Assembly: GCA_003021005.1 (NCBI GenBank)
Contig: PXRI01000010.1
Location: 1-64,000, forward strand
Direction of reading: 5' to 3'
Length of the DNA: 64,000 nucleotides
From: Halobacteriales archaeon QS_1_69_70
GTDB taxonomy: Archaea; Halobacteriota; Halobacteria; Halobacteriales; Haloarculaceae
Shown: positions 1 through 64,000 of the stretch, piece after piece
How the letters are laid out: the number at the start of each line of letters is the position of its first letter
Position numbering within the stretch: the first letter of the stretch is position 1
Notes under the pieces: model-generated
Database searches by the model: none
What the model was told of the DNA's origin: nothing
Seen by the model: the letters and a program-made list of their open reading frames with translations, nothing else
Position numbers and translations under genes: made by a program

Positions 1-90
1 CAGTTCTACAATACGTTCTCACGTGCGAGTCCAGAATCGGCTGAAGAGTGGTTGAAAGCGATAAGCTGGGCATGGAATCAGCTAATCTGA
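1..90 (+). CDS. IS6-like transposase, C-terminal fragment
   Basis: An open frame enters from the left edge and ends at TGA 88-90. It gives 29 residues, with AEEWLKAISWAWNQL near the end. Haloarchaeal IS6 (IS26-like) DDE transposases usually end in a short Trp-rich helix of this type, and the frame stops just before a sequence that reads as an IS6 terminal repeat. The family call rests mainly on that repeat, because the catalytic residues lie outside the window. The gene is truncated only by the window edge. Confidence 0.6.
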   Translation, partial: QFYNTFSRASPESAEEWLKAISWAWNQLI

Positions 91-98
91 ACAGTGCC
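1..98 (+). mobile_element. Right end of an IS6-family insertion sequence
   Basis: The transposase stop codon is followed at once by AACAGTGCC (90-98). Its reverse complement GGCACTGTT is the usual outer start of IS6/IS26-family terminal inverted repeats. I place the element boundary at 98. The eight bases after it (99-106) would be one copy of the target duplication, but the other copy is outside the window. The left end and most of the element are not visible. Confidence 0.6.
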
Positions 99-463
99 TT
101 CAAAACTTTCCCTAAGTACTAAGGTCCCTCGGCCCGCTCGCGCGGCAGCGCCGCGCGAGGACACCGCAGCGACCGGTGGAGCGAGGAGCGCAGCGAGGCC
201 CGGCGGTCACGCGAGCGCAGCGAGCGTGAAGTCGGCAGTCGCAGCCCGCGCAGCGAAGCGAGCAGGACCGACTGCCGGTAGGTCGAGGCGGTCGAGGGCT
301 TCGGAAGCTGGCCAGTCCGAATCGCGAGTGTCGAACCGATCGAAGCATTCGGAGATATCACTCAGATACCGGCCAAGAACTAAATCGATCACAGATAAGT
401 AAACCTATGTTGGTCCCATCAGAACAATTATATGATACCTGAGCTGGGCGCCAAATCGGACTG
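99..463. other. Non-coding stretch with GC-rich low-complexity repeats
   Basis: No credible gene. 120-300 is GC-rich and built from repeated words such as GAGCGCAGCGAGCG and GCAGCGAAGCGAGC, like the intergenic repeats near 52300 and 63450. 300-463 is AT-richer and lies behind the purE stop. The open frames here are arginine/alanine-rich readings of the repeat and do not look like haloarchaeal protein. Confidence 0.6.
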
Positions 464-1087
464 TTAATCCCTGTTCTCGCGGAAATTGTCCGTCCCCTCC
501 CCGTGTAGGCGCCGCGACACCTCGCCGACGTCGTCTTGGAGGTCGTCGTGATACGCCTCGAGCCGCTCCTCCAGTTCCGGATACCCCCGAGCCAGGATCT
601 GCACCGCCGACAGCGCGGCGTTGAACGACTTCCCCGCATCCACCGCTACGATCGGCGCGCCGGTCGGCATCCCGACGACGGAGTCGACGGACTTCTCCTG
701 GACCGGAATGCCCACGACCGGGAGCGGATAAGCGATGGAGGCCGTCATATTCGGTAGGTCGGCGGACTTGCCGCCGGCGCCGGCGATGATGACGTCGAGG
801 CCACGGTCGCGCGCGGTCTCGCCGTAGGCGTACAAAAGCTCCGGGGTCCGGTGGGCGGAGACGACGTACGTCTCGAAGGAAAAGCGGGCCTCCGGCGGGT
901 CGTCGTAGTCGGTGACCTCGGCGAATCCGAGTTCGGTGAGCGCCTCGTGGGCGCCCTCCATCACGTCAAGGTCCGAGTCAGACCCCATGATGACCCCGAC
1001 GTCGGGGGTCGCCGCAGGGTCCCGCTCGGCGTCGGCCTCCGCCCGGAGGAGGTCGATGAGGTCCTGGACCGCCTGTGAGCGCGTCAT
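464..1087 (-). CDS. purE: 5-(carboxyamino)imidazole ribonucleotide mutase PurE
   Basis: PurE interconverts N5-CAIR and CAIR in de novo purine synthesis, in the cytoplasm. The 207-residue protein has the GSDSD motif (about residues 35-39) that binds the ribonucleotide phosphate, the SAHRTP motif (77-82) with the catalytic His, and the AGAGG segment (102-106) typical of class I PurE. It is longer than bacterial PurE (about 160-170) because of a 28-residue N-terminal helix and an acidic C-terminal tail, as is common in haloarchaea. purK lies upstream on the same strand with one membrane-protein gene between them, so the two may be co-transcribed. Confidence 0.95.
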   Translation of the reverse strand: MTRSQAVQDLIDLLRAEADAERDPAATPDVGVIMGSDSDLDVMEGAHEALTELGFAEVTDYDDPPEARFSFETYVVSAHRTPELLYAYGETARDRGLDVIIAGAGGKSADLPNMTASIAYPLPVVGIPVQEKSVDSVVGMPTGAPIVAVDAGKSFNAALSAVQILARGYPELEERLEAYHDDLQDDVGEVSRRLHGEGTDNFRENRD

Positions 1088-1208
1088 GGACTCGTTGGCG
1101 GGCCGGGCGGGTTTTGGCGTTGTGGTATATCTTTGACCGATCCGTCGTGATCGGTGCCTGAGGGGATTACGTCCTCATGAATCACCGGGTGTCGAAATCA
1201 CGTTTCGA

Positions 1209-1712
1209 TCAATGCACCATATCCATATGTAAAACATTGAAATAGAATCCCACCGCGACGCAAATCGTGTACAGGAGCACCGCGACGAGTCGGACGACTA
1301 AGGTCCGCACCTTGGTTTTGAATAACTCCAGGTCCCTGCCCAGGAGTCCTATGTCGTACGTGAGAGTTGCGAGCGGATTCGTGATGGCTGTAGCCCCCAG
1401 GACTATACTCACATATTGTATGTAATAGCTCCTTGGGGTGGGGGCCAACCACGGACCGATTACCATTGCAATCGCCGGAAATGCCGCGAGGGCGAGCGCA
1501 GCCAGGTATGAGTGGTCGCGATACCCCAGCCAGAGTGGGAGCCCGAGGATAACCACCATGACACCCGCTACGACGGGGCGGGGTTGGTAGTCGACGCTGT
1601 ACCCGATCAGAAAGGCGACAAGACCCGTGAGACCGGAGACTGCGGCCGGGAGATGCGCACGCCAGGTCGATGACCCGTCGTCACGGAATCGATCGAATAC
1701 GTCGGGTGTCAT
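1209..1712 (-). CDS. Small integral membrane protein, unknown function
   Basis: A 167-residue protein with about four predicted membrane segments: near residues 22-42, 44-60, 66-90 and 138-160. It has a short cytoplasm-like acidic N-terminus. I recognise no enzyme motif. The base composition is somewhat lower in GC than in purE and purK on either side, and the protein has no obvious link to purines, so it may be an insertion between the two pur genes. The ATG at 1712 is the only good start. Function unknown. Confidence 0.6.
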   Translation of the reverse strand: MTPDVFDRFRDDGSSTWRAHLPAAVSGLTGLVAFLIGYSVDYQPRPVVAGVMVVILGLPLWLGYRDHSYLAALALAAFPAIAMVIGPWLAPTPRSYYIQYVSIVLGATAITNPLATLTYDIGLLGRDLELFKTKVRTLVVRLVAVLLYTICVAVGFYFNVLHMDMVH

Positions 1713-1846
1713 CGTGAACCTCGCTTAGCGCGTCATTCCCCCGGTCGGGGGCATCAAGGTTGCGATACCGCCGGCGGGGGCCGTTGTGACCACCACGGCG
1801 AGGAGACCCGCTGGAACGTCAGCCAGGTTGGCACGCCAGACGTCGA

Positions 1847-2995
1847 TCAGCTGAAGGTCAGCCCGTCGCGAAGCTCACGTGCCCGCGCCAGCAGCGTCTC
1901 GGCGTCCGAATCGGCGTCCGACAGCGTGACGTGGCCCATCTTCCGGAGCGGCCGCACCTCCCGCTTGCCGTACCAGTGCAGCGACGCCGCCGGGTCCTCG
2001 AGTACTGCCTCGACCCCGGAGAGTTCGGCGGGCTGTGATTCCTCGATGTCGCCGAGGATGTTCGTGGTGACCGAGGGCGCGCGGCGCTCGGCGGCCCCGA
2101 GCGGCCACCCGAGGACGGCCCGGGCGTGCTGTTCGAACTGGGAGCTGTGGGCGCCCTCGATCGTCCAGTGGCCGGAGTTGTGCGGCCGGGGCGCGATCTC
2201 GTTGACCAGGATGTCTCCCTCACTCGTTTCGAACAGTTCGATGCCGTAGACGCCACGACCGTCCAACATCTCGAGGACCTCGAGGGCCACCCGGCGGGCC
2301 CGCTCGCGGACCACCGGCGCAATGCGGGCCGGTGTCACCAGCTCCCGGAGGATCTCCGCCTCGTGGACGGTCTCGGTCACGGGGAACGCCCGGACCGCAT
2401 CTGTCCCCTTCACGCCGATGACTGCGAGTTCTCGCTCGAAGTCGACCAGCTCCTCGGCCAGCGCCGGCCCAGTCTCGGCGATCGCCCCCTCGGCGTCCCC
2501 CGGCCCCTCGACCGGGAAGTTCCCCCGGCCGTCGTAGCCGCCCTCGCGGGCCTTCAGCATCAGCGGCCAGCCGAGGTCCTCGCCGGCCGCCCGGAGGGCC
2601 GCCGCCGTGTCGACGCCGCGGAAGTCGGGGACGTGGACGCCAGCGTCGGCGAGCGCGCGGTCCTGGACGAGCTTGTCCTGGATCGTCCGGAGCGTGTCGG
2701 GGTCCGGATGGACCGGCGTCACCGTGGTCTCGCCGACCCGTTCCATCGCGTCCGGGTCGGCGAGTTCGATCTCGAATGTCAGCACGTCGGCGCGCTCGGC
2801 GAGGTCCCGGATCGCGTCGGGGTCGTTGAAGTCGCCGACGATCTGGTCGCGGACGACCGGCGCCGCGGGACAGTCCGGCGTCGGGTCCGAGACGACGACC
2901 TCGACGCCCAGCGGGCCGGCCGCCTCCCCGAGCATCCGGGCGAGCTGGCCGCCGCCGACGACGCCGACGGTCGCGGCGGGCGTGACGTGGGGCAT
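1847..2995 (-). CDS. purK: N5-carboxyaminoimidazole ribonucleotide synthase PurK
   Basis: PurK is the ATP-grasp ligase that carboxylates AIR with bicarbonate and ATP to give N5-CAIR, the substrate of PurE. The N-terminal GVVGGGQLARM (about residues 11-21) is the PurK signature. KAREGGYDGRG is the ATP-grasp lysine and glycine loop, and VNEIAPRPHNSGHWT carries the metal-binding Glu/Asn and substrate contacts. The length of 382 is normal. I start at the ATG 2993-2995 (MPHVTP): the open frame extends 56 codons further upstream, but that part is arginine/proline-rich and unlike PurK. Confidence 0.94.
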   Translation of the reverse strand: MPHVTPAATVGVVGGGQLARMLGEAAGPLGVEVVVSDPTPDCPAAPVVRDQIVGDFNDPDAIRDLAERADVLTFEIELADPDAMERVGETTVTPVHPDPDTLRTIQDKLVQDRALADAGVHVPDFRGVDTAAALRAAGEDLGWPLMLKAREGGYDGRGNFPVEGPGDAEGAIAETGPALAEELVDFERELAVIGVKGTDAVRAFPVTETVHEAEILRELVTPARIAPVVRERARRVALEVLEMLDGRGVYGIELFETSEGDILVNEIAPRPHNSGHWTIEGAHSSQFEQHARAVLGWPLGAAERRAPSVTTNILGDIEESQPAELSGVEAVLEDPAASLHWYGKREVRPLRKMGHVTLSDADSDAETLLARARELRDGLTFS

Positions 2996-3104
2996 GGGGG
3001 ACCGTGCTGGCGGCTCGACCGAGAAGGTTGCTGTTCGGCGCGACCCGCCATGCCGGGGTGGCCCGACCGCAAGCTGTATTCCCGGGCGCCGCGAACGGCC
3101 GGGC

Positions 3105-3374
3105 ATGGACCTGCTCACCCGACCCGCGGAGCTTGCGTGTAGGGCGTGCGGCGAGCAGATCACAGATGCAGGCTATCTCCCCGCCATCGAGCGCGAGGCC
3201 GGCTACGAACCGCAGGCCGACGAGGCGGTCTGTGACGACTGTGGCTTCAACGAGGTCGGGATGACGGGTTGTGCCCCGGAGCTGGACGACGTGGTCGAGC
3301 CGGACGGGGCCGACGTGCTGTTGTACGTCCGGTGGACGGATGACGGCCCGACGGTCGTGAGCGCCAAGGAGTGA
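3105..3374 (+). CDS. Small zinc-ribbon-like protein, haloarchaeal
   Basis: An 89-residue acidic protein with two CxxC knuckles, C12/C15 and C43/C46, plus C56, suggesting a treble-clef or zinc-ribbon fold. It starts at the ATG 3105-3107. The same frame is open further upstream, but that part lies over the antisense of purK and reads as low-complexity Ser/Arg. It is divergent from purK, with about 110 bases between the starts. No enzymatic motif is seen. The function is unknown; a nucleic-acid or metal-binding role is only a guess from the cysteines. Confidence 0.65.
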   Translation: MDLLTRPAELACRACGEQITDAGYLPAIEREAGYEPQADEAVCDDCGFNEVGMTGCAPELDDVVEPDGADVLLYVRWTDDGPTVVSAKE

Positions 3375-3408
3375 CGGCAAGGGGCTCGCAGGGAACGAGG
3401 CGAGGGAG

Positions 3409-3483
3409 TAGCGGGAGGACGATTTGAACGTCCGGTCTCCGGGTTATGAGCCCGGCGGAATCTCCTGGCTATCCCATCCCGCT
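3409..3483 (-). tRNA. Initiator tRNA-Met (CAU)
   Basis: Read on the minus strand, the sequence folds as a full cloverleaf. The acceptor stem AGCGGGA/TCCCGCT includes the A1-U72 pair that marks archaeal initiators. The anticodon arm is CCGGG-CTCATAA-CCCGG, with three G-C pairs next to the loop, another initiator hallmark. The T-arm is GGACG-TTCAAAT-CGTCC and the discriminator is A. The anticodon is CAU. CCA is not encoded. There is no intron, unlike the elongator tRNA-Met of many haloarchaea. Confidence 0.93.
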
Positions 3484-3543
3484 AACGGGTGGTACCCCGG
3501 TCCGCCAATTAAGGGTTGTGATATGGCCGCCGTCCCGGGGATT

Positions 3544-4155
3544 CTACCCGCCGTGGTGGACCCGCCAGGTGACGAGGCTCTCGGCGACGTAGTTGAGCGT
3601 CATCCCCGCGCCGATGGCGACGGCGTTCGCGACGGTCGGCCAGAGGTCGGCGCCGCCGACGAGGACCGTGACGTCGGTCCAGGCGGTGAGGGCGAAAAGC
3701 GTCGCGAACGCCACCGTGAGCCCCCCGACCCGCACCAGGTGGGACCGCCCGTACCGGCGGCAGCGCGAGACGAACCCGGCCTCGCCCTCGCCGGCGAACG
3801 TCCAGCGGTCGTTCACCAGGAACATAAGCGTGATCGACGCCTCGGCGCCGACGGCCTTCGCCGCCAGCGGCGGGGCGGACCGTGCGAGGACGCCCGAGGT
3901 CAGCAGGGCGACGATGACGGTCTCCAGCGTCGCGCCGGCGGCGCCGACGGAGACGAACCGGCCGATGCGTCCGGCCGCCGCGAGCGCGCGGAGGCGGTCC
4001 TGGAGCAGTTCGAGGGGGCCGGGCCGGGGGACCGCATCGCCCGAAGACGAACTGTCGTCCGCCGACGTATCGTCCGCCGGCGAGCCGGCCGTCCCGCTGT
4101 CGGCGGCGCCGGGGGCGGCCGCCTCGGAGTCCTCGCCGGCGTCGGCCGTCGTCAT
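3544..4155 (-). CDS. GtrA family membrane protein
   Basis: A 203-residue protein. The first 60 residues are acidic and low-complexity (many Asp, Ser, Ala). The rest is a GtrA domain with four membrane segments (roughly residues 72-95, 100-120, 140-162, 170-192), including the typical FLVNDRWTF and TLNYVAESLVTWR segments. GtrA proteins are thought to help move polyprenyl-linked sugars across the membrane. The start ATG overlaps the stop of the upstream glycosyltransferase (ATGA at 4152-4155), so the two are translationally coupled and probably act on the same lipid-linked sugar. Confidence 0.88.
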   Translation of the reverse strand: MTTADAGEDSEAAAPGAADSGTAGSPADDTSADDSSSSGDAVPRPGPLELLQDRLRALAAAGRIGRFVSVGAAGATLETVIVALLTSGVLARSAPPLAAKAVGAEASITLMFLVNDRWTFAGEGEAGFVSRCRRYGRSHLVRVGGLTVAFATLFALTAWTDVTVLVGGADLWPTVANAVAIGAGMTLNYVAESLVTWRVHHGG

Positions 4156-4973
4156 CGACGGTCGCCGTCCCCGCGGCCGTCCGTCGCGTGGTCGAGGATG
4201 GCAGCGTCCGTCGTGCGGTCGACGAGGGCAGTGCCCTCGCGTCGCCGATCGGCGATGGCGTCGTGCAGGCGGCTGTCGCCGAGCCGCTGTGCGCGGTGGC
4301 GCGCGGTGAAAAGCGCCGCGCCGAGGTCCAGGACGGTCGCGACCGGGTCGACGGTGGAGCCGGGCTGGTCCTCCCACTCGATGGGGACCTCGACGACCCG
4401 ACGGTCCAGGGCGGCCGCCATCGCGACCAGTTCGACGTCCCAGCCGAACCCGGGTTCGTAGAGGTGCCCGCGGACGGTCGCCCACGCCTCGGCGGTGACG
4501 GCCTTGGTGCCACACTGGTAGTCGTGGAGGTCGGCGGCGAGCAGGCGGCGCGCCAGCCAGGCGAAGCCGTCCCCGAGGAACCGGCGGCCCCAGGTCCGGT
4601 GGCCGACGACGGTGGCGTCGGGGTGCCGGCGGGAGCCGACCGCGAGGTCGGCGCCGTCGAGGGCGTCGACGACGCGACCCAGTTCGGCCGCCGGGGTGCT
4701 GCCGTCCGCGTCGGTGAAGGCCAGCCGATCGGTGTCCAGCGCCTCGAACCCGGCGGTGACGGCGGCGCCCTTGCCCCGCCGGACGGGCGCGACGTTCACC
4801 GACAGCGGCGCGACGCCGATGTCCCTGACGAGCCCCTCGGTGGCCGGTGCCGGGTCGTCGAGTTCGACGCGGACGGCGGCGGGCTCGAGGGCGTCGACGA
4901 GGTCCCGGAGATAGGCCTCGAGGCGCTCGACGTCGGGCCGGAAGCCGGGGACGACGACCCCGAGGCTGGTCAT
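4152..4973 (-). CDS. Family 2 glycosyltransferase (dolichyl-phosphate sugar synthase type)
   Basis: A 273-residue GT-A glycosyltransferase. LGVVVPGFRPD begins the nucleotide-sugar fold, VRRGKGAAVTAGFE is the DPM1/AglJ-type loop, and AFTDADGS supplies the metal-binding DxD-like Asp residues. GYxxEx-type and QxxRW motifs are partly replaced by DYQCGTKA and PIEWEDQPGSTVD, common in haloarchaeal dolichyl-phosphate glucose/mannose synthases. The chosen start is the ATG at 4971-4973; an upstream ATG at 5021 adds 16 basic residues. The overlap with the GtrA gene supports a role in making a polyprenyl-phosphate sugar for cell-surface glycans. The exact sugar is unknown. Confidence 0.85.
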   Translation of the reverse strand: MTSLGVVVPGFRPDVERLEAYLRDLVDALEPAAVRVELDDPAPATEGLVRDIGVAPLSVNVAPVRRGKGAAVTAGFEALDTDRLAFTDADGSTPAAELGRVVDALDGADLAVGSRRHPDATVVGHRTWGRRFLGDGFAWLARRLLAADLHDYQCGTKAVTAEAWATVRGHLYEPGFGWDVELVAMAAALDRRVVEVPIEWEDQPGSTVDPVATVLDLGAALFTARHRAQRLGDSRLHDAIADRRREGTALVDRTTDAAILDHATDGRGDGDRR

Positions 4974-5239
4974 GGCCCCGACTCGCGTCCGGGTCCGCAA
5001 AAGCGGTTCGATTCGGGGCACCCGGCGAGGCGGTGTTCATTGTAGGATGCCGTCCGTATGATAGCGCGACCCACCGGCCTCAGGGGCCCCTGTCGGCACC
5101 TCGGTCAATCGGATCGGGCGGGACTCCGCAAGGGGCCGGTGGCTTGCGTTCACCGATGTATCCCTCCACGATTCAACTGCACAGTAACCCCCCGCCGACT
5201 CCGCAAGACGTTTAGGCGGCGCCGCCGGCCGTCCCGGTG

Positions 5240-7492
5240 ATGGAGTACGGGCTCGTCGGCCTGTGGCTCGCTACCTACCTCGTCCTCGGGCTGGCGACGC
5301 TCCCGCTCGCGGCCGCGCTGTTCCCCCGGTTCGAGGACGCCGGCGCCGCACTCGCCGTCCCGCTCGGGCTCGCCGTCGTCGCGGTCGTCGCCCACCTCGT
5401 CGGCCACCTCGCCTTCGGGTGGCCCGCGCTGGCCGCCGGCCTCGTCGCCCTCCTCGCGGCCAGCGCCCTCCTCGGCGACGCCGCCGCGGTCCAGGAGCGG
5501 GCCTCCGCCGAGGCTGCCGGGGTGTTTGCGGCCGCCTTCGTCCTCGTCGTCGCGGTCCGGGCGTACAACCCGGCCATCGCGCCGTTGCCGGTCGCCATCG
5601 GCGAGAAGATGCTGGACGTGGGGCTGGTCCAGGCGTCGCTGCGGGCCGACGCGCTCCCGCCGGAGGACATGTGGTTCGCGGGGGAGACAGTCCAGTACCA
5701 CTACGGCGGCCACATGCTGTCGGCGCTGCTGGCGCTGTTGACCGGAACCGCGCCGCGGTTCGCGTACAACCTGGCGCTCGCGGGCTTCTACGCCGCGCTC
5801 GTGACCGCCGCCTACGGGCTGGCCGGCGCCGTGGGCGCCGTCCACGACGTCCCCCGCCGGGTGGCGGCCGGCCTCGGCGCGTTCTTCGTCGGCGTCGCCG
5901 GCAACCTCCACACCGCCCTCCGGGTCGCCGGGTGGCTGCTCCCCGACGGCCTCGCCTCGAGCGTGCCGGGCGTCCCGGCGGACGCCGCGACCTGGACCCC
6001 GACCGACTTCTCGTACTTCAGCGCCAGCCGCGTCCTTCCGGTCCGGCCCGCCGACCCCTCGGTCACCTACCAGGCGGCGACGGAGTTCCCGCTCTTCGCC
6101 TGGATCAACGCCGACCTCCACGCCCACATGATGAGCCAGCCGTTCATGCTGGTCGCCGTCGCGCTGCTATTCAGCTACTGGCGCGGCGACGCGTCCACCC
6201 GACGGCTCGTCCTCGTCGGCGCGCTCCCGCCGGTCGTGGGACTGGTCGGCCTGGTGAACATCTGGTCGTTCCCGACCGCCCTGGCGCTCACCGCCCTCGC
6301 GTTGCTGTTCGCGCCCGGCGACCCGACGGACCTCCTGGGACGGTACGGGGAGGGACTGGTCGACGACGCGGCGAGCCGCGCCCGCCGGGAGGCCCTCCGC
6401 GTGGGCGCCGCGCTCGTCGGCACGCTCGCGGTCCTCGCCGGGGCCGTCCTCTGGACCGCGCCGTACTGGGTCGGCGTCGTCGCCGAGGGGCCCGGCCAGA
6501 CCGTCACTGTCTGGGGCCACTGGACGCCCCTCGGCCCGCTCGTCGTCGTTCACGGCGTCTTCCTCGCGACGTTCACCGCCTACTTCGCCCGCCGGACCGC
6601 CACCGGCCGGGTCGGGCCGCTGTCGATCCTGTTCGTTGGCCTCGCTGCGGTCGGCGTCGCCGCCCTCGGCGCCCCGGCCGTCGGGCTGACGCTCCCGTTC
6701 CTCGCCGCCGGCGCCTGGCGCCTCCGTGACCGTCCCGACACCGGCTTCCCGACCCTGCTCGTCGGCGCCGGCGTCGGGCTGGTGCTGCTCGTGGAACTGG
6801 TCAGCGTCGAGGGCGAGCGGTTCAACGTGATCTTCAAGTACTACGCCCACGTCTGGCTGTTCTTCTCGGTCGCCGCCGCCGTCCTGCTGCCCGCACTCGC
6901 CCGCGGCCGGCCGACCCTCCCGGACGAGGCCGACGTCGACCGCGAGCGCCTCCGCCGCACCGGGACCGCCCTCGGCGTCGGCCTCATCGCGCTGACCGGC
7001 CTGTACGCCGGCTTCGCCGTCCCGGCGCAGCTCGGCGGCGACCCCGTCGGGGCCGAGGGCCCCACGCTCGACGGCACGGCCTACACGTACGCCATGTACC
7101 CGGACGAGGCCGAGGCCATCGCGTGGTTGAACGGCCAGCCCGGCCGGCAGACCGTCGTGACCGCCGCCCCCGGCGGCTACCGGTGGCGGCCCGAGGCCGG
7201 GAAGGGCGCCTCCGCCCCCGCGAGCCTGACCGGCCACCCGACCGTCCTCGGTTGGTTCCACGAGCGGCAGTACCGCGGCGACGAGCCCTACGAGCGCCGG
7301 CTCTCGGACGTCCGGACGATCTACCAGGGATCCGCGGCCGACCAGCGGGACCTCTTCGACCGCTACGGGGTGGACTACGTCTACGTCGGGCCGGCCGAGC
7401 GGACGAAATACGACGTGGCCGTCGCCGACCACCCCGACCTCGAGGTCGCCTTCCAGGCGGGCAACGTCACCGTCTACGCGGTCCGCACCTGA
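5240..7492 (+). CDS. DUF2298 (Chlor_Arch_YYY) polytopic membrane protein
   Basis: A 750-residue protein with more than ten membrane segments, matching the DUF2298 family of archaea and Chloroflexi. Recognisable pieces are the loop after the fourth helix with VQYHYGGHML, the INADLHAHM segment, and the region around RFNVIFKYYAHVW. Several conserved His, Asp and Tyr residues lie in extracytoplasmic loops, as in membrane glycosyltransferases of the GT-C type, but the family's reaction is not established to my knowledge. Start: ATG 5240, with an alternative GTG one codon upstream. It is divergent from the GT2/GtrA pair, which fits a surface-glycan neighbourhood; that link is inference. Confidence 0.85.
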   Translation: MEYGLVGLWLATYLVLGLATLPLAAALFPRFEDAGAALAVPLGLAVVAVVAHLVGHLAFGWPALAAGLVALLAASALLGDAAAVQERASAEAAGVFAAAFVLVVAVRAYNPAIAPLPVAIGEKMLDVGLVQASLRADALPPEDMWFAGETVQYHYGGHMLSALLALLTGTAPRFAYNLALAGFYAALVTAAYGLAGAVGAVHDVPRRVAAGLGAFFVGVAGNLHTALRVAGWLLPDGLASSVPGVPADAATWTPTDFSYFSASRVLPVRPADPSVTYQAATEFPLFAWINADLHAHMMSQPFMLVAVALLFSYWRGDASTRRLVLVGALPPVVGLVGLVNIWSFPTALALTALALLFAPGDPTDLLGRYGEGLVDDAASRARREALRVGAALVGTLAVLAGAVLWTAPYWVGVVAEGPGQTVTVWGHWTPLGPLVVVHGVFLATFTAYFARRTATGRVGPLSILFVGLAAVGVAALGAPAVGLTLPFLAAGAWRLRDRPDTGFPTLLVGAGVGLVLLVELVSVEGERFNVIFKYYAHVWLFFSVAAAVLLPALARGRPTLPDEADVDRERLRRTGTALGVGLIALTGLYAGFAVPAQLGGDPVGAEGPTLDGTAYTYAMYPDEAEAIAWLNGQPGRQTVVTAAPGGYRWRPEAGKGASAPASLTGHPTVLGWFHERQYRGDEPYERRLSDVRTIYQGSAADQRDLFDRYGVDYVYVGPAERTKYDVAVADHPDLEVAFQAGNVTVYAVRT

Positions 7493-7586
7493 CGCAGTAC
7501 CGAGGCCCGACCCCCATTCTCGAGGGGGCCGGCGTCCGAATTTCCCCCGTCCGTAGAGTAATGAGGCCAGCGGTCCACGGCCACAC

Positions 7587-8435
7587 ATGGCATTCGCCCG
7601 CCACGGCCGAGGGGTGCGGGCCGACGCGGGGGCGCTCGCCTCCCAGGTGCATCCCGTCTTCATGCTGCCGCCGCTCGCCGCCTCGGCGTTCGGCGCAGTT
7701 TTGGCGGACAACCTCGACGTGGCGCTGCTCTCGATCCATCTCGTCGCCGCCTTTGCCGCCCTCTACACCGCCCATATCAAGGACGGCTACGTCGATTTCT
7801 ACCGCCGCGGCGAGGACGACGACCACCCGCTGTCGGCACCCGGCTGTCGCCGCGCGCTCGTCGGTGCCACGGCCGTCTTCTTCGCCTGTGTCGTCGCCAT
7901 CGGCCTCCTCGTCGACGCGTGGGCCGCCCTGCTGACGCTGCCCGGCTGGGTCATCGGCGTCCTCCACGCCCCCCAGCTCGATCTCAACCCCGTCGGCGCG
8001 ACGGCCGGTTACCCGGCCGGCATCGCGTTCGCGCTGCTCGGCGGCTACTACGTCCAGGCGACCGCGCTGTCGGTCGAGGTCGTCGCCTTCGCCGCCGTCT
8101 TCTTTGTCGTCCTCTGTGGCATCAAGACCATCGACGACGCCACCGACTACCAGTACGACCGGTCGATCGACAAGCGCACCGTCGCGGTCGTGCTCGGCGC
8201 CGGGCGTGCCCGGCGGCTCGCCTACGGCCTGATGACGGTCGGGATGGCCGCCGTTTTCGCCCTCGCCGCCGTCGGGGTGTTCCCGCCCGCATCCGCCGCG
8301 GCGCCGGTCGCGTTCGGGCTGGTTGCCGCGTTCGCCCGGCGGGCCGGGGCGGACGATGGCCTCGCCACGAAACTCCTCATCCGTGGCTCCTACCTGTTCG
8401 TGGCGGTGCTCGTGGCGGCGGTCCGGCTGGGGTAG
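7587..8435 (+). CDS. UbiA-type prenyltransferase family membrane protein
   Basis: A 282-residue protein with about eight membrane helices. The second Asp-rich motif is clear (IDDATDYQYDRSIDKRT). The first, usually NDxxDxxxD, is represented by HIKDGYVDFYRRGEDDDH, so the metal-binding Asp residues are spaced differently from classical UbiA. Relatives transfer prenyl groups onto aromatic or lipid acceptors; haloarchaea use several for menaquinone and archaeal lipid synthesis. The altered first motif means the substrate cannot be told. It starts at the ATG 7587, 94 bases behind the DUF2298 gene. Confidence 0.78.
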   Translation: MAFARHGRGVRADAGALASQVHPVFMLPPLAASAFGAVLADNLDVALLSIHLVAAFAALYTAHIKDGYVDFYRRGEDDDHPLSAPGCRRALVGATAVFFACVVAIGLLVDAWAALLTLPGWVIGVLHAPQLDLNPVGATAGYPAGIAFALLGGYYVQATALSVEVVAFAAVFFVVLCGIKTIDDATDYQYDRSIDKRTVAVVLGAGRARRLAYGLMTVGMAAVFALAAVGVFPPASAAAPVAFGLVAAFARRAGADDGLATKLLIRGSYLFVAVLVAAVRLG

Positions 8436-8453
8436 CCGTCCGGTCTCCGTGTC

Positions 8454-9056
8454 TCAGCCGGGCGCGTCGTGGACGTCGCCGCGCGGCTCGTACTCCATCG
8501 CGGACGCGACGCGCTCGGCGACGTCCGTGCCGACCTCCCGGTCGAGCAGGTGGAGCGCCAGGTCGATGCCGGCGGTGACGCCGCCGGCCGTAACCACGTC
8601 GCCGGCGTCGACGACGCGGGCCTCGACCACCTCCGCGCCCGACTCGCGGAGGTCCTCGAGCGCCCCGTGGTGGGTGACGGCCGGCCTGCCGTCCGTCAGC
8701 CCGGCCCGCGCCAGCAGCATGCCGCCCGTACAGACCGAGGCGACGGTCGCGCCCGCGGCGTGGCGGTCCGCGACCGCGTCCGGGATGTCGCCACGTTCGG
8801 CTTCCCGCCACGCTCCCGCCGCGGCGCGGTCGCCCCACCCGCCGCCCGGCACGACGACGACGTCGGGTGACTCGGGGAGCACGCCGTCCGGTTCGATCCG
8901 GAGGCCGTGGCTCGAGGTGACCACCTCCCGGGACTCGAGGGTGTACAGCCCGACGTCGACGTCGGCGCCGTGCGTCCCGGCGTGACTGAAGACCTCGAAC
9001 GGTCCGACGGCGTCCAGGTCGTCGAACCCGTCGAAGAGCACGATGGCGACGTCCAT
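8454..9056 (-). CDS. DJ-1/PfpI family (class I glutamine amidotransferase-like) protein
   Basis: A 200-residue single-domain protein. It opens with VAIVLFDGFDDLDAVGPFEVF, close to isonitrile hydratase and the GATase1-like domain of AraC-type regulators. The nucleophile elbow is VASVCTGGMLL, with Cys in the expected place, followed by THHGALEDL (His). Members act as hydrolases, isonitrile hydratases or stress proteins; the specific reaction cannot be read from sequence. It faces the UbiA gene tail to tail with an 18-base gap. Confidence 0.82.
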   Translation of the reverse strand: MDVAIVLFDGFDDLDAVGPFEVFSHAGTHGADVDVGLYTLESREVVTSSHGLRIEPDGVLPESPDVVVVPGGGWGDRAAAGAWREAERGDIPDAVADRHAAGATVASVCTGGMLLARAGLTDGRPAVTHHGALEDLRESGAEVVEARVVDAGDVVTAGGVTAGIDLALHLLDREVGTDVAERVASAMEYEPRGDVHDAPG

Positions 9057-9155
9057 GGTGGCGGATTCGGGACGGGCACGTATACCGGTTCGTCTCCGCC
9101 TGGCCGCCTGGGGCGTGTCGATCCGCCAGGCCGCTTGGGCGTGTCGCTCCGCCGG

Positions 9156-10337
9156 CTAGTTCGCCGTCGAGACGACCTTGACCACGTCGCCCTCCGACAG
9201 GTCGTGGTCCTCGCCGATCCGGCGGTTCTCGCGGGCGTCGACGGCGTGGAGGTAGCCGTCGCCGATGTCGGAGTGGACGGCGTACGCGAGGTCCGTCGGC
9301 GTCGCGTCGGGCCGCAGGAGGACGGCGTCCGGCAACACGGTGCCCTGCCCGTCGGTCCAGGTCGTATCGTTCCGGACGGGGTAGACCGTGATCCGGTCGA
9401 GGAGGCCGTAGACGGCGTGGTTCACCGCGCGCTGGACGCCCGTGCCGTCGTGGTCGGCCATCACGTCCCGGATGCGGTCGAGGCCGTCGGCCTGGGCCTC
9501 GGAGACGGCGCCGGTGATCGCGAACTCCTCGTCGCCTGGGTCGTAGGTGAGGACGCCATCCTCGGCGGCCTGCCGGAGTGCGAGTTCGCCCTCGGCGGTC
9601 GCCGGCACCACCCTGTCAGCGGCCCCGCGGAGCCGCTCGACGTTCTCCGTGGGTGCGAGGTCGGCCTTGTTGGCGACGACGACGATGGGTTTCGTGCGCC
9701 CGCGAACCAGTCGCGCCAGCGCCTCGCGGTCGGCGTCGTCCCACGCCATCGGATCGGTCGAGTACTCCAGCTCCCGCAGGACGGCCATCACGTCGTACTC
9801 CGTCGCGCCGACGCCGGTGAGGACCTCGGTCAGGGCCTCCTCGAACTCGAACGCCGGCGAGCGGGACTGCCGCTCTATGGTCTCCCAGTTGTCCGCGACG
9901 ATGGCCGCGAGCCACAGGTCCAGCTCCCGCTCGACGAACTCCACGTCCCCGACCGGGTCGTAGGCCCCGACCTCGACCGGTTCGCCCGCCTCGTCGGTCG
10001 CGCCGGCGGCGTCGACGACGTGCAGGACCACGTCGGCGTTCGATAGCGCGTCGAGGAACTGGTTGCCGAGGCCCTTCCCCTCGTGGGCGCCGGGGACGAG
10101 GCCGGCGACGTCCAACAGTTCCACGGGGACGTAGCGCTTGCCGTCGCGACAGGTGTCGGCGTCACACCGCGCGGCCAGGTCGAGGCAGGGACACCGCGTG
10201 CGGACGTGGCTCACGCCACGGTTGGCGTCGATGGTCGTGAAGGGGTAGTTGCCGACGTCGACGTCCGCCATCGTGGCGGCCTGGTAGAACGTCGACTTGC
10301 CGGCGTTGGGCTTGCCGGCGAGCGCGACCCGGAGCAT
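9156..10337 (-). CDS. YchF/Ygr210-like OBG-family GTP-binding protein
   Basis: A 393-residue P-loop NTPase of the OBG group. G1 is [11 protein letters not shown] at the N-terminus, G3 is [17 protein letters not shown]4 is NKAD, and a C-terminal TGS domain ends the protein (from about residue 320, PVRNDTTW onward). A Cys cluster at [17 protein letters not shown] after switch I is typical of the archaeal/eukaryotic Ygr210-like subgroup. Relatives bind ribosomes and hydrolyse ATP or GTP during translation. Length and domain order are normal, and it is transcribed alone. Confidence 0.9.
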
Positions 10338-10421
10338 ACGCCTCCTCGGCGGACCGGCCCGAACTGCCTTTCGGTCGGCCGCGCCGGGCCGGCGAGCGGC
10401 CCACCGACCGACCGGCGTCGA

Positions 10422-11528
10422 CTACCGGGGTTCCGCCTCGGGGACGACCGCGTCGTCGCCGTTGGTCGCCGCGGGGTCACTCCAGGGCCGGTCGGCGTCG
10501 GCGAGCGGGACGACGGCCGGGTCGGTCGCCACCGACAGCTCGCCGGCGCCGAGCGGGACCACGGCGGGCTCGAAGTCGTCCGGCGCCGACTCGCCCGTGT
10601 CGGCCGTGTCGCTCGCCGTCGCAGTGTCGCTGCCGGCCGCCGGCCGGTCGTCGGCGCGGGCCTCGACCGCCGCCAGGTCAGGGCTCGTAAAGGCCGACGG
10701 CTCGCTGACGAGCGACGTCTCGCCGTCCGCCCGGATGGCGCCCTCGACCTCGGCGGACTCGGCGAGTTCGCAGTCCGCACAGGAGATGTCGCTGCGGACG
10801 GTGGCGCCGGGCCCGACGGCGACGTCGCCGCCCTTCGTGGTCACGTCGCCGTGGACGACCGTCTCGGCGCCGACCCGGATGTCCGCCTTGGCGCGGAGGC
10901 TGCCGAAGATCTCGGTGTCGGTGCCGACCGCGATGTCGGTCGCCCGGACGTTGCCGTGCATCCGGCAGTCGTCGCCGACGGTCGCTGGCGTCGAGACGCG
11001 CCAGGCGTCGTCGGAGACGCTGGCACCGCGGGGAACGACGACGGGGTCGGCCTCGCGGTCGTCGGTGCGGAACTCCTCGAGGACCTCCTCGGCGGCTTCC
11101 TCCTCGCCGATCCGGAGCAGCTGGGAGAGGTAGACGAACAGGAAGACGATGGTCGGCATCGGATTCCGGATGACGATCCAGCCGTTGGCCTCGAAGCCGC
11201 GGTCGATGTCGACGTCGTCACCGACGTCGAGGTCGCCGGAGACGACGAGCTGGCCGGTGATGTGGACCCGCTCGCCGAGGTAGGCGTCCCGACCGACGAG
11301 GACGTTGCCGTCGACGTCACACCACATGTCCAGCCGGCAGTCGCCGTCGGCCTCGATGTCGCCGCCGAACGTGACCCGTTCGCCGGCCACGACGGTGCCG
11401 CCGCGGACGCCCAACTCGACGTCGCTCTGCCCGCCGACGAGCACGTCGCCGTCCGTGACGAGGTCGTGTTCCTCGACGTGGGTGCCGTCCGGGATGGCGA
11501 GTTCCTCGAGCGGGTCGGAGCCGAACAC
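10422..11528 (-). CDS. Bactofilin-like polymer-forming protein with membrane segment
   Basis: A 368-residue protein. It has many short repeats of the type GDVxVGxxxxV that fold as a right-handed beta-helix, as in bactofilin/DUF583 proteins. The repeats occur in two blocks (about residues 20-115 and 180-260) separated by one hydrophobic segment (PMPTIVFLFVYLSQLL, about 122-138). The last 100 residues are acidic and disordered. Bactofilins polymerise into scaffolds; a membrane-anchored archaeal version could act at the cell envelope, which is inference. It starts with GTG at 11526-11528. Confidence 0.72.
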   Translation of the reverse strand: MFGSDPLEELAIPDGTHVEEHDLVTDGDVLVGGQSDVELGVRGGTVVAGERVTFGGDIEADGDCRLDMWCDVDGNVLVGRDAYLGERVHITGQLVVSGDLDVGDDVDIDRGFEANGWIVIRNPMPTIVFLFVYLSQLLRIGEEEAAEEVLEEFRTDDREADPVVVPRGASVSDDAWRVSTPATVGDDCRMHGNVRATDIAVGTDTEIFGSLRAKADIRVGAETVVHGDVTTKGGDVAVGPGATVRSDISCADCELAESAEVEGAIRADGETSLVSEPSAFTSPDLAAVEARADDRPAAGSDTATASDTADTGESAPDDFEPAVVPLGAGELSVATDPAVVPLADADRPWSDPAATNGDDAVVPEAEPR

Positions 11529-11645
11529 GGTGGGGCCTCACGCGGGCGGAGCCTTAAAACCACGCCGGGCGTCGGACGCGCGTCTGACGGCCGCGGATCG
11601 CTCCCGCTCGGATCGGCGGTCGAGCCAGCCGCGAGCGCCCGACGG

Positions 11646-11654
11646 TATTTTAAA
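11646..11654 (+). promoter_or_regulatory. TATA-like element for the 11680 gene
   Basis: TATTTTAAA stands out in GC-rich DNA 26-34 bases upstream of the ATG at 11680. That is the usual archaeal TATA-to-start distance, so the mRNA is probably leaderless. Confidence 0.55.
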
Positions 11655-11679
11655 GGGGCCCGGGCGGGTGGTACGCGGC

Positions 11680-12174
11680 ATGGGGAGTACTAACGGGGTG
11701 GGGACTGACGGCGTCCCGGAGGACCAGCGGGACGCGGCCCGATCGCTCCTCGAGTCGGTGATCGACAACGTCACGCCGACCGAGAACGTCCCGTACTGCA
11801 GCACGGAGTTCGGGCGCAGCGGCGGCGCACTCGGGTTCGGGTACCGCCGCGGGTCGCTTCTGGTCGAGTATCACGCCGAGGTCAATGCCGCAGAGGCCAT
11901 CCCCGAAGCGAAGGCCGCCACCGCCGAGTTGGTCGAACTGGACGACCACACGCCGCTGTCGAACGCCGGGGCAGAGTACGCGGCCCTCGAGCGGAGCGCC
12001 CTCGAGTTGGTCACCGACGCCGTCACCGAGGGGCCGAACCCGGAGGCCCTACAGCCCGTCACGGTCTGGCCCGTCGCCAACGAGCCGGGGCTGTACCGGG
12101 TCGGCTACGAGGTCCCGACCCGGGAGTTCCTCTATGCCGTCGCGTTCAAGATCCCGCCGTCCGCCCTGATGTGA
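11680..12174 (+). CDS. Conserved haloarchaeal hypothetical protein
   Basis: A 164-residue soluble, acidic protein with no membrane segment and no motif I recognise. The start is the ATG 11680-11682, supported by a TATA-like box at the right distance; the long open frame upstream overlaps the antisense of the bactofilin-like gene and is not coding. A weak alpha/beta pattern (GGALGFGYRRGSLLVEYH, then a helix-rich middle) suggests a small folded domain. It is divergent from the bactofilin-like gene. Function unknown. Confidence 0.6.
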   Translation: MGSTNGVGTDGVPEDQRDAARSLLESVIDNVTPTENVPYCSTEFGRSGGALGFGYRRGSLLVEYHAEVNAAEAIPEAKAATAELVELDDHTPLSNAGAEYAALERSALELVTDAVTEGPNPEALQPVTVWPVANEPGLYRVGYEVPTREFLYAVAFKIPPSALM

Positions 12175-12339
12175 CGGCGCCACGGGCGGCCAGGCGGCCC
12201 GACGCTACACGAGCGAAGACACTCCACCGGACCGTCGCGGTCGCAGATAGATGGTCGCCGGGTCGTGCCGCCCGGCGGCCGGGCCGCGTCGGCGACGGCG
12301 TTCCCGACCGCTTATCACCGCCAGCCGCCAACGACGCCC

Positions 12340-12537
12340 ATGACTGTTCTCTCGTTCGACGAACGGGGCGTCGAGGTCGTCTACGAGGGCACCGAGTTCC
12401 GCCTGGAGGCCGAACTCATCGAGGAGGCGACCCGGAAGGACTACCCCGACGTCACCGACCACGAAGTGCTGCAGCTCGTCGAGGAGGACCCGGCGCTGTC
12501 CACCGAGCCACGCCGGATCCAGGATATCCTCGACTGA
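12340..12537 (+). CDS. DUF5800-like small protein
   Basis: A 65-residue acidic protein that matches the short haloarchaeal family I recall as DUF5800: it begins MTVLSFDE and has EEATRKDYPDVTDHEVLQLV in the middle. The chosen start is the ATG 12340-12342, because CTTATCA about 28 bases upstream can serve as a TATA box for a leaderless mRNA. The open frame extends upstream but is proline/arginine-rich there. Its role is unknown. Confidence 0.7.
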   Translation: MTVLSFDERGVEVVYEGTEFRLEAELIEEATRKDYPDVTDHEVLQLVEEDPALSTEPRRIQDILD

Positions 12538-12748
12538 GGCCGGGCGGCCAGCCAGTCGGCCCACCAATGCAACGCTATCCGTCTCCGGCCCGGCGTACCG
12601 ACGCGTGCGAGCGGCGCGGTTGCCCCGGTGACGGCATCCGGATCGACGACGGCTCGCGGCCGACGGTCGTTTCGAGTGGGGTTCTCGTCGAGGTCGCCGC
12701 GTGCAGCGTCCGTCACTCGACCCCCCGTCATGTACGGCAACCTCCCCC

Positions 12749-13252
12749 TTAGCAGCGACAGACACCGCCCTCTCGAATCTGGTCAGAAACGTAGGCGTGT
12801 ACTTCGGTGGCCAGCTCCATCATCGCCGCTGCCTGCGCTGCGGTCGGTCGCAGCCCACCGTAGTAGCTTTCGGTTCGATTATTCCGGTATAGCTCCATCA
12901 TTTCGTCGGCCGTGTCCCGACTCACGAGCCCGAGTTCGCCCGCCCGCTGGTAGCAGTACGCGTGATTCTGAAAATCACTGAGAGAATCTCCACCCATGTT
13001 CAATGCGTATGCCTCGAACGATCGCTCGATCGCCCCGAAACAGAACTCGATCATCGCGGTGTAGAACCCCTCTCCGTCAAGGTGCCCGACCACGGTGAGT
13101 AACTGACACCCATTGGTGAGCTGGGTGGTCCACTCGGAATCTATCTCGATCGCAGTTTCAAATACCCGGGTCCCGTGGCCTCGCTCATCGAACGCGTCCG
13201 CAGCGTCGTCGAGGGCCGCAACGATGTCGCCCGGATCTGCGTCACTACTCAT
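12749..13252 (-). CDS. HEPN-domain protein of an MNT/HEPN module
   Basis: A 167-residue all-helical protein that follows an MNT nucleotidyltransferase and overlaps its stop by eight bases, the usual arrangement of HepT/MntA-type toxin-antitoxin pairs. HEPN toxins are RNases with an R-X4-6-H motif, and MNT antitoxins AMPylate a Tyr just behind it. Here the motif region is YRNNRTESYYGG: the Arg-Asn and the Tyr pair are present, but the expected His is Ser. The protein may therefore be a weak or dead RNase. Its base composition is lower in GC than in the neighbours, consistent with transfer. Confidence 0.8.
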   Translation of the reverse strand: MSSDADPGDIVAALDDAADAFDERGHGTRVFETAIEIDSEWTTQLTNGCQLLTVVGHLDGEGFYTAMIEFCFGAIERSFEAYALNMGGDSLSDFQNHAYCYQRAGELGLVSRDTADEMMELYRNNRTESYYGGLRPTAAQAAAMMELATEVHAYVSDQIREGGVCRC

Positions 13253-13928
13253 CGCTGGATGCCGTATGAGTAATCATCGACGCGACCGTTCTGAACTCGT
13301 CAGTCTCGTAGAGCGTGATGCCGGCGCGGACTATGTCGGCGATATCGTCTTCATACGCGGCGACTGAGGACAGCTCCTCGACGTCGATGTCGAAGCTGTA
13401 ACGATCACCCTCGAACCTGCGGTCCTCGAGGCTGGTTCGCGCGTCGTTTGCGTTTCGCTGCTGTGCCGGTCGGTCCGAGTCGACAAGCACCCAGAGGTCG
13501 ATGTCGCTCTTGCGGTCCGCTTCTCCCCGGGCGACACTCCCGTATAAGATGATCCCGAGGGGGTCGTCAAGCTTCTCTATGAGAGTTTCGACCGCTATCT
13601 TGGTCGGTTCGTAGAACGCCTGTTGGGGGATCTGGAGACAGGGGTCGTCCGGAACGGCGAGGCGGTCTCGGTTGATCGTGAGGAGCCGTTTATTCCCGTC
13701 GTGTTCTTCCTCAAGAAGGTCGTTTTCGACAAGGAGGTCAGCGGCTCGCGAGATCGAACTCTTTGAGTCCTCAATATTACGGTTTAACGCTCTCACCGTT
13801 AACTGCTCGTTCCGGTTCCGAGATAAAAACAGGAGAAGGTTGTCGATCGCGTGGGAACCAAATATTGTCGGGTTTGCTGTCGGTATATCCAGGGAGATCG
13901 CGATCCCTGAATCCGGTTTCTGTTTCAA
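13245..13928 (-). CDS. MNT-type minimal nucleotidyltransferase with winged-helix N-terminus
   Basis: A 227-residue protein. Residues about 20-95 form a winged helix (LTVRALNRNIEDSKSSISRAADLL). The second half is a Pol-beta-type nucleotidyltransferase with GSVARGEADRKSDID, which fits GS-X10-DxD exactly, and a third Asp in FDIDVEE. In MntA-type antitoxins this domain AMPylates the partner HEPN toxin. The only start that keeps the winged helix is TTG at 13926-13928 (MKQKPDSG), preceded by a TATA box on the same strand. The fused DNA-binding domain suggests autoregulation. It overlaps the HEPN gene, and its GC is lower than that of the neighbours. Confidence 0.82.
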   Translation of the reverse strand: MKQKPDSGIAISLDIPTANPTIFGSHAIDNLLLFLSRNRNEQLTVRALNRNIEDSKSSISRAADLLVENDLLEEEHDGNKRLLTINRDRLAVPDDPCLQIPQQAFYEPTKIAVETLIEKLDDPLGIILYGSVARGEADRKSDIDLWVLVDSDRPAQQRNANDARTSLEDRRFEGDRYSFDIDVEELSSVAAYEDDIADIVRAGITLYETDEFRTVASMITHTASSDE

Positions 13929-13968
13929 TTTCGGGACATGTCTCAGAATACGGTCGAAGATAGTTAAA

Positions 13969-13980
13969 GTTTATATAGTG
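13969..13980 (-). promoter_or_regulatory. TATA box of the MNT/HEPN operon
   Basis: On the minus strand the sequence reads CACTATATAAAC, a near-consensus archaeal TATA box about 45 bases upstream of the TTG start of the MNT gene. It lies in an AT-rich stretch (13930-14000). No other gene is near on this strand. Confidence 0.6.
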
Positions 13981-14097
13981 AGTAGCATAGCCTTTTGTCG
14001 TCTGTCGATGAGGCTTGTATCGATGGAGGCCGCTGCCCAGGCAGTCGTTGGCCCGTCGAGCGTTAGCTCTAAGACGGGAGCGCAGTAACCGATTCGT

Positions 14098-14241
14098 ATG
14101 GACGTCGCCGACATCAGAGCGGAGTATGACCACCCCGCCTGGGTCACCGCCGTCGTGACCTTCATCGCCTACGGCGTCATCCTCGGCGGGATGGCGCTGC
14201 TGTTGTTCGCCGTCCCGTGGCTGATCTTCACTTTTATCTGA
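14098..14241 (+). CDS. 47-residue single-pass membrane protein
   Basis: A short frame, ATG 14098 to TGA 14241, coding 47 residues. It has a charged N-terminus (MDVADIRAEYDHPAWV) followed by one long hydrophobic helix (about residues 17-47) that runs to the C-terminus. GC3 is high and matches haloarchaeal genes, and the acidic head plus helix is typical of small conserved membrane proteins in this group. Function unknown. It is divergent from the MNT/HEPN operon and precedes a dispersed stem-loop repeat. Confidence 0.6.
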   Translation: MDVADIRAEYDHPAWVTAVVTFIAYGVILGGMALLLFAVPWLIFTFI

Positions 14242-14328
14242 GGCCCCGGGACGCTATCTCCCCGAGCGGGCAACCCCGATTACCCCTCGACTTCACGACC
14301 CGTGAGTCGGGAAACAAATTTCGGGCGG

Positions 14329-14512
14329 TGAGCATCCGCGAGCGAACGAAGTGAGCGAGCGGTTCGCCGCGCGACCGGAGGGAGCGCGGTAGCGACGACC
14401 GACTAACGCGGCGCCGACAGGCGCCGCGGCTGGAGGGAGGCGGTAATATTTTCATGAACGTTTTTGCCGGCGGACGGCGGCCGTAGGCCGCCGCTCCGCC
14501 GTGCAAAAAGGT
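14329..14512 (-). repeat. Dispersed stem-loop element, copy A
   Basis: Directly behind the PAN stop, the minus strand reads CCTTTTTGCAC, then a GC-rich palindrome (about 14469-14500, GGCGGCC-TAC-GGCCGCC core), then GCAAAAACGTTCATGAAAA. A second GC stem (GCCGCGGCGCC / GGCGCCGCG, about 14408-14430), GTTAGTCGG and CGCTCGCTCACTTCGTTCGC follow. Copy B (35592-35773) shares these blocks in the same order, and copy C (61515-61679) shares the first ones. The T-rich run plus hairpin suits a transcription terminator. Confidence 0.75.
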
Positions 14513-15610
14513 TCAGGCGAAGGTCTTCGACACCTCGGCCGCGGCGACCTCCTCGGTCTGCTGGATCTTGTCCCAGGCGTCCTCGAAGTCGGCCATCTCG
14601 ACCTCGGTGCGGTCGTCGCGGATGGCGTACATCCCAGCTTCGGTGCAGACGGCCTTGATGTCGGCGCCGGAGGCCTGGGCGGCGACGTCGGCGATGTCGC
14701 CGAAGTCCACGGCGTCGGCGACGTTCATGTCGCGGGTGTGGATCTCGAAGATCATCTCCCGGCCCTCGTGTTCCGGCTTGGGCACCTCGATGAGCCGGTC
14801 GAACCGGCCGGGCCGGAGGATGGCGCGGTCGAGCATGTCGAACCGGTTGGTCGCGGCGATGATCGAGATCTGGCCCCGGTCCTCGAAGCCGTCCATCTCC
14901 GACAGCAGCTGCATCATCGTCCGCTGGACCTCGGCGTCGCCGGAGGTCTTCGACTCCGTGCGCTTGGCCGCGATGGCGTCGAACGTCGCGTCGGTCTGGT
15001 TGGCGACGGCCTTCGCCAGCATCGTCTTTCCGGTCCCCGGCGGCCCGTGGAGCAGGACGCCGGACGGCGGGTCGATGCCGACCTCGTCGAACATCCCTGG
15101 GTTCTCGATGGGCATCTCGACGGTCTCCCGTACCTCCTCCATCTGCTCGTCGATGCCGCCGATGTCCCCGTAGGCGACGTCCGGCGACTGCTCGACCTGC
15201 ATGACGCGGGCGCGGACGTCTGTCTCGTCGTCCAGCGCCTTCACGATCGACAGCGAGTTGTTCACCGCCACGCGGTCGTCGGGCTCGATGTCGGTCCGCA
15301 TCTCCTCGGTGACCTCGGTGAGCGCCTCCTGGTTGTTCCCGTGCTGCTTGAGGATGACGCCCTCGTCGGTGAGTTCCTGGACGGTGGCGACGAAAAGCGG
15401 GGACTGCTTGAGCTTCTTGTTCTCGTGGGTCAGCCGCTCGAGCTTCTGCTGGTACTTGTTGTTCTCGGCGTTCGCGTCGAGGAGCTTGTCCCGCATCTCC
15501 TCGTTTTGCTGCTCTAAGATCTCCAGGCGCTCCTCGAGCGCAGCCACTTTCTCATGCTGTGACGCGCCGTCCTCGTACGGGAGGTCGGCTCCGTCAACAG
15601 TGTCGGTCAT
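14513..15610 (-). CDS. Proteasome-activating nucleotidase PAN, core-deleted
   Basis: PAN is the AAA+ ATPase ring that unfolds substrates for the archaeal 20S proteasome. The N-terminal coiled coil (about residues 18-70), OB domain, Walker A GPPGTGKT (189-196), sensor-1 AATNRFD (252-258), Arg-finger region ILRPGRFDR and helical C-domain are all present and well conserved. Between ATF (residue 210) and DAIAAKRTES (211) about 40 residues are missing compared with every PAN I recall. That gap normally holds the SELV/KFIGEG pore-loop 1 and the Walker B FIDEID. The join is in frame at 14980/14981. Length 365 against about 405. As written the protein should not hydrolyse ATP. It starts at the ATG 15608-15610. 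Confidence 0.9.
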   Translation of the reverse strand: MTDTVDGADLPYEDGASQHEKVAALEERLEILEQQNEEMRDKLLDANAENNKYQQKLERLTHENKKLKQSPLFVATVQELTDEGVILKQHGNNQEALTEVTEEMRTDIEPDDRVAVNNSLSIVKALDDETDVRARVMQVEQSPDVAYGDIGGIDEQMEEVRETVEMPIENPGMFDEVGIDPPSGVLLHGPPGTGKTMLAKAVANQTDATFDAIAAKRTESKTSGDAEVQRTMMQLLSEMDGFEDRGQISIIAATNRFDMLDRAILRPGRFDRLIEVPKPEHEGREMIFEIHTRDMNVADAVDFGDIADVAAQASGADIKAVCTEAGMYAIRDDRTEVEMADFEDAWDKIQQTEEVAAAEVSKTFA

Positions 15611-15742
15611 CGGCAGGCGGTAGCGCCCGCGGTAACAAGAGACTTCGGGTCGGTTCGCCCGCCGCTTCCCGGCGAATTCCGCCGGTTCCACCGCCGCCAC
15701 GACCAGTCAGGGCGATTACTATCGAGCATTTATCCGAAGAGT

Positions 15743-15752
15743 AAGTATTATC
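15743..15752 (+). promoter_or_regulatory. TATA-like element for the 15780 HTH gene
   Basis: AAGTATTATC lies 28-37 bases upstream of the ATG at 15780, in a short AT-rich gap between divergent genes, the right distance for a leaderless transcript. Confidence 0.45.
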
Positions 15753-15779
15753 CTTCGTCATCAGCTAGACGGTGACGCC

Positions 15780-16043
15780 ATGAGTGCCAGCGACCTGGAG
15801 ACGGAGCCGGAGGCCCGAGGATGGGAGGCGGTCGCGGAGCTACCGCCGAGTGCGAAACTCGTCGCGAAGGTCCTGGAGTACAACGACCGGTTCACCCAGA
15901 GCCAGCTCGCCGAGGAGACGATGCTTCCGCCGCGGACGGTCCGGTACGCCATCGGCCGGCTGGAGGAGGTCGACGCGGTCGACGCCCGCTTTTCCTTTAC
16001 CGACGCGCGGAAGCGGGTCTACTCGCTCGCCATCGAGGACTGA
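15780..16043 (+). CDS. Small winged-helix transcriptional regulator
   Basis: An 87-residue protein. Residues about 25-85 form a winged helix: LVAKVLEYNDRFTQSQLAEE, then TMLPPRTVRYAIGRLEEV as the recognition helix, then a wing ending in RKRVYSLAIED. This matches the short MarR/ArsR-like HTH proteins common in haloarchaea. Ligand and targets are unknown. It is divergent from PAN and shares a 170-base intergenic region with it, so it may act on that region. That is only positional inference. Confidence 0.78.
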   Translation: MSASDLETEPEARGWEAVAELPPSAKLVAKVLEYNDRFTQSQLAEETMLPPRTVRYAIGRLEEVDAVDARFSFTDARKRVYSLAIED

Positions 16044-16119
16044 CCCTGGCCGGTCTCGGCGGTCGCGATTCGACGGGAGCCTCGTCGCGAGCGGCGCGCC
16101 GCCGTAGCAGGGGTACCGA

Positions 16120-16800
16120 TCAGTCAGTCGAAGGGGGTGTGCCGGCGCCGCCCCGGTCGAAGCGCCGCCGGTACCTGGACGTCGTCAGGACTATAAGGGG
16201 CGTCCCCACCGCTGTCGGGCCGAGCCACCTGAACAGCGGCGGCACCATTGTGAGGTTGACGGTCACCGCTGCGGTGACGGTAGCGATGTACCCCGCGCCC
16301 ATGAAGACGATGTGTTTGAAGAACCAGGCCCGTGGGTCCGCAGCCGGCGCGACGATAGACCGGAGTTCCCGGAGCGCCAACACCAGGCCGATGGCCCCGA
16401 AGGACCCGAGCGCCCAGCCGAGGCCGTCGCCGGCAAGGACGTCGTTCACACCCACTGCGACCATCGCGAGCCCGAACGCCACCATCACGAGGTGGGCGGC
16501 CCAGTCGACGGGCGCGGTCTCGCCCGGCGTCGGGCGCTTCCGGGACAGCACGCGGTACCCGGTGAATACGAGGTAGCCGCTGAACACCGCGATGGCGAAC
16601 AGGAACAAGTCGTCGTCGACGATAGCCAACGGGAACGCCGTCCCGACGACGACGGCCATCGTCAGGACGTAGGTCTTGCCCGCGCGGATATGTCGTGGGC
16701 CGCCCTTCGCCGTCAGCAGGGCGCCGGCGCCGGCAAGGAGGGCAACCACGCCGGCGGCGACGTGGACCACCAGGGTCCCGTCGTGGAGGACGTCGAGCAC
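16120..16800 (-). CDS. DUF2306-like integral membrane protein
   Basis: A 226-residue protein with about seven membrane helices. It opens with a helix bearing His-Val-Ala (VVHVAAGVVALLAGAGALLTAKGGPRH) and continues with RAGKTYVLTMAVV, a pattern seen in DUF2306 family proteins. Several helix-embedded His residues (H13, H37, HLVMVAF, KHIVF) could bind haem or metal, but no such role is shown. It starts with GTG at 16798-16800. Divergent from the HTH-10 regulator at 16857 with a 56-base gap. Confidence 0.68.
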   Translation of the reverse strand: MLDVLHDGTLVVHVAAGVVALLAGAGALLTAKGGPRHIRAGKTYVLTMAVVVGTAFPLAIVDDDLFLFAIAVFSGYLVFTGYRVLSRKRPTPGETAPVDWAAHLVMVAFGLAMVAVGVNDVLAGDGLGWALGSFGAIGLVLALRELRSIVAPAADPRAWFFKHIVFMGAGYIATVTAAVTVNLTMVPPLFRWLGPTAVGTPLIVLTTSRYRRRFDRGGAGTPPSTD

Positions 16801-16856
16801 GCCCGACGGGTCGAACCGGTGGAGGTTAGGTCCTGGCCCAAGCTATTGGGATCGAG

Positions 16857-17549
16857 ATGGCTGCGGCCACGAACGGCGGGCGGAAGGTCAGCGCACGGCT
16901 CCGGATCGGGCTCCCCCCGACGTCCTGGATCGACACCGTCTCCACGGCGTTTCCGACGGCCACCTTCCGTCTCCTGGCGGGGATGCCGACCGAGTGCGGT
17001 GCGATGCACCTCGGCGAGGTCCGGGCCGAGCGGCCCGCCGCCGTCGCCGATGCGGTCCGCGACCACCCCGCGGTCGTCGAGTACGAAAAACTGCACGCGA
17101 CGACGGACCGCGCCCTGGCCCGGTACGAGGCCGAAGAGACCGGGCTCTACGAGTTCGTCGAACACGCCGGCGTCGTCCCGGACTACCCGGTCGTGGTTCG
17201 GAACGGCTGGTTCACCGTGGACCTCACGGACACCCGCGAACGGGTTACGGCCATCCGGGACGGCCTCGAGGATGCCGAGTTGCCCCACGAACTGGTGTCC
17301 ATCGTGGACCTGTACGATGAGGACCCCATCGTGGCCCTACACGACGACGACCGGCGGGTGACGTCGCGGCAGCGCGAGGCACTCGACGTCGCCCTCCAGG
17401 CTGGCTACTTCGAGGTGCCGCGGGAGAGCACCCTGGCCGAGGTGGCCGAGGTCCTCGACGTCGACACCTCCACCGCCAGCGGCCTCATCCGGCGCGGCGT
17501 CGGAACGCTCGTCGAGGCCGCCCGGGCCGGTCCCCGTGGCCACGACTGA
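16857..17549 (+). CDS. HTH-10 (bacterio-opsin activator type) regulator
   Basis: A 230-residue two-part regulator. The N-terminal half is the haloarchaeal sensor-like domain that precedes HTH-10 domains (VSTAFPTATFRLLAG onward). The C-terminal 55 residues (TSRQREALDVALQAGYFEVPRESTLAEVAEVLDV...) are the HTH-10 domain of Bat-like proteins, including its characteristic GYFEVPR turn. Such proteins bind promoters and tune metabolism or respond to redox and light. Targets are unknown; the divergent DUF2306 gene is the nearest candidate. Confidence 0.85.
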   Translation: MAAATNGGRKVSARLRIGLPPTSWIDTVSTAFPTATFRLLAGMPTECGAMHLGEVRAERPAAVADAVRDHPAVVEYEKLHATTDRALARYEAEETGLYEFVEHAGVVPDYPVVVRNGWFTVDLTDTRERVTAIRDGLEDAELPHELVSIVDLYDEDPIVALHDDDRRVTSRQREALDVALQAGYFEVPRESTLAEVAEVLDVDTSTASGLIRRGVGTLVEAARAGPRGHD

Positions 17550-17699
17550 GACGATCTGACGTCCTGGTGTCCCCTTGGAGACGCGCGTTCCGGGATAGTG
17601 TCCGCAAACGCGGTTGCTGGGTGGTGGCGCGGAACGTCGTCACGACCCCCCGTCCGAACGCCCGGGAGTTTATGACGGAAGCCGTGGGTAACCGCTCGC

Positions 17700-18038
17700 G
17701 TGGCTCCCGACCCACCGGCACCCCCCGACACCGACGGCGTGAAGGCGTCGCTCCGGCTGCTGGCCGACGGCGACGACCGCGTCGTCATCGAACGCGCCGA
17801 CGCGGCCACGCGGGACCTCGACGCCGCCGCCGAGTTCGTCGAGACGACCGGACTGGACGAACTCGCCGCCGCCGTCGAGAGCGTCGACGACCCCGACCTG
17901 GCCGAGCGAGGCGACCGGGCGCTGTCGGCGTTCCGCCGGTTCCGGGCTGCCGCCGCCGGCCGCCTCGACCCAGCCGACCACTTCCGCTCCGGTCGCGGAA
18001 CCGATATAACAGGGGCCGACGAACGGCCGTCCGGATGA
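17700..18038 (+). CDS. Small acidic protein upstream of mre11
   Basis: A 112-residue acidic helical protein with no recognised domain. It starts with GTG at 17700-17702 and its stop overlaps the mre11 start (ATGA 18035-18038), so it is the first gene of the mre11-rad50 operon. Helices such as VKASLRLLADG and AAAEFVETTGLDELAAAVESV suggest a small protein-protein interaction module. A role with the Mre11-Rad50 complex is inferred only from the coupling. Confidence 0.65.
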   Translation: MAPDPPAPPDTDGVKASLRLLADGDDRVVIERADAATRDLDAAAEFVETTGLDELAAAVESVDDPDLAERGDRALSAFRRFRAAAAGRLDPADHFRSGRGTDITGADERPSG

Positions 18039-19423
18039 CGCGGGTGATCCACACGGGTGACACCCACCTCGGCTACCGCCAGTACCACCGGCCCGAGCGC
18101 CCCCAGGACTTCCTCCAGGCGTTCCGCGCGGTCGTCGAGGACGCCGTCGCGGACGAGGTCGACGCGGTGGTCCACGCCGGCGACCTGTTCGACGACCGAC
18201 AGCCCGGCCTCCCGGATCTGCTCGGCGCGCTCTCGGTCCTGGAGACCCTCGCTGAGGCCGGTGTGCCGTTCCTCGCCGTCGTGGGCAACCACGAGAGCAA
18301 GCGGGACGCCCAGTGGCTGGACCTCTTCGAGGCGATGGGGCTCGCCACCCGGCTGGGGCGGGAGCCGGAGGTGGTCGGCGACACCGCCTTCTACGGGCTC
18401 GATTTCGTCCCGCGGAACCGGCGGGAGGATCTCGAGTTCGACTTCCGCCCGCACGAGGCCGACCACGCAGCCCTGGTCGCCCACGGGCGCTTCGCGCCGC
18501 TCGCTCCCGACTACGGGGGCGTCGAGTGGGACGCCGACGAGGTGCTCGAAGCCGCCACGGTTGATTTCGACGCGATGCTCCTGGGTGACGAGCATGCGCC
18601 CACCCGGCAGGAGATCGACGGGACGTGGGCGACCTACTGTGGGTCCACCGAGCGCGCGAGCGCCGACGAGCGCGACGCGCGCGGGTACAACGTCGTCGAG
18701 TTCGACGGGGAGGTCCACCTCGCCCGTCGCGGCATCGAGACGCGGTCGTTCGTCTTCGTCGACCTCGAGCTCGACCCGGGGGAGGGCCCAAAGCGGGTCC
18801 TCGAGCGGCTCCGCGAGCACGACCTGACCGACGCCGTCGTCCACGTCACCCTCTCCGGGGACGGCGAGTCCGTCCCGGCCGCACGGATCGAGACCGCCGC
18901 GACGGAGGCGGGCGCGCTGGTCGCGCGCGTGACCGACCGGCGGGAGGTCAGCGAGGAGGCGGACCTCGACGTGGCCTTCGCCGACCCGGACGACGCGGTT
19001 CGAGAGCGCGTCCGGGAGCTCGGGTTGAGCGATGCGGCGCGTGACCTGGATGAGACCATCCGCGCGAGCAAGGTCGCCGACGCCAACGTCGCCGACGAGG
19101 TCGAGCGACGCGTCGAGGAGCTGCTCGACGAGCCGGAGGCTTTCGAGCAGGCCCCTGCCGGGGACGACGAGGCGGTCGATGCCGAGGCCAGAGGTGAGCC
19201 ACCGACAGCGACGACCGACGAGTCGGCTGCCTCGGCGGACGAATCTGACTCCGCCCAGGAGGCCGTGGTCGCGGCCGGACAGGGCGGCGGTTCGACCGCT
19301 GCGGACGCCGACGGGGGCACCGGCGGCGAGGAGACCGACGGCGATGAGGCCGGCGACGAGGGAGGCACGGATGCCGGTGGGACCGACGGCGACGACCAGG
19401 CCTCGATGGAGGAGTACCTGTGA
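18035..19423 (+). CDS. mre11: DNA double-strand break repair nuclease Mre11
   Basis: A 462-residue metallophosphoesterase nuclease that, with Rad50, processes DNA ends. Metal-binding motifs run in order: DTHLGY at residue 9, HAGDLFDD near 49, GNHES near 87, VAHGRF near 152 and GDEHAP near 189 (haloarchaea often have GDNHHP here). The capping domain follows. The last 100 residues are Asp/Glu/Gly/Thr-rich and disordered, ending in MEEYL, probably the Rad50-binding tail. The ATG at 18035 overlaps the previous stop, and its own stop overlaps the GTG of rad50 (19420-19423). Confidence 0.95.
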
Positions 19424-22089
19424 GATTCGAGCGCGTCCGCCTCCGGGACTTCAAGTGCTACGACGACGCCGAGCTGGCGCTCCGGGACGGCGTGACCGTC
19501 ATCTACGGCGTCAACGGCAGCGGAAAGTCCTCACTGCTGGAGGCATGTTTCTTCGCGCTGTACGGTGCCGACGCCGTCGACGGCACCCTCGACGAGGTCG
19601 TCTCGAACGGCGCCGAGGCGATGACCGTCGAGCTGTGGTTCACCCACGCGGGCGGCGACTTCTGGGTCGAGCGCGAGGTGAAGCTCCGGAGCGGGACCGC
19701 CCAGACCACGGCCTGCGTCCTCGAGACGCCGGACGGCAGCGTCGAGGGGGTCCGGGATGTCGAGGCACGGATCGCGTCGCTCCTCCGGATGGACGCGGAA
19801 GCGTTCGTCAACTGCGCGTACGTCCGGCAGGGCGAGGTGAACAAGCTGATCAACGCCGCGCCCGGCGAGCGCCAGGATATGATCGACGACCTCCTCCAGC
19901 TCGGCCGCCTGGAGGAGTACCGCGAGCGTGCCAGCGACGCCCGCGTCGGCGTCGGGCGCGTGCGCGATGACAAGGAAGGAGCACTCTCCCAGGTGTGCGA
20001 ACAGATCGAGGCCAAGGAGGACGAGGACCTCCACGCGCGGCTCAACGAGCTGCAGGGCAGACTCGGCGACGTCGTCGACGACATCGAGGACAAGCGGCAG
20101 AACCGCGAGGAGGCCGAGGCGACCCTGGAGAGCGCCAGGGGCGTCATCGAGGAGTACGAGGCCCGGCGCGCGGAGATCGACGAGCTGGACGGGGAGATCG
20201 ACGAGCTGACCGCGACCATCTCGGAGGCGGAGGGCGAACGCGAGGCGCTCGTCGAGCGGATCCGGTCGCTGCGGGAGACGACCGAGACGCTCGAAGACGA
20301 ACTCCAGAGCACGGTCGCGGAGACGGACCTGGACGAGGCCGACCCCGACGCCGTCGCCGACCGGCTCGAGGCGCTCGACGACGAGGTGGAGTCGCTGCGG
20401 AACGACATCGAGGAGCACCGGCTGGCGGCCCAGGAGTACGCGAGTACCGCCGAGACGAAGCGAGAGCGGGCTGCGGAGCTGCGCGAGGAGGCCACCGAGG
20501 CCCGCCAGCGGGCCGACGAGCTTGATGCCGACCTCGAGGCCGACCGCGAGGCGCTCGAGGAGCGGCGGACGGACCTCGGGGAGCTGGACGAGGAGATCGA
20601 GGAGCTGCGCGCGGAGCTGTCGGCGGCGCCCGTCGAACGGTCGGCCGTCGAGGCCCACCGCGAGTCGGTCGAGGGGGAGCTGACGGCGGCCAGAGAGCGT
20701 GTCGCGGAGCTGGAGGCGGACCTCGAGAACGCCGAGGCGACGGTCCGGGAGGCCGAGCGCCTGCTCGAGGCGGGCAAGTGCCCCGAGTGCGGACAGCCGG
20801 TGGAGGGCTCGCCGCACGTCGAGTCGATCGACGAGGACCGCGAGCGGGTCGAGGAACTCGAGGCAGACCTCGAGACCGCCGAGTCACGGGTCGAGGAACT
20901 CGAGGCGACGCGGGAGCGGGCCGTCGAGCTGGTCGAGACCGGGACCGAGCTCGGGCGGTTGGAGGAGTCCCGCGAGAACGTCGCCGAGCTGGTCGAGCAG
21001 AAGGCCGAGACCATCGACGGCCAGGCCGACCGGGTGGAGGAGCGCCGGGCGGAGGCCGATGAGCTCTCGTCCGACGCCGAGGAAGCGGAGGCGGCCGCCG
21101 AGAAAGCGGAAGCGGCCGCCGGGGCGGCCCGGGAGGCGATCGGCGAGCTGAACGCCGAGAAGGCCACTATCGACGAGCGGCGCGAGCGGGTCGAGGCGGT
21201 CTCGGAGCTGTTGGCGGATATCGAGGAGAACGAACGCGAGATCGAGACGCTCCGGGAGCGCCGGGACACCAAGGCGGAGCTGAACGACGAGCGCCGCGAG
21301 CGGCTGGCCGACAAGCGCGAACGGAAGGCCGACCTCGAGGCCGAGTTCGACCCGTCGGCCCTCGAGGAGGCCCGCGATGAGAAGGCGCGCGCCGAAGACT
21401 ACCTCGAACAGGTCGGGCCGCATCTCGAGGAGCAGCGCGAGCGCCGCGACGAGCTCCAGGCCGATGTCGGCGCCGTCGAGAACGAACTCGAGGAACTCGA
21501 GGGCCTCCGGGAACGCCGCGATGAACTCGATGCGGTCGTCGACCGGCTGGACTCGCTGTACGGGGAGGCCCGACAGCTACAGGAGAGCTATGCCGACCTG
21601 CGGGCGGAGCTGCGCCAGCGGAACGTCGAGACCCTCGAGGCGATGCTGAACGAGACGTTCCAGCTGGTGTACGAGAACGACTCCTACGCCCGGATCGAGC
21701 TGGACGGCGACTACCGGCTGACCGTCTACCAGAAGGACGACACGCCGCTCGACCCCGAGCAGCTGTCCGGCGGCGAGCGCGCGCTGTTCAACCTCTCGCT
21801 CCGGTGTGCGATCTACCGGCTGCTGTCGGAGGGCATCGAGGGGGAGGCGCCGACGCCGCCGCTGATCCTCGACGAGCCGACCGTGTTTCTCGATGCCGGC
21901 CACGTCTCGAAGCTGGTCGAGCTCGTGGAGTCGATGACCGCCCACGGGGTCGACCAGATCGTCGTCGTGAGCCACGACGAGGAGCTGGTCGGGGCGGCCG
22001 ACGACCTCCTCGCGGTGCGGAAGGACCCGACGACGAACCGGTCGTCGGTCGAGCGGTCGGCGGCCGTCGAGACGATCCCTACCCCGTGA
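19420..22089 (+). CDS. rad50: DNA double-strand break repair ATPase Rad50
   Basis: An 889-residue SMC-like ATPase. Walker A is GVNGSGKS (residues 30-37) and the Q-loop lies in AYVRQGEV. A very long coiled coil, rich in Glu/Arg/Leu heptads, runs from about 175 to 720, with the zinc hook CPEC at C454/C457 at its apex. The signature LSGGE is at 782-786 and Walker B LILDE at 815-819, followed by the D-loop. All catalytic parts are intact. It starts with GTG at 19420, overlapping mre11 by four bases, so equal expression of the two subunits is likely. Confidence 0.96.
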
Positions 22090-22495
22090 GCGTCCGGAGT
22101 CCCGCCCGGCCCGCGTCGGTGAGCCGGTAGCCCCGCTCGCCGGCGGCGTCGGTCTCCGCGACGAGCCCGGCGGCCCGGAGGTCCCCGACGAGCCCATGGA
22201 GGTCGGACTCGCAGAGTTCGGTGTCGACGAGCAGCGTCCGGACGGCGAGCGGCCCGCGCTCGTCGAGTTCGACCAACAGCCCGAGCGCCGTCGGCGAGTC
22301 GACGGCCGACACCAGCCGTCGTGCCGGTTCGGGGACCCGGCCGGCCGCAACCGAAAGCGGCGGGTCGCCGGTGGCGGAAAGCTCCTCGGTCGGGAGGTGC
22401 TGGGTGTCGCCGGTCTCGGGGTCGCGGACGAGGCTGGCGTCCGTCGAGCGCTTCAGGAGGAGGTACCGGTCGCCGTCGTGCTCGACTGTCCTCAC
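22079..22495 (-). CDS. Winged-helix-like protein behind rad50
   Basis: A 138-residue protein. The first 60 residues are beta-rich ([20 protein letters not shown]). The second half reads as a winged helix ([22 protein letters not shown], then [19 protein letters not shown], then [11 protein letters not shown]). It belongs to a haloarchaeal family often found next to rad50. Its stop overlaps the rad50 stop on the other strand by 11 bases. It starts with GTG at 22493-22495, overlapping the stop of the upstream membrane-protein gene. A regulator role is likely, but the target is unknown. Confidence 0.72.
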
Positions 22496-22830
22496 GACGC
22501 CGCCTCCCCCTCCCGGCGGTCGGTCCGGAAGGTCCGGTAGCAGCGCACCGCGGCACCCGCCGCGACGGCGCCGACGGCCAGTGCCAGGCCCCCGAGCACC
22601 CGGTCGCCCCGAAAGTAGATCAGGAGGAGGCCGAGCGGGATGGCGGCCATCGCCACGTCGACGGCGATGACCGCCCCCCAGAACGTCCGGAGGAGGAGCT
22701 CGTCGACGTCGTCGTCGGCCTCGAGGTCGACGGCTCCCCTCGGGTCGTCGACGCCCGGGGGCTCCGGCCCCGGGCGCTCGATCTCGACGGGCTCCGGCGT
22801 GCGGCCGGCGTCATCTGATCCGGGCAGCAC
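22492..22830 (-). CDS. Small two-helix membrane protein
   Basis: A 112-residue protein. The N-terminal 45 residues are Pro/Glu/Asp-rich, followed by two membrane helices (about residues 51-72 and 78-97) and a basic tail (RCYRTFRTDRREGE). It starts with GTG at 22828-22830 and is coupled to the downstream winged-helix gene by a GTGA overlap (22492-22495). No motif points to a function. The pairing with an HTH protein suggests a membrane-linked regulatory pair, which is inference. Confidence 0.68.
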   Translation of the reverse strand: MLPGSDDAGRTPEPVEIERPGPEPPGVDDPRGAVDLEADDDVDELLLRTFWGAVIAVDVAMAAIPLGLLLIYFRGDRVLGGLALAVGAVAAGAAVRCYRTFRTDRREGEAAS

Positions 22831-22860
22831 GGGCGGAGACAGCCGCTCCGGGGTGAAAAG

Positions 22861-23037
22861 TCACGCGGCCTCGTCGAGGTCGACGACGTCGGCCGCCTGC
22901 ATCCACGCGAGGGGGTTGTCCGCGTCGTAGAACACCACGCCCTCCTCGGTCTGGTAGGACTCCGTGGTCTCGACGGCCTCCGTCACCGGGTCCGGTCGCT
23001 CGGCGTCCCGCTCGGCCGTCGCGTCAGGGTCGGGCAC
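22861..23037 (-). CDS. 58-residue haloarchaeal protein
   Basis: A short frame from GTG 23035-23037 to TGA at 22861. The 58-residue acidic product carries TTESYQTEEGVVFYDADN and then PLAWMQAADVVDLDE. This pattern, a Tyr/Glu-rich strand ending in a YDAxNPLAW turn, recurs in a family of very short haloarchaeal proteins. It has high GC3 and normal haloarchaeal composition. It lies 30 bases upstream of the two-helix membrane gene on the same strand, so it is probably the first gene of that small operon. Function unknown. Confidence 0.6.
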   Translation of the reverse strand: MPDPDATAERDAERPDPVTEAVETTESYQTEEGVVFYDADNPLAWMQAADVVDLDEAA

Positions 23038-23195
23038 GTGCTGTCACCGACCCTCGCTACGGCGGGTCAGGGTAAATCCCTTGTGGCCGGATCACGTCTC
23101 GAAATGGGGGACGGCGTCGGGGTCGATCCACATCTCCGGCGGGACGCCCGCGGGACACCGGGGCCTTTACCGGGCCGGCGCTCGGAACCGGTTTC

Positions 23196-26100
23196 ATGAC
23201 CCAGGGTAGCGAACAGGGAACCCTCGAGGCCTTCGACGGCGGGGGCGGCGCTCCCGACCGGCCCGCCGCAGAGGCCGCAGCCGCCACGTCGCCGGACGCG
23301 GCCGCGGCCGACGTAGTGGACCGCCTGGAGCGGCGGTTTCCGCCGGTCGACGACCACGTCGAGTGCTCGGTCATGCAGGTCGACTACACGATCGAGGGCG
23401 ACGGCGACGACGAGCGCCCGGTGCTGCACGTCCACGGTCGCACGGCCGACCGGGAACCGGTGCACGCCCGCGTCCACGACTTCCGGCCGTACTTCTACAC
23501 GCCGGTCGCGGACCTCGACGTGGCGGTCGACGCCGACGCGCCGCTGTCGGCGGTCGACGTCGTCGACTCGCGGCTCGACCACGACCGGCTGACCGGCGTC
23601 GAGACCTACGCCGACCGGCCCGGCGGCGTCCCGGACGACCGGTCGCCCGACGACGTCGTCGTCTACGAGTCCATCCGCGGGGAGGACCTCCTCAAGGTGT
23701 TCGGACAGACGCCGCGCGACGTCGGGGAACTCCGGGACCGGTTCGACCACTACGAGGCGGACATCCTGTTCCCGAACCGTCTCATGATCGACAAGGACTT
23801 CAAAAGCGGCGTCCGCCTCCCGGCCCGGGAACGCGACGACGGGAGCCTCGAGGTCCACCACACCGAGATCGAGCCCGTCGACCGCACGGTCGAGCCGCGC
23901 GTCCACACCCTCGACATCGAGGTCGACGACCGGAACGGGTTCCCCGAGGACGGCGAGCAGCCGATCATCTGTCTCACGAGCCACGACTCCTACCGCGAGG
24001 AGTACGTCGTCTGGCTGTACGAGTCCACTCAGGGCGCGCCGGGGCCGGACGCCGTCGACGACTACGATCCCATCGGTGACGGCGACCTCGACGTCGACGT
24101 CCGCGGGTTCGACGACGAGGCCGCGATGCTGGCCGACTACCTGGCCTACGTCGAGGCGACCGACCCGGATCTCCTCACGGGCTGGAACTTCGACGACTTC
24201 GACGCCCCGTACCTCATCGACCGCATCGAGCGGCTCGAGCGTCGCGCCGACTCCCTCGAGGCCGACCGGCTCTCCCGGGTGGGCGAGGTCTGGCACTCCG
24301 GATGGGGTGGCCCGGACGTGAAGGGCCGGGTCGTGTTCGACCTGCTGTACGCCTACCAGCGGACGCAGTTCTCCGAACTCGACTCCTACCGGCTCGACGC
24401 CGTCGGCGAGGCGGAACTCGGCGTCGGCAAGGAGCGGTACCCGGGCGACATCGGCGACCTCTGGGAGGACGACCCCGAGCAGCTCCTGGAGTACAACCTC
24501 CGGGACGTCGAACTCTGCGTCGAGCTGGACCGCAAGCAGGACATCGTCCCGTTCTGGCGGGAGGTCGCCGCGTTCGTCGGCTGCAAGCTCGAGGACGCGA
24601 CCACGCCCGGCGACGCCGTCGACATGTACGTGCTCCACGAGACACACGGGGCGTTCGCGCTCCCGTCGAAGGGCCAACAGGAGGGCGAGGAGTACGAGGG
24701 CGGCGCCGTCTTCGACCCCATCTCCGGGGTCCGGGAGATGGTGAGCGTGCTCGACCTGAAGTGCTTCAGTGGTGATACGGACGTCGCGACGCCGGACGGT
24801 CTCCGGAATATCCAGGATGTAGACGTCGGCGATCCCGTCTACACGTTGAATCCGGAGACGTTCGAGTGTGAGGTCAAGCCGGTCGTCGACACACAGTCCT
24901 ACGAGAACCGGTACGGTGAGCTGCACCACATCGAGGGGAACACATACGACTTCAGAGTCACGGAGAACCACCGGTTCTTGCTCTCGGAGACGCGAGGCTG
25001 GGAGGACCTCGATCCGTCTGACTACGAGTTCTCGGAGTACCGTGATGTCCCCGAATCAGAACGGTTTGCGTTCCCGAACCACGATGCGATGGCTGGAGCG
25101 AACCGCGAGCAGTTCCGGCTGTTCGAAGCAGTCGAGGACGGACACGTCGTGGTATACGCCCACGACGGCCTCACCGCGTTCCGGGCTGCGATGCCGGGTG
25201 GTGTCGAACCGTCTCTCGACTGGGCCAACGGCACTTCGCAACTGGCCTCCACGGACGAAAAGACCGGCAAATATCTGATACCGGTCGATATCTATCGAGA
25301 CCACCGCGATAGAATCGAGGAACACGCCGACGAGGTGTTCTTGAAATACGACCGTGGCCACGCGGAGATGCCACTCATCCTCGAGATGGACGATTGGCTC
25401 GAACTTGTCGGCTGGTTCGTTACGGAAGGGAGCTTCAATCGTGAGGACCCCGTTATCGTCCTCCACCAGCAGGACGAAGACGGACGGACTGCGATTCGCG
25501 AACTCCTGGACCGGATGGGACTGAACTATAGCGTCGATGAAACCGGCTTCGACGTCTCGAATCGGTTTCTCTACGACTGGTTCCGCAAACACTGCGGGGA
25601 CGGATACGCCGAGAAGCACCTCCCGGAGTGGGTATTCGAACTCGATGCGAGCCATCTCAAGGTGCTTCTGGAGATCCTCATAGACGGCGACGGCCATCGC
25701 ACGGAAAGTGGTCTCCGGACGTTCTGGACGAAGAGCGACCAGCTGAAGGAGGACATCGTGCGCGTTGCCGTTCGCTGTGGCGAGAAACCGACCGTCTCGA
25801 AGCAGTCCGACGGAACGTGGTACGTCTCGATCGGCAAGCAGGGCTCGATGAAGAAGGCGAACGCGACGGTCGAAGAACACGACGGACAGGTCCACTGTCT
25901 CACCGCGAAGGACAACCACGTGGTTCTCGCCGGGCGGAACGGCCACCTCCAGTGGGTCGGGCAGTCCCTCTACCCGATGTGCATGGTCACCATCAACGCC
26001 TCGCCTGAGACGAAGGTCGACCCCTCGTACGTCGAGGGCGAGACCTACGTCGCACCGAACGGGACTCGCTTCCGGAAGGACCCGGACGGCGTCATCCGGG

Positions 26101-27191
26101 CGATGGTCGACGAACTGCTCGAAGAGCGCGAGCAGAAGAAGGCGCTGCGCGACGACCACGACCCGGACTCCGCGACGTACGACACCTACGACCGCCAGCA
26201 GGCAGCTGTCAAGGTAATTATGAATAGCCTCTACGGCGTACTCGGGTGGGATCGTTTCAGACTCTACGATAAGGAGATGGGAGCGGCCGTAACCGCAACC
26301 GGGCGGGATGTCATCGAGTTCACCGAGGAGGCCGCAAACAATGTCGGGTACGAGGTCGCCTACGGTGATACGGATTCTGTCATGTTGGAACTCGGAGAGG
26401 ACGTTCCGAAACAGGCAGCCATCGAGCAGTCCTTCACCATCGAGGACCACATCAACGATGCCTACGACGAGTTTGCGGAGCGGCTCAACGCGGACGAGCA
26501 CCGCTTCGAGATCGAGTTCGAGAAGCTCTACCGGCGGTTCTTCCAGGCGGGCAAGAAGAAGCGGTACGCCGGCCACAAGGTGTGGGCCGAGGGCAAGGAC
26601 GTCGACGACCTCGACATCACCGGCTTCGAGTACAAGCGGTCGGACATCGCGCCGCTCACGAAGGAGGTCCAGAAGGAGGTCCTGGAGATGATCGTCACCG
26701 GCACCGACCGCGAGGAGATCACCGACTACGTCCACGACGTGATCCAGCGTGTCCGCGCCGGCGACGTCAGCCTCGAGGAGATCGGCATCCCCGGCGGCAT
26801 CGGGAAGAAGCTCGACAACTACGAGACGGACACGGCCCAGGTCCGCGGCGCGAAGTACGCGAACCTGCTGTTCGGCACGAACTTCGCCAGCGGCTCGAAG
26901 CCGAAGCGGCTCTACATCGAGAAGGTCCACCCGGACTTTTTCCGGCGGATCGAGGCGGAGCGGGGACTGGACCCGGCCGAGAACGCCCTCTACGGTGAGT
27001 TCAAGCGCGACCCGGACGTGATCTGCTTCGAGTTCGACGACCAGGTGCCCGAGGCCTTCGAGGTCGACTACGACAAGATGCTGGACAAGACGCTGAAGGG
27101 CCCGATCGCGCGGGTGCTGTCGGCGCTGGACATCTCCTGGGAGGAGGTCAAGAGCGGCCAGGAGCAGACCGGGCTCGGCAGTTTCGTGTGA
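23196..27191 (+). CDS. polB: Family B DNA polymerase (PolB1) with one intein
   Basis: The replicative/repair family B polymerase precursor has 1331 residues, about 930 after intein removal. Exonuclease motifs are DIEVDD (Exo I), NFDDFDAPYL (Exo II) and YNLRDVELC (Exo III). Polymerase motif A, DLK-SLYP, is split by the intein. Motif B is KVIMNSLYG (around N1010) and motif C is YGDTDS (1056-1061). The C-terminus ends in QTGLGSFV, a PIP-like PCNA-binding peptide. The ATG at 23196 gives an acidic N-terminal extension usual in haloarchaea. A perfect hairpin follows the stop. Codon use shifts to A/T-ending codons inside the intein and again over motifs B and C. Confidence 0.95.
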   Translation: MTQGSEQGTLEAFDGGGGAPDRPAAEAAAATSPDAAAADVVDRLERRFPPVDDHVECSVMQVDYTIEGDGDDERPVLHVHGRTADREPVHARVHDFRPYFYTPVADLDVAVDADAPLSAVDVVDSRLDHDRLTGVETYADRPGGVPDDRSPDDVVVYESIRGEDLLKVFGQTPRDVGELRDRFDHYEADILFPNRLMIDKDFKSGVRLPARERDDGSLEVHHTEIEPVDRTVEPRVHTLDIEVDDRNGFPEDGEQPIICLTSHDSYREEYVVWLYESTQGAPGPDAVDDYDPIGDGDLDVDVRGFDDEAAMLADYLAYVEATDPDLLTGWNFDDFDAPYLIDRIERLERRADSLEADRLSRVGEVWHSGWGGPDVKGRVVFDLLYAYQRTQFSELDSYRLDAVGEAELGVGKERYPGDIGDLWEDDPEQLLEYNLRDVELCVELDRKQDIVPFWREVAAFVGCKLEDATTPGDAVDMYVLHETHGAFALPSKGQQEGEEYEGGAVFDPISGVREMVSVLDLKCFSGDTDVATPDGLRNIQDVDVGDPVYTLNPETFECEVKPVVDTQSYENRYGELHHIEGNTYDFRVTENHRFLLSETRGWEDLDPSDYEFSEYRDVPESERFAFPNHDAMAGANREQFRLFEAVEDGHVVVYAHDGLTAFRAAMPGGVEPSLDWANGTSQLASTDEKTGKYLIPVDIYRDHRDRIEEHADEVFLKYDRGHAEMPLILEMDDWLELVGWFVTEGSFNREDPVIVLHQQDEDGRTAIRELLDRMGLNYSVDETGFDVSNRFLYDWFRKHCGDGYAEKHLPEWVFELDASHLKVLLEILIDGDGHRTESGLRTFWTKSDQLKEDIVRVAVRCGEKPTVSKQSDGTWYVSIGKQGSMKKANATVEEHDGQVHCLTAKDNHVVLAGRNGHLQWVGQSLYPMCMVTINASPETKVDPSYVEGETYVAPNGTRFRKDPDGVIRAMVDELLEEREQKKALRDDHDPDSATYDTYDRQQAAVKVIMNSLYGVLGWDRFRLYDKEMGAAVTATGRDVIEFTEEAANNVGYEVAYGDTDSVMLELGEDVPKQAAIEQSFTIEDHINDAYDEFAERLNADEHRFEIEFEKLYRRFFQAGKKKRYAGHKVWAEGKDVDDLDITGFEYKRSDIAPLTKEVQKEVLEMIVTGTDREEITDYVHDVIQRVRAGDVSLEEIGIPGGIGKKLDNYETDTAQVRGAKYANLLFGTNFASGSKPKRLYIEKVHPDFFRRIEAERGLDPAENALYGEFKRDPDVICFEFDDQVPEAFEVDYDKMLDKTLKGPIARVLSALDISWEEVKSGQEQTGLGSFV
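24762..25964 (+). other. PolB intein with LAGLIDADG endonuclease (site pol-a)
   Basis: A 401-residue intein inserted in motif A between DLK and SLYP. It begins with CFSGDTDVATPDG (nucleophile Cys, block A), has a block-B-like VTENHRFLL, and two DOD endonuclease motifs: LVGWFVTEG at intein residues about 215-223 and LLEILIDGDGH at about 302-312. So it should be a full homing intein. Block F is NHVVLAGRNGHLQWVGQ followed by Ser+1. The terminal pair is Gly-Gln instead of the usual His-Asn. Codons are less GC-biased than in most of the polymerase, pointing to horizontal arrival. Confidence 0.93.
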
Positions 27192-27210
27192 GCCGACCGT
27201 TTCGGTCGGC
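27192..27210 (+). terminator. Hairpin behind polB
   Basis: GCCGACCG-TTT-CGGTCGGC forms a perfect eight-base stem with a three-base loop directly after the polB stop. No T-run follows, so its strength as an archaeal terminator is uncertain; an mRNA 3'-end stabiliser is equally possible. Confidence 0.45.
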
Positions 27211-27353
27211 AGCCCCCACCGTCGTGTCCGACCGGCCCAGTCGACGGGGCCGACGTCCTGATCGGACGCGAAGTCGGCATTCGGAGACTGTCCACCACGG
27301 AGCGGCAGGCGGCCCGGCACCGTCCGTCCACACCGTGTGGGCTTTTCGCATGG

Positions 27354-27366
27354 AAAAATATTTTTT
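27354..27366 (+). promoter_or_regulatory. AT-rich promoter element upstream of sufC
   Basis: AAAAATATTTTTT is the only strong AT block in the 250-base gap before sufC and lies about 77-89 bases upstream of the ATG. If it is the TATA box, the mRNA carries a leader of about 50 bases. The symmetry of the block could also mark an operator. Confidence 0.45.
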
Positions 27367-27442
27367 CGAAACGACAACCCAAATCACACCGAACCCGAAA
27401 CCATTATGGCCGTCAGGCCCGACCTTCCAGGCACGTACGATC

Positions 27443-28366
27443 ATGGCTACACTCGAAATCAGAGATCTCCACGCCGACGTCGCCGAGGAGGGCGGCGAGA
27501 CGATCCTCCGTGGCGTCGACCTGGAGGTCAGCTCGGGGGAGATCCACGCCCTCATGGGACCGAACGGCTCCGGCAAGTCCACGCTCGCGAAGATCATCGC
27601 CGGCCACCCGGCCTACGACGTCACCGGTGGCCAGGTCCGCATCCACGTCGACCCCGACGAATTCGAGGGCGTCGACGTCGACGAGGACCAGGAGACCTGG
27701 GACCTGCTCGACCTCGAACCGAACGAGCGGGCCGCCCTCGGCGTCTTCCTGGGCTTCCAGTACCCGGCCGAGATCGAGGGCGTCACGATGGTGAACTTCC
27801 TTCGGACGGCGCTCAATGCCAAGCTCGACGAGCGCGAGGAGCTGTTCGAGGACGAGGAGGAGGCGGCCGACGACGAGGCGGCCACCAACGAGGACGCCGC
27901 GGGCTACGAGACCTCGCCGATGGAAGGGCCGGCCGACGAGGGCGCCGTCGGCGTCGCCGAGTTCCAGGAGATCATCGCCGAGAAGATGGAGCTTCTGGAC
28001 ATCGACGAGCAGTTCGCCCAGCGGTACCTCAACGCCGGCTTCTCCGGCGGCGAGAAGAAGCAAAACGAGGTCCTGCAGGCCGCCATCCTCGAACCCTCGA
28101 TCGCGGTGCTGGACGAGATCGACTCCGGGCTCGACATCGACCGGCTCCAGGACGTCTCCAAGGGCATCAACGCCCTCCGCGACGAGGAGGGCGCCGGCGT
28201 CCTCCAGATCACCCACTACCAGCGGATCCTCGACTACGTCGAACCGGACCGCGTCCACGTGATGCTCGACGGCGAGATCGCCAAGAGCGGCGGCGCGGCG
28301 CTCGCCGAGCAGCTCGAAGACGAGGGCTACGACTGGGTTCGCGATGAGGTCTACGAGGCCGCGTAA
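27443..28366 (+). CDS. sufC: Fe-S cluster assembly ATPase SufC
   Basis: SufC is the ABC-type ATPase of the SUF scaffold and drives conformational change in SufB-SufD. The 307-residue protein has Walker A GPNGSGKST (about residues 34-42), a haloarchaeal acidic insert (about 125-165, rich in Glu/Asp), the signature FSGGEKKQNEV, Walker B IAVLDEIDSGLD and the H-loop ITHYQR. The start is the ATG 27443 (MATLEIRDLH); the longer frame upstream is not ABC-like. It leads the sufC-sufB-sufD cluster with a 51-base gap to sufB. Confidence 0.96.
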   Translation: MATLEIRDLHADVAEEGGETILRGVDLEVSSGEIHALMGPNGSGKSTLAKIIAGHPAYDVTGGQVRIHVDPDEFEGVDVDEDQETWDLLDLEPNERAALGVFLGFQYPAEIEGVTMVNFLRTALNAKLDEREELFEDEEEAADDEAATNEDAAGYETSPMEGPADEGAVGVAEFQEIIAEKMELLDIDEQFAQRYLNAGFSGGEKKQNEVLQAAILEPSIAVLDEIDSGLDIDRLQDVSKGINALRDEEGAGVLQITHYQRILDYVEPDRVHVMLDGEIAKSGGAALAEQLEDEGYDWVRDEVYEAA

Positions 28367-28417
28367 CCACCCGTGGTTACACACAACCTAATAAGTACAC
28401 GGACGTAACTACCGACA

Positions 28418-29749
28418 ATGAGTTCAGAGGACCTACAGCACACCGACACCGAAGCCAGATTCGAGTTCAAGAAGGAGGAAAACTCGGCGTTCCAGGCCGA
28501 GAAGGGCCTCGACGAGGAGACGATCCGCGTCATCTCCGAGGACAAGGACGAACCCGAGTGGATGCTCGAGCGGCGCCTCCGCGCCCTCGAGCAGTTCCAG
28601 GAGATGCCGATGCCGGACGACTGGCCCGGCGCCCCCGACCTCTCGGAGGTCGACGTCGACGAGATCGTCCCGTACATCCGCCCGGACATCGAGACCCGCG
28701 GCGGCGCCGAGAGCTGGGAGGACCTCCCCGAGGAGATCCAGGACACCTTCGACAAGCTCGGCATCCCGGAGGCCGAGAAGAACGCCCTCTCCGGGGTCGG
28801 CGCCCAGTACGAGTCGGAGATCGTCTACCAGAACATGAAAGAACAGTGGGAGGACAAGGGCGTCATCTTCTGCGACATGGACCGGGCCGTCCGGGAGCAC
28901 GAGGAGATCGTCCGGGAGTACTTCATGACGAAGTGCGTCCCGCCGAGCGACAACAAGTTCGCGGCGCTGCACGGCGCCATCTGGTCCGGCGGCTCCTTCG
29001 TCTACGTCCCCGAGAACACCACCGTCGAGATGCCCGTCCAGGCGTACTTCCGGATGAACAGCGACGGGATGGGCCAGTTCGAGCACACGCTCATCGTCGC
29101 CGAGCCCAACTCGGAGGTCCACTACATCGAGGGCTGTTCGGCCCCGAAGTACTCCGCGTTCAACCTCCACTCCGGCGGCGTCGAGGTGTTCGTCAAGGAG
29201 GGCGCCCACGTCCAGTACTCGACCGTCCAGAACTGGTCGAAGAACACCTACAACCTCAACACGAAGCGCGCCATCGCCGAGCGCGACGCCACCATGGAGT
29301 GGGTCTCGGGCTCGATGGGGTCGAAGGCGACGATGCTGTACCCCTCGACCATCCTGAAGGGCCCGGGCGCGACGGACAACCACATCACCATCGCCTTCGC
29401 CGGCGAGGGCCAGGACATCGACACCGGCGCGAAGGTGTACCACAACGCGCCGAACACGAAGTCGACCATCGAGTCGAAGTCCATCGCGTTCGACAACGAG
29501 TCGACCTCGGACACGATGCCCTACATGGAGATAGAGGAGTCGAACGTCGACGTCGCCCACGAGGCGACCGTCGGCAAGATCGGCGACGAGGACGTCTTCT
29601 ACCTCCAGTCCCGCGGGCTGGACGACGACGACGCCAAGCAGATGATCGTCTCGGGCTTCATCGAGCCGATCACCGAGGAACTGCCGATCGAGTACGCGGT
29701 CGAACTCAACCGCCTCATCGAACTCGAGATGGAGGGCTCGCTCGGATAA
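28418..29749 (+). CDS. sufB: Fe-S cluster assembly protein SufB, internally shortened
   Basis: SufB is the scaffold subunit on which Fe-S clusters are built, together with SufC and SufD. The 443 residues match haloarchaeal SufB almost throughout, including VPPSDNKFAALHGAIWSGG, the beta-helix core and the C-terminal HEATVGKIGDEDVFYLQSRG. After STIESKSI (residue 356) the sequence jumps to FDNESTSDTMPY. About 32 residues are missing in frame, normally SKDGGRTNYRGLVHI and on to ECDAL. That stretch holds the Cys aligned with E. coli Cys405, needed for cluster assembly. The join is at about 29485-29489. sufD follows one base after the stop. Confidence 0.93.
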   Translation: MSSEDLQHTDTEARFEFKKEENSAFQAEKGLDEETIRVISEDKDEPEWMLERRLRALEQFQEMPMPDDWPGAPDLSEVDVDEIVPYIRPDIETRGGAESWEDLPEEIQDTFDKLGIPEAEKNALSGVGAQYESEIVYQNMKEQWEDKGVIFCDMDRAVREHEEIVREYFMTKCVPPSDNKFAALHGAIWSGGSFVYVPENTTVEMPVQAYFRMNSDGMGQFEHTLIVAEPNSEVHYIEGCSAPKYSAFNLHSGGVEVFVKEGAHVQYSTVQNWSKNTYNLNTKRAIAERDATMEWVSGSMGSKATMLYPSTILKGPGATDNHITIAFAGEGQDIDTGAKVYHNAPNTKSTIESKSIAFDNESTSDTMPYMEIEESNVDVAHEATVGKIGDEDVFYLQSRGLDDDDAKQMIVSGFIEPITEELPIEYAVELNRLIELEMEGSLG

Positions 29750-29750
29750 C

Positions 29751-30968
29751 ATGTCCACGCAGGTGCACGCCGCCATCGACGAGGCGACCGTCCGCCAGAT
29801 CAGCGACGAACTCGAGGAGCCGGACTGGCTGCTCGAGACCCGGCTCGAGGCGCTCGCAGCGCTCGACGACGTCGCGTTCCCCGACGTCATCCAGACGCCC
29901 GGCCGCACATGGACGGACCTGGAGGGCCTCGACTACGAGGCGTTAGTCGACCCGCATTCGGCCGCCGAGTCGAAGGACCAGCTCGGGCCCGAGGAGGCCG
30001 AGGTCCTGCCGTTCGCCGAGGCGGTCGCCGAGCACGGCGACCTCATCGAAGCTCAGTTCGGCAGCGCCGTTGATCCCGAAACGAACTACCTGACGGCACT
30101 TTCGACGGCGCTTTTCACGACCGGGACCGTGGTCTACGTCCCCGAGGGCGTCGATGCAGAAGAGGTGACCATCCGGACGGAGATGAACTCCCGGTCGCTG
30201 TTCAACTACACGCTGGTCGTCGCCGAGGAGTCCGCCTCCGTCACCATCCTCGAGCGGCAGGAGACAGGGGCCGATATCGACGACGACCGGTTCTACAGCG
30301 GCATCACCGAGGTCGTCGCCGGCGAGAACAGCTACGTCCAGTTCGGCACCCTCCAGGACGTCGACGAGACCACCTACGTGTACGGGCGCCGGGAGGCGAG
30401 CGTGAACACCTACGGGACGGTCGACTGGATCGAGTGCAACCTCGGCTCGCGGCTGACGAAGTCCAGCGTCGAGAGCCACCTGGACGGGAACGCCGCGGAG
30501 ACGAAGATGGTCGGCGCCTTCTACGGCCACGCCGACCAGCACTTCGACGTCAACGCCCGCGTGTGGCACAACGCCGAGCACACGACCGCCGACCTCGTCA
30601 CGCGCGGCGTCGTCGACGACGACGCCCGCTCGGTGTACGAGGGCGTCCAGCACGTCGGCAGCGGCGCCTGGGACACCAACTCCTACCAGCGGGAGAACAC
30701 GCTGATGCTCAGCGACGAGAGCGAGGCCGACGCCGCGCCGAAGCTGATCATCAACAACCACGACACCGAGGCCTCCCACAGCGCCACCGTCGGCCAGGTC
30801 AGCGAGGAGGACCTGTTCTACATGACCTCCCGCGGCGTCGGGACCGGCCGCGCGCAGAACATGCTCGTGGAGGGCTTCTACGTCCCCGTCTTCGAGGAGA
30901 TCGAGGTCGAGGAACTCCGGACGGACCTCCGGGACCGTATTCGCGAACGCCTCGGGTCCGGCGCGTGA
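29751..30968 (+). CDS. sufD: Fe-S cluster assembly protein SufD
   Basis: The 405-residue partner of SufB in the SufBC2D scaffold. The beta-helix core is complete: YVQFGTLQDVDETTY, WIECNLGSRLTKSSVE, GAFYGHADQHFDVN, then LIINNHDTEASHSATVGQV, where the conserved His proposed as a cluster ligand sits, and a helical end. Unlike the adjacent SufB it shows no internal gap. The one-base spacing to sufB implies coupled translation. The ATG at 29751 is the only sensible start. Confidence 0.95.
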   Translation: MSTQVHAAIDEATVRQISDELEEPDWLLETRLEALAALDDVAFPDVIQTPGRTWTDLEGLDYEALVDPHSAAESKDQLGPEEAEVLPFAEAVAEHGDLIEAQFGSAVDPETNYLTALSTALFTTGTVVYVPEGVDAEEVTIRTEMNSRSLFNYTLVVAEESASVTILERQETGADIDDDRFYSGITEVVAGENSYVQFGTLQDVDETTYVYGRREASVNTYGTVDWIECNLGSRLTKSSVESHLDGNAAETKMVGAFYGHADQHFDVNARVWHNAEHTTADLVTRGVVDDDARSVYEGVQHVGSGAWDTNSYQRENTLMLSDESEADAAPKLIINNHDTEASHSATVGQVSEEDLFYMTSRGVGTGRAQNMLVEGFYVPVFEEIEVEELRTDLRDRIRERLGSGA

Positions 30969-30992
30969 CCGCAGCCACCGTTCGCCGACCGG

Positions 30993-31982
30993 TCAGATCT
31001 GTGTGTCCCGGTCGCTCGACCGGAGGATAAAGGGCCCGATGGCCAGCGTCCGGCGGGTGATGGTCGCGATCCGGAGGACGTACGACAGGAGGACGGCGAA
31101 CGGGGCGACCGCCACGGCCGTCGCGGCCGCGACGATGAGGACCCCGAGGTCGAGCCCGAGCACCGTCCCGGGGTAGTTCTCGACGTCGAAGAGGAGGACG
31201 ACGGTGGCCGAGGTCACGAGCGACGGGATCGAAACGTAGAGGACCGTCCGCGAGAGCGTGATGAGTTCGGACTGGAAGTACAGCGTCTTGAAGTGCTCGC
31301 GGGCGGGACCGTACAGGCCCAGCGCCTCCGAGAGGTCCTCCAGCGCCGCCCGGGTCTCCTCGGACCGGTCGTCGGTATCCAGTCGATTCGCCGCGTAGAG
31401 CTTCCAGGAGTAGTTGAAATCGAGCGAGGTCCGGACGACGTCGAACTCCCCGAAGTCGGCCCCCTCGAGGCGCTCGACGACGGCGTCGGCGTTCTCGACT
31501 GTCGAGTCGACGACGCGCTGGACCGGCTCGTCGTCGTCGCCGGCGGCCGCCTCGACGGCGCGAGCCCGGTCGCCGATCGCCTCGATCAGCGCACACAGGA
31601 ACGCCGACGGCTCGGCCGGCGGGGTCTCTCCGAGGAGGTCGCCCACGTCCGCCCGGTAGTCTATCGCGCCCTCCATCCGGTCGTACTGGTCGTCGACGGC
31701 CCCGAGTTCCTGGGAGAGCACCAGCTGGTTGAGCGTCAACACGAGCGTGACGCCGGTTACCGTCGCCCCGATGAATGCCTGGAAGGCCGTCTCTATCGGG
31801 TCGTCGGTGACGAGCGCCGCGGCAGCGCCGTCGATGACCAGCGAGGCACCGACGACGCCGGCGAAGGTCAAAAGCAGGATGCCGAGCGAGACGAGATCCC
31901 GGTTTACGTTCAACAGGACGTACATCACGATGTTGCTCCGATCGGCCCGCTCCCGCATCCTGTCGGCCGGTTCGCTGGTCAT
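30993..31982 (-). CDS. Four-helix membrane protein, unknown function
   Basis: A 329-residue protein with a membrane hairpin near residues 32-52 and 65-87, a 150-residue soluble acidic middle domain rich in helices, and a second membrane pair near 247-267 and 277-305, followed by a short basic tail. The topology places the middle domain on one side of the membrane. I recognise no motif. It converges on sufD with a 24-base gap. Confidence 0.65.
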   Translation of the reverse strand: MTSEPADRMRERADRSNIVMYVLLNVNRDLVSLGILLLTFAGVVGASLVIDGAAAALVTDDPIETAFQAFIGATVTGVTLVLTLNQLVLSQELGAVDDQYDRMEGAIDYRADVGDLLGETPPAEPSAFLCALIEAIGDRARAVEAAAGDDDEPVQRVVDSTVENADAVVERLEGADFGEFDVVRTSLDFNYSWKLYAANRLDTDDRSEETRAALEDLSEALGLYGPAREHFKTLYFQSELITLSRTVLYVSIPSLVTSATVVLLFDVENYPGTVLGLDLGVLIVAAATAVAVAPFAVLLSYVLRIATITRRTLAIGPFILRSSDRDTQI

Positions 31983-32101
31983 GGCCGGTGCGTGAGAACC
32001 GACCTACATAAATTCGTCGCGTCGAGGGAAACCCCTTAAGTCGCCGGGCGCCCACCGGCGCGTATGACCGACGGATCGGTTGCCGGCGCGGAGGGCGGGC
32101 C

Positions 32102-32587
32102 GTGAGCCTCTCGTACCCGGTCGCGTCGGACCACCAGCTCGGCCGTCTGCTCCAGATCGGGATGGTGCTGGAGGAGGTCGTCGAGGCGCGGGCCTACGAG
32201 CACCACGAGGCCCTCGACGATGCCGTGCTGGACGAGGATATCGTGGACTTACTGGAGGAGGCCGCCGAGGAGTCCGCCGAGCACCGGCGGCGCCTGGAGG
32301 CCCTCGTGGCCGAACTGGACGCGGATCCGGTCGCCTACAAGGAGATCGAGGAACTCGTCGCCGCCCGCTACGAGTCCGACACGGACTTCGACGGCGTGCT
32401 GTACGACCAGCTGTGTAACGAGGAGACCGCCTACAAGTTCTACGACGACCTCGTCGCGGCCATCGAGGGCTCCGACGTGCGGTTCGGCGTCGACCGCGGC
32501 CGGCTCCTCTCGACGCTCCGGGAGATCCGCGAGGAGGAAAAGGAGGGCGCCGAGGAGGTCACCGAACTCATGGAGGCCGACGCATGA
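32102..32587 (+). CDS. Ferritin-like superfamily protein
   Basis: A 161-residue all-helical protein with Glu-rich helices carrying ExxH-type pairs: LEEVVEARAYEHHEAL, EEAAEESAEHRRRLEALV, and a C-terminal REIREEEKEGAEEVTEL helix. The spacing suits a four-helix carboxylate-bridged di-iron or rubrerythrin-like bundle. It starts with GTG 32102-32104 and overlaps the downstream DtxR-like gene (ATGA 32584-32587), which supports a role in metal storage or detoxification. I infer the metal from context only. Confidence 0.72.
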   Translation: MSLSYPVASDHQLGRLLQIGMVLEEVVEARAYEHHEALDDAVLDEDIVDLLEEAAEESAEHRRRLEALVAELDADPVAYKEIEELVAARYESDTDFDGVLYDQLCNEETAYKFYDDLVAAIEGSDVRFGVDRGRLLSTLREIREEEKEGAEEVTELMEADA

Positions 32588-33021
32588 ACACCCAGGACCA
32601 GTACCTGAAAGCCATCTACCTGATCCAGTCCCAGGAGGACGGGCCGGCCGCGACCGGCGCCATCGCCGACCGGCTGGAGGTCAGCCCGGCCAGCGCCAAC
32701 GAGATGATCGGCAAGCTCGAACGGGAGGGTCTCGCCGACCACGAGAAGTACACGGGCGTCTCGCTGACCGACGATGGCATCCTGCGTGCCGGCGAGGCGC
32801 TGCAGACGTACTGCATCATCGAGCGGTTCCTCCACGAGGTCCTGGAGGTCGAGGAGTTCCGCACGGAGGCCCGCGCCCTCGAAAGCGTCATCGACGAGAC
32901 CGTCGCCGAGCGGCTCGACACCATCATCGACCGTGTGGGTCGGTGTCCGGACTGCTTCGACGCCGAGACAGACGCCTGCGAGCTGCTGGAGGTCGGCGTC
33001 GAGTCCGAGGCGGCGGACTGA
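32584..33021 (+). CDS. DtxR/MntR-type metal-dependent regulator
   Basis: A 145-residue repressor. The N-terminal winged helix (YLKAIYLIQSQEDGPAATGAIADRL, recognition helix VSPASANEMIGKLEREGL) is followed by the DtxR dimerisation helices (ERFLHEVLEVEEF). In place of the classical metal ligands on the last helix (EA[CH]xxEH) it has EARALES. It also carries a Cys cluster, CPDCFDAETDAC, near the end, as haloarchaeal SirR-like proteins often do. No SH3-like domain is present. Coupling to the ferritin-like gene suggests iron or manganese control of that gene. Confidence 0.82.
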   Translation: MNTQDQYLKAIYLIQSQEDGPAATGAIADRLEVSPASANEMIGKLEREGLADHEKYTGVSLTDDGILRAGEALQTYCIIERFLHEVLEVEEFRTEARALESVIDETVAERLDTIIDRVGRCPDCFDAETDACELLEVGVESEAAD

Positions 33022-33083
33022 CCGGACATGTCGGTGTCGGCTCTCGAAGTGTTGAAGTGCGGCTGGACGGTACGTTTGGCCGG

Positions 33084-33187
33084 AGCCCCGTGGTGTAGCG
33101 GCCAATCATATGGGCCTTTGGACGGCCATCTGTGTTGCAGTGGCTGGGAGAGAGCCCATGACGGCAGTTCGAATCTGCCCGGGGCTA
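33084..33187 (+). tRNA. tRNA-Gln (UUG) with a 31-base intron
   Basis: The acceptor stem is AGCCCCG/CGGGGCT and the discriminator A. The D-arm region is GGTGTAGCGGCCAATCATA. The anticodon stem TGGGC (33111-33115) pairs with GCCCA (33154-33158), and the anticodon TTG is at 33118-33120. The T-arm is GGCAG-TTCGAAT-CTGCC. The stem closes only if 33122-33152 is removed, which is the canonical 37/38 archaeal intron position. Haloarchaea are known to carry an intron in tRNA-Gln(UUG). Confidence 0.92.
33122..33152 (+). other. tRNA intron
   Basis: 31 bases between anticodon-loop position 37 (G33121) and position 38 (A33153). Together with the exon ends it should form the bulge-helix-bulge cut by the archaeal splicing endonuclease. 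Confidence 0.85.
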
Positions 33188-33505
33188 CTTGCGAGGAACG
33201 GACGTGACGAGCAGTAGCCCCCGGCAGATTCGAACCCTGCGAGACGCAGCGCCGAGCGCGAGGCGCGAGGGCGAGCGGCGAAGCCGCGAGCAGTGAGGCG
33301 ACCGTCTCGCTCCGGTTCGAATCTGCCCGAGACTCCTTGCCACGAGCGGACGCGAGGAGCGATCGCCCCCGGTAGATTCGAACCCCGCGAGTCGCAGCGC
33401 TGAGCGCGAGGCGCGACCGGCGGAAGCGCCTCGATCTGGGCGAGCGGCGAAGCCGCGAGTCGAGAGGTGACCGTCTCGCTCCGGTTCGAAACTGCCCGGG
33501 GTTAT
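33163..33505 (+). repeat. Array of tRNA-Gln T-arm-like sequences in alternating orientation
   Basis: The 3' end of tRNA-Gln (TTCGAATCTGCCCGGGGC at 33168) recurs as near-copies: inverted at 33229, direct at 33316, inverted at 33377, direct at 33485 (positions of the TTCGAA core). Direct-to-direct spacing is 148 then 169, and inverted-to-inverted is 148, so this is two tandem units of about 150 bases. The linkers contain GCGAGAC...GTCTCGC inverted repeats and GAGCGCGAGGCGCGA words. No gene lies in 33188-33567. Candidates are an attachment-site scar or a tRNA-derived repeat. Confidence 0.75.
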
Positions 33506-33567
33506 CCTGCGACGGCCGCTCGTCGGCGAGGGCAAGCTATAATCGGCGGCGAGTCGACGCTGCGGCC

Positions 33568-34560
33568 ATGCACCCCGACCCGAACGACCCCGCCGAGTCG
33601 TGGCCGCCATCGGCCGGCGACCCCGCCCGGGAGGTGTGGTACTCACTCGTCAGTCCAGCGGACGGTAGCGTCGCCTTCTGGTACCGCTACACGCTCCTCT
33701 CGACGGAATCGGGCTACCGGGAGGCTCGGCTGTGGGCGGCGCTGACCGACCGCGAGGACCCGGCCCGCTCTCGGTTCGTCTCTGCCGCCCACCCGCTGTC
33801 GGATGTCACGGCGGCGGGCGACCCCTTCGAACTCCGAATCGGCGACGCAGTGCTGACCTCCAGCGGCGCCGAGGGGGCCGTCGACGGCGTCGCGTGGGCC
33901 CTCGAGTACGACCCGGACAACTACGCGTTCACGCCGCTGCGGAGCGAGACGTTAACGAACGTTCTCTCGTCGGTGGTGGGGACTGGCAAGCACTGGAGCC
34001 GTAACCAATCTGTCGCGATGACCGGTGAAGTTACGGTCGGCGACCGGACCATCGAACTCGAGGACGCGCCCGGCCACCAGGGCCATACGGTCTCCTCGAC
34101 CAGCCCGCCCGAGACGTGGACGTGGGTCCAGTGCAACGACTTCGACGAGGATGACTCGGCGGTCCTGGAGGCGCTGCGTCTGGACGACAAGCTCTCGCTG
34201 TGCTTCCGGGTCGACGGCGAGGTGTACGCGCTCAACCGGGTGAAGGACGTGCTGCCCGTCGGCCCGTCTGCGAACGATGTCCAGCACGACGCGGTCGGCC
34301 ACTGGCGGTTCCGCGGGGAGGGCGAGGGTCTCGAGTTGAAGACGACCGTCGAAGCACCCGACGAGCACTGGCAGACGGTCGCCTACATGACGCCGGCGGA
34401 CACCCTGCGGTACAACGCCCACTGCTCGCTGGCGGAGGTGACGGTCACCTACAGCGTCGACGGCGGGGAGACGGAGACGCTCACGAGCGACGCGGCCCGC
34501 GCCGAGTGGGTGAGCACGGAGCCGCCGGTCGAGGGCGAGTACGAGCCGACGTGGGAGTGA
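33568..34560 (+). CDS. Putative lipocalin-fold (CrtC/AttH-like) protein
   Basis: A 330-residue soluble protein that is mostly beta strand. It begins DPAREVWYSLVSPADG followed by FWYRYTLLSTESGY, like the first barrel of AttH/hydroxyneurosporene-synthase (CrtC)-type proteins, and has a second barrel-like half (GHWRFRGEGEGLELKTTVE onward). There is no signal peptide and no membrane segment. CrtC hydrates carotenoids, but the key residues cannot be checked by eye, so only the fold is proposed. The start is the ATG 33568, just past the tRNA-like repeat array. Confidence 0.55.
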   Translation: MHPDPNDPAESWPPSAGDPAREVWYSLVSPADGSVAFWYRYTLLSTESGYREARLWAALTDREDPARSRFVSAAHPLSDVTAAGDPFELRIGDAVLTSSGAEGAVDGVAWALEYDPDNYAFTPLRSETLTNVLSSVVGTGKHWSRNQSVAMTGEVTVGDRTIELEDAPGHQGHTVSSTSPPETWTWVQCNDFDEDDSAVLEALRLDDKLSLCFRVDGEVYALNRVKDVLPVGPSANDVQHDAVGHWRFRGEGEGLELKTTVEAPDEHWQTVAYMTPADTLRYNAHCSLAEVTVTYSVDGGETETLTSDAARAEWVSTEPPVEGEYEPTWE

Positions 34561-34586
34561 TGGGGGCAAGCGGTCCGGCCGATAGG

Positions 34587-35495
34587 TCACGCATCGCGTG
34601 CGCGCCTGACTGCAACCAGCACCGCCCCGATCAGGATCGCGAGCACCGCCACACCGCTGCTGAATCCGGGCTGCTCCGCGGTCGGTGTCAGGGTGTCAGT
34701 GGCCCGGGGCGTGGACAACGCCGTCCGCGTCGCCGGATCGGTTCGAGTCGCTGTCGGCGAGCTGTCGGTCGGTGCCGCGGTCGCAGTTCGTGATGGCGTC
34801 TGCGTCGGAGTCACTGTCGGCGGTGGGGTCGGCGAGGGCGTCGGGGTCACCGTCGGCGTCGGGTGCGGCGTCGTGGTGGGCGTCGGTCCGGCCGGTGGGC
34901 CGAGATACAGTCGTGCGTCCTCCTCGTCCGAGCAGTTGCACACCCCGACCCGGTCTATGAGCCGATAGGTTGTGGTGCTGCTGGCGTCCTTGACCCTCGC
35001 GACCAGGTCGTACCAGTCGGCATCGTCGGGATTGTCGACGCAGTCGGCGAACGCGACGACGAGTTCGTCGTCCCCTGAAAGATCCACCGCAGAGTCCCCG
35101 TCGGTCTCGAATACAACCTCGATGCGGTCGTCGTCGCCTTCGTAGCTTTTCACCCGCTGCGAGAGGTCCACGTCGACGCTCGTACCGTCGTCGTCCGCCT
35201 CGCTGTCGACGCCGAACGGCCGGAGGTCGGACTCGGTGCATCCCGAAAGATCACCATCCTCGTATGTAATCTTGAGCCTATCCAGCGTGACCGTCCCGTT
35301 CAGTCGAATCCAGTGGTCGTAGGTTGCGCTCGTCGCGCCTGGTTTGCGATCCGGCGGTGAGTCGTGCGGTTCGACGGTATAATTTCCGGCGTCCGTCGTG
35401 TGATCGGCGATGACGGCGCCGGTGAGCCCTCCGAAAACCAGCAGACCGGCGCCGATGGCCACGGCGAGACGTGGGCGGCTTGGAGGGCTACTCAT
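34587..35495 (-). CDS. Secreted PGF-CTERM protein
   Basis: A 302-residue surface protein. The signal peptide is PRLAVAIGAGLLVFGGLTGAVIA (cleavage near residue 31). A beta-rich domain of about 170 residues with four Cys residues follows, then a 60-residue Thr/Pro/Ser-rich stalk. The C-terminal tripartite signal begins PGF and continues SSGVAVLAILIGAVLVAV and RRARDA. PGF-CTERM signals are processed by archaeosortase A with lipid attachment in haloarchaea. Start: ATG at 35493-35495; ATG 35507 is an alternative. The cargo function is unknown. Confidence 0.82.
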   Translation of the reverse strand: MSSPPSRPRLAVAIGAGLLVFGGLTGAVIADHTTDAGNYTVEPHDSPPDRKPGATSATYDHWIRLNGTVTLDRLKITYEDGDLSGCTESDLRPFGVDSEADDDGTSVDVDLSQRVKSYEGDDDRIEVVFETDGDSAVDLSGDDELVVAFADCVDNPDDADWYDLVARVKDASSTTTYRLIDRVGVCNCSDEEDARLYLGPPAGPTPTTTPHPTPTVTPTPSPTPPPTVTPTQTPSRTATAAPTDSSPTATRTDPATRTALSTPRATDTLTPTAEQPGFSSGVAVLAILIGAVLVAVRRARDA

Positions 35496-35591
35496 ATGTA
35501 CACCCATTCGTTCCACTGGAACTAAAATTACTCTCCAACTACCGATGACTGACTCGGAGGCTGCCCGTGGCGGACCTGCGTCGCCGCACTT

Positions 35592-35773
35592 GAGCATCCG
35601 CGAGCGAACGAAGTGAGCGAGCGGTTCGCCGCGCCGAGCGCCAGCGAGGCGCGGGACCAAGGGCCGACTAACGCGAGCCGAAGGCTCGCGGCTGGAGGCC
35701 CGCCGTGTCTTTTTCATGAACGTTTTTGCCGCGAGCGAGCGCCAACGGCGCTCGCGAGCGTGCAAAAAGGTTC
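35592..35773 (-). repeat. Dispersed stem-loop element, copy B
   Basis: Just behind the GNAT stop, the minus strand reads CCTTTTTGCACGCTCGCGAG, a loop, a matching GC-rich arm, then GCAAAAACGTTCATGAAAAA. A second stem (GCCGCGAGCC/GGCTCGCG), GTTAGTCGG and GCTCGCTCACTTCGTTCGC follow. The palindrome arms differ in sequence from copy A but pair within the copy, while the flanking blocks are almost identical. Confidence 0.75.
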
Positions 35774-35776
35774 CTG

Positions 35777-36499
35777 CTACATGTAGGCGGCGTCCCAGCG
35801 GGTCGGCTGCAGCGTGTTGCCGCATTCTCCACATTCCAGCCGCCCCATCGCGTCCATCGAGGTGACGAGGTTCTCGCAGGCGCCGCAGTAGTAGCCGTAC
35901 TTGTTCTCGCGGGCCTCGTCGGTGTAGACGGTGTAGAACTCGCCGTCGGAGCCGCGCTGGGCGTCGCTGCGGTCGATGAAGTGTTCGCTGCCGTCGATGA
36001 CGATCGGCTGGACGTCGACGCCCTCCCGGTCGACGTAGATGTTCTCGACGAAGGCAGTGCCGTCGATCTCGACGGAGCCCTCTCCGACCTTCGTCAGGCC
36101 CTGGTTTTCCCAGAACCGGTTCCCCTCGGAGTTGTCGGCCAGCACGAGGCCGCGGATGGTCTCGACGCCCGCGTCCTCGAGTCGATCGCGGGTGGCCTCG
36201 TAGAGCTCCTGGCCGAGGCCCTCTCCGCGGTGCATCGCGGCGACGTGGAGCCAGTGGATGTCGCCGCGGTCGTCGGCGATGACGCTTTCGGAGAACGCGA
36301 CGGGCTCGTCGTCCGTCTCGGCGACCAGGACGAGGACGTCGTCGTCGTCGAGTTTCTCCGCGAAGCGGTCGACCCCGTACCATTGACGGATCGCGTTCTC
36401 GATGGTGCTGGGGCTCAACGAGTAGGAGGCCTCCATCGAGCGCACCGCTATGGACCGTACTGTCGGACCGTCGGCCGCCGTCGCTTCGCGTACGTCCAT
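35777..36499 (-). CDS. GNAT acetyltransferase with C-terminal zinc ribbon
   Basis: A 240-residue protein. Residues about 1-150 form a GNAT fold: MDVREATAADGPTVRSIA, then WLHVAAMHRGEGLGQELYEA, which is the acetyl-CoA pyrophosphate loop (R/QxxGxG/A), then ADNSEGNRFWENQGL. The C-terminal 50 residues form a zinc ribbon, CGACENLVTSMD and CGECGN. The ribbon suggests a nucleic-acid or protein substrate. The chosen start is the ATG 36497-36499; the upstream ATG at 36526 adds nine residues. Substrate unknown. Confidence 0.85.
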   Translation of the reverse strand: MDVREATAADGPTVRSIAVRSMEASYSLSPSTIENAIRQWYGVDRFAEKLDDDDVLVLVAETDDEPVAFSESVIADDRGDIHWLHVAAMHRGEGLGQELYEATRDRLEDAGVETIRGLVLADNSEGNRFWENQGLTKVGEGSVEIDGTAFVENIYVDREGVDVQPIVIDGSEHFIDRSDAQRGSDGEFYTVYTDEARENKYGYYCGACENLVTSMDAMGRLECGECGNTLQPTRWDAAYM

Positions 36500-36559
36500 G
36501 ACCGTCGGTACGGCGGCCGGTGTCATAAAACCGGACCTCGCCCGTCATCGGTGGACGGA

Positions 36560-36868
36560 CGGTCACCCCGACGGCGGGGCCGTGAAGAAGCTGTCAGGGC
36601 CGTGGTCGACCTGACCGCCGGAAGTCGGCGGTCTTAAACGACCGCGCTGCCGCAGAGCGGACACCATCGGTCGGTCGGCGACGTCGTTGACGATCTCGTG
36701 GTAGTTCAGGTAGCGGAGCGGGTAGGCGCGGGCGGGCCCGCCGTCGGGGTCATACACGATGACCTGGTCGTTGGCTGCCCCACCGTAATCGGGGCCGAAC
36801 GTCGGGTCGTCCACGCTAGGGATGGCGTCACGGGGGACCACCTGCCGCACGTGCATGAACGGGGCCAC
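36560..36868 (-). pseudogene. DUF3179 protein remnant (frameshifted, truncated)
   Basis: The first 60 residues (VVPRDAIPSVDDPTFGPDY, then GGPARAYPLRYLNYHEIVND) match the start of DUF3179 proteins. Beyond VADRP the reading frame is lost: the expected WCPLCGSAVV is encoded one frame over, from 36666 down, and meets TAA (36634-36636) where a Tyr codon is expected. Nothing of the remaining 250 or so residues follows. So the gene has a small out-of-frame deletion, a nonsense change and loss of its 3' part. It is close to the GNAT gene, on the same strand. Confidence 0.75.
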
Positions 36869-37192
36869 GGGACGAGGCCCCTAATGCGTCACGCGGACGT
36901 GCGGGGGACGCCCGACGGGTCGACCGGGACGGCGAGGGACCGCGACCGGCGGTTGCATAACGGCCCGCGATCGAGCGACATTGCGGCCCGCGATCGAACG
37001 CCAAAGACGCCCACGAGACTGCCGCACGGCCGGTTGCCGGCCACGCTTCCACTTGTGGATCCACGATAGGCCGTTCCGAGCCGGCTAGAGCGGTTTCCGG
37101 CCATCGTGGTGTCGTAAGCCTAAAGAGTCGACACCGCCGATTTATGAACAAGATGACTCACGCGAGCGCCGTTCTACCTCGGAGGTGGATAC
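36869..37192. other. Intergenic region upstream of the HD gene
   Basis: No gene. It contains a near-duplicate CGGCCCGCGATCGA(G/A)CG at about 36961 and 36985. 37100-37145 is AT-richer (CCTAAAGAG and CGATTTATGAAC) and may hold the promoter of the HD gene. A 19-codon frame from 37144 runs into the HD start and is probably not a separate gene. Confidence 0.5.
37181..37187 (+). promoter_or_regulatory. Strong ribosome binding site of the HD gene
   Basis: GGAGGTG ends five bases before the ATG at 37193. Most starts in this window look leaderless or lack such a site, so this one clearly fixes the start and implies a leadered mRNA. Confidence 0.7.
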
Positions 37193-37888
37193 ATGGGCGT
37201 TGAGATCAGGGAATCGCCCGTCTCCCCGCAGGAGCTCGACGCGATGAAGGGGTTCGTCCGGGACTACCTCACCGCGAGCGTCGAGGCCGAGGAGGAGGGC
37301 GGGCGGATGCGGTGGTATCCGTGGCACTCAGCGGAGTACCGGTACAACCACATCCTCAACGTGACCGAACTCGCAGCCGAGATCGCCGAGGCCGAGGGCG
37401 CGAACGTCGACGTGACCCGCGTCGCGGCGCTGTTCCACGACATCGCGAAGCTGGAAGCCGAGCAGGACCTCCACGCCGAGGCGGGCGCCCGGGTGGCCCG
37501 GGAATATCTCACCTCCCGGACGGACTACCCGGAGTCGTTCGTCGAGGAGGTCGTCCACGCCGTCGAGGCCCACTCCTACGAGGGGGAGCTGTCTGACGTC
37601 GACCTCGAGACCCGGTGTCTGATGGAGGCCGACCTGCTGGACAAGGTCGGCGCCAATGGCACGGCGCTTTTGTTGCTCCGGATGGGCTACGAGGCCCGCA
37701 CCCACATGGACGCAAACGAGATGGTCGGCCGGGTGCTCGAGCGGGGCGAGGACGCAATCAAACGCGTCCGCTCGGACACCGCCGAGAGCATCGCCCACCA
37801 GCGCATCAAGCGCGTCCGGTGGTTCAAGGACTGGCTCGAGGCCGAGATCGCCGACATGGAGCCAGGGCCGCCGGAGCCGGACGCGTAG
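37193..37888 (+). CDS. HD-domain phosphohydrolase
   Basis: A 231-residue metal-dependent phosphohydrolase. HD-domain ligands are seen in order: H53 (YNHILNV), H81-D82 (ALFHDIAKLE), H94 (DLHAEAG), H123 (HAVEAHS) and a later Asp (EADLLDKVGANG). This pattern is that of small HD hydrolases acting on nucleotides or related phosphates. The middle and C-terminal helices are complete. It starts at the ATG 37193, fixed by a strong ribosome binding site. It is transcribed alone. Substrate unknown. Confidence 0.85.
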   Translation: MGVEIRESPVSPQELDAMKGFVRDYLTASVEAEEEGGRMRWYPWHSAEYRYNHILNVTELAAEIAEAEGANVDVTRVAALFHDIAKLEAEQDLHAEAGARVAREYLTSRTDYPESFVEEVVHAVEAHSYEGELSDVDLETRCLMEADLLDKVGANGTALLLLRMGYEARTHMDANEMVGRVLERGEDAIKRVRSDTAESIAHQRIKRVRWFKDWLEAEIADMEPGPPEPDA

Positions 37889-37990
37889 CTCCTCTGGCGA
37901 CCGTACCGGGTTCACCTCACCCCGCTCGCCCGACATGGACGGTAGCGCGGAAGCCGTTGCCGGCTCCAGAGGAACGCACGGCCGGCAGTC

Positions 37991-38656
37991 TCAGATGAGG
38001 AACCACGTCGCTGCGTCGTAGAGGAAGTACACGCCGAACGCCACGAGCACCGCGGCGCTGCCGACGGCGATGGCCGGGGCGGCAGCCTCCGTGCGGGTTT
38101 CCGCTGCCACGAGCGCCGCCGGGAAGCCGACGATCCAGACACCGATGCCGCCGAACAGGCCGACGAGCAGTGCCGGGTGGCCGGTCCGGACGACCACGAG
38201 CCCCGCGAGGGCGTCGGTCGCGTACGCGAAGAGGTCGACGCGGCCGGGCGCCAGCAGGCCGACGCCGACGGTGAGCCAGAACAGGATCTGGTAGGGGTTC
38301 GAAAGCGCCAGCACGAACGCCCTGGTGAACCCGCGGGCCGACGGTGCCGTCGACGTCCGGAAGTGCTCGCGGGCGCCGCGTGCGGCCCCGTAGGCGAAGT
38401 ATAGCATCAGGACGCCGCCGATGGCGACCATCGCGTTCCGCAGCGCCGGGGCGCGCTCGAGGACCCCGACGACGCCGACGAGCGCCAGACCCAGGAAGAC
38501 GAGGTCGGCCGACATCGCGCCGAGGCCGGCGCGGAAGCCCGACCGCCAGCCGCGGAGCACGGACTCCTCGGCGATGACCGCGTTCATCGGGCCCGGCGGC
38601 GCGGCCAGCGCCAGACCGAACACCACGCCAGCCAGGAACGTCGAGAGGACGGCCAT
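37991..38656 (-). CDS. LysE family exporter
   Basis: A 221-residue membrane protein with six helices of the LysE/RhtB type. It opens with FLAGVVFGLALAAPPGPMNAVI (the conserved PGP motif after helix 1), has an acidic SADLVFLGLALVG in the second segment, and FTRAFVLALSNPYQILFW, the LSNP motif of the family, in the middle. Relatives export amino acids such as lysine, threonine or leucine. The start ATG is at 38654-38656. It neighbours a threonine-synthase-like gene on the same strand, a suggestive but unproven link. Confidence 0.86.
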   Translation of the reverse strand: MAVLSTFLAGVVFGLALAAPPGPMNAVIAEESVLRGWRSGFRAGLGAMSADLVFLGLALVGVVGVLERAPALRNAMVAIGGVLMLYFAYGAARGAREHFRTSTAPSARGFTRAFVLALSNPYQILFWLTVGVGLLAPGRVDLFAYATDALAGLVVVRTGHPALLVGLFGGIGVWIVGFPAALVAAETRTEAAAPAIAVGSAAVLVAFGVYFLYDAATWFLI

Positions 38657-38766
38657 CGATGGCCCCCACCGGCGGGGCGACGATAAGCGTGGCGTGGTGA
38701 GACCTCGTGACATGCGAGCCGCCGCGTCGCCGCGTGGGCCGCCGCGTCGCCGCGTGTGCTGGCGGG

Positions 38767-39942
38767 TCACAGCCCCCGACCCATCAGCCGGCTGCGGACC
38801 ACGTCGGCGTCCTTGCTCCCGGCCACGGGGTTTACGAGCACGACCGTGTCCGCGGCGGCGAGTTCGCCGCGCTCGCGGAGCGTCCAGGCGCCGGCGGCGG
38901 CGACGCCGCCGGCGACGCCGAGTTCCAGGCCCTCGTGGTGGGCGACGGTCGCGGCGGCGTCCAGCGCGTCCTCGTCGGCGACGGCGACGCCGGCACCGCC
39001 GCTGGGCCGGACCGCCTCGACGGCCCACCGGCCGCCCGTCGGGTCCGGGACCTCCAGCGCGCCGACGACGGTGTCCGGGTGGTCGATCGGCTCAGGGGCT
39101 CGGCCGCCGGTGAGCGCCTCGACGACGGGCGCACAGCCCGCCGGCTGGGCGGCGTACACCCGCGGCGTCCCGTCGACGAGGCCGGCGGCGGCGAGTTCGC
39201 GGGCGGCCGACCGGACGCCGACCGGGACGGTCCCGTGGCCGACCGGGACGACGACCGCGTCCGGCACGCGCCACGCCAGGGTCTGGACGATCTCGTGGTA
39301 CACCGGCTTCACGCCCTCGTGGCGGTACGGCGACTCGAACGGACCGGCCGGGAACCGGGCGTCGCTCTCGGCGGGGCGGTCGTCGCGTTCGGCCGCGTGG
39401 GCCGCCCGGGCGTCGTCGAATCGGCCCTCGACGACGCGCATGTCGCCGCCGTGGACGTTGATCATCGCCTTGGTCACGAAGGAGGCGCGGCTGGGGACGA
39501 CGACGCGGGCGTCGAGGCCGGCGCGGGCGGCGTAGGCGGCCGCCGACTGGCCGTCGACGCCGGTCGAGGCCAGCGCGAGGCGTGTGTCGCCGCGGGCGGC
39601 GGCGGCCGCGGCGACCAAGGCGAGGCCCCGGTCGGCGACGCTCCCGGTGGGATTGTGCCCCTCGTCCTTGACGTGGAGCGACGCCACGTCGAGCTCGTCG
39701 GCGACCCCCGGCACCTCGATCAGCGGGGTCGCGCCCTCGCCCAGCTTGACCGGCCCTATGGGCAGCAGTTCGGGGAGCCGCCAGCCGCCGGTCCGCTCGG
39801 CGACAGTGTCCCGGGACGGGACGCCACCGTCGAGGTCGTAGCTACCCTCCAGGACGCCGCTGCAGGCCCCACACCTGGTCGCCACCACCTCGGGAACGGT
39901 CGCCCCGCAGTCCGCACAGCGGAACCCCTCGAAGCAGCCCAT
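38767..39942 (-). CDS. Threonine-synthase-like fold-type II protein lacking the PLP lysine
   Basis: A 391-residue protein. It has the N-terminal zinc-ribbon-like CADC...CGAC of archaeal threonine synthases, then LGEGATPLIEVPGVADEL and VKDEGHNPTGSVADRG. In active enzymes the last motif reads NPTGSFKDRG, where Lys forms the Schiff base with PLP; here it is Ala. The phosphate-binding loop, usually SSGN, reads ALASTGVDGQSAAAYAARAG, and the C-terminal serine loop is VNPVAGSKD. So the fold is kept but the catalytic lysine is gone. It may be a regulatory or substrate-binding paralogue. Start: ATG 39940-39942. Confidence 0.8.
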   Translation of the reverse strand: MGCFEGFRCADCGATVPEVVATRCGACSGVLEGSYDLDGGVPSRDTVAERTGGWRLPELLPIGPVKLGEGATPLIEVPGVADELDVASLHVKDEGHNPTGSVADRGLALVAAAAAARGDTRLALASTGVDGQSAAAYAARAGLDARVVVPSRASFVTKAMINVHGGDMRVVEGRFDDARAAHAAERDDRPAESDARFPAGPFESPYRHEGVKPVYHEIVQTLAWRVPDAVVVPVGHGTVPVGVRSAARELAAAGLVDGTPRVYAAQPAGCAPVVEALTGGRAPEPIDHPDTVVGALEVPDPTGGRWAVEAVRPSGGAGVAVADEDALDAAATVAHHEGLELGVAGGVAAAGAWTLRERGELAAADTVVLVNPVAGSKDADVVRSRLMGRGL

Positions 39943-40150
39943 GGCGGCGAGAGGCGCCCCCTGGTCAAAGCCCTGTCCGTCCCCGCCGAGCAGCCGCCGC
40001 AGGACGCAGGCGGGGGTCGTGTACGCCCAAGTCACAAGCGTCGCACGGGGGGTCGTGTCGTCCAAGCCACAAGAGATATTCATGCCTGCGTCGAAGTGCC
40101 GCCAGACGACGGTCGGTCGTCCGTCCCGGGGGATCGACCGACGACCCACC

Positions 40151-42364
40151 GTGCAACCCAGCGATCTGACACGACGGCAGCTGCTCGCCCTCGCAGCGGG
40201 AACCGGGACGGCCGGCGTACTCGGCGCGGTCGGCCTCGGCGCCTTCGACCGGGAGGGCGACGCCAGTACCACCGAGATCGGCCCGGAGGAGAGCCGGCGG
40301 CTCGCCGAAACGTTCGCCCCCGTCTACTACTTCGACCGGTACGAGAAGTGGTTCCCGACCGACCCGCGGCCGTACGAAACGGAGGCCGAGGGCGACCCGG
40401 TCGTCGACGGCTTCGCCGCGTTCAACGGCTACACGAAGGCGTTCCGACGGCAGGACGCCCCGCCAGAACCGACCGTGTTCTACCACGTCGTGGGATACGA
40501 GGACTCCACGCTGGCGGCGGTCCAGTACTGGTGGTACGCGGCCTTCGACCAGTTCTCGGTGAACTTCCACTGGCACGACTGGGAGCTCACCCAGGTGTTC
40601 GTCGACCGCGAGACCGAGGAGCCGAAGCTGTTCGTGGGCAGCGCCCACTCCCGGAAGGTGCCGAACAACGAGTTCCTCGGCCCGGAGGAGACCGAGGTCC
40701 CGCGGATACTCCCGGAACTGGGCTCGCACTCCGGCGGGATCTCCGTCAACCGGATCGAGGATCGGTTCACCCGCAACCCTGCAGAGGAGGCCATCGCCGA
40801 CGTCACGAACGCCGCCCTGGAGGAGGTGAGCCGCAGCATTCCGGCCGCCTACGGCCTGCCGCGGGACGAGGGGTTCCGGCTCCCGTACGTCGTCCCCGAA
40901 CTGGACGGCGAGCCCATCTACGACCACGACCGGCTGCCGGCGGTCGACCGGTCGTCGCTCGTCGATGAGCGGCTCACCGTCCGGTCGTTCGAGGACCTCT
41001 CGAGGCCGCCAGAGGACCTCCCGGAGCGGGAGACCGGGCGGCTGTTCGCCTTCGACCCCGCCGACGCCGACGGGGAGGTCGACGTCCGGTACGACCTGAC
41101 ACCGACGACGGAACTCGAACACATCACCGCCTTCACCGGACCGCAGCTCAGCTTCGAGTTCGCCGTCCCCGAGTTCGCCGAGGACCAGGTCGCCAGCCAC
41201 ATCAGGACCACGGAGGTGCCCTGGACCCAGCCGCGATACGAGAACCCGGCCACCGACATCTCGGACCCGGCCCACCGGCAGGCGCTGGCCGACGAGTACG
41301 ACGCCATCGGCGAGCCGGCTCCGGCCAACCGGCTCGTGGTGGCCGTCCGACAGGTCGAGACCGACGACGGGGCTCCGGAGAACGAGGGCGTCACGACCAG
41401 CGAGTCCACGACGGAGAAGGTCGTGCGGGCCGAGAGCGATCCGGTCGCCGTGCCGACCTTCGCCGGCGTCGCCGTCGTCGAGGACCTGCCGCCCGGCGAG
41501 CACCGCCTGACCGTCAACGGCGCGGGCGAGGCGCCGCACAGCGAGCGCGTCGAAGTGACCGAAGGGCCGGGTGCGGACCTGGCCGGCGTCGACGGCGAAA
41601 TCGCGCTCACCCCGAACGAGGCCGCCGTGAAACTCGAGGTCGACGCCGACGGGACCGAGGCCGACCTCCAGAACCTGGCCGTCGAGGACGACTTCGCCGG
41701 GCGGCTCTACGACGCGCCGATCGAGGGCCCCGAGGCCGTCTACGTCCACCGGGGCGGCGCATACACCACGGAGGTCCGGGACGCCGAGGGCGCCCACGGC
41801 GCCTTCCGGGTCAACCCCGACCCGGGCGAGGAGGCGGGTCGCGACGCTGCGGACGGCGCCGCCCGCGTCCGCATCGAGACGCCGGACACCGGGAAGGCCT
41901 CGCTTTCGGCGTTCGTCTCGACCATCAGCCGGGAGACCGCCGTGAGCGTCGACGCCGTCACCGACGTCGCACTCGACGACCTCGACCCACTGGGCGGCGG
42001 CGGAGGCCGAACGGCCACGGCGACCCCGACCGGCGACGGCAGTCGGAACGGGACGCCGACGCCGACGGACGACGAGGACCTGCTCGGGGACGCCGGCCGA
42101 CAGACCGGGGGCGTCACCGGGCTCCTGCGCGCGCTCAAGGCCGTGCTCGCCGCCGCCGACCGGGCGACGGAGGCCGCGGCGGCCGGCGACCGCCAGGCCG
42201 CCAACCGGGCCCTCGAGACGGTGGCCGCCCGCCTCGCGGACGTCCGGGCCAACCTGGAGGGGGCCCGGAGCGACCTCCCCGAGCCGACGGCCAGGGCCGT
42301 CGAGGCCCGGATCGAGCAGGCCATCCGCCGCACCGAGCAGGCCCTCGAGACGGAGAAGCTCTGA
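40151..42364 (+). CDS. Tat-exported protein with Vps62-like domain
   Basis: A 737-residue secreted protein. The Tat signal is DLTRRQLLALAAGTGTAGVL near the N-terminus. Residues about 40-250 contain FAPVYYFDRYEKWFPTDPRPY and NFHWHDWELTQVFVD, reminiscent of Vps62-like domains. A beta-sandwich-like stretch follows, then a Thr/Gly-rich linker (TATATPTGDGSRNGTPTPTD) and a helical Ala-rich tail with regular heptads. I prefer the GTG at 40151 because it leaves a short n-region before the twin Arg; ATG 40082 would add 23 residues. It is divergent from the threonine-synthase-like gene. Function unknown. Confidence 0.7.
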   Translation: MQPSDLTRRQLLALAAGTGTAGVLGAVGLGAFDREGDASTTEIGPEESRRLAETFAPVYYFDRYEKWFPTDPRPYETEAEGDPVVDGFAAFNGYTKAFRRQDAPPEPTVFYHVVGYEDSTLAAVQYWWYAAFDQFSVNFHWHDWELTQVFVDRETEEPKLFVGSAHSRKVPNNEFLGPEETEVPRILPELGSHSGGISVNRIEDRFTRNPAEEAIADVTNAALEEVSRSIPAAYGLPRDEGFRLPYVVPELDGEPIYDHDRLPAVDRSSLVDERLTVRSFEDLSRPPEDLPERETGRLFAFDPADADGEVDVRYDLTPTTELEHITAFTGPQLSFEFAVPEFAEDQVASHIRTTEVPWTQPRYENPATDISDPAHRQALADEYDAIGEPAPANRLVVAVRQVETDDGAPENEGVTTSESTTEKVVRAESDPVAVPTFAGVAVVEDLPPGEHRLTVNGAGEAPHSERVEVTEGPGADLAGVDGEIALTPNEAAVKLEVDADGTEADLQNLAVEDDFAGRLYDAPIEGPEAVYVHRGGAYTTEVRDAEGAHGAFRVNPDPGEEAGRDAADGAARVRIETPDTGKASLSAFVSTISRETAVSVDAVTDVALDDLDPLGGGGGRTATATPTGDGSRNGTPTPTDDEDLLGDAGRQTGGVTGLLRALKAVLAAADRATEAAAAGDRQAANRALETVAARLADVRANLEGARSDLPEPTARAVEARIEQAIRRTEQALETEKL

Positions 42365-42429
42365 GCGGCCGTCCGAACGACGACCGCCTGGACCCAAACC
42401 TGTTTGTGGGGGGCGCCGAACCGGCGTCC

Positions 42430-43689
42430 ATGCACGTCATTGTCGCCGGTGCCGGACTGGCCGGCCTGACCGCCGCCCGTAGCCTTGCTGCCGGCGGCGC
42501 CACCGTCGAGTGTCTCGAAGCGGCCGACCGGGTCGGCGGCCGCGTGGCCACCCGGACGGTCGAGGGGTTCACTCTCGACCGGGGCTTCCAGGTGCTCTTC
42601 ACCGGCTACCCCGCCGTCCGCCGGGAAGTCGACCTCGAAGCGCTGTCGCTGCGGCGGTTCGCGCCGGGGGCGACCATCGCCGCGCCGGACCACCGCTCGA
42701 CGCTGTCGGACCCCCTCGGCGACCCCGCCGGCGCGGTCCCGACGCTGTTGAACCGCGACGTGACGATGGGTGACAAACTCCGCCTGTTCCGGCTCCGGCG
42801 CGAACTCGCCGGCCGGGACCCCGAGGAGCGGTTCGTCGGCGAGGAGACCTCGATCCGTCGGTACCTGGAGCAGCGCGGGTTCTCCGACGGGTTCATCGAG
42901 CGGTTCGCCGAGCCGTTCTACGGCGGGATCACGCTCGACCGGTCGCTGTCGACCTCGAGCCACGTCTTCGAGTACACCTTCGAGATGCTGGCGGCCGGCG
43001 ACGCCGCGGTGCCCGCCGACGGGATGGGCGCCGTCCCGGCACAGCTCCGCTGGCGGGCCGAGACGGCCGGCGCGGCCGTCGAGACCGACCGGACAGTCAC
43101 CGGCGTCGCCACGGACGGCTACGGCGTCGTCGTCGAGACCGACGCGGCGAGCCGGTCGGCCGACGCCGTCGTCGTCGCCACGGACCCGCAGGCCGCCGCG
43201 GACCTGACGGGCGTCGACGCCCCGTCCGACGCCCGGGGCTGTGTGACCGTCCACTGCTCGCTGCCGGCCCACCAGCAGTTGGACACCGGCGCCCGCATCC
43301 TGCTGAACGCGGCCGGCGACCGGCCGAACACGGTCGCGCCGATGAGCGCCGCCGCCCCGGAGTACGCGCCCGACGACCGGCAGCTGCTCGCCGCGACGTT
43401 CCTCGGTGAACAGGAGGCAGACGACGACACGCTGGGCGGGACGGTCCGGGACGCGCTGGCCGCGTGGTACCCGGAGAACCACTTCGGCGAGCTGGACGTG
43501 GTCGGCGTCGACCGGGTGCCGGTCGCCCAGTTCGCCCAGCCGCCGGGGTTCCACGAGGGCCTCCCGGCGGTCGACGCCCCCGACGGTCCGGTGTACCTGG
43601 CCGGCGACCACACGCGGTGGTCGTCGATCCAGGGCGCGCTCGAAAGCGGCCGGGCGGCGGCCGAGGCCGTACAGGCGGATCTCGAATAG
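42430..43689 (+). CDS. FAD-dependent amine oxidase/desaturase-like oxidoreductase
   Basis: A 419-residue flavoprotein. The dinucleotide fold is VIVAGAGLAGLTAARSLA, followed by ECLEAADRVGGRV (ribose-binding Glu and the GG motif), LDRGFQVLFTGYP, and the C-terminal FAD motif VYLAGDHTRWSSIQGALESG. Haloarchaea have several such proteins related to protoporphyrinogen or phytoene-type oxidoreductases; the substrate cannot be named. The start is the ATG 42430; a GTG 24 bases upstream is less likely. A metallophosphoesterase gene converges on it from the other side. Confidence 0.86.
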   Translation: MHVIVAGAGLAGLTAARSLAAGGATVECLEAADRVGGRVATRTVEGFTLDRGFQVLFTGYPAVRREVDLEALSLRRFAPGATIAAPDHRSTLSDPLGDPAGAVPTLLNRDVTMGDKLRLFRLRRELAGRDPEERFVGEETSIRRYLEQRGFSDGFIERFAEPFYGGITLDRSLSTSSHVFEYTFEMLAAGDAAVPADGMGAVPAQLRWRAETAGAAVETDRTVTGVATDGYGVVVETDAASRSADAVVVATDPQAAADLTGVDAPSDARGCVTVHCSLPAHQQLDTGARILLNAAGDRPNTVAPMSAAAPEYAPDDRQLLAATFLGEQEADDDTLGGTVRDALAAWYPENHFGELDVVGVDRVPVAQFAQPPGFHEGLPAVDAPDGPVYLAGDHTRWSSIQGALESGRAAAEAVQADLE

Positions 43690-43717
43690 CAGCGGTCGCC
43701 CCGTGGGGCGGCGGCCG

Positions 43718-44524
43718 TTACAGCAGCTGTCGGCACTCGCCGAGCGGCGGGAACTCGTGGGTCCGGTCGGCCGCCCCGTCCCGGAGGACGGGTCGGAGCG
43801 GGTCGGCCGCGTCGACGAGCGGCGACTGGAAGTCCGCGCCGGTCATGTCGTTGACCGCGACGCCGGTCGGCAGGCGGCTGAAGGCCGGCAGCATCAGGAC
43901 ACCGGCGTCGCCGGCTCCGCGGCCGTGGAGGTAGCAGGGCCGCCGCTGGCCCTCGACGTCCAGCATCGGGTGGTCGTGGCCGACCACGTACCAGTCCGCG
44001 TCCACCGCCGGCCGGACGTGGCCGTGGGCGACCACGACGGAGGTCTCGCCCCCGTCGCCGGCGTCGATCAGGGCGCCGGCGCCTCCGTCTCCCGCGGCGC
44101 CATTGCCGGCGGCATCGTCGCCACCGTCGGCCACGTCGCCGTTGCCCGCGGCGCCGTCGCAAGCGTCGAGTTCATAGGCGGCCGGCGTCGGGCCCTCACA
44201 GAGGTCCGCGACCATCGGGTCGTGGTTGCCGGGCGTGACGACGAACCGCGCGCCGACGTCGGCCGCCGCCGACTCGAGGGCACGGACCGTCTCGACCACC
44301 CCGGTCGGGAGCCCCGAGAAGGAGTGCAGCAGGTCGCCGGCGACGACCACCTCCCGCGGCTCGTACCGCCGACAGAGCGCGGCGAACCGCTCGAGGAGGT
44401 CCTCGTGTTCCCCGAGGCGGAACGCGACGTCGGAGGTCTCGTCGCGTCCCACGTGGAGGTCCGCACATACGAGGGCGTCGGCGGCCGGCAGATAGGCCGC
44501 CCGGTCGCGGGGCTCGAACTCCAT
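43718..44524 (-). CDS. Metallophosphoesterase (SMC04018/YfcE-like)
   Basis: A 268-residue calcineurin-like phosphoesterase. Metal motifs: CADLHVGRD, VVAGDLLHS, TPGNHDP, VVAHGH and GHDHP. An insert of about 30 residues with GNGDVADGGDDAAGNGAAGD repeats sits between GNHDP and AHGH and is probably a disordered loop. The order and size match the archaeal phosphoesterases often found beside Lhr helicases, but no helicase is adjacent here. It starts at the ATG 44522-44524; an upstream extension is Ser/Arg-rich and not coding. Substrate unknown. Confidence 0.83.
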   Translation of the reverse strand: MEFEPRDRAAYLPAADALVCADLHVGRDETSDVAFRLGEHEDLLERFAALCRRYEPREVVVAGDLLHSFSGLPTGVVETVRALESAAADVGARFVVTPGNHDPMVADLCEGPTPAAYELDACDGAAGNGDVADGGDDAAGNGAAGDGGAGALIDAGDGGETSVVVAHGHVRPAVDADWYVVGHDHPMLDVEGQRRPCYLHGRGAGDAGVLMLPAFSRLPTGVAVNDMTGADFQSPLVDAADPLRPVLRDGAADRTHEFPPLGECRQLL

Positions 44525-44773
44525 GCCTGGCTTACCGGGCGCGCGGACAAAGCGGTGACGCAAGCGGGGCGGTGGGGACGGAGAGGTGACCGCCGAAGCC
44601 GCGAGCCGCGGGCTGGACGTCGTGGTCGTCGCCACGACGGACCTCGCCTCCGGTCGATCTTCCCGCTGACCGTTCGCGCAATCGCAAACGCTCCCTGCGG
44701 TCCTGCCTCCCGCCGCTCGCGCCTCGCTACTGATAATACCCGGTGGTGTCCTGTTCTCTACCCATCGACCTTC

Positions 44774-44983
44774 TCACTCGAGTCGCCTCTCCCATCGAGT
44801 CTCGTCTTGATATCTGTGAAGTACAATTAACGTAGCAATTGCAATCAAGGTAACAGTAATTCCTCCAATATTAGGTCGCTCAGGCAGATTAAAGATTACA
44901 GCAACGATGGATATGAGTGCCCATGACGCCACAATTGCGATGATAATTCGGGCCCCCGCGACGAGGACTTTCTCCAATTTCAT
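44774..44983 (-). CDS. Tiny two-helix membrane protein in a low-GC islet
   Basis: 69 residues from ATG 44981-44983, which has GAGGT a few bases upstream; ATG 45028 would add 15. Two membrane helices (VLVAGARIIIAIVASWALISIV and IGGITVTLIAIATLIVLHRY, approximately) are joined by a short loop with NLPERPN. The codons are A/T-rich and unlike the rest of the window. The DNA around the two possible starts is a diverged direct repeat (CCAATTTC.TCTTTTCAA). Probably acquired. Function unknown. Confidence 0.5.
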   Translation of the reverse strand: MKLEKVLVAGARIIIAIVASWALISIVAVIFNLPERPNIGGITVTLIAIATLIVLHRYQDETRWERRLE

Positions 44984-45151
44984 CTTTTCAACCTCGAGAC
45001 CGTTGCTGCTCCAATTTCGTCTTTTCAATCTTAAATCCTAATGCTGATGAATCGGCTCCCTGACCCCGTGAATACATTGCGGATCCCCTGTTTTACACGC
45101 TACTGATAATGCTCCCTACTCGATGATGACCGTAGAGTTCGGGAACGCACG

Positions 45152-45442
45152 CTATACACTGGTTTCCGCACGTCTCGTTTGATTTATTGAGTAAGTGAAG
45201 GCGATCACGGTAACCAGTACGGCGATACTGAATAATACCAGAACAAGGAAAAATACTTCCTGGGCATTATCGTACCAGTAACATTGCCCTGCCGCATACT
45301 CAATACGGAGAAACCTGGTCAGATGGACTGACCCCGACGCTGCAGCCAATGTATCGCATCCTGGGTACGTCGATATGCCGCTATACCAAAGAAAAGCCGC
45401 GATCGCACCCGAGAATATTCCGACCTTTTCTGCTCGGTCCAT
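45152..45442 (-). CDS. Small two-helix membrane protein in a low-GC islet
   Basis: 96 residues. Helix 1 is near residues 7-23 (VGIFSGAIAAFLWYSG), an extracytoplasmic-type loop with two Cys residues (C29, C54) and several Tyr follows, helix 2 is near 63-86, then a short basic tail. A paired Cys in the loop suggests a disulfide. GC is clearly lower than in the surroundings. The AT-rich DNA just upstream (TTTAGTATATTGG on the minus strand) offers a TATA box. No family recognised. Confidence 0.5.
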   Translation of the reverse strand: MDRAEKVGIFSGAIAAFLWYSGISTYPGCDTLAAASGSVHLTRFLRIEYAAGQCYWYDNAQEVFFLVLVLFSIAVLVTVIAFTYSINQTRRAETSV

Positions 45443-45525
45443 ACTCCCAACCTCCCCCCAATATACTAAAGGTTAGTGATACTTTTTTCATGGAGAAAGA
45501 TTCGTAACCGACCGACTTACCCTGG

Positions 45526-47145
45526 TCACCGGTTCCGGCCGAGCGACTCGTGGCTCGTCACCCAGTCGGACGCGGAGATGGCCGCGCCGAGCGACAGCTC
45601 GCCGGCAAGCACCGTCGTCGCGGCGATCTCTGCGAACTTATTGACGTTGCCGGGGCCATCGCAGTCCAACATTGCGAGACACTCCTGTTGGGTCGCCATC
45701 CCGGTGCCGCCGCCGTAGGTCGCGACGATGAGCGACGGGATGGTGACCGAGATGTGCAGGGAGTTATCATCCAACAGCGTGGTGTTAACGATGGCGGCGT
45801 GAGACTCGGCCACGTTGGCCTCGTCCTGGCCGCAGGCGATGAACAGCGACGCGAGGCCGTTTGCGGGATGGGCGCCGTTGGTCTCGCCGTCGACCATCAG
45901 GGCGGCGAGGCTGGCGATCTTCCCGTGGTGGTCGAGGCTCTCGGGTTCGGCGCCGAGGTGGTGGATGCAGGTGTCCTCGTCGAGCGTGACCTCGGCGGTG
46001 ACCCGCTTGCCGCGGGTGTTCATCATGTTGACCGCGGAGGCCTTCTTGTCGGTCGAGGTGTTACCGTCGAGATAGAAGTTCTCGACGTAGCCGGGGTACT
46101 CCTGGAGGATCCAGTTGCAGGCCGCGAAGGTCGCCTTCCCGACCATGTTCTGGCCGGCCGCGTCGCCCGTCCGGTAGCCGAACCGGAGGTGGGCGAAGTT
46201 GTTCGTCATGTAGTCTTCGACCTCGATCAACTCGGCGACGCCGGAGGTCTCCTCGGCCTGCTCCTTGATCGTGTCGTAATGATCGAACACCCAGTCGCGG
46301 AAGTCCCGCGCCTTCCGGGCGTCCTCGAAGACGAACACCGGCGCGCGGTTCATCTTGTCGTCGGTCACCGTCGCCGTCGCGCCGCCACACATGTTGATGG
46401 CCTTCATGCCGCGGCTGTAGGAGGCGACGAGGGTGCCCTCGGTCGTCGCCAGCGGGATGGGGTAGTAGCCGTCGGCGTGCTCGCCGTCGACCTTCACCGG
46501 GCCGGCCAGCCCGAGCGGCATCTGGGCGACGCCGATGAAGTTCTCGATGTTACCCTCCCCGCGGGCGGCGTCGAAGGAGAACTCGGGGACGTGCTCCAGC
46601 TCCACGCCCGTCTCCTCCGCGATGTACTCGTGCCGCCGCTCGATGGCCGCCTGGCTGTAGTTGTCCTCCTCGTCCCGCGGAATCGACGGCAACTGGCCCT
46701 CGTCGCGGATCATGTCGCCGATCTCCAGCGAGAGGTCGCCGAACGGCTTGGCCGTGAACTCGATGGCGATCTCGTGGTCGCCGGCCGGGATCTCCATGTC
46801 CTCGACGATCACGGTGACCGTCCGTCCGACCGGGAACTGGATCGGGTCGTTGTCGGTGACCTGGTCCAGCCGGAACGTGTCGCCGTCGGCGGTCTCGAGC
46901 AGAACCCGCTCCGGATCGACCTCCTGGCCGTTGACGGCGAGCCGGCTGATGCCGGCGAACTTCGCGTCCTGGAGCCGGTTTTTGACCTCGAACTCGACGC
47001 CCCGGTCGGTGTCCTGGAGGCTCCCGTATGTGTAGAGCCGCTTGAGGACCTTGTCGGGGATGTCCAACGAGACGAACCCGCCCCCACCGACGAGGTTGGC
47101 GTAGGCGCGCTTCAGGATACCGCTGTCTGGAGTTGGGATGACCAT
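45526..47145 (-). CDS. HMG-CoA reductase-like protein with N-terminal extension
   Basis: A 539-residue protein. From about residue 190 it is a class I HMG-CoA reductase: NIENFIGVAQMPLG, PLATTEGTLVASYSRG (catalytic Glu), STDKKASAVN (Lys), FIACGQDEANV (Asp), GGGTGMATQ, and a terminal SDWVTSHESLGR with the His. The first 180 residues form a beta-rich domain (VKNRLQDAKFAGISRLAVNG onward) absent from standard haloarchaeal HMGR of about 400 residues. It is probably a paralogue of the mevalonate-pathway enzyme, possibly with another substrate. Start: ATG 47143-47145; the longer upstream frame is not family-like. Confidence 0.8.
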   Translation of the reverse strand: MVIPTPDSGILKRAYANLVGGGGFVSLDIPDKVLKRLYTYGSLQDTDRGVEFEVKNRLQDAKFAGISRLAVNGQEVDPERVLLETADGDTFRLDQVTDNDPIQFPVGRTVTVIVEDMEIPAGDHEIAIEFTAKPFGDLSLEIGDMIRDEGQLPSIPRDEEDNYSQAAIERRHEYIAEETGVELEHVPEFSFDAARGEGNIENFIGVAQMPLGLAGPVKVDGEHADGYYPIPLATTEGTLVASYSRGMKAINMCGGATATVTDDKMNRAPVFVFEDARKARDFRDWVFDHYDTIKEQAEETSGVAELIEVEDYMTNNFAHLRFGYRTGDAAGQNMVGKATFAACNWILQEYPGYVENFYLDGNTSTDKKASAVNMMNTRGKRVTAEVTLDEDTCIHHLGAEPESLDHHGKIASLAALMVDGETNGAHPANGLASLFIACGQDEANVAESHAAIVNTTLLDDNSLHISVTIPSLIVATYGGGTGMATQQECLAMLDCDGPGNVNKFAEIAATTVLAGELSLGAAISASDWVTSHESLGRNR

Positions 47146-47644
47146 GTGCCACACCCTCACCGCACCGGACCAAAAAGATTGCGTAGAACCAGTCGAAACG
47201 GCCGAATGACGCCGATACGCCACGTCCGTCTCGCGATACACCCCGACGGCGATTCGTGCTGGCCGGTCCCTCGAAGTCAGATTGGTGTCGCTGACCGACC
47301 GGACCGCTTCGGGCCGTGGGGCGATTGCGGACAGTCCACCCGTGGCCACCGCTGGTACCCGAGGTCGGCGGCCCAGTATCGCCGGCCGTCCTGGAGGGCT
47401 TCTCTCGGCGCGGAGGGTGAGTGTCCGACGGGCGGGCCGACCCTCGGCCAGGCCAGGGAGGTATTCGTCGACAGGCTCGGGGAAGGTTCCTGTAGCCGTC
47501 CCGGGGTCGGCTGCTGACCCGCCGGTCCATTAGCTTCCCCGACGGGCCGGTCGCGATTGGCGTGTCGGCGCGTGCTCCAATGGCGGCGTGTTATTTGGGA
47601 TGGAACCGCCCCTTTTTCCACGGCAGTCTCCCTATGCATGCTCG
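47146..47644. other. 500-base gap between HMGR-like and DUF5797 genes
   Basis: No convincing gene. A 103-codon frame from ATG 47206 to 47517 (+) begins MTPIRHVRLAIHPDGD, which resembles the opening of Bat-like regulators, but then becomes Arg/Ser/Gly-rich without haloarchaeal character. It may be a decayed start of such a gene. Divergent promoters for the two flanking genes must lie here: CCAAAAAGATTG near 47170 and TGTTATTTGGG near 47590 are the only AT-rich spots. Confidence 0.4.
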
Positions 47645-48127
47645 ATGACGCTCTCGGAGGAGGCCGAGGCCCGGCTGGCGGACCTGGTCGCGTTGCAGCC
47701 AACGAAGAACGGGGAGCTCCAAGAGCGGTGGGGGCTGGACAGCGGGAGCGAGGTCCACCGGTACCTCGAAGCCGAACTCGACGAGTACTACTACCGGAAC
47801 GAGGACAGCCGCATCTGTGCCACGCCCGCGGCGGCCGAGGTGCTCGGGATGGAGACCGACGAGGACCTCGTCCGCGTCCCGGAACTGCGGGCCGAGATCC
47901 TCGAGGTGCTCGCCGGCCCCGACGAGGAGCCCCAGAGCGTCGTGTCGGTGCTGCAGGACGTCCGCGGGGCGGGGGTTGATCCCGACCCCGACGCCGTCCG
48001 GTCCGGCCTCCGGAGCCTCGAGGACCGGGGGGTCGTCGAGGTCGTCCGGAAGACGGTGCCGACGTTCCGGTTGGCCGTCGACCGCGAGGCGTTCGCCGTG
48101 GAGGTCCTGGAGGACGTCGAGGCCTAG
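47645..48127 (+). CDS. DUF5797 family HTH-like protein
   Basis: A 160-residue acidic protein beginning MTLSEEAEARLADLVALQPT, the hallmark opening of the haloarchaeal DUF5797 family. The first 70 residues read as a winged helix (KNGELQERWGLDSGSEVHRYLEAEL, then YYYRNEDSRICAT), and the second half has another helix-strand pattern. It starts at the ATG 47645. Its TAG overlaps the stop of the convergent DUF5787 gene. The role is unknown; DNA binding is inferred from the fold. Confidence 0.82.
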   Translation: MTLSEEAEARLADLVALQPTKNGELQERWGLDSGSEVHRYLEAELDEYYYRNEDSRICATPAAAEVLGMETDEDLVRVPELRAEILEVLAGPDEEPQSVVSVLQDVRGAGVDPDPDAVRSGLRSLEDRGVVEVVRKTVPTFRLAVDREAFAVEVLEDVEA

Positions 48128-49158
48128 CGCCGCCGGCGCCGCTTCCGCGCGAGCAACCGGTCGGTCGCCTTGCCGGGCCCGCCCTCGATCGGCCAGCCCC
48201 CGCGGCGCCACGCGGGCGGCTCCGGCTCGAAGGACGGACACCCGCCGGTGCACTCGGCGGCGGTCTGTTCGCCGTCCTTCGCCCCACACCACGGGAACGG
48301 CCCGGAGGGGTCCCGGAGCCGGAAGTGCCGGCAGTCCGTCCGCATGGTCTCGGCGTACGACCGCCACCCCCGTTCGTAGGCGCGCTCGCCGATCTCCAGT
48401 CGTTTGCCGCGCTTCCAGGCCGGGTCGGCGTATTCGAACTGCGCCGCCGAGGCGTCGGCCTCGGCGCCAGCGGGCCGCTCGAGGATGCGCGTCCCCGGGC
48501 CCGCCGGGTCGAGCGTCCGCGGGTTCCAGACCGTGTCGGCCCGCCAGCCGTCCGGGGTCCCGGCGACCGCGAGGATGCCGACCTCGACCGGGATGGCCTC
48601 GAGCAGCGCGGGCTCGACGTCGGCGGCCGTGGCCTCCGTCGCCAGCCACACCTCGTCGGCCAGGCCCAACGCCACGTCGTGTTCGAGCTGGCCGGACAGT
48701 GCCCGGGCCGCGGCGGCGTCGAGGTCCGGCTTGTTCTCGATGGCGACGACGCGATCGACCCAGTCGGGGTACCGGTAGCGCCGCCGGAGTTCGACACGGT
48801 TGCCCCGCTTGCGGGTCTCGACGAATCCGCGGTCGGCGGCGCGGTGGACGGCCTCCCGGACGTACCGCCAGGGGTAGCCGGGCTGTGGGAGCGCGTCCCG
48901 GTAGTACGCCCACGAGCCCGGGGCGTGCCGCGCCACGTGCAGGAGGTCGGCGTCGAGCCGCCCGTCGCCGAACGGCGCCCGCCGGTCCAGCGCCTCGCGG
49001 GTCGTCTCCACGACGACGGTGTCCCACCGGCGGCGCCGGGTGCCGAGCTGGCGGGCGACGATGGCGACCCGGTCGCCATCGGCCTCGCTATCCCCGCCGG
49101 GCGGCCAGTGGCGCTCGGCCCAGCGACAGACGCGCAACTCGAAGCCGAACTCCTTCAC
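48124..49158 (-). CDS. DUF5787 family protein
   Basis: A 344-residue protein of a haloarchaea-specific family. KEFGFELRVCRWAERHW opens it. A restriction-endonuclease-like patch, VDRVVAIENKPDLDAAAARAL, with a D...E-x-K arrangement, lies near residues 135-155. The C-terminal third has four conserved Cys residues (CRHF, WCGA, CTGGC). The ExK motif and Cys cluster suggest a nuclease with a metal or Fe-S site, but this is inference. It starts with GTG 49156-49158. Confidence 0.78.
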   Translation of the reverse strand: MKEFGFELRVCRWAERHWPPGGDSEADGDRVAIVARQLGTRRRRWDTVVVETTREALDRRAPFGDGRLDADLLHVARHAPGSWAYYRDALPQPGYPWRYVREAVHRAADRGFVETRKRGNRVELRRRYRYPDWVDRVVAIENKPDLDAAAARALSGQLEHDVALGLADEVWLATEATAADVEPALLEAIPVEVGILAVAGTPDGWRADTVWNPRTLDPAGPGTRILERPAGAEADASAAQFEYADPAWKRGKRLEIGERAYERGWRSYAETMRTDCRHFRLRDPSGPFPWCGAKDGEQTAAECTGGCPSFEPEPPAWRRGGWPIEGGPGKATDRLLARKRRRRR

Positions 49159-49272
49159 GGGCGTGGCTGGGAGGGGCGGCGACGTAAGCGGTTCGCCCCG
49201 ACGGCCGGAACGTACGGGACGGCCGGCAGCCGACCCGCCGCCGGGTTTTGGAGCGTCGCGCTCGGATGAAAA

Positions 49273-49279
49273 CTTATTA
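49273..49279 (+). promoter_or_regulatory. TATA box of the 49304 gene
   Basis: CTTATTA in GAAAACTTATTACGG, 25-31 bases upstream of the ATG at 49304, in otherwise GC-rich DNA; the transcript is probably leaderless. Confidence 0.55.
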
Positions 49280-49303
49280 CGGTACAGTGTCGAGCTACCG
49301 TCG

Positions 49304-50458
49304 ATGAACCCCGACGGACGCGTCCTGCTCGTGCTTCTGGCGTCGTGCGCCGTCGTCGCAGGAGCCGGCGCGCCGGCCGCCGCGAGTTCGCCCCCCTCCT
49401 CGGTCTGTCCGGTCTGCGGCGGCGCGTACCCGGCGATGTGGACGGACACCGAGTGGACGACCCCCGACGACCGGACGCTGACCATTCGAGTCCACGAGAA
49501 CGGGTCCGCGACGTGGATCGCCGACCTCCGCTGGGACGACCCCGAAGACGCTCCCGGGCCCGACGAGGCGGACGCCGTCGAGTCGGCGGCCGAGGATACA
49601 TTGGCGGAGGCGCTGTACCTCCCCGAACACGAAGCGGTCGCCGTCGAGGTGCGCGAGGGACGGACGCAGGTCACCTGGCAGACACCGGGCGTGGTCGCCG
49701 AGCGGTTCGACCACGGCGTGTTCCGGCCGTTCCACGGCGAGGGAAGCAGCCGGACGCTCGTTTTGAACGTCGAGACGCTCGTCGTCCGGGCGCCGGCCGG
49801 GCCGGTCGTCACGAACGACCCGGCGGTCGGGACCGTCACCGACGACGGGAGGGAGGTGCGCGTCGTCTTCGGCGACAATACCGACAGATACCTCGAGGAC
49901 GCCTACGTCGTCTTCGGCGACGAACGGGACGCCGCAAGCGGAATCTCGACGGAGCTGGCCGTCGGGTCACTCCTGTGGCCGATTGCCGGCAGGAACCTCC
50001 TGTGGCTTCTCGTCGTCCCGGCGGTCGCGTTCTGCGTCGGCCTCGCGGGACTCCACGCGGCCGGACGCCGGTGGGGCGCCGCGCCGGACCGGACCGAACG
50101 GTACGGCGCCGCCGGGCTCGCGGTCGGGCTGTCCGCACTCTTCGCCGCGGTGGTCGGTCCCGTCCCGTTCGGCCCGCTGTACTCCCTCCCCGGGCTCCTG
50201 CTGGCGCTCGCGGCGCTGGCCGCCTTCGGCTACGCTGCCGCCGCGGCCGACCGACGGCTGCTCGTCGCCGCGGGGGCGGCCGTCCCGGTCGTCGGGCTCG
50301 CGCCGTTCGTCGCCAACGTGTGGCCGGCCGTCCAGGTCACCAACCTGTACTTCCTCACGTCTCTCGCCTACACTGGCTTTGCGGTCGCGGTCGTGGTCCT
50401 CGGTGCTCCGTGGTACCTGTTCGGGCTGGCGCTCGGCCGGCGGGAGACGACCACCTGA
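49304..50458 (+). CDS. Secreted/membrane protein with five C-terminal helices
   Basis: A 384-residue protein. The signal peptide RVLLVLLASCAVVAGAGAPAAA is followed by a CPVCGG knuckle, an extracytoplasmic beta-rich domain of about 190 residues (TIRVHENGSATWIADLRW), then five membrane helices from about residue 228 to the end. The layout, with an outer domain of DUF-type beta strands and a helical bundle, is common in haloarchaeal surface proteins of unknown function. It starts at the ATG 49304 with a TATA box at leaderless distance. Confidence 0.72.
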   Translation: MNPDGRVLLVLLASCAVVAGAGAPAAASSPPSSVCPVCGGAYPAMWTDTEWTTPDDRTLTIRVHENGSATWIADLRWDDPEDAPGPDEADAVESAAEDTLAEALYLPEHEAVAVEVREGRTQVTWQTPGVVAERFDHGVFRPFHGEGSSRTLVLNVETLVVRAPAGPVVTNDPAVGTVTDDGREVRVVFGDNTDRYLEDAYVVFGDERDAASGISTELAVGSLLWPIAGRNLLWLLVVPAVAFCVGLAGLHAAGRRWGAAPDRTERYGAAGLAVGLSALFAAVVGPVPFGPLYSLPGLLLALAALAAFGYAAAAADRRLLVAAGAAVPVVGLAPFVANVWPAVQVTNLYFLTSLAYTGFAVAVVVLGAPWYLFGLALGRRETTT

Positions 50459-50503
50459 GGAGGGTCGGCCACATTTTTCACGCCCGCGGCGCAAGGATCG
50501 GCC

Positions 50504-52060
50504 ATGGCGGAGTACGACCACTATATCGACGGCGAATGGGCCGCGGGCGAGGGCGGCGAGTTCGACAGCGAGAACCCCGCGACCGGCGAGACGCTCGGGA
50601 CCTTCCCACAGGGGACCGAGTCGGAGGTCCGGACCGCGATCGCGGCCGCCAACGACGCCTACGAGGAGTGGCGGGCGCTGTCGTACATCGACCGGGCGGA
50701 GTACCTCTGGGAGATCTACCACGAGCTGCGGGACCGCCACGAGGAGCTGGGCGAGATCGTAACCAAAGAGTGCGGCAAGGAGATCAGCGAGGGGAAGGCC
50801 GACGTCACCGAGGCCTGGCACATGGTCGAGTGGGCCGCCGGCAACGCCCGGCACCCCCACGGCGACATCGTCCCCTCGGAGATCCCGGCCAAGGACGCCT
50901 ACATGCGGCGGAAGCCCCGCGGCGTTGTCGGCTGCATCACGCCGTGGAACTTCCCGGTGGCCATCCCCTTCTGGCACATGGCGGTCACGCTCGTCGAGGG
51001 CAACACCGTCGTCTGGAAGCCGGCCGAGCAGACGCCGTGGTGCGGCCAGATCATCGCGGAGATGTTCGACGACACCGGCATTCCGGACGGCGTGTTCAAC
51101 ATGGTGCAGGGGTTCGGCGACGCCGGGGCGGCGATCGTCGAGGGCGACGTCGACACCGTGCTGTTCACCGGGAGCGCCGAGGTCGGCCACGAGATCAGCC
51201 AGCAGGTCGCCCGCGACCCCGACAAGAACACCGCCTGCGAGATGGGCGGGAAGAACGCCGTCATCGTCACCGAGCACGCGGACCTGGACGTGGCGGTCCA
51301 CGCGGCGGTGATGTCGTCGTTCAAGACGACGGGCCAGCGTTGTGTCTCCTCGGAACGGCTCGTCGTTCACACCGAGGTCTACGACGAGTTCAAACGGCGG
51401 TTCGTCGACGTCGCCGAGTCCGTCGCCGTCGGCGACCCCCTCGCGGCGGACACCTTCATGGGGCCCGTGGTCGACGGGAGCCAGGTCGAGAAGTTCCACC
51501 GGTACAACGACCTCGCCCGGAAGGAGGGCGCCGACGTCCTCGTCGACCGCGCGGAGCTGGACGCCGACGAGATTCCGGCCAGCCCCGACGGCGGGACGGC
51601 CACGGCCGCCGATGGCACACACACCGGTCGCGACGCGGCCGGCTACTGGGTCGGGCCGTTCGTCTACGAAATCGACTACGACACCGACCTCCGCTGTCTG
51701 AAGGAGGAGGTCTTCGGCCCCCACGTCGCACTCGTAGAGTACGACGGCGACGTCGACCGCGCGATCGAGATCCACAACGACGTCCCGTACGGCCTCGCCG
51801 GCGCCATCGTGAGCGAGGACTACCGGCAGATCAACCGCTACCGCGACCGGGGCGAGGTCGGCCTCGCGTACGGCAATCTCCCCTGCATCGGCGCGGAGGT
51901 GCAACTGCCGTTCGGCGGCGTCAAGAAGTCCGGGCAGGGCGCCCCCTCGGCGCGGGAGGTCATCGAGGCCGTCACTGAGCGGACGGCCTGGACGTTGAAC
52001 AACGCCAAGGACATCGAGATGGCCCAGGGCCTGTCGGCGGACATCACGACCGGGGACTGA
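50504..52060 (+). CDS. NAD(P)-dependent aldehyde dehydrogenase
   Basis: A 518-residue ALDH superfamily enzyme oxidising an aldehyde to an acid or acyl-CoA. Motifs: TPWNFPVAIPFWHMA (cofactor entry), VWKPAEQTP (Lys/Glu), FTGSAEVGHEI (nucleotide-binding turn), EMGGKN (catalytic Glu region) and TTGQRCVSSERL (nucleophile Cys). A haloarchaeal insert of about 30 residues (PASPDGGTATAADGTHTGRD) lies before GYWVGPFVY. The substrate is not evident; it resembles alpha-aminoadipate semialdehyde or succinate-semialdehyde type members. It starts at the ATG 50504. Confidence 0.93.
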   Translation: MAEYDHYIDGEWAAGEGGEFDSENPATGETLGTFPQGTESEVRTAIAAANDAYEEWRALSYIDRAEYLWEIYHELRDRHEELGEIVTKECGKEISEGKADVTEAWHMVEWAAGNARHPHGDIVPSEIPAKDAYMRRKPRGVVGCITPWNFPVAIPFWHMAVTLVEGNTVVWKPAEQTPWCGQIIAEMFDDTGIPDGVFNMVQGFGDAGAAIVEGDVDTVLFTGSAEVGHEISQQVARDPDKNTACEMGGKNAVIVTEHADLDVAVHAAVMSSFKTTGQRCVSSERLVVHTEVYDEFKRRFVDVAESVAVGDPLAADTFMGPVVDGSQVEKFHRYNDLARKEGADVLVDRAELDADEIPASPDGGTATAADGTHTGRDAAGYWVGPFVYEIDYDTDLRCLKEEVFGPHVALVEYDGDVDRAIEIHNDVPYGLAGAIVSEDYRQINRYRDRGEVGLAYGNLPCIGAEVQLPFGGVKKSGQGAPSAREVIEAVTERTAWTLNNAKDIEMAQGLSADITTGD

Positions 52061-52568
52061 TACTGCTGAGCGGCAAGCGTGATCGGCGTCGGGCGCTAAC
52101 GCTGTTCGTGGCCGTCGGGCGTCGCGAGCGAGGTGGCGGGAGGCGCCGGGGCCGCCAGCCGGCGCCCGTGGTGGACCGGGCGGATGCGGCGGGTGCCGTG
52201 TTTCGCCCTACACGACGAGAAAAGCGTCGTTCGGGCACGCGAGGATTGGCCGTCATCACGTATAAACCCTGGTGAAGCAGGCTGCGGCGAGCGAAGCGAC
52301 GCCGCCGTCGAACGAGCGAGCGGGAGGTGCGAGGCGCGAGCAGAGCGAGCGCCTCGGAGTCGCGAGCGGTAAGCGAAGCGAGCCGCGAGCACCGACCGCA
52401 GGGAGGGACGACACGCGAGCCGGGCGGCGGGCGGCGGCGGGCGGCTTCGCCGCTCGTTCATGCTGCGATCTCCACTGGTCGACCGCGCGGCTCGCGTGTC
52501 GTCGGTCGCTCCGCTCCCTCCTCCCGCTCGCTCATCCGGCGACCCTCCCTTCGGTCGGTTCGCCCGCC
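52061..52568. repeat. GC-rich intergenic repeat region
   Basis: No gene in 508 bases. 52270-52560 is made of repeated words around GCGAGGCGCGAGC, GAGCGCCTCGGAGTCGCGAGCGGTAAGCGAAGCGAGCCGCGAGCA (given as blocks within 52334-52398) and CGACGACACGCGAGCC. Close variants recur at 63405-63560 and in the tRNA-Gln repeat array. An inverted arm, CGGCTCGCGTGTCGTCGGTCG (52491-52511), pairs with the 52410-52425 block, giving a large possible hairpin. Confidence 0.55.
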
Positions 52569-52994
52569 TCACGCGGCCAGCGTCTCCCGGGCGGCCGCCT
52601 CGAGGTTCTCGAGTTCGCCGTCGAGCTTCCGCTTGAAGTACGTCTCCACGCCCGGGAGGTGGCCGTCGACGACGAACCGGTTCGTCAGCCGGGTCCCGCC
52701 GTCGACGGTCGTCTCGAGGCTGTGCTCGCCCTGGACGTCCAGCGCGGCCGAGCGGCCGACGAACTTGACGAACTCCGGGTCGTCCCGCTGGACGTCCTCG
52801 GTCTCGACCGCGACGGTGCGGTTCAGGAGCGGGATCGGGAGTTCGACCTGCCAGACGGCGGAGCCATCCCCGTGGATCTCGTAGTCCTCGACGACGCTTA
52901 TCGCCCGGGCGCGCTGGTCGGGGTCGGCGATGAACGCCCACACGTCAGCAGGCGGCGCGGGGAGCTCGAACTCCCGCTCGACGCGAACCGTCAT
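52569..52994 (-). CDS. SRPBCC (START/Bet v1-like) domain protein
   Basis: A 141-residue single-domain protein. MTVRVEREFELPAPPADVWAFIADPDQ is the standard opening of SRPBCC proteins (quoted in part). A long beta sheet follows, ending in a C-terminal helix (FKRKLDGELENLEAAARETL) that closes the hydrophobic pocket. Haloarchaea have many such CoxG-like/polyketide-cyclase-like members with unknown ligands. The start is the ATG 52992-52994. It lies 38 bases downstream of the DUF7123-like gene on the same strand. Confidence 0.82.
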   Translation of the reverse strand: MTVRVEREFELPAPPADVWAFIADPDQRARAISVVEDYEIHGDGSAVWQVELPIPLLNRTVAVETEDVQRDDPEFVKFVGRSAALDVQGEHSLETTVDGGTRLTNRFVVDGHLPGVETYFKRKLDGELENLEAAARETLAA

Positions 52995-53032
52995 GGCCGG
53001 GCCCAGGACGGGGGAGGATAAAAGGCCAGCCC

Positions 53033-53257
53033 TTACTCGGGCGTGACGCGCCAGGTCGTCGAGCGGGCGCGGGACCACTTCTCGATGTCGACGTCCTCGG
53101 AGTGCTCGTCGAGCCGCGGCAGCCGGGATCCGACCTGCTTCGCCGTGAGCCCGATGGCCTCCGCGATGCCCTTCGAACGGAAGTACCGCTTGCCGCCCGC
53201 CGCGCGGTCCCGCAGGTACGAGAGGATCCGTTCGTCCTCCTCGCTCAGTTCGGTCAT
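53033..53257 (-). CDS. DUF7123-like winged-helix protein
   Basis: A 74-residue winged helix: LSEEDERILSYLRDRAAGG, then RYFRSKGIAEAIGLTAKQVG as the HTH, then VDIEKWSRARSTTWRV as the wing. It matches the short haloarchaeal family I recall as DUF7123. The start is the ATG 53255-53257; the longer upstream frame is Arg/Gly-rich and not coding. Likely DNA-binding; targets unknown. Confidence 0.75.
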   Translation of the reverse strand: MTELSEEDERILSYLRDRAAGGKRYFRSKGIAEAIGLTAKQVGSRLPRLDEHSEDVDIEKWSRARSTTWRVTPE

Positions 53258-53313
53258 GGACGGGGTTGGGGCGCGAGCGGCATAAGGCTCCTCCTTGCGG
53301 GCAGGTATCGCGG

Positions 53314-53502
53314 TCAGCCGTAGGCGTGGGCGGCCGCGACCGCGAGCGTGCCGGCGACCATCGCGACCGCGAACGCCGAGCCGGCGGCCACCTGATCGCC
53401 CGACAGCCCGAAGACCGCCATGCCGACTGCGGCGAAACCCGACACGGCCCCGAGCGCTACCGGGACCCCGACGCGCTCGTCCGTGGTGGCGGAAGTCGTC
53501 AT
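53314..53502 (-). CDS. 62-residue two-helix membrane protein
   Basis: ATG 53500-53502 to the stop at 53314. Two hydrophobic helices (PVALGAVSGFAAVGMAVFGL and SAFAVAMVAGTLAVAAAHAY) are joined by a short GDQVAAG turn, after a small Thr/Ser-rich head. Very short membrane proteins of this design are widespread and conserved in haloarchaea; I think it belongs to the DUF7525 group, but that number is uncertain. Function unknown. It lies on the same strand as the DUF7123-like gene. Confidence 0.62.
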   Translation of the reverse strand: MTTSATTDERVGVPVALGAVSGFAAVGMAVFGLSGDQVAAGSAFAVAMVAGTLAVAAAHAYG

Positions 53503-53678
53503 GCGCGCCCGTACGGCACGCCGACCATAAATCCCGCCGGTCCCCACCAACCCGGCGGCGAGCCACCCCGACGGCCGTCCCACCATAAAGTGCCGCGGGA
53601 CATCGCTCGAGCAGGGCGACACAGTCCGGCGGTCGCGGTCCGCAGCAATTTTACACGGCGGGGACGTTCGGAACCACC

Positions 53679-54791
53679 ATGGACAGGATCGAGGGTGCCG
53701 TGACAGCCGTCCGGGCCGCCCTCCTCGGGACCCGGCTCCGGATCGCCGCCACCGTCGTCGGACTGCTCGGCGTGACGATCGTCGGCGCGTTCGCGTTCGG
53801 CGTCCTGGGGGCCCCGGCGGTCCAGGACGTCGACAACAGGTTCGGGAATGTATCCAACGACACGACGGTCATCAAAAGCGACCTCCAGGTCCACAACCCC
53901 AACCCGATCGGGATCCAGCTCGGCGACACGACCATCAGGTACCTCGTGCGGATGAACGGCGTGCCGGTCGCCGAGGGCGGCCGGGAGGGTCTCGACGTCG
54001 AGACGGGGACCTCGACGCTGCCCTTCACCACCCGGATGGACAACGGGCAGATCCCGGCCTGGTGGGTGACCCACGTGAACAACGACGAGCGGACGGTGAT
54101 CACGATCAACGCCACCGTCCGGACCTCCGTCGTCGGCCGACACCGGTTCGACCTCACCCAGGAGAAGGTCATCGAGACCGACATCATCGGGAACTTCAAC
54201 ACCGACGAGACCCGTCCCGTCCGGTCCGACGACCCGCCGCCGGTGTTCTCCGACCCGCTCCTGTACGTCAACCGGACCGGCGCCGAGTGGGGCGAGGCCA
54301 CCGAGGAGGCGACCCCGATTGACATGGAGTTCGTCCTCTACAACCCACAGACGCTGCCGTTTACGGTCGCGGAACTGGGCTACGAGATCACGATGAACGG
54401 CGTCCGGGTGGGGGAGGGCACGACAGACGAACTGACCGCCATCCCGTCCGGCCAAAAGGAGACCGTCACCACCCGCGCGCGGATCATCAACCCGAACCTC
54501 GACGACTGGTGGGTCACCCACCTCCGCAACGACCAGGTCACCCAGCTCCGGATCGAGTTCTACGCCGTCCTCACGGGCGAGGACCTCACCCGTGACGTCC
54601 GGGTCCCGCTGGACCGGCTCACCTACGAGGAGACCATCGAGACGGACATGTTCGGCAACAAGAACCAAAGCAACGGGACCACTCCCTCCGCGACGCCGAC
54701 GGGCGACGGCACGCCCACGCCCACGCCGACCCCGACGCCGACGGAGCTCCCCGACCCCGTCACGACCCCGACCGACACCGAGCTGGTCTAG
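53679..54791 (+). CDS. Membrane-anchored protein with two LEA-2/WHy domains
   Basis: A 370-residue protein. One N-terminal membrane helix (IAATVVGLLGVTIVGAFAFGVLG) anchors two repeats of about 125 residues. Repeat 1 contains SDLQVHNPNPIGIQLGDTTIRY and repeat 2 FVLYNPQTLPFTVAELGY, the NPNP-type strand of LEA14/WHy domains. Each repeat ends in WWVTH and IETDxxGN blocks. A Thr/Pro-rich tail follows (GTPTPTPTPTPTEL). WHy domains are linked to desiccation and osmotic stress in other organisms; extracellular display is inferred from the anchor and the Thr/Pro tail. Confidence 0.82.
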   Translation: MDRIEGAVTAVRAALLGTRLRIAATVVGLLGVTIVGAFAFGVLGAPAVQDVDNRFGNVSNDTTVIKSDLQVHNPNPIGIQLGDTTIRYLVRMNGVPVAEGGREGLDVETGTSTLPFTTRMDNGQIPAWWVTHVNNDERTVITINATVRTSVVGRHRFDLTQEKVIETDIIGNFNTDETRPVRSDDPPPVFSDPLLYVNRTGAEWGEATEEATPIDMEFVLYNPQTLPFTVAELGYEITMNGVRVGEGTTDELTAIPSGQKETVTTRARIINPNLDDWWVTHLRNDQVTQLRIEFYAVLTGEDLTRDVRVPLDRLTYEETIETDMFGNKNQSNGTTPSATPTGDGTPTPTPTPTPTELPDPVTTPTDTELV

Positions 54792-54851
54792 CGCCCCACC
54801 CTCGACCCCGCCCCCGTCGAGAGCCCGAGCGACCGCCCCGCTCCGACAGGC

Positions 54852-55886
54852 CTACCGGATCGAGACGTGTTCGCTGTCGACGTTCAGCGCCAGGTTCGTC
54901 GCGATCTCGGCGTTCCGCACCGCGTACTGGGCGGTCTGGCCGAGGCTGACGAGCACCTCGCGGACGCTGAGCAGGTCCGCGGTCGGCAGCTCCTCGAGGT
55001 CGCCGAGGATCTCGGCCTCCCGGTCGCTGACCTCGGCGAACGTCTCCCGGGTCTCGATGGCGAGGCCGTAGTCCCGTTCGACGGCCGCCCGCACGCCGAG
55101 TTCGGTGATCTCGTCGACGACGTCGGTGAACTCCCGGACGCGCCGCATCGTCGGGTCGTCGACGTCGATGGTATGGCCCTCGGTCTCGAGGACGATCTCG
55201 GCGACGTCCTCGGCGTTGTCCGCGGTCAACTCCAGGTTCTTCGCGATCGACCGGTAGCCGATGAGCGGGAAGCCGGAGTCGAGACCGACCGCCCGCGCGA
55301 GGTTCGGGTTCTGGTAGGCCGTGAAGGTGAGCCGCAACAGGAGGACGAATATCTTGTTGGCCTGCCGTTCGCGGTTCAGGGCCCGCTGGGCCAGGTCCGG
55401 GTTACCGTGGGCCAGTGCCTTGACGGCCTCGTTCCGCATCGTCGACCCCGTCGACTCCAGCCGCCCGAGCAGGTTGTCCAGCTCGAAGTCCTCGGGGTCG
55501 ACCGAACACCTGATGGTGATCCGTTCCGGGGTCTCCTCGACGACGCCCAGTCCCATCAGCTGGGTCTCGGCGTTGTACACGGCGTTGATCTGGGCGGAGC
55601 CGAGCGTGCCGCCCGACTCGACCTCGACGTGGATGATGCGGCGCCCGAGCACGTACTGGGCGACGATGGCCCGCTCGACGGCGTCGGCGTCGAGGTGCTG
55701 GGCGTGGATGACCGCCTCGCTTTCCTCCGTCTGGACGGACTCCGGCATCACGGTCAGGGTGCCCTTCGATCCCATGCGGAGCGAGACCTCGTCGCCCTTC
55801 TCGACGTCCTGCTCGCCGGCCCATTCGGCCGGCAGTGTCATCGCCAGCGTCGACGGCCCCAGCCGCTGGACCTTGCGGGTTTCCAT
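54852..55886 (-). CDS. AbrB-PhoU fusion regulator (PhoU-like)
   Basis: A 344-residue protein. The first 50 residues form an AbrB/SpoVT DNA-binding domain (VQRLGPSTLAMTLPAEWAGE, GDEVSLRMGSKGTLTVMPE). The rest is two PhoU helical bundles with Glu/Asp-rich metal-cluster helices (EDVAEIVLETEGH, EILGDLEELPTADLLSVREV). Archaeal proteins of this design regulate phosphate uptake genes. It starts at the ATG 55884-55886 with a TATA box 26-32 bases upstream. No phosphate transporter lies in this window. Confidence 0.88.
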   Translation of the reverse strand: METRKVQRLGPSTLAMTLPAEWAGEQDVEKGDEVSLRMGSKGTLTVMPESVQTEESEAVIHAQHLDADAVERAIVAQYVLGRRIIHVEVESGGTLGSAQINAVYNAETQLMGLGVVEETPERITIRCSVDPEDFELDNLLGRLESTGSTMRNEAVKALAHGNPDLAQRALNRERQANKIFVLLLRLTFTAYQNPNLARAVGLDSGFPLIGYRSIAKNLELTADNAEDVAEIVLETEGHTIDVDDPTMRRVREFTDVVDEITELGVRAAVERDYGLAIETRETFAEVSDREAEILGDLEELPTADLLSVREVLVSLGQTAQYAVRNAEIATNLALNVDSEHVSIR

Positions 55887-55910
55887 ACGGCCCCCAGGGT
55901 GCCGACGGTC

Positions 55911-55920
55911 TTAATATTCA
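55911..55920 (-). promoter_or_regulatory. TATA box of the phoU-like gene
   Basis: TGAATATTAA on the minus strand, 25-34 bases upstream of the ATG at 55886. Further AT-rich bases (CATATAG) precede it. A leaderless transcript is implied. Confidence 0.55.
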
Positions 55921-56275
55921 CTATATGCGCCGGAACACATGCCCCCGTTGATAATACTGTGTCAGGCTTCCGCTCCACCTGCGTAGATCCTTAATCGCAA
56001 CAGGGGCGGTCGTCGGTGGCTCCTTCCCCCCGCGCGGCCGTCATGGGCGACCGGCCGTTTGGGCAGGCGGTCGGAGAGGGCGGGCTGTCGCCATGAGCGG
56101 GTGGATGCTCGTCGAGGGCCGCTCGGTCGTCTGTCCCGGCCGGGCGTCGCCCTACCGGAGAGGGAGTGGCGCGGGATCGGTCGTCGGTGCGAAACGCCCC
56201 GTCGGACCGGTCGAGCGGACGCCCGGATTCCGGCCGCTGAGCCGGCGAGAACCTGACGCACGCCGAAGGGCAGGT
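55921..56275. other. Intergenic region between PhoU-like and DUF7110-like genes
   Basis: No convincing gene in about 350 bases. An 87-codon frame at 56093-56356 (+) has poor haloarchaeal composition and overlaps the next gene's start. AT-rich spots at 55950-55965 (GTTGATAATACTG) and 55990 (CTTAATCGC) could be promoter parts. Confidence 0.45.
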
Positions 56276-56283
56276 GATATAAG
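56276..56283 (+). promoter_or_regulatory. TATA box of the 56353 gene
   Basis: GATATAAG, about 70 bases upstream of the ATG at 56353, implying a leader of roughly 45 bases. It is the only such element before the gene. Confidence 0.45.
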
Positions 56284-56352
56284 TGAGGGCCTCCAACTAT
56301 CCGGTGGACCACTCGTGCCAGAGAGTACGGCCCCTCGTGGGACAGGGATACC

Positions 56353-56994
56353 ATGACCAGTCGCGTTTACAGACTCCACTCGACGCTCGAACTGCAACTC
56401 GACGACGTCCACGACTTCTTCGACGGGTACGAGCTACCCGTCGAGGTCGCCGACGTCGAAGTAACCCGGCGGAACAACACGCTCATCGTCAGCGCCGTCG
56501 CCGAGGAGGACAACATCTCCAAGTACACGCCGACGGCACAGCTGAAGGCCAGCGTCACGGAGAACCGGATCTACGAGACCGAAGACGGCTGGTCGGAGAC
56601 GCCGCCGGAACCCCAGGACGCCGCCGCCGCGGCGAGCAGCGGCGACGACGACGGGCCCCAGTGGGGCAGCTTCGGCGAGGCCGGCCAGATGCAGGCCGAG
56701 GAGGTCGAGGTGAACTCCAAGCTCGTCGAGTACGCCTGCTTTAAGGGCGACCGGGAGACGGTGCTGCAGAACACCGCGCTGCAGTACCCGATGTTCGAGG
56801 TCCTCCGGGACCTCGCGATCTACGCCGAGAAGGGTACGCTGACCGTCATCGCCGCCGTCGACGGCCAGCTCGAGGCGACCCGGATCGTCGACGGCGACGA
56901 GCGGTCGGCGAGCATCGAGGTCATCGACGACCCACGCGAGCGCGAGTCCGAAAACAGCGTCAACTGGCGCGACAACAAGTTCATCTCGGAGTGA
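56353..56994 (+). CDS. DUF7110-like conserved haloarchaeal protein
   Basis: A 213-residue acidic protein. MTSRVYRLHSTLELQLDDV opens it and VTRRNNTLIVSAVA follows, matching the haloarchaeal family I recall as DUF7110. A short Ala/Asp/Ser linker (AAAAASSGDDDG) near residues 90-105 divides two domains. The second has VEYACFKGDRETVLQNTALQ with one Cys. No catalytic motif is obvious. The start at ATG 56353 is well supported by family similarity. Role unknown. Confidence 0.75.
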   Translation: MTSRVYRLHSTLELQLDDVHDFFDGYELPVEVADVEVTRRNNTLIVSAVAEEDNISKYTPTAQLKASVTENRIYETEDGWSETPPEPQDAAAAASSGDDDGPQWGSFGEAGQMQAEEVEVNSKLVEYACFKGDRETVLQNTALQYPMFEVLRDLAIYAEKGTLTVIAAVDGQLEATRIVDGDERSASIEVIDDPRERESENSVNWRDNKFISE

Positions 56995-57213
56995 CGCGAC
57001 GGCGACGCGCTCGCCGTACCCTCCCTATTCGGCGAGGATTTCCCCACGAGACCGTCTCCCTCCCCAGCGACGCTCGATACGGCCGGAACCGTGGCCGCCG
57101 TTTCTCACGACCGACCGCCGGCCGATAGCGATAGAAGGCTTTGAAACCGGTTGCCCAGTCGATCCCACGCAGTCGTCCGCGTGGGCCCGCCTCCCAGCCC
57201 GACTGGAGTCCGG

Positions 57214-57717
57214 TCACGCACGGGGTGGGCTGTTGGTGAGGTGGGCGAAGACACCGCCCAGGACGACCCCGTAGACCAGGTGCCAGGCCAATAGTGGGAT
57301 GGTGACGTGTGGGAGGCTGGGCGGCGCGCCGAACCCGACGACCGCGAGCCAGATCGGCATGACGATCCCGGCGCCGACGACCGCCAGCACGAGACCGTAG
57401 ACGGCACCGGTGCCCGCACACCTGGCGGGCGAGTCCGTCAGGTCCTCCAGGGCTGCGTCCGTCAGGACCGCCGCGAACAGGACGCCGAACAGCGCACCGT
57501 GCAGGAGGTGGGCGAGCCAGCCGACGAGCAGGTTCCCCTCGCTCCCGTAGAGCCCCGCGACGGCGACCCGCAACGTCTCCAGGTCCGTCAGCGCGATCGC
57601 GACGCTCATGGCCAGCGTCGCGAACAGGCCCGCGACGGCGCCGTAGCGCCACCGGATCTGGACGGCCAGTCGGCCGACGGCGGTTCGCCGGAGCGCCGGA
57701 ACGGATAGCTCTGCCAT
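57214..57717 (-). CDS. Four-to-five-helix membrane protein
   Basis: A 167-residue protein with membrane segments near residues 28-48, 60-85, 100-125 and 130-160. Small loops carry HLLHG and HLVYG, so two or three His residues lie at helix ends. Helices 2 and 4 are similar (GWLAHLLHGALFGVLFAAVL and AWHLVYGVVLGGVFAHL), suggesting an internal duplication. The start is the ATG 57715-57717; an upstream GTG adds five residues. No family recognised. Confidence 0.62.
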   Translation of the reverse strand: MAELSVPALRRTAVGRLAVQIRWRYGAVAGLFATLAMSVAIALTDLETLRVAVAGLYGSEGNLLVGWLAHLLHGALFGVLFAAVLTDAALEDLTDSPARCAGTGAVYGLVLAVVGAGIVMPIWLAVVGFGAPPSLPHVTIPLLAWHLVYGVVLGGVFAHLTNSPPRA

Positions 57718-57957
57718 GGTATGACATACCACTCCAGCGTGAAAAGAGCGGCGGCAATCTGACCTCGGTGTGACGTGAGTGGCCGGTTGCCGCCGCAGGA
57801 CGCAGGTTCATCGGGGCGGATCGCGCCGCCCCGTCGGCGACCCGCTGCGTATGTGGAGGAGCTCGTCAGCGTAGCCTGGGCGAGACACGGGTGTCGGATT
57901 CGACGGCGGTGCGCCGCGACCGACACGCGTACCTCGATGGTCCACGTGGCCCGAGGC

Positions 57958-58626
57958 ATGGCGAGACGCGTGGCCGTCAGGGTCGATGACCGCGAGCCGT
58001 CCGGCCTGATAGAATCGGTCCGCGACCACGACGACGTCGCCGAGGTGACCGTAGAGCGGCTCGACGCCGGTGACCTGGTTTTGGCGTCGATGGCGGTCGA
58101 GCGGAAGACGCTCCGGGACTATGTATCGAGCGTGACGAGCCGCTCCGGGACCGACCTCGAGGACCAGGTCGACAGGATGACCGCCCGCTACGACGCCGCG
58201 TACGTCCTGCTGGAGGGGGACGTCCGCGGGTTCGACCGGCTGGAGACGGCCGTCTCCCCTGAAGCGCTCCGTGGGTCGATGGCCTCCATCACCGTCCGCC
58301 GCGGAGCGGCCGTCGTGCCCTGCAGCGACCGAGGACGGCTGGTGGATTACGCCGTCCGGCTCGGCCGGAAGCACCTCGAGGAGCCCTCGCGGCGGCCGCT
58401 TCCCGCGGGATCGGTGCCGAGCCGTCGCGAGCCGACTGCCAAGCGGATGTACGGCTGCATCGAGGGTATCGGGCCCGACCTGGCGGCGACCCTCTACGAG
58501 GCGTACCCGACGGTCGCGGAGCTGGTCGCGGCGGACCGCGAGGACCTGACCGATATCAGTGGGGTCGGCGAGAAGCGAGCACGGACGGTACTCGCGGCAC
58601 TCAGAGACCGGCCCATCGCCGACTGA
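57958..58626 (+). CDS. ERCC4-family structure-specific nuclease
   Basis: A 222-residue nuclease. The ERCC4 domain is seen as VDDREPSGL near residue 8 (metal-binding Asp), GDLVLASMAVERKTLRDYVSS, the ERK motif, and a following ALRGSMASITVRRG. The C-terminal 60 residues contain tandem helix-hairpin-helix elements (IEGIGPDLAATLYEAYPT, ISGVGEKRARTVLAAL). This is the nuclease half of XPF/Hef without a helicase. It probably acts on branched DNA. The start is the ATG 57958; ATG 57937 adds seven residues. Confidence 0.87.
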   Translation: MARRVAVRVDDREPSGLIESVRDHDDVAEVTVERLDAGDLVLASMAVERKTLRDYVSSVTSRSGTDLEDQVDRMTARYDAAYVLLEGDVRGFDRLETAVSPEALRGSMASITVRRGAAVVPCSDRGRLVDYAVRLGRKHLEEPSRRPLPAGSVPSRREPTAKRMYGCIEGIGPDLAATLYEAYPTVAELVAADREDLTDISGVGEKRARTVLAALRDRPIAD

Positions 58627-58740
58627 CGTGCCGGCGGGCGAGCCGCCGGCAGCGGCGCCCCGCCGCTCGCATCGGTGGCTGTCGTGCTCCGAAACGTGGC
58701 ACCAGTAAATGCTTTCCGTCGGTCGGTCGACGGAGACGGT

Positions 58741-60267
58741 ATGCCACCTGGAGGGCCGCGGACGGAGTCGGAGCCGGAATCGATGTGGCTGGCGACGACG
58801 CCGGAGACCGACTACGCCCCGCTGGCGGGCGGACTCGACGTGGACACGGTCGTGGTCGGCGGCGGCATCACCGGCCTGACGGCCGCGGACCGGCTGACGG
58901 CGGCCGGGCAGACGGTGGCGGTCCTGGAGGCCGACCGGATCGCCGAGAGCACCACCGGCCACACGACCGCGAAACTCACCTCCCAGCACGGCCTCCTCTA
59001 CGACTATCTCACCTCGACGTTCGACGACGAGCGGGCCCGCCAGTACGCGGAAGCCAACGAGGCCGCTATCGACACCGTCGAGTCCCGCATCGAAGCGCTC
59101 GGCGTCGACTGTGGATTCGAACGCCTGCCGGCCTACGTGTACGCGGCGTCGGCCGACGACGTCGACTCGCTCCGCGCCGAGGCGGCCGCCGCTGCGGATC
59201 TGGGACTCCCGGCGTCGTTCACCGAGTCGACGGACCTCCCGTACGACGTCCCTGGCGCCGTCCGGTTCGACCACCAGGCGCAGTTCCACCCCCGCACGTA
59301 CCTGCTTTCGGTGGCCGAGTCCGTGCACGGTGACGGTAGTCACGTCTTCGAGGAGACCCGCGCCCTCGACGTCGACCCCGGAGACCCATGCGAGGTCGAG
59401 ACCCGGCGCGGCACCGTCACCGCCGACGACGTCGTCGTCGCCACCCACTTCCCGCTCGACGACCGGAACGGTTACTTCGCGCGGATGCACCCGAAGCAGG
59501 CGTACCTGCTCGCTGTCCGCGTCGGCGGAGACCTGCCCGGGGGAATGTACTACAGCACGGCCTCGCCGGCCGACACGTTCCGGCCCTGCACCGTCGACGG
59601 CGAGGAGTTCCTGATCGTCGGCGGCCAATCCCACGACGTCGGCGTCACGGACCCGCCGACGGCCGAGCGGTATCGCCGGTGTGAGGCGTTCGCCCGCGAG
59701 CACTTCGACGTCGAGTCCGTCGCCTACCGCTGGTCGACCCACGACTACTTCACGGTCGACCGGGTGCCGTACGTCGGGCGGGCCGGGCCCGGCCGGGACC
59801 ACGTCTACGTCGGCACCGGGTTCAACGGCTGGGGGATGAGCGGCGGCGTCGCCGCCGGGGAGATCATCGCCGAGCTCGTACTAACGGGCGACAGCGACCG
59901 GGCGGACGTCTTCGACCCGCTGCGGCTCGAACCGGGCGCCTCCGCCTGGCGCTTCCTCCGAGAGAACGCGAAAGTCGCGGGCCGCTTCGTCGGCGACTGG
60001 GTCGCGGCGCTATCGTCCGCCGGCGACCTCCCGGCCAGCGGCGAAGCGACGGTCACGCGACGGAATGGCCGGCCCTGCGGCGTCTACCGCGACGAGGACG
60101 GCGACGTCCACGCGGTCTCGGCCGTCTGCCCGCACATGGACTGTCTCGTCCGGTGGAACGACGCCGAACGGACCTGGGACTGCCCGTGTCACGGGTCGCG
60201 GTTCGACCACGACGGCGAGGTCATCTCCGGGCCGGCGGTCGAGGATCTCCCGACGACGGAGCTTTGA
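58741..60267 (+). CDS. FAD-dependent oxidoreductase fused to a Rieske domain
   Basis: A 508-residue fusion. Residues about 20-400 form a DAO-type flavoprotein: VDTVVVGGGITGLTAADRL (FAD fold), STTGHTTAKLTSQHGL, and VYVGTGFNGWGMSGGVAAGE near its end. The last 90 residues are a Rieske 2Fe-2S domain with CPHMDC and, 17 residues on, CPCHGSRFD, giving C-x-H and C-x2-H ligands. Such proteins are known in haloarchaea and bacilli; the substrate is not established. All cofactor residues are present. The start is the ATG 58741. Confidence 0.88.
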   Translation: MPPGGPRTESEPESMWLATTPETDYAPLAGGLDVDTVVVGGGITGLTAADRLTAAGQTVAVLEADRIAESTTGHTTAKLTSQHGLLYDYLTSTFDDERARQYAEANEAAIDTVESRIEALGVDCGFERLPAYVYAASADDVDSLRAEAAAAADLGLPASFTESTDLPYDVPGAVRFDHQAQFHPRTYLLSVAESVHGDGSHVFEETRALDVDPGDPCEVETRRGTVTADDVVVATHFPLDDRNGYFARMHPKQAYLLAVRVGGDLPGGMYYSTASPADTFRPCTVDGEEFLIVGGQSHDVGVTDPPTAERYRRCEAFAREHFDVESVAYRWSTHDYFTVDRVPYVGRAGPGRDHVYVGTGFNGWGMSGGVAAGEIIAELVLTGDSDRADVFDPLRLEPGASAWRFLRENAKVAGRFVGDWVAALSSAGDLPASGEATVTRRNGRPCGVYRDEDGDVHAVSAVCPHMDCLVRWNDAERTWDCPCHGSRFDHDGEVISGPAVEDLPTTEL

Positions 60268-60512
60268 GCCGGCCCCCTGCCGGCGGGCGTGACGGCCCAC
60301 GCGGGCGACTGCTCCGGGACGGCATCACAGGCCACGCCAGCGCCTGCTCCCCGAGGCCGTCACCGGGACGCAAAGGCTGTCGGATACCATCGTATGTCCG
60401 CCGGGACGTATCCCCGCCGGGACGCACGTCGCACGATGCTCGCCTGGTGTGATCCCCGGGACTGTGGTCCCTCGTGCCCGAATCCGGCACTGCGGCGGGC
60501 ATCCGAAAGACC

Positions 60513-60520
60513 CATAAACG
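60513..60520 (+). promoter_or_regulatory. TATA-like element of the 60546 gene
   Basis: CATAAACG lies 26-33 bases upstream of the ATG at 60546, in an AT-rich stretch (60510-60545) that contrasts with the surroundings. A leaderless transcript is likely. Confidence 0.5.
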
Positions 60521-60545
60521 GGCTAATGACATGTAATTACACGCA

Positions 60546-61514
60546 ATGAGTGACTTCCCGGAGTACGTCGACGTCGACTACGCCGCCGGCGAGGGCGAGC
60601 ACGCCGAGGACTACCCGACCCTCGAGGACAAGATCGAGCGGGCCGTCGAGGTCGTCCGGACGGGCCTCGAGGAGTACGACCACCCCGCCGTGATGTGGAC
60701 CGGTGGCAAGGACTCCACGCTGACGCTGTACGTCGTCAAGGAGGTCGTCGAGCAGTTCGACTACGAGCTGCCGCCGACGGTGTTCATCGACCACTACCAG
60801 CACTTCGACGAACTGCTGGGGTTCGTCGACCGCTGGGCCGACGAGTGGGGCCTCGAGGTCATCTTCGCCCGCAACACCGACGTCGGCGACTACGTCGACG
60901 CCCACGACCTCGACCCCGGCGACGACATCTCCGTCGACGCCCTCTCCGAGCACAACCGCCACCACGTGCGGAACATCCTCGAGTACGACGAGGAGACCTT
61001 CCCGTTCCTCCTGGACACTTACGTCGGCAACCACCTGCTGAAGACCGTCGCGCTGAACGACACCCTCGAGGCGGCGGGCATCGACGGCATCATCTCCGGC
61101 ATCCGCTGGGACGAACAGGAGGCCCGCGCCGACGAGACGTTCTTCAGCCCCCGCCACGACCCCGACATCTACCCGCCGCACGACCGCATCCAGCCCATCC
61201 TCCAGTTCGACGAGGCCGACGTCTGGGACGCCTTCTGGTTCTACGTCGTCCCCGAGACCGTCCCGGCGTTCCCGGACGACGGCTACGTCCCGCAGGCGTA
61301 CGACGACCTGCCGAACGACCTCGACCACGAGGACGTCCCCGTCTCGCCGAAGTACTTCGCCGGCTTCCGGTCGCTCGGCAGCGAGATCTCCACCGAGAAG
61401 TCCGACGAGGAACCCGCCTGGCTCCAGGACCTCGAGGACACCACCGAGCGGGCCGGCCGCGCCCAGGACAAGGAGGATCTCATGGAGCGGTTGCGCGACC
61501 TCGGCTACATGTGA
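60546..61514 (+). CDS. PAPS reductase-like (adenine nucleotide alpha-hydrolase) protein
   Basis: A 322-residue protein of the CysH/CysD superfamily. The PP-loop is VMWTGGKDSTLTLYVV (about residues 49-64). DHYQHFDELLGFVDRWADEW and GIISGIRWDEQEAR follow, matching the family regions that bind nucleotide and select substrate. The C-terminal CysH Cys pair is absent, so it is more like CysD-type sulfate adenylyltransferase or a sulfur-carrier modifying enzyme than PAPS reductase. Haloarchaea carry this as a highly conserved single gene. A dispersed stem-loop element follows the stop. Confidence 0.85.
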   Translation: MSDFPEYVDVDYAAGEGEHAEDYPTLEDKIERAVEVVRTGLEEYDHPAVMWTGGKDSTLTLYVVKEVVEQFDYELPPTVFIDHYQHFDELLGFVDRWADEWGLEVIFARNTDVGDYVDAHDLDPGDDISVDALSEHNRHHVRNILEYDEETFPFLLDTYVGNHLLKTVALNDTLEAAGIDGIISGIRWDEQEARADETFFSPRHDPDIYPPHDRIQPILQFDEADVWDAFWFYVVPETVPAFPDDGYVPQAYDDLPNDLDHEDVPVSPKYFAGFRSLGSEISTEKSDEEPAWLQDLEDTTERAGRAQDKEDLMERLRDLGYM

Positions 61515-61679
61515 ACCGACCTTTTTGCACCTCCCTCGCGGCGCGTAGCGCCGCTCGGTCGGGCAAAAACGTCGATGAAAAATAGCGCGTGCTCCTTCCG
61601 CGAGCGCTTCGCGCTCGCTCCAGTCCGCGCGCGCTACCGCTCGGCGCGCTCCGCGCGCCTCGCGCTGACTACTGGGGCC
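61515..61679 (+). repeat. Dispersed stem-loop element, copy C
   Basis: Directly after the stop: ACCTTTTTGCAC near the CGACCTTTTTGC position (61526), a GC palindrome (GGCGCG-TAG-CGCC core), then GGGCAAAAACGTCGATGAAAA. GC-rich inverted words (GCGAGCGCTTCGCGCTCGC, GCGCGCTCCGCGCGC) and GACTACTGGGG run up to the stop of the convergent gene. The first half matches copies A and B; the second half is a divergent, longer hairpin series. It may terminate transcription from both sides. Confidence 0.65.
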
Positions 61680-62441
61680 TTACGTCTGCTCGGCCTCGAC
61701 CTGCTCCTCGACGGACTTCGGCCGCACCAGGTCCGCAAGCGTCACGAGCAGCCCGAGGAGCCAGCCGAGCGGCGTCGCGATGCAGAACCACATCAGGGCG
61801 ACGACGACGCCCTCGAAGTCGTAGTTCTCGCTGAGGTAGTCGCTCACCGGGTCGAGCGGCCCGACGAAGACGTCGTCCCGGAAGAAGTTCGCGAGGTCGG
61901 TGCTCCGCTCGATGATCACGCCCAGCGCCGGGTCGTACAGCGCCGCGACCACCGGCGGGAGGAAGATCGCGTTCATCGCAAACGGGTACGCGAAGAGCAC
62001 GGTGGTGGCCCGGCCGCCGACGCGCCTGAACACCACGGCGAGGCCGGCCGAGACCACGGCGACGGTGCTGGCGGCGGCGACGGCGACGAACCCGTCCGGC
62101 TGGAGTCGGACGCGGGCCAGTGCGGTGAGGAGGCCCCACACGAGGGCGGCGACGACGAGGACGCCGACGAGGCCGAGGCGGGTGGCGGCGGTGTCGAACC
62201 GGCGGGCGTTGAACCGGACGGCGAACCCGACGACGAGCAGCGGGTACAGGACCGCGACGAGGGGGACGCCGACGGCGCCCCAGGCGTAGTACTTGACCTC
62301 GTCGGCCCGCGTACGGGGCTTCCACTTGCCGAGCACGCGGTGGACGGCGGTCCGCTGTCGCGGGAAGACCAGCTCCATCCAGGTCTCGTGAAGCCGCACG
62401 ACGTCGACCCGGATACCCTCGACGATGCCGCCGGCTGCCAT
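61680..62441 (-). CDS. Five-helix membrane protein (Yip1-like topology)
   Basis: A 253-residue protein. The first 55 residues are amphipathic and basic (DVVRLHETWMELVFPRQ, then KWKPRTRADEVKYYAWG), followed by five membrane helices. The pattern of a cytoplasmic head and a helical bundle is like Yip1-domain proteins common in haloarchaea, but no diagnostic motif can be seen. The start ATG is at 62439-62441; an upstream frame is open but unlike the family. It converges on the PAPS-reductase-like gene. Confidence 0.65.
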   Translation of the reverse strand: MAAGGIVEGIRVDVVRLHETWMELVFPRQRTAVHRVLGKWKPRTRADEVKYYAWGAVGVPLVAVLYPLLVVGFAVRFNARRFDTAATRLGLVGVLVVAALVWGLLTALARVRLQPDGFVAVAAASTVAVVSAGLAVVFRRVGGRATTVLFAYPFAMNAIFLPPVVAALYDPALGVIIERSTDLANFFRDDVFVGPLDPVSDYLSENYDFEGVVVALMWFCIATPLGWLLGLLVTLADLVRPKSVEEQVEAEQT

Positions 62442-62521
62442 ACTGTCACCCTCCGGGCCGGCCCAAAAATAGGTTCCGACCGCCGGCCCGAGCCGGTTCA
62501 CCGGCCCGGCGTCGCTCGCGG

Positions 62522-63355
62522 TCACCAGGCGTCGGGCGCGAAGTCGGGGTGGACGAGCCGTTCGGTCCGGTCGATGGCGTCGATGCGCGCCACCTCCGCG
62601 TCGGTGAGCGCGAGGTCCAGGGAAGCCCGGTTGTCGGCGATGTGGTCCCGGCCGGTCGCCTTCGGGATGGCGGCGACTCCCTTCTCCCGGAGCCACGCGA
62701 GGCTGACCTGCGCCGCCGAGGCGTCGTGGGCGGCGGCGATGTCGGTCAGGACGTCCACCTCGAAGACCTTCCCCCGAGCGAGCGGTGAGTACGCGACGAG
62801 GTCGATGCCGGCCTCGGCGCAGTGCTCCCGTAGCGCCGGCTGCTGGAGCAGCGGATGCATCTCCACCTGGTTGACCGCGATGGGCGCGTCGATGGCGGCC
62901 CGCGCGGCCTCGAGGTGCTCGGGTGTGAAGTTCGAGACGCCGACGCGCTCAATCCGGCCCTGCTCGCGGAGAGCCGCGAACGCCGACAGCGTCTCCTCCG
63001 GGTCGTAATCGCCGGCCGGCCAGTGGACGTACAGACACTCGACCGAGTCGACGCCGAGCCGGTCGAGGCTGGCCGCCGTCGAGTCGCGGACCTCGTCGGG
63101 CGCCAGCCGGTCGATCCAGACCTTCGTCGCCAGGAATATGTCCTCTCGGTCGACGTCCGCCGCGGCGATACCCTCGCCGACCGCCGCCTCGTTGCCGTAC
63201 GCCTGGGCTGTGTCGACGTGCCGGTAGCCCATCTCCAGGGCCGTCCGGACGGAGTCGACACACCGCTCGTGGTCGTCGTGCTGCCAGGTCCCGAGCCCGA
63301 GTGTCGGCGGTGCGGATTGGCCGCCTGCTCCCGGTTGGTCATCTCGCGTCGACAC
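62522..63355 (-). CDS. Aldo/keto reductase
   Basis: A 277-residue AKR-superfamily oxidoreductase using NADPH. The barrel motifs are GYRHVDTAQAYGNEAAVG (catalytic Asp and Tyr), FLATKVWID (Lys), YVHWPAGDYDPE (His), VGVSNFTPEHL, VNQVEMHPLL and AIPKATGRDHIADN (NADPH-binding). All four catalytic residues are present. It starts with GTG 63353-63355, because upstream sequence is repeat-derived. The physiological substrate is unknown; it is closest to the 2,5-diketo-gluconate/prostaglandin-F type AKRs. Confidence 0.9.
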   Translation of the reverse strand: MSTRDDQPGAGGQSAPPTLGLGTWQHDDHERCVDSVRTALEMGYRHVDTAQAYGNEAAVGEGIAAADVDREDIFLATKVWIDRLAPDEVRDSTAASLDRLGVDSVECLYVHWPAGDYDPEETLSAFAALREQGRIERVGVSNFTPEHLEAARAAIDAPIAVNQVEMHPLLQQPALREHCAEAGIDLVAYSPLARGKVFEVDVLTDIAAAHDASAAQVSLAWLREKGVAAIPKATGRDHIADNRASLDLALTDAEVARIDAIDRTERLVHPDFAPDAW

Positions 63356-63731
63356 GAGTCGGCGGTGGCAGGGCGCGCGGAAAACGGTTTGGAACGCGAG
63401 GCCGACCGAAGGGAGGCCTCGGACAGGTGAGCGGGAGGCGCGAGGCGCGACCAACGGGAGCGCCTCGGTATGAGCGAGCGGTGAGTGAAACGAGCCGCGA
63501 GCAGGGAGCGGAGCGACCGACGACACGCGAGCCGCGAGGCAACCACCGGGAGCGCCTCGATATGATGAGCGGCGAGCACAAACCACCCGCGACCCGCGAG
63601 CACAACGACCCACGAGCCCAGCGACCCGCGAGCATGTGAGCGCCACCGGCGACGCATGAACCAGACCGCCGGCGGGGCGTCACCGGGGACCGTCGCCCCA
63701 CCACTAAGTTCCCCGGCGTCGAGGCGCCGCC
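63356..63731. repeat. GC-rich intergenic repeat region before the amidase
   Basis: No gene in 376 bases. 63405-63620 is built from the same words as the 52270-52560 region: GAGGCGCGAGGCGCGA, GGGAGCGCCTCG (twice, near 63460 and 63550), AGCGAGCGGTGAG, ACGAGCCGCGAGCA and CGACGACACGCGAGCC. These occur in partly direct, partly inverted order. It looks like a decayed or composite copy of that repeat family. Confidence 0.55.
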
Positions 63732-64000
63732 GTGAGCCTGCACTTCGCGTCCGCCGTCGACATCGCGGCAGGGGTTCGGGCCGGCGAACACGACCCGGTC
63801 GACGTCGCCGAGTCGTTCCTCGACCGCATCGAGCGCCGGAACGCGGTGACCAACGCGTTCGTCACCGTCCTCCGGGAGGAAGCCCGCGAGCGCGCCGCGG
63901 CGGTCCGCGAGCGGGTCGACGCCGGCGAGGCCCTCCCGCTGGCCGGCGTCCCCGTGGCGGTGAAGGACCTCTCCGAGACCAAGGCCGGCGTGCCGAACAC
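63732..64000 (+). CDS. Amidase family protein (GatA-like), N-terminal part
   Basis: The first 89 residues of an amidase-signature enzyme, cut by the window edge. It starts with GTG 63732-63734. The opening SLHFASAVDIAAGVRAGEHDPVDVAESFLDRIE is the usual N-terminal helix region (quoted in blocks), followed by NAFVTVLREEARERA and GVPVAVKDLSETKAG, which holds the catalytic Lys of the Ser-Ser-Lys triad (VKD). The Ser residues lie beyond the window. It could be the GatA subunit or a stand-alone amidase; the latter is slightly favoured because GatC/GatB are not next to it. Confidence 0.82.
   Translation, partial: MSLHFASAVDIAAGVRAGEHDPVDVAESFLDRIERRNAVTNAFVTVLREEARERAAAVRERVDAGEALPLAGVPVAVKDLSETKAGVPN

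What the first reader, a model, noticed from the sequence alone, without database searches (positions are those of the whole stretch)
14513..15610. PAN ATPase with a clean in-frame loss of pore loop 1 and Walker B
Walker A (GPPGTGKT) and sensor 1 (AATNRFD) are intact and well conserved, but ATF at residue 210 joins directly to DAIAAKRTES. PAN and proteasomal ATPases I recall have about 40 residues there, with the SELV/KFIGEG pore loop and FIDEID. Exactly that block is missing, in frame, with no other decay. Without Walker B and the pore loop the subunit could bind but hardly hydrolyse ATP or pull substrate. It may be a dominant modulator subunit next to a second PAN, a fresh lesion or an assembly artefact.
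Basis: partly seen in the sequence, partly recalled or inferred. Interest (0 to 1): 0.78.

Follow-up and report, generated by a model that had tools for sequence, protein, structure and literature searches.

The report
Assembly gap in an archaeal proteasome gene
The short proteasome ATPase gene is almost certainly a hole left by genome assembly, because the same assembly also lacks the catalytic centre of RNA polymerase, which no living cell can do without.

Summary
panA at 14513-15610 (minus strand) lacks exactly 120 bases: 40 codons with pore loop 1 and Walker B. The 737 nt comparable with its closest relative found (G011) are 96% identical. The biology proposed for it is very probably not real. 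The same draft (G000, 44 contigs, 82% complete) has similar losses in panB (71 nt, frameshift), two of three thermosome genes (63 and 94 nt), EF-2 (34 and 123 nt) and RNA polymerase A', where 26 residues including the catalytic NADFDGD are gone in frame. NADFDGD is encoded nowhere in the assembly. A cell cannot lack it, so the losses arose in assembly. Draft relatives break in the same block: G010 panA lacks 87 nt, G014 panA and panB contigs end in the same bases, and a G016 contig starts at the base where G000 resumes. All 8 genus genomes in 10 or fewer contigs keep the block. The exact join occurs in 1 of 392 genomes of the order, this one. One passing find is worth a look: EF-2 carries an intein in its P-loop.

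The parts
14513..15610 (-). panA (proteasome-activating nucleotidase, Pan1 type) as assembled: 365 aa, lacking 40 codons
   Evidence: ORF and translation; NCBIfam NF047748 in two stretches, 685.7 bits against a cut-off of 750; 120 nt shorter than G011 panA over the comparable part
14979..14982 (-). the join (between 14981 and 14980, 2 nt of ambiguity) where pore loop 1 and Walker B are missing
   Evidence: alignment with G011; exact degenerate join pattern at 14961-14989, found in 1 of 392 genomes
14899..14982 (-). 84-nt stretch identical to panB (G000:C17); the panA loss lies at its 5' end, the panB loss at its 3' end
   Evidence: maximal exact matches; its ends are set partly by the losses themselves
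15780..16043 (+). divergent neighbour gene, 87 aa, kept beside panA in relatives (marks the gene as the panA orthologue)
   Evidence: ORF; tblastx matches beside panA in the loci shown, whose output was cut

Best explanation
The gene in the living archaeon is most likely an ordinary full-length panA. The 120 missing bases were lost when this draft genome was assembled. Very conserved stretches, shared with the paralogue panB and probably with related strains in the sample, form tangles in the assembly graph; contigs end there, and joining them dropped the block. The loss of conserved blocks from several unrelated genes of this assembly is shown. The exact program step is unknown. That the block exists in the organism is inferred, because no reads were available.
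For: (1) RNA polymerase A' of the same assembly (G000:C9) stays open in frame but lacks the 26 residues NADFDGD...ARVL that G004 has. A degenerate pattern for the loop is absent from the 2.45 Mb assembly. (2) EF-2, of which one copy was found, has a 34-nt loss with frameshift and an in-frame 123-nt loss. (3) Two of three thermosome genes have losses of 63 and 94 nt at 97.7% and 98.7% identity to G011; the third aligns without a gap. (4) panB has a 71-nt loss with frameshift, and an 84-nt exact panA/panB repeat lies between the two lesions. (5) In G014 the panA and panB contigs end in the same bases and the two downstream contigs begin with the same bases. G016 contig C46 starts at GACGCCATCG, the base where the G000 sequence resumes. 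G011, G012, G016 and G018 have contig ends inside the gene. (6) G010 lacks 87 nt within the same block and 103 nt of a thermosome gene, and its RNA polymerase A' lacks about 35 residues with a frame change. G012 has a thermosome gene lacking 54 residues in frame. (7) panA is intact in 12 of 20 genus genomes. (8) 4 of 7 losses in G000 are in frame, P = 0.17 against one third, so there is no sign of selection for keeping the frame.
Against: No reads were seen, so the missing bases are not shown directly. The junctions have 0-3 nt of microhomology, so no simple overlap merge explains them. The 84-nt repeat is bounded by the lesions themselves, so its fit to them is partly circular. PAN is reported as not essential in Haloferax volcanii (PMC6267482, passage), so a real panA loss would be tolerable. 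Not every conserved gene is hit: three Cdc48-type genes keep normal Walker A to Walker B spacing, and thermosome C37 aligns without a gap. Two fragmented drafts, G013 and G015, have intact panA. A single-contig genome, G008, has frame breaks in panA and in a thermosome gene without a lost block, so finished genomes are not free of errors. That G000 is a metagenome bin is inferred from its contig number and completeness.
Confidence: 0.97

Rival explanations
1. A real, recent in-frame deletion in panA of this organism: a dead or decaying allele, with no function.
For: The join is clean, the flanks are conserved, and PAN is dispensable in a relative (PMC6267482, passage).
Against: The same kind of loss occurs in RNA polymerase A' and EF-2 of the same assembly, where it would be lethal. 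panB carries a loss at the other end of the shared tract. Drafts of relatives break in the same block.
Confidence: 0.02
2. A functional short PanA that binds but does not hydrolyse ATP and modulates the PAN ring.
For: Only that Walker A, sensor 1 and the C-terminus are kept.
Against: No other of 392 genomes has the exact join. The AAA domain is matched in two pieces, the better one starting only at model position 66 of 131, so a stable fold is doubtful (inference). The partner panB is broken in the same assembly.
Confidence: 0.01

Closest known systems
Haloarchaeal PanA / Pan1 (NCBIfam NF047748, 405 positions)
   Same: N-terminal region, Walker A, sensor 1, lid and C-terminus; conserved gene neighbour
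   Different: 40 codons missing, so it falls below the family cut-off (685.7 against 750 bits)
Assembly breaks and collapses at repeats or very conserved stretches in draft genomes (general knowledge)
   Same: several unrelated conserved genes hit; contigs of G014 end in identical bases
   Different: the contig was closed without Ns, so the loss looks like a clean deletion

Membership tests
PAN (Pan1, NF047748) | whole-protein score over the curated cut-off of 750 bits | tested here: not met
   685.7 bits in two stretches for the window protein; 817.7 for an intact relative
PAN (Pan1, NF047748) | Walker A and sensor 1 | tested here: met
   GPPGTGKT and AATNRFD
PAN (Pan1, NF047748) | pore loop 1 and Walker B | tested here: not met
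   absent in the assembled sequence; both patterns matched in 80 of 80 named relatives, a list of the best 80 of 570 and so biased to whole genes
Assembly artefact | same kind of loss in genes that cannot be lost | tested here: met
   RNA polymerase A' catalytic loop and EF-2
Assembly artefact | reads carry the missing bases | not testable with these tools
   no reads at hand

The most novel reading that the evidence does not exclude
The deletion is real in at least part of the population and yields a hydrolysis-dead PanA that joins or poisons the PAN ring, while the lesions in the other genes are separate assembly errors.
Probability: 0.02. Interest if true: 0.5.

Novelty: not a real feature. 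Interest (0 to 1): 0.06.

Why it matters
It matters as a caution. In this assembly, clean losses of catalytic blocks occur in several conserved genes and imitate dramatic biology. Checking an indispensable gene such as RNA polymerase A' in the same assembly exposes the artefact in one step. Annotation pipelines and gene-loss surveys that use such drafts would inherit these false deletions.

Tried and rejected
Modulator or pseudo-subunit: rejected because of the essential-gene control and the single occurrence of the join. Lost block kept elsewhere in the assembly: the relative's 120-nt block finds panB (84%) and three weaker places (68-75%) in the Cdc48-type genes, no second panA copy. Deletion by recombination between short repeats: only 0-3 nt of microhomology. 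Lesion lying in the most conserved part of panA: not clearly so; mean genus identity in 60-nt steps at the lost block was 0.87-0.91, much like its neighbours (11 of the 12 intact genomes, as the script did not catch G019). RadA as a further control gave nothing for G000, where no full RadA was found. No structure was predicted, because the sequence is judged artefactual. Paper searches (assembly errors; listings and starts of abstracts seen only) gave nothing I rely on. The pore-loop, Walker, sensor and catalytic-loop labels are recalled, not from a call.

Full report
What is there. The panA gene at 14513-15610 on the minus strand encodes 365 aa. ATF joins directly to DAIAAKRTES. Against the panA of G011, 120 nt are missing in frame and the rest is 96.3% identical over the 737 nt that could be aligned before G011's contig ends. 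Pfam AAA is matched in two stretches, the better one starting at model position 66.

Which gene it is. NCBIfam Pan1 is the best model, but the protein stays below its cut-off (685.7 against 750 bits). The neighbour gene at 15780-16043 lies beside panA in the relatives shown, whose output was cut. The window's own record is not named.

Is it found elsewhere? A degenerate pattern for the exact join hits 1 of 392 genomes of the order, the window's own. It would miss other joins, such as the one in G010. Among 20 genus genomes (my tally), panA is intact in 12: G001-G007, G009, G013, G015, G017 and G019. It is cut by contig ends in five: G011, G012, G014, G016 and G018. It has an internal in-frame loss in two, G000 and G010. 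In one single-contig genome, G008, the block is present but a frameshift follows it. The seven genomes cut by contig ends or carrying an internal loss are drafts of about 30 to 320 contigs. All 8 genomes in 10 or fewer contigs (G002-G009) keep the block. Two intact ones, G013 and G015, are fragmented drafts too, so fragmentation alone does not predict a break.

The same assembly is damaged elsewhere. I looked at ten gene loci in G000 and found lesions in six: panA, panB, two of three thermosome genes, EF-2 and RNA polymerase A'. The third thermosome gene showed no gap in alignment, and three Cdc48-type genes showed normal motif spacing, which is a weaker check. An eleventh fetched locus (L157) was not classified, and no full RadA was found. 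The losses are 120, 71, 63 (beside a 3-nt difference that G010 shares), 94, 34 and 123 nt and 26 residues in RNA polymerase A'. Four of these seven are in frame, which chance allows (P = 0.17). The panA loss being in frame is therefore no sign of function.

The decisive control. RNA polymerase A' lacks the residues NADFDGDEMNMHALQNEEARAEARVL between CPPY and MRVQEQ, in a frame that stays open for 999 codons. A degenerate pattern for the loop is absent from the whole assembly. The loop holds the metal-binding aspartates of cellular RNA polymerases (established knowledge), so no living cell could lack it. EF-2 has two lesions and no second copy was found. At 82% completeness another copy could in principle be missing, but each of the 12 genus genomes with a full EF-2 has one, and each of the three finished relatives searched has one RNA polymerase A'. 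The losses are thus properties of the assembly, and the panA loss has the same form.

Other drafts show the same thing. G010 lacks 87 nt of panA within the same block and 103 nt of a thermosome gene, and its RNA polymerase A' lacks about 35 residues with a change of frame. G012 has a thermosome gene lacking 54 residues in frame. In one search, 15 further genus genomes were searched for thermosome genes. G008 and G016 show a change of frame without a lost block there, and some copies end at contig ends.

How it may have arisen. panA and panB share exact stretches; the longest per genome ran from 29 to 92 nt in the 14 genomes compared, some of them with incomplete genes. In G000 an 84-nt identical stretch lies between the panA loss and the panB loss, although its ends are set partly by the losses. 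In G014 the upstream contigs of panA and panB end in the same bases and the downstream contigs start with the same bases, which is what a shared repeat does to an assembly graph. G016 contig C46 starts at GACGCCATCG, just where the G000 sequence resumes. EF-2 and RNA polymerase A' have no such close paralogue, so sharing with related strains in the sample is the likely cause there; this is inferred. The junctions show only 0-3 nt of microhomology, and the step that closed the gaps is unknown.

What would be true if the loss were real. Haloferax volcanii grows without its PAN ATPases (PMC6267482, passage seen), and panA can be knocked out (PMC2704935, abstract seen). A real loss would therefore be viable, and this is the main point in favour of the rival. 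It does not outweigh the control above.

Verdict. An ordinary panA gene, damaged in assembly. Interest is low. The recommended follow-up is read mapping.

Noticed in passing
G000:C8:229629-231206 (L158:830-2407): EF-2 carries an in-frame insert of 526 codons in the P-loop (HVDHGK|C...HN|TTLTD). Pfam finds an intein splicing domain and a LAGLIDADG domain. The 12 full-length EF-2 genes of the genus lack it. Two narrow searches for an EF-2 intein in print returned no paper.
   Followed up: partly
G000:C9:8152-10857 (L171): RNA polymerase A' lacks 26 residues including the catalytic NADFDGD in the assembly; used here as the decisive control.
   Followed up: yes
G000:C43:70835-72229 and G000:C5:9066-10438: Two thermosome genes with lost blocks (63 nt in frame, 94 nt with frameshift) at about 98% identity to G011.
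   Followed up: yes
L175:1741-3087 (G010:C15): RNA polymerase A' of G010 has an insert of about 1.35 kb in the same frame between two matched parts; it may be an intein, not tested.
   Followed up: no
L016 (G008:C1:1065796-1067006): A single-contig genus genome has a frameshift in panA near sensor 1; the span is 1211 nt where most intact relatives have 1212. It looks like a sequencing error.
   Followed up: no
L049-L057 with the panA loci of the same genomes: The longest exact panA/panB stretches fall at different places of the AAA core in different species, which would fit repeated gene conversion between the two genes.
   Followed up: no
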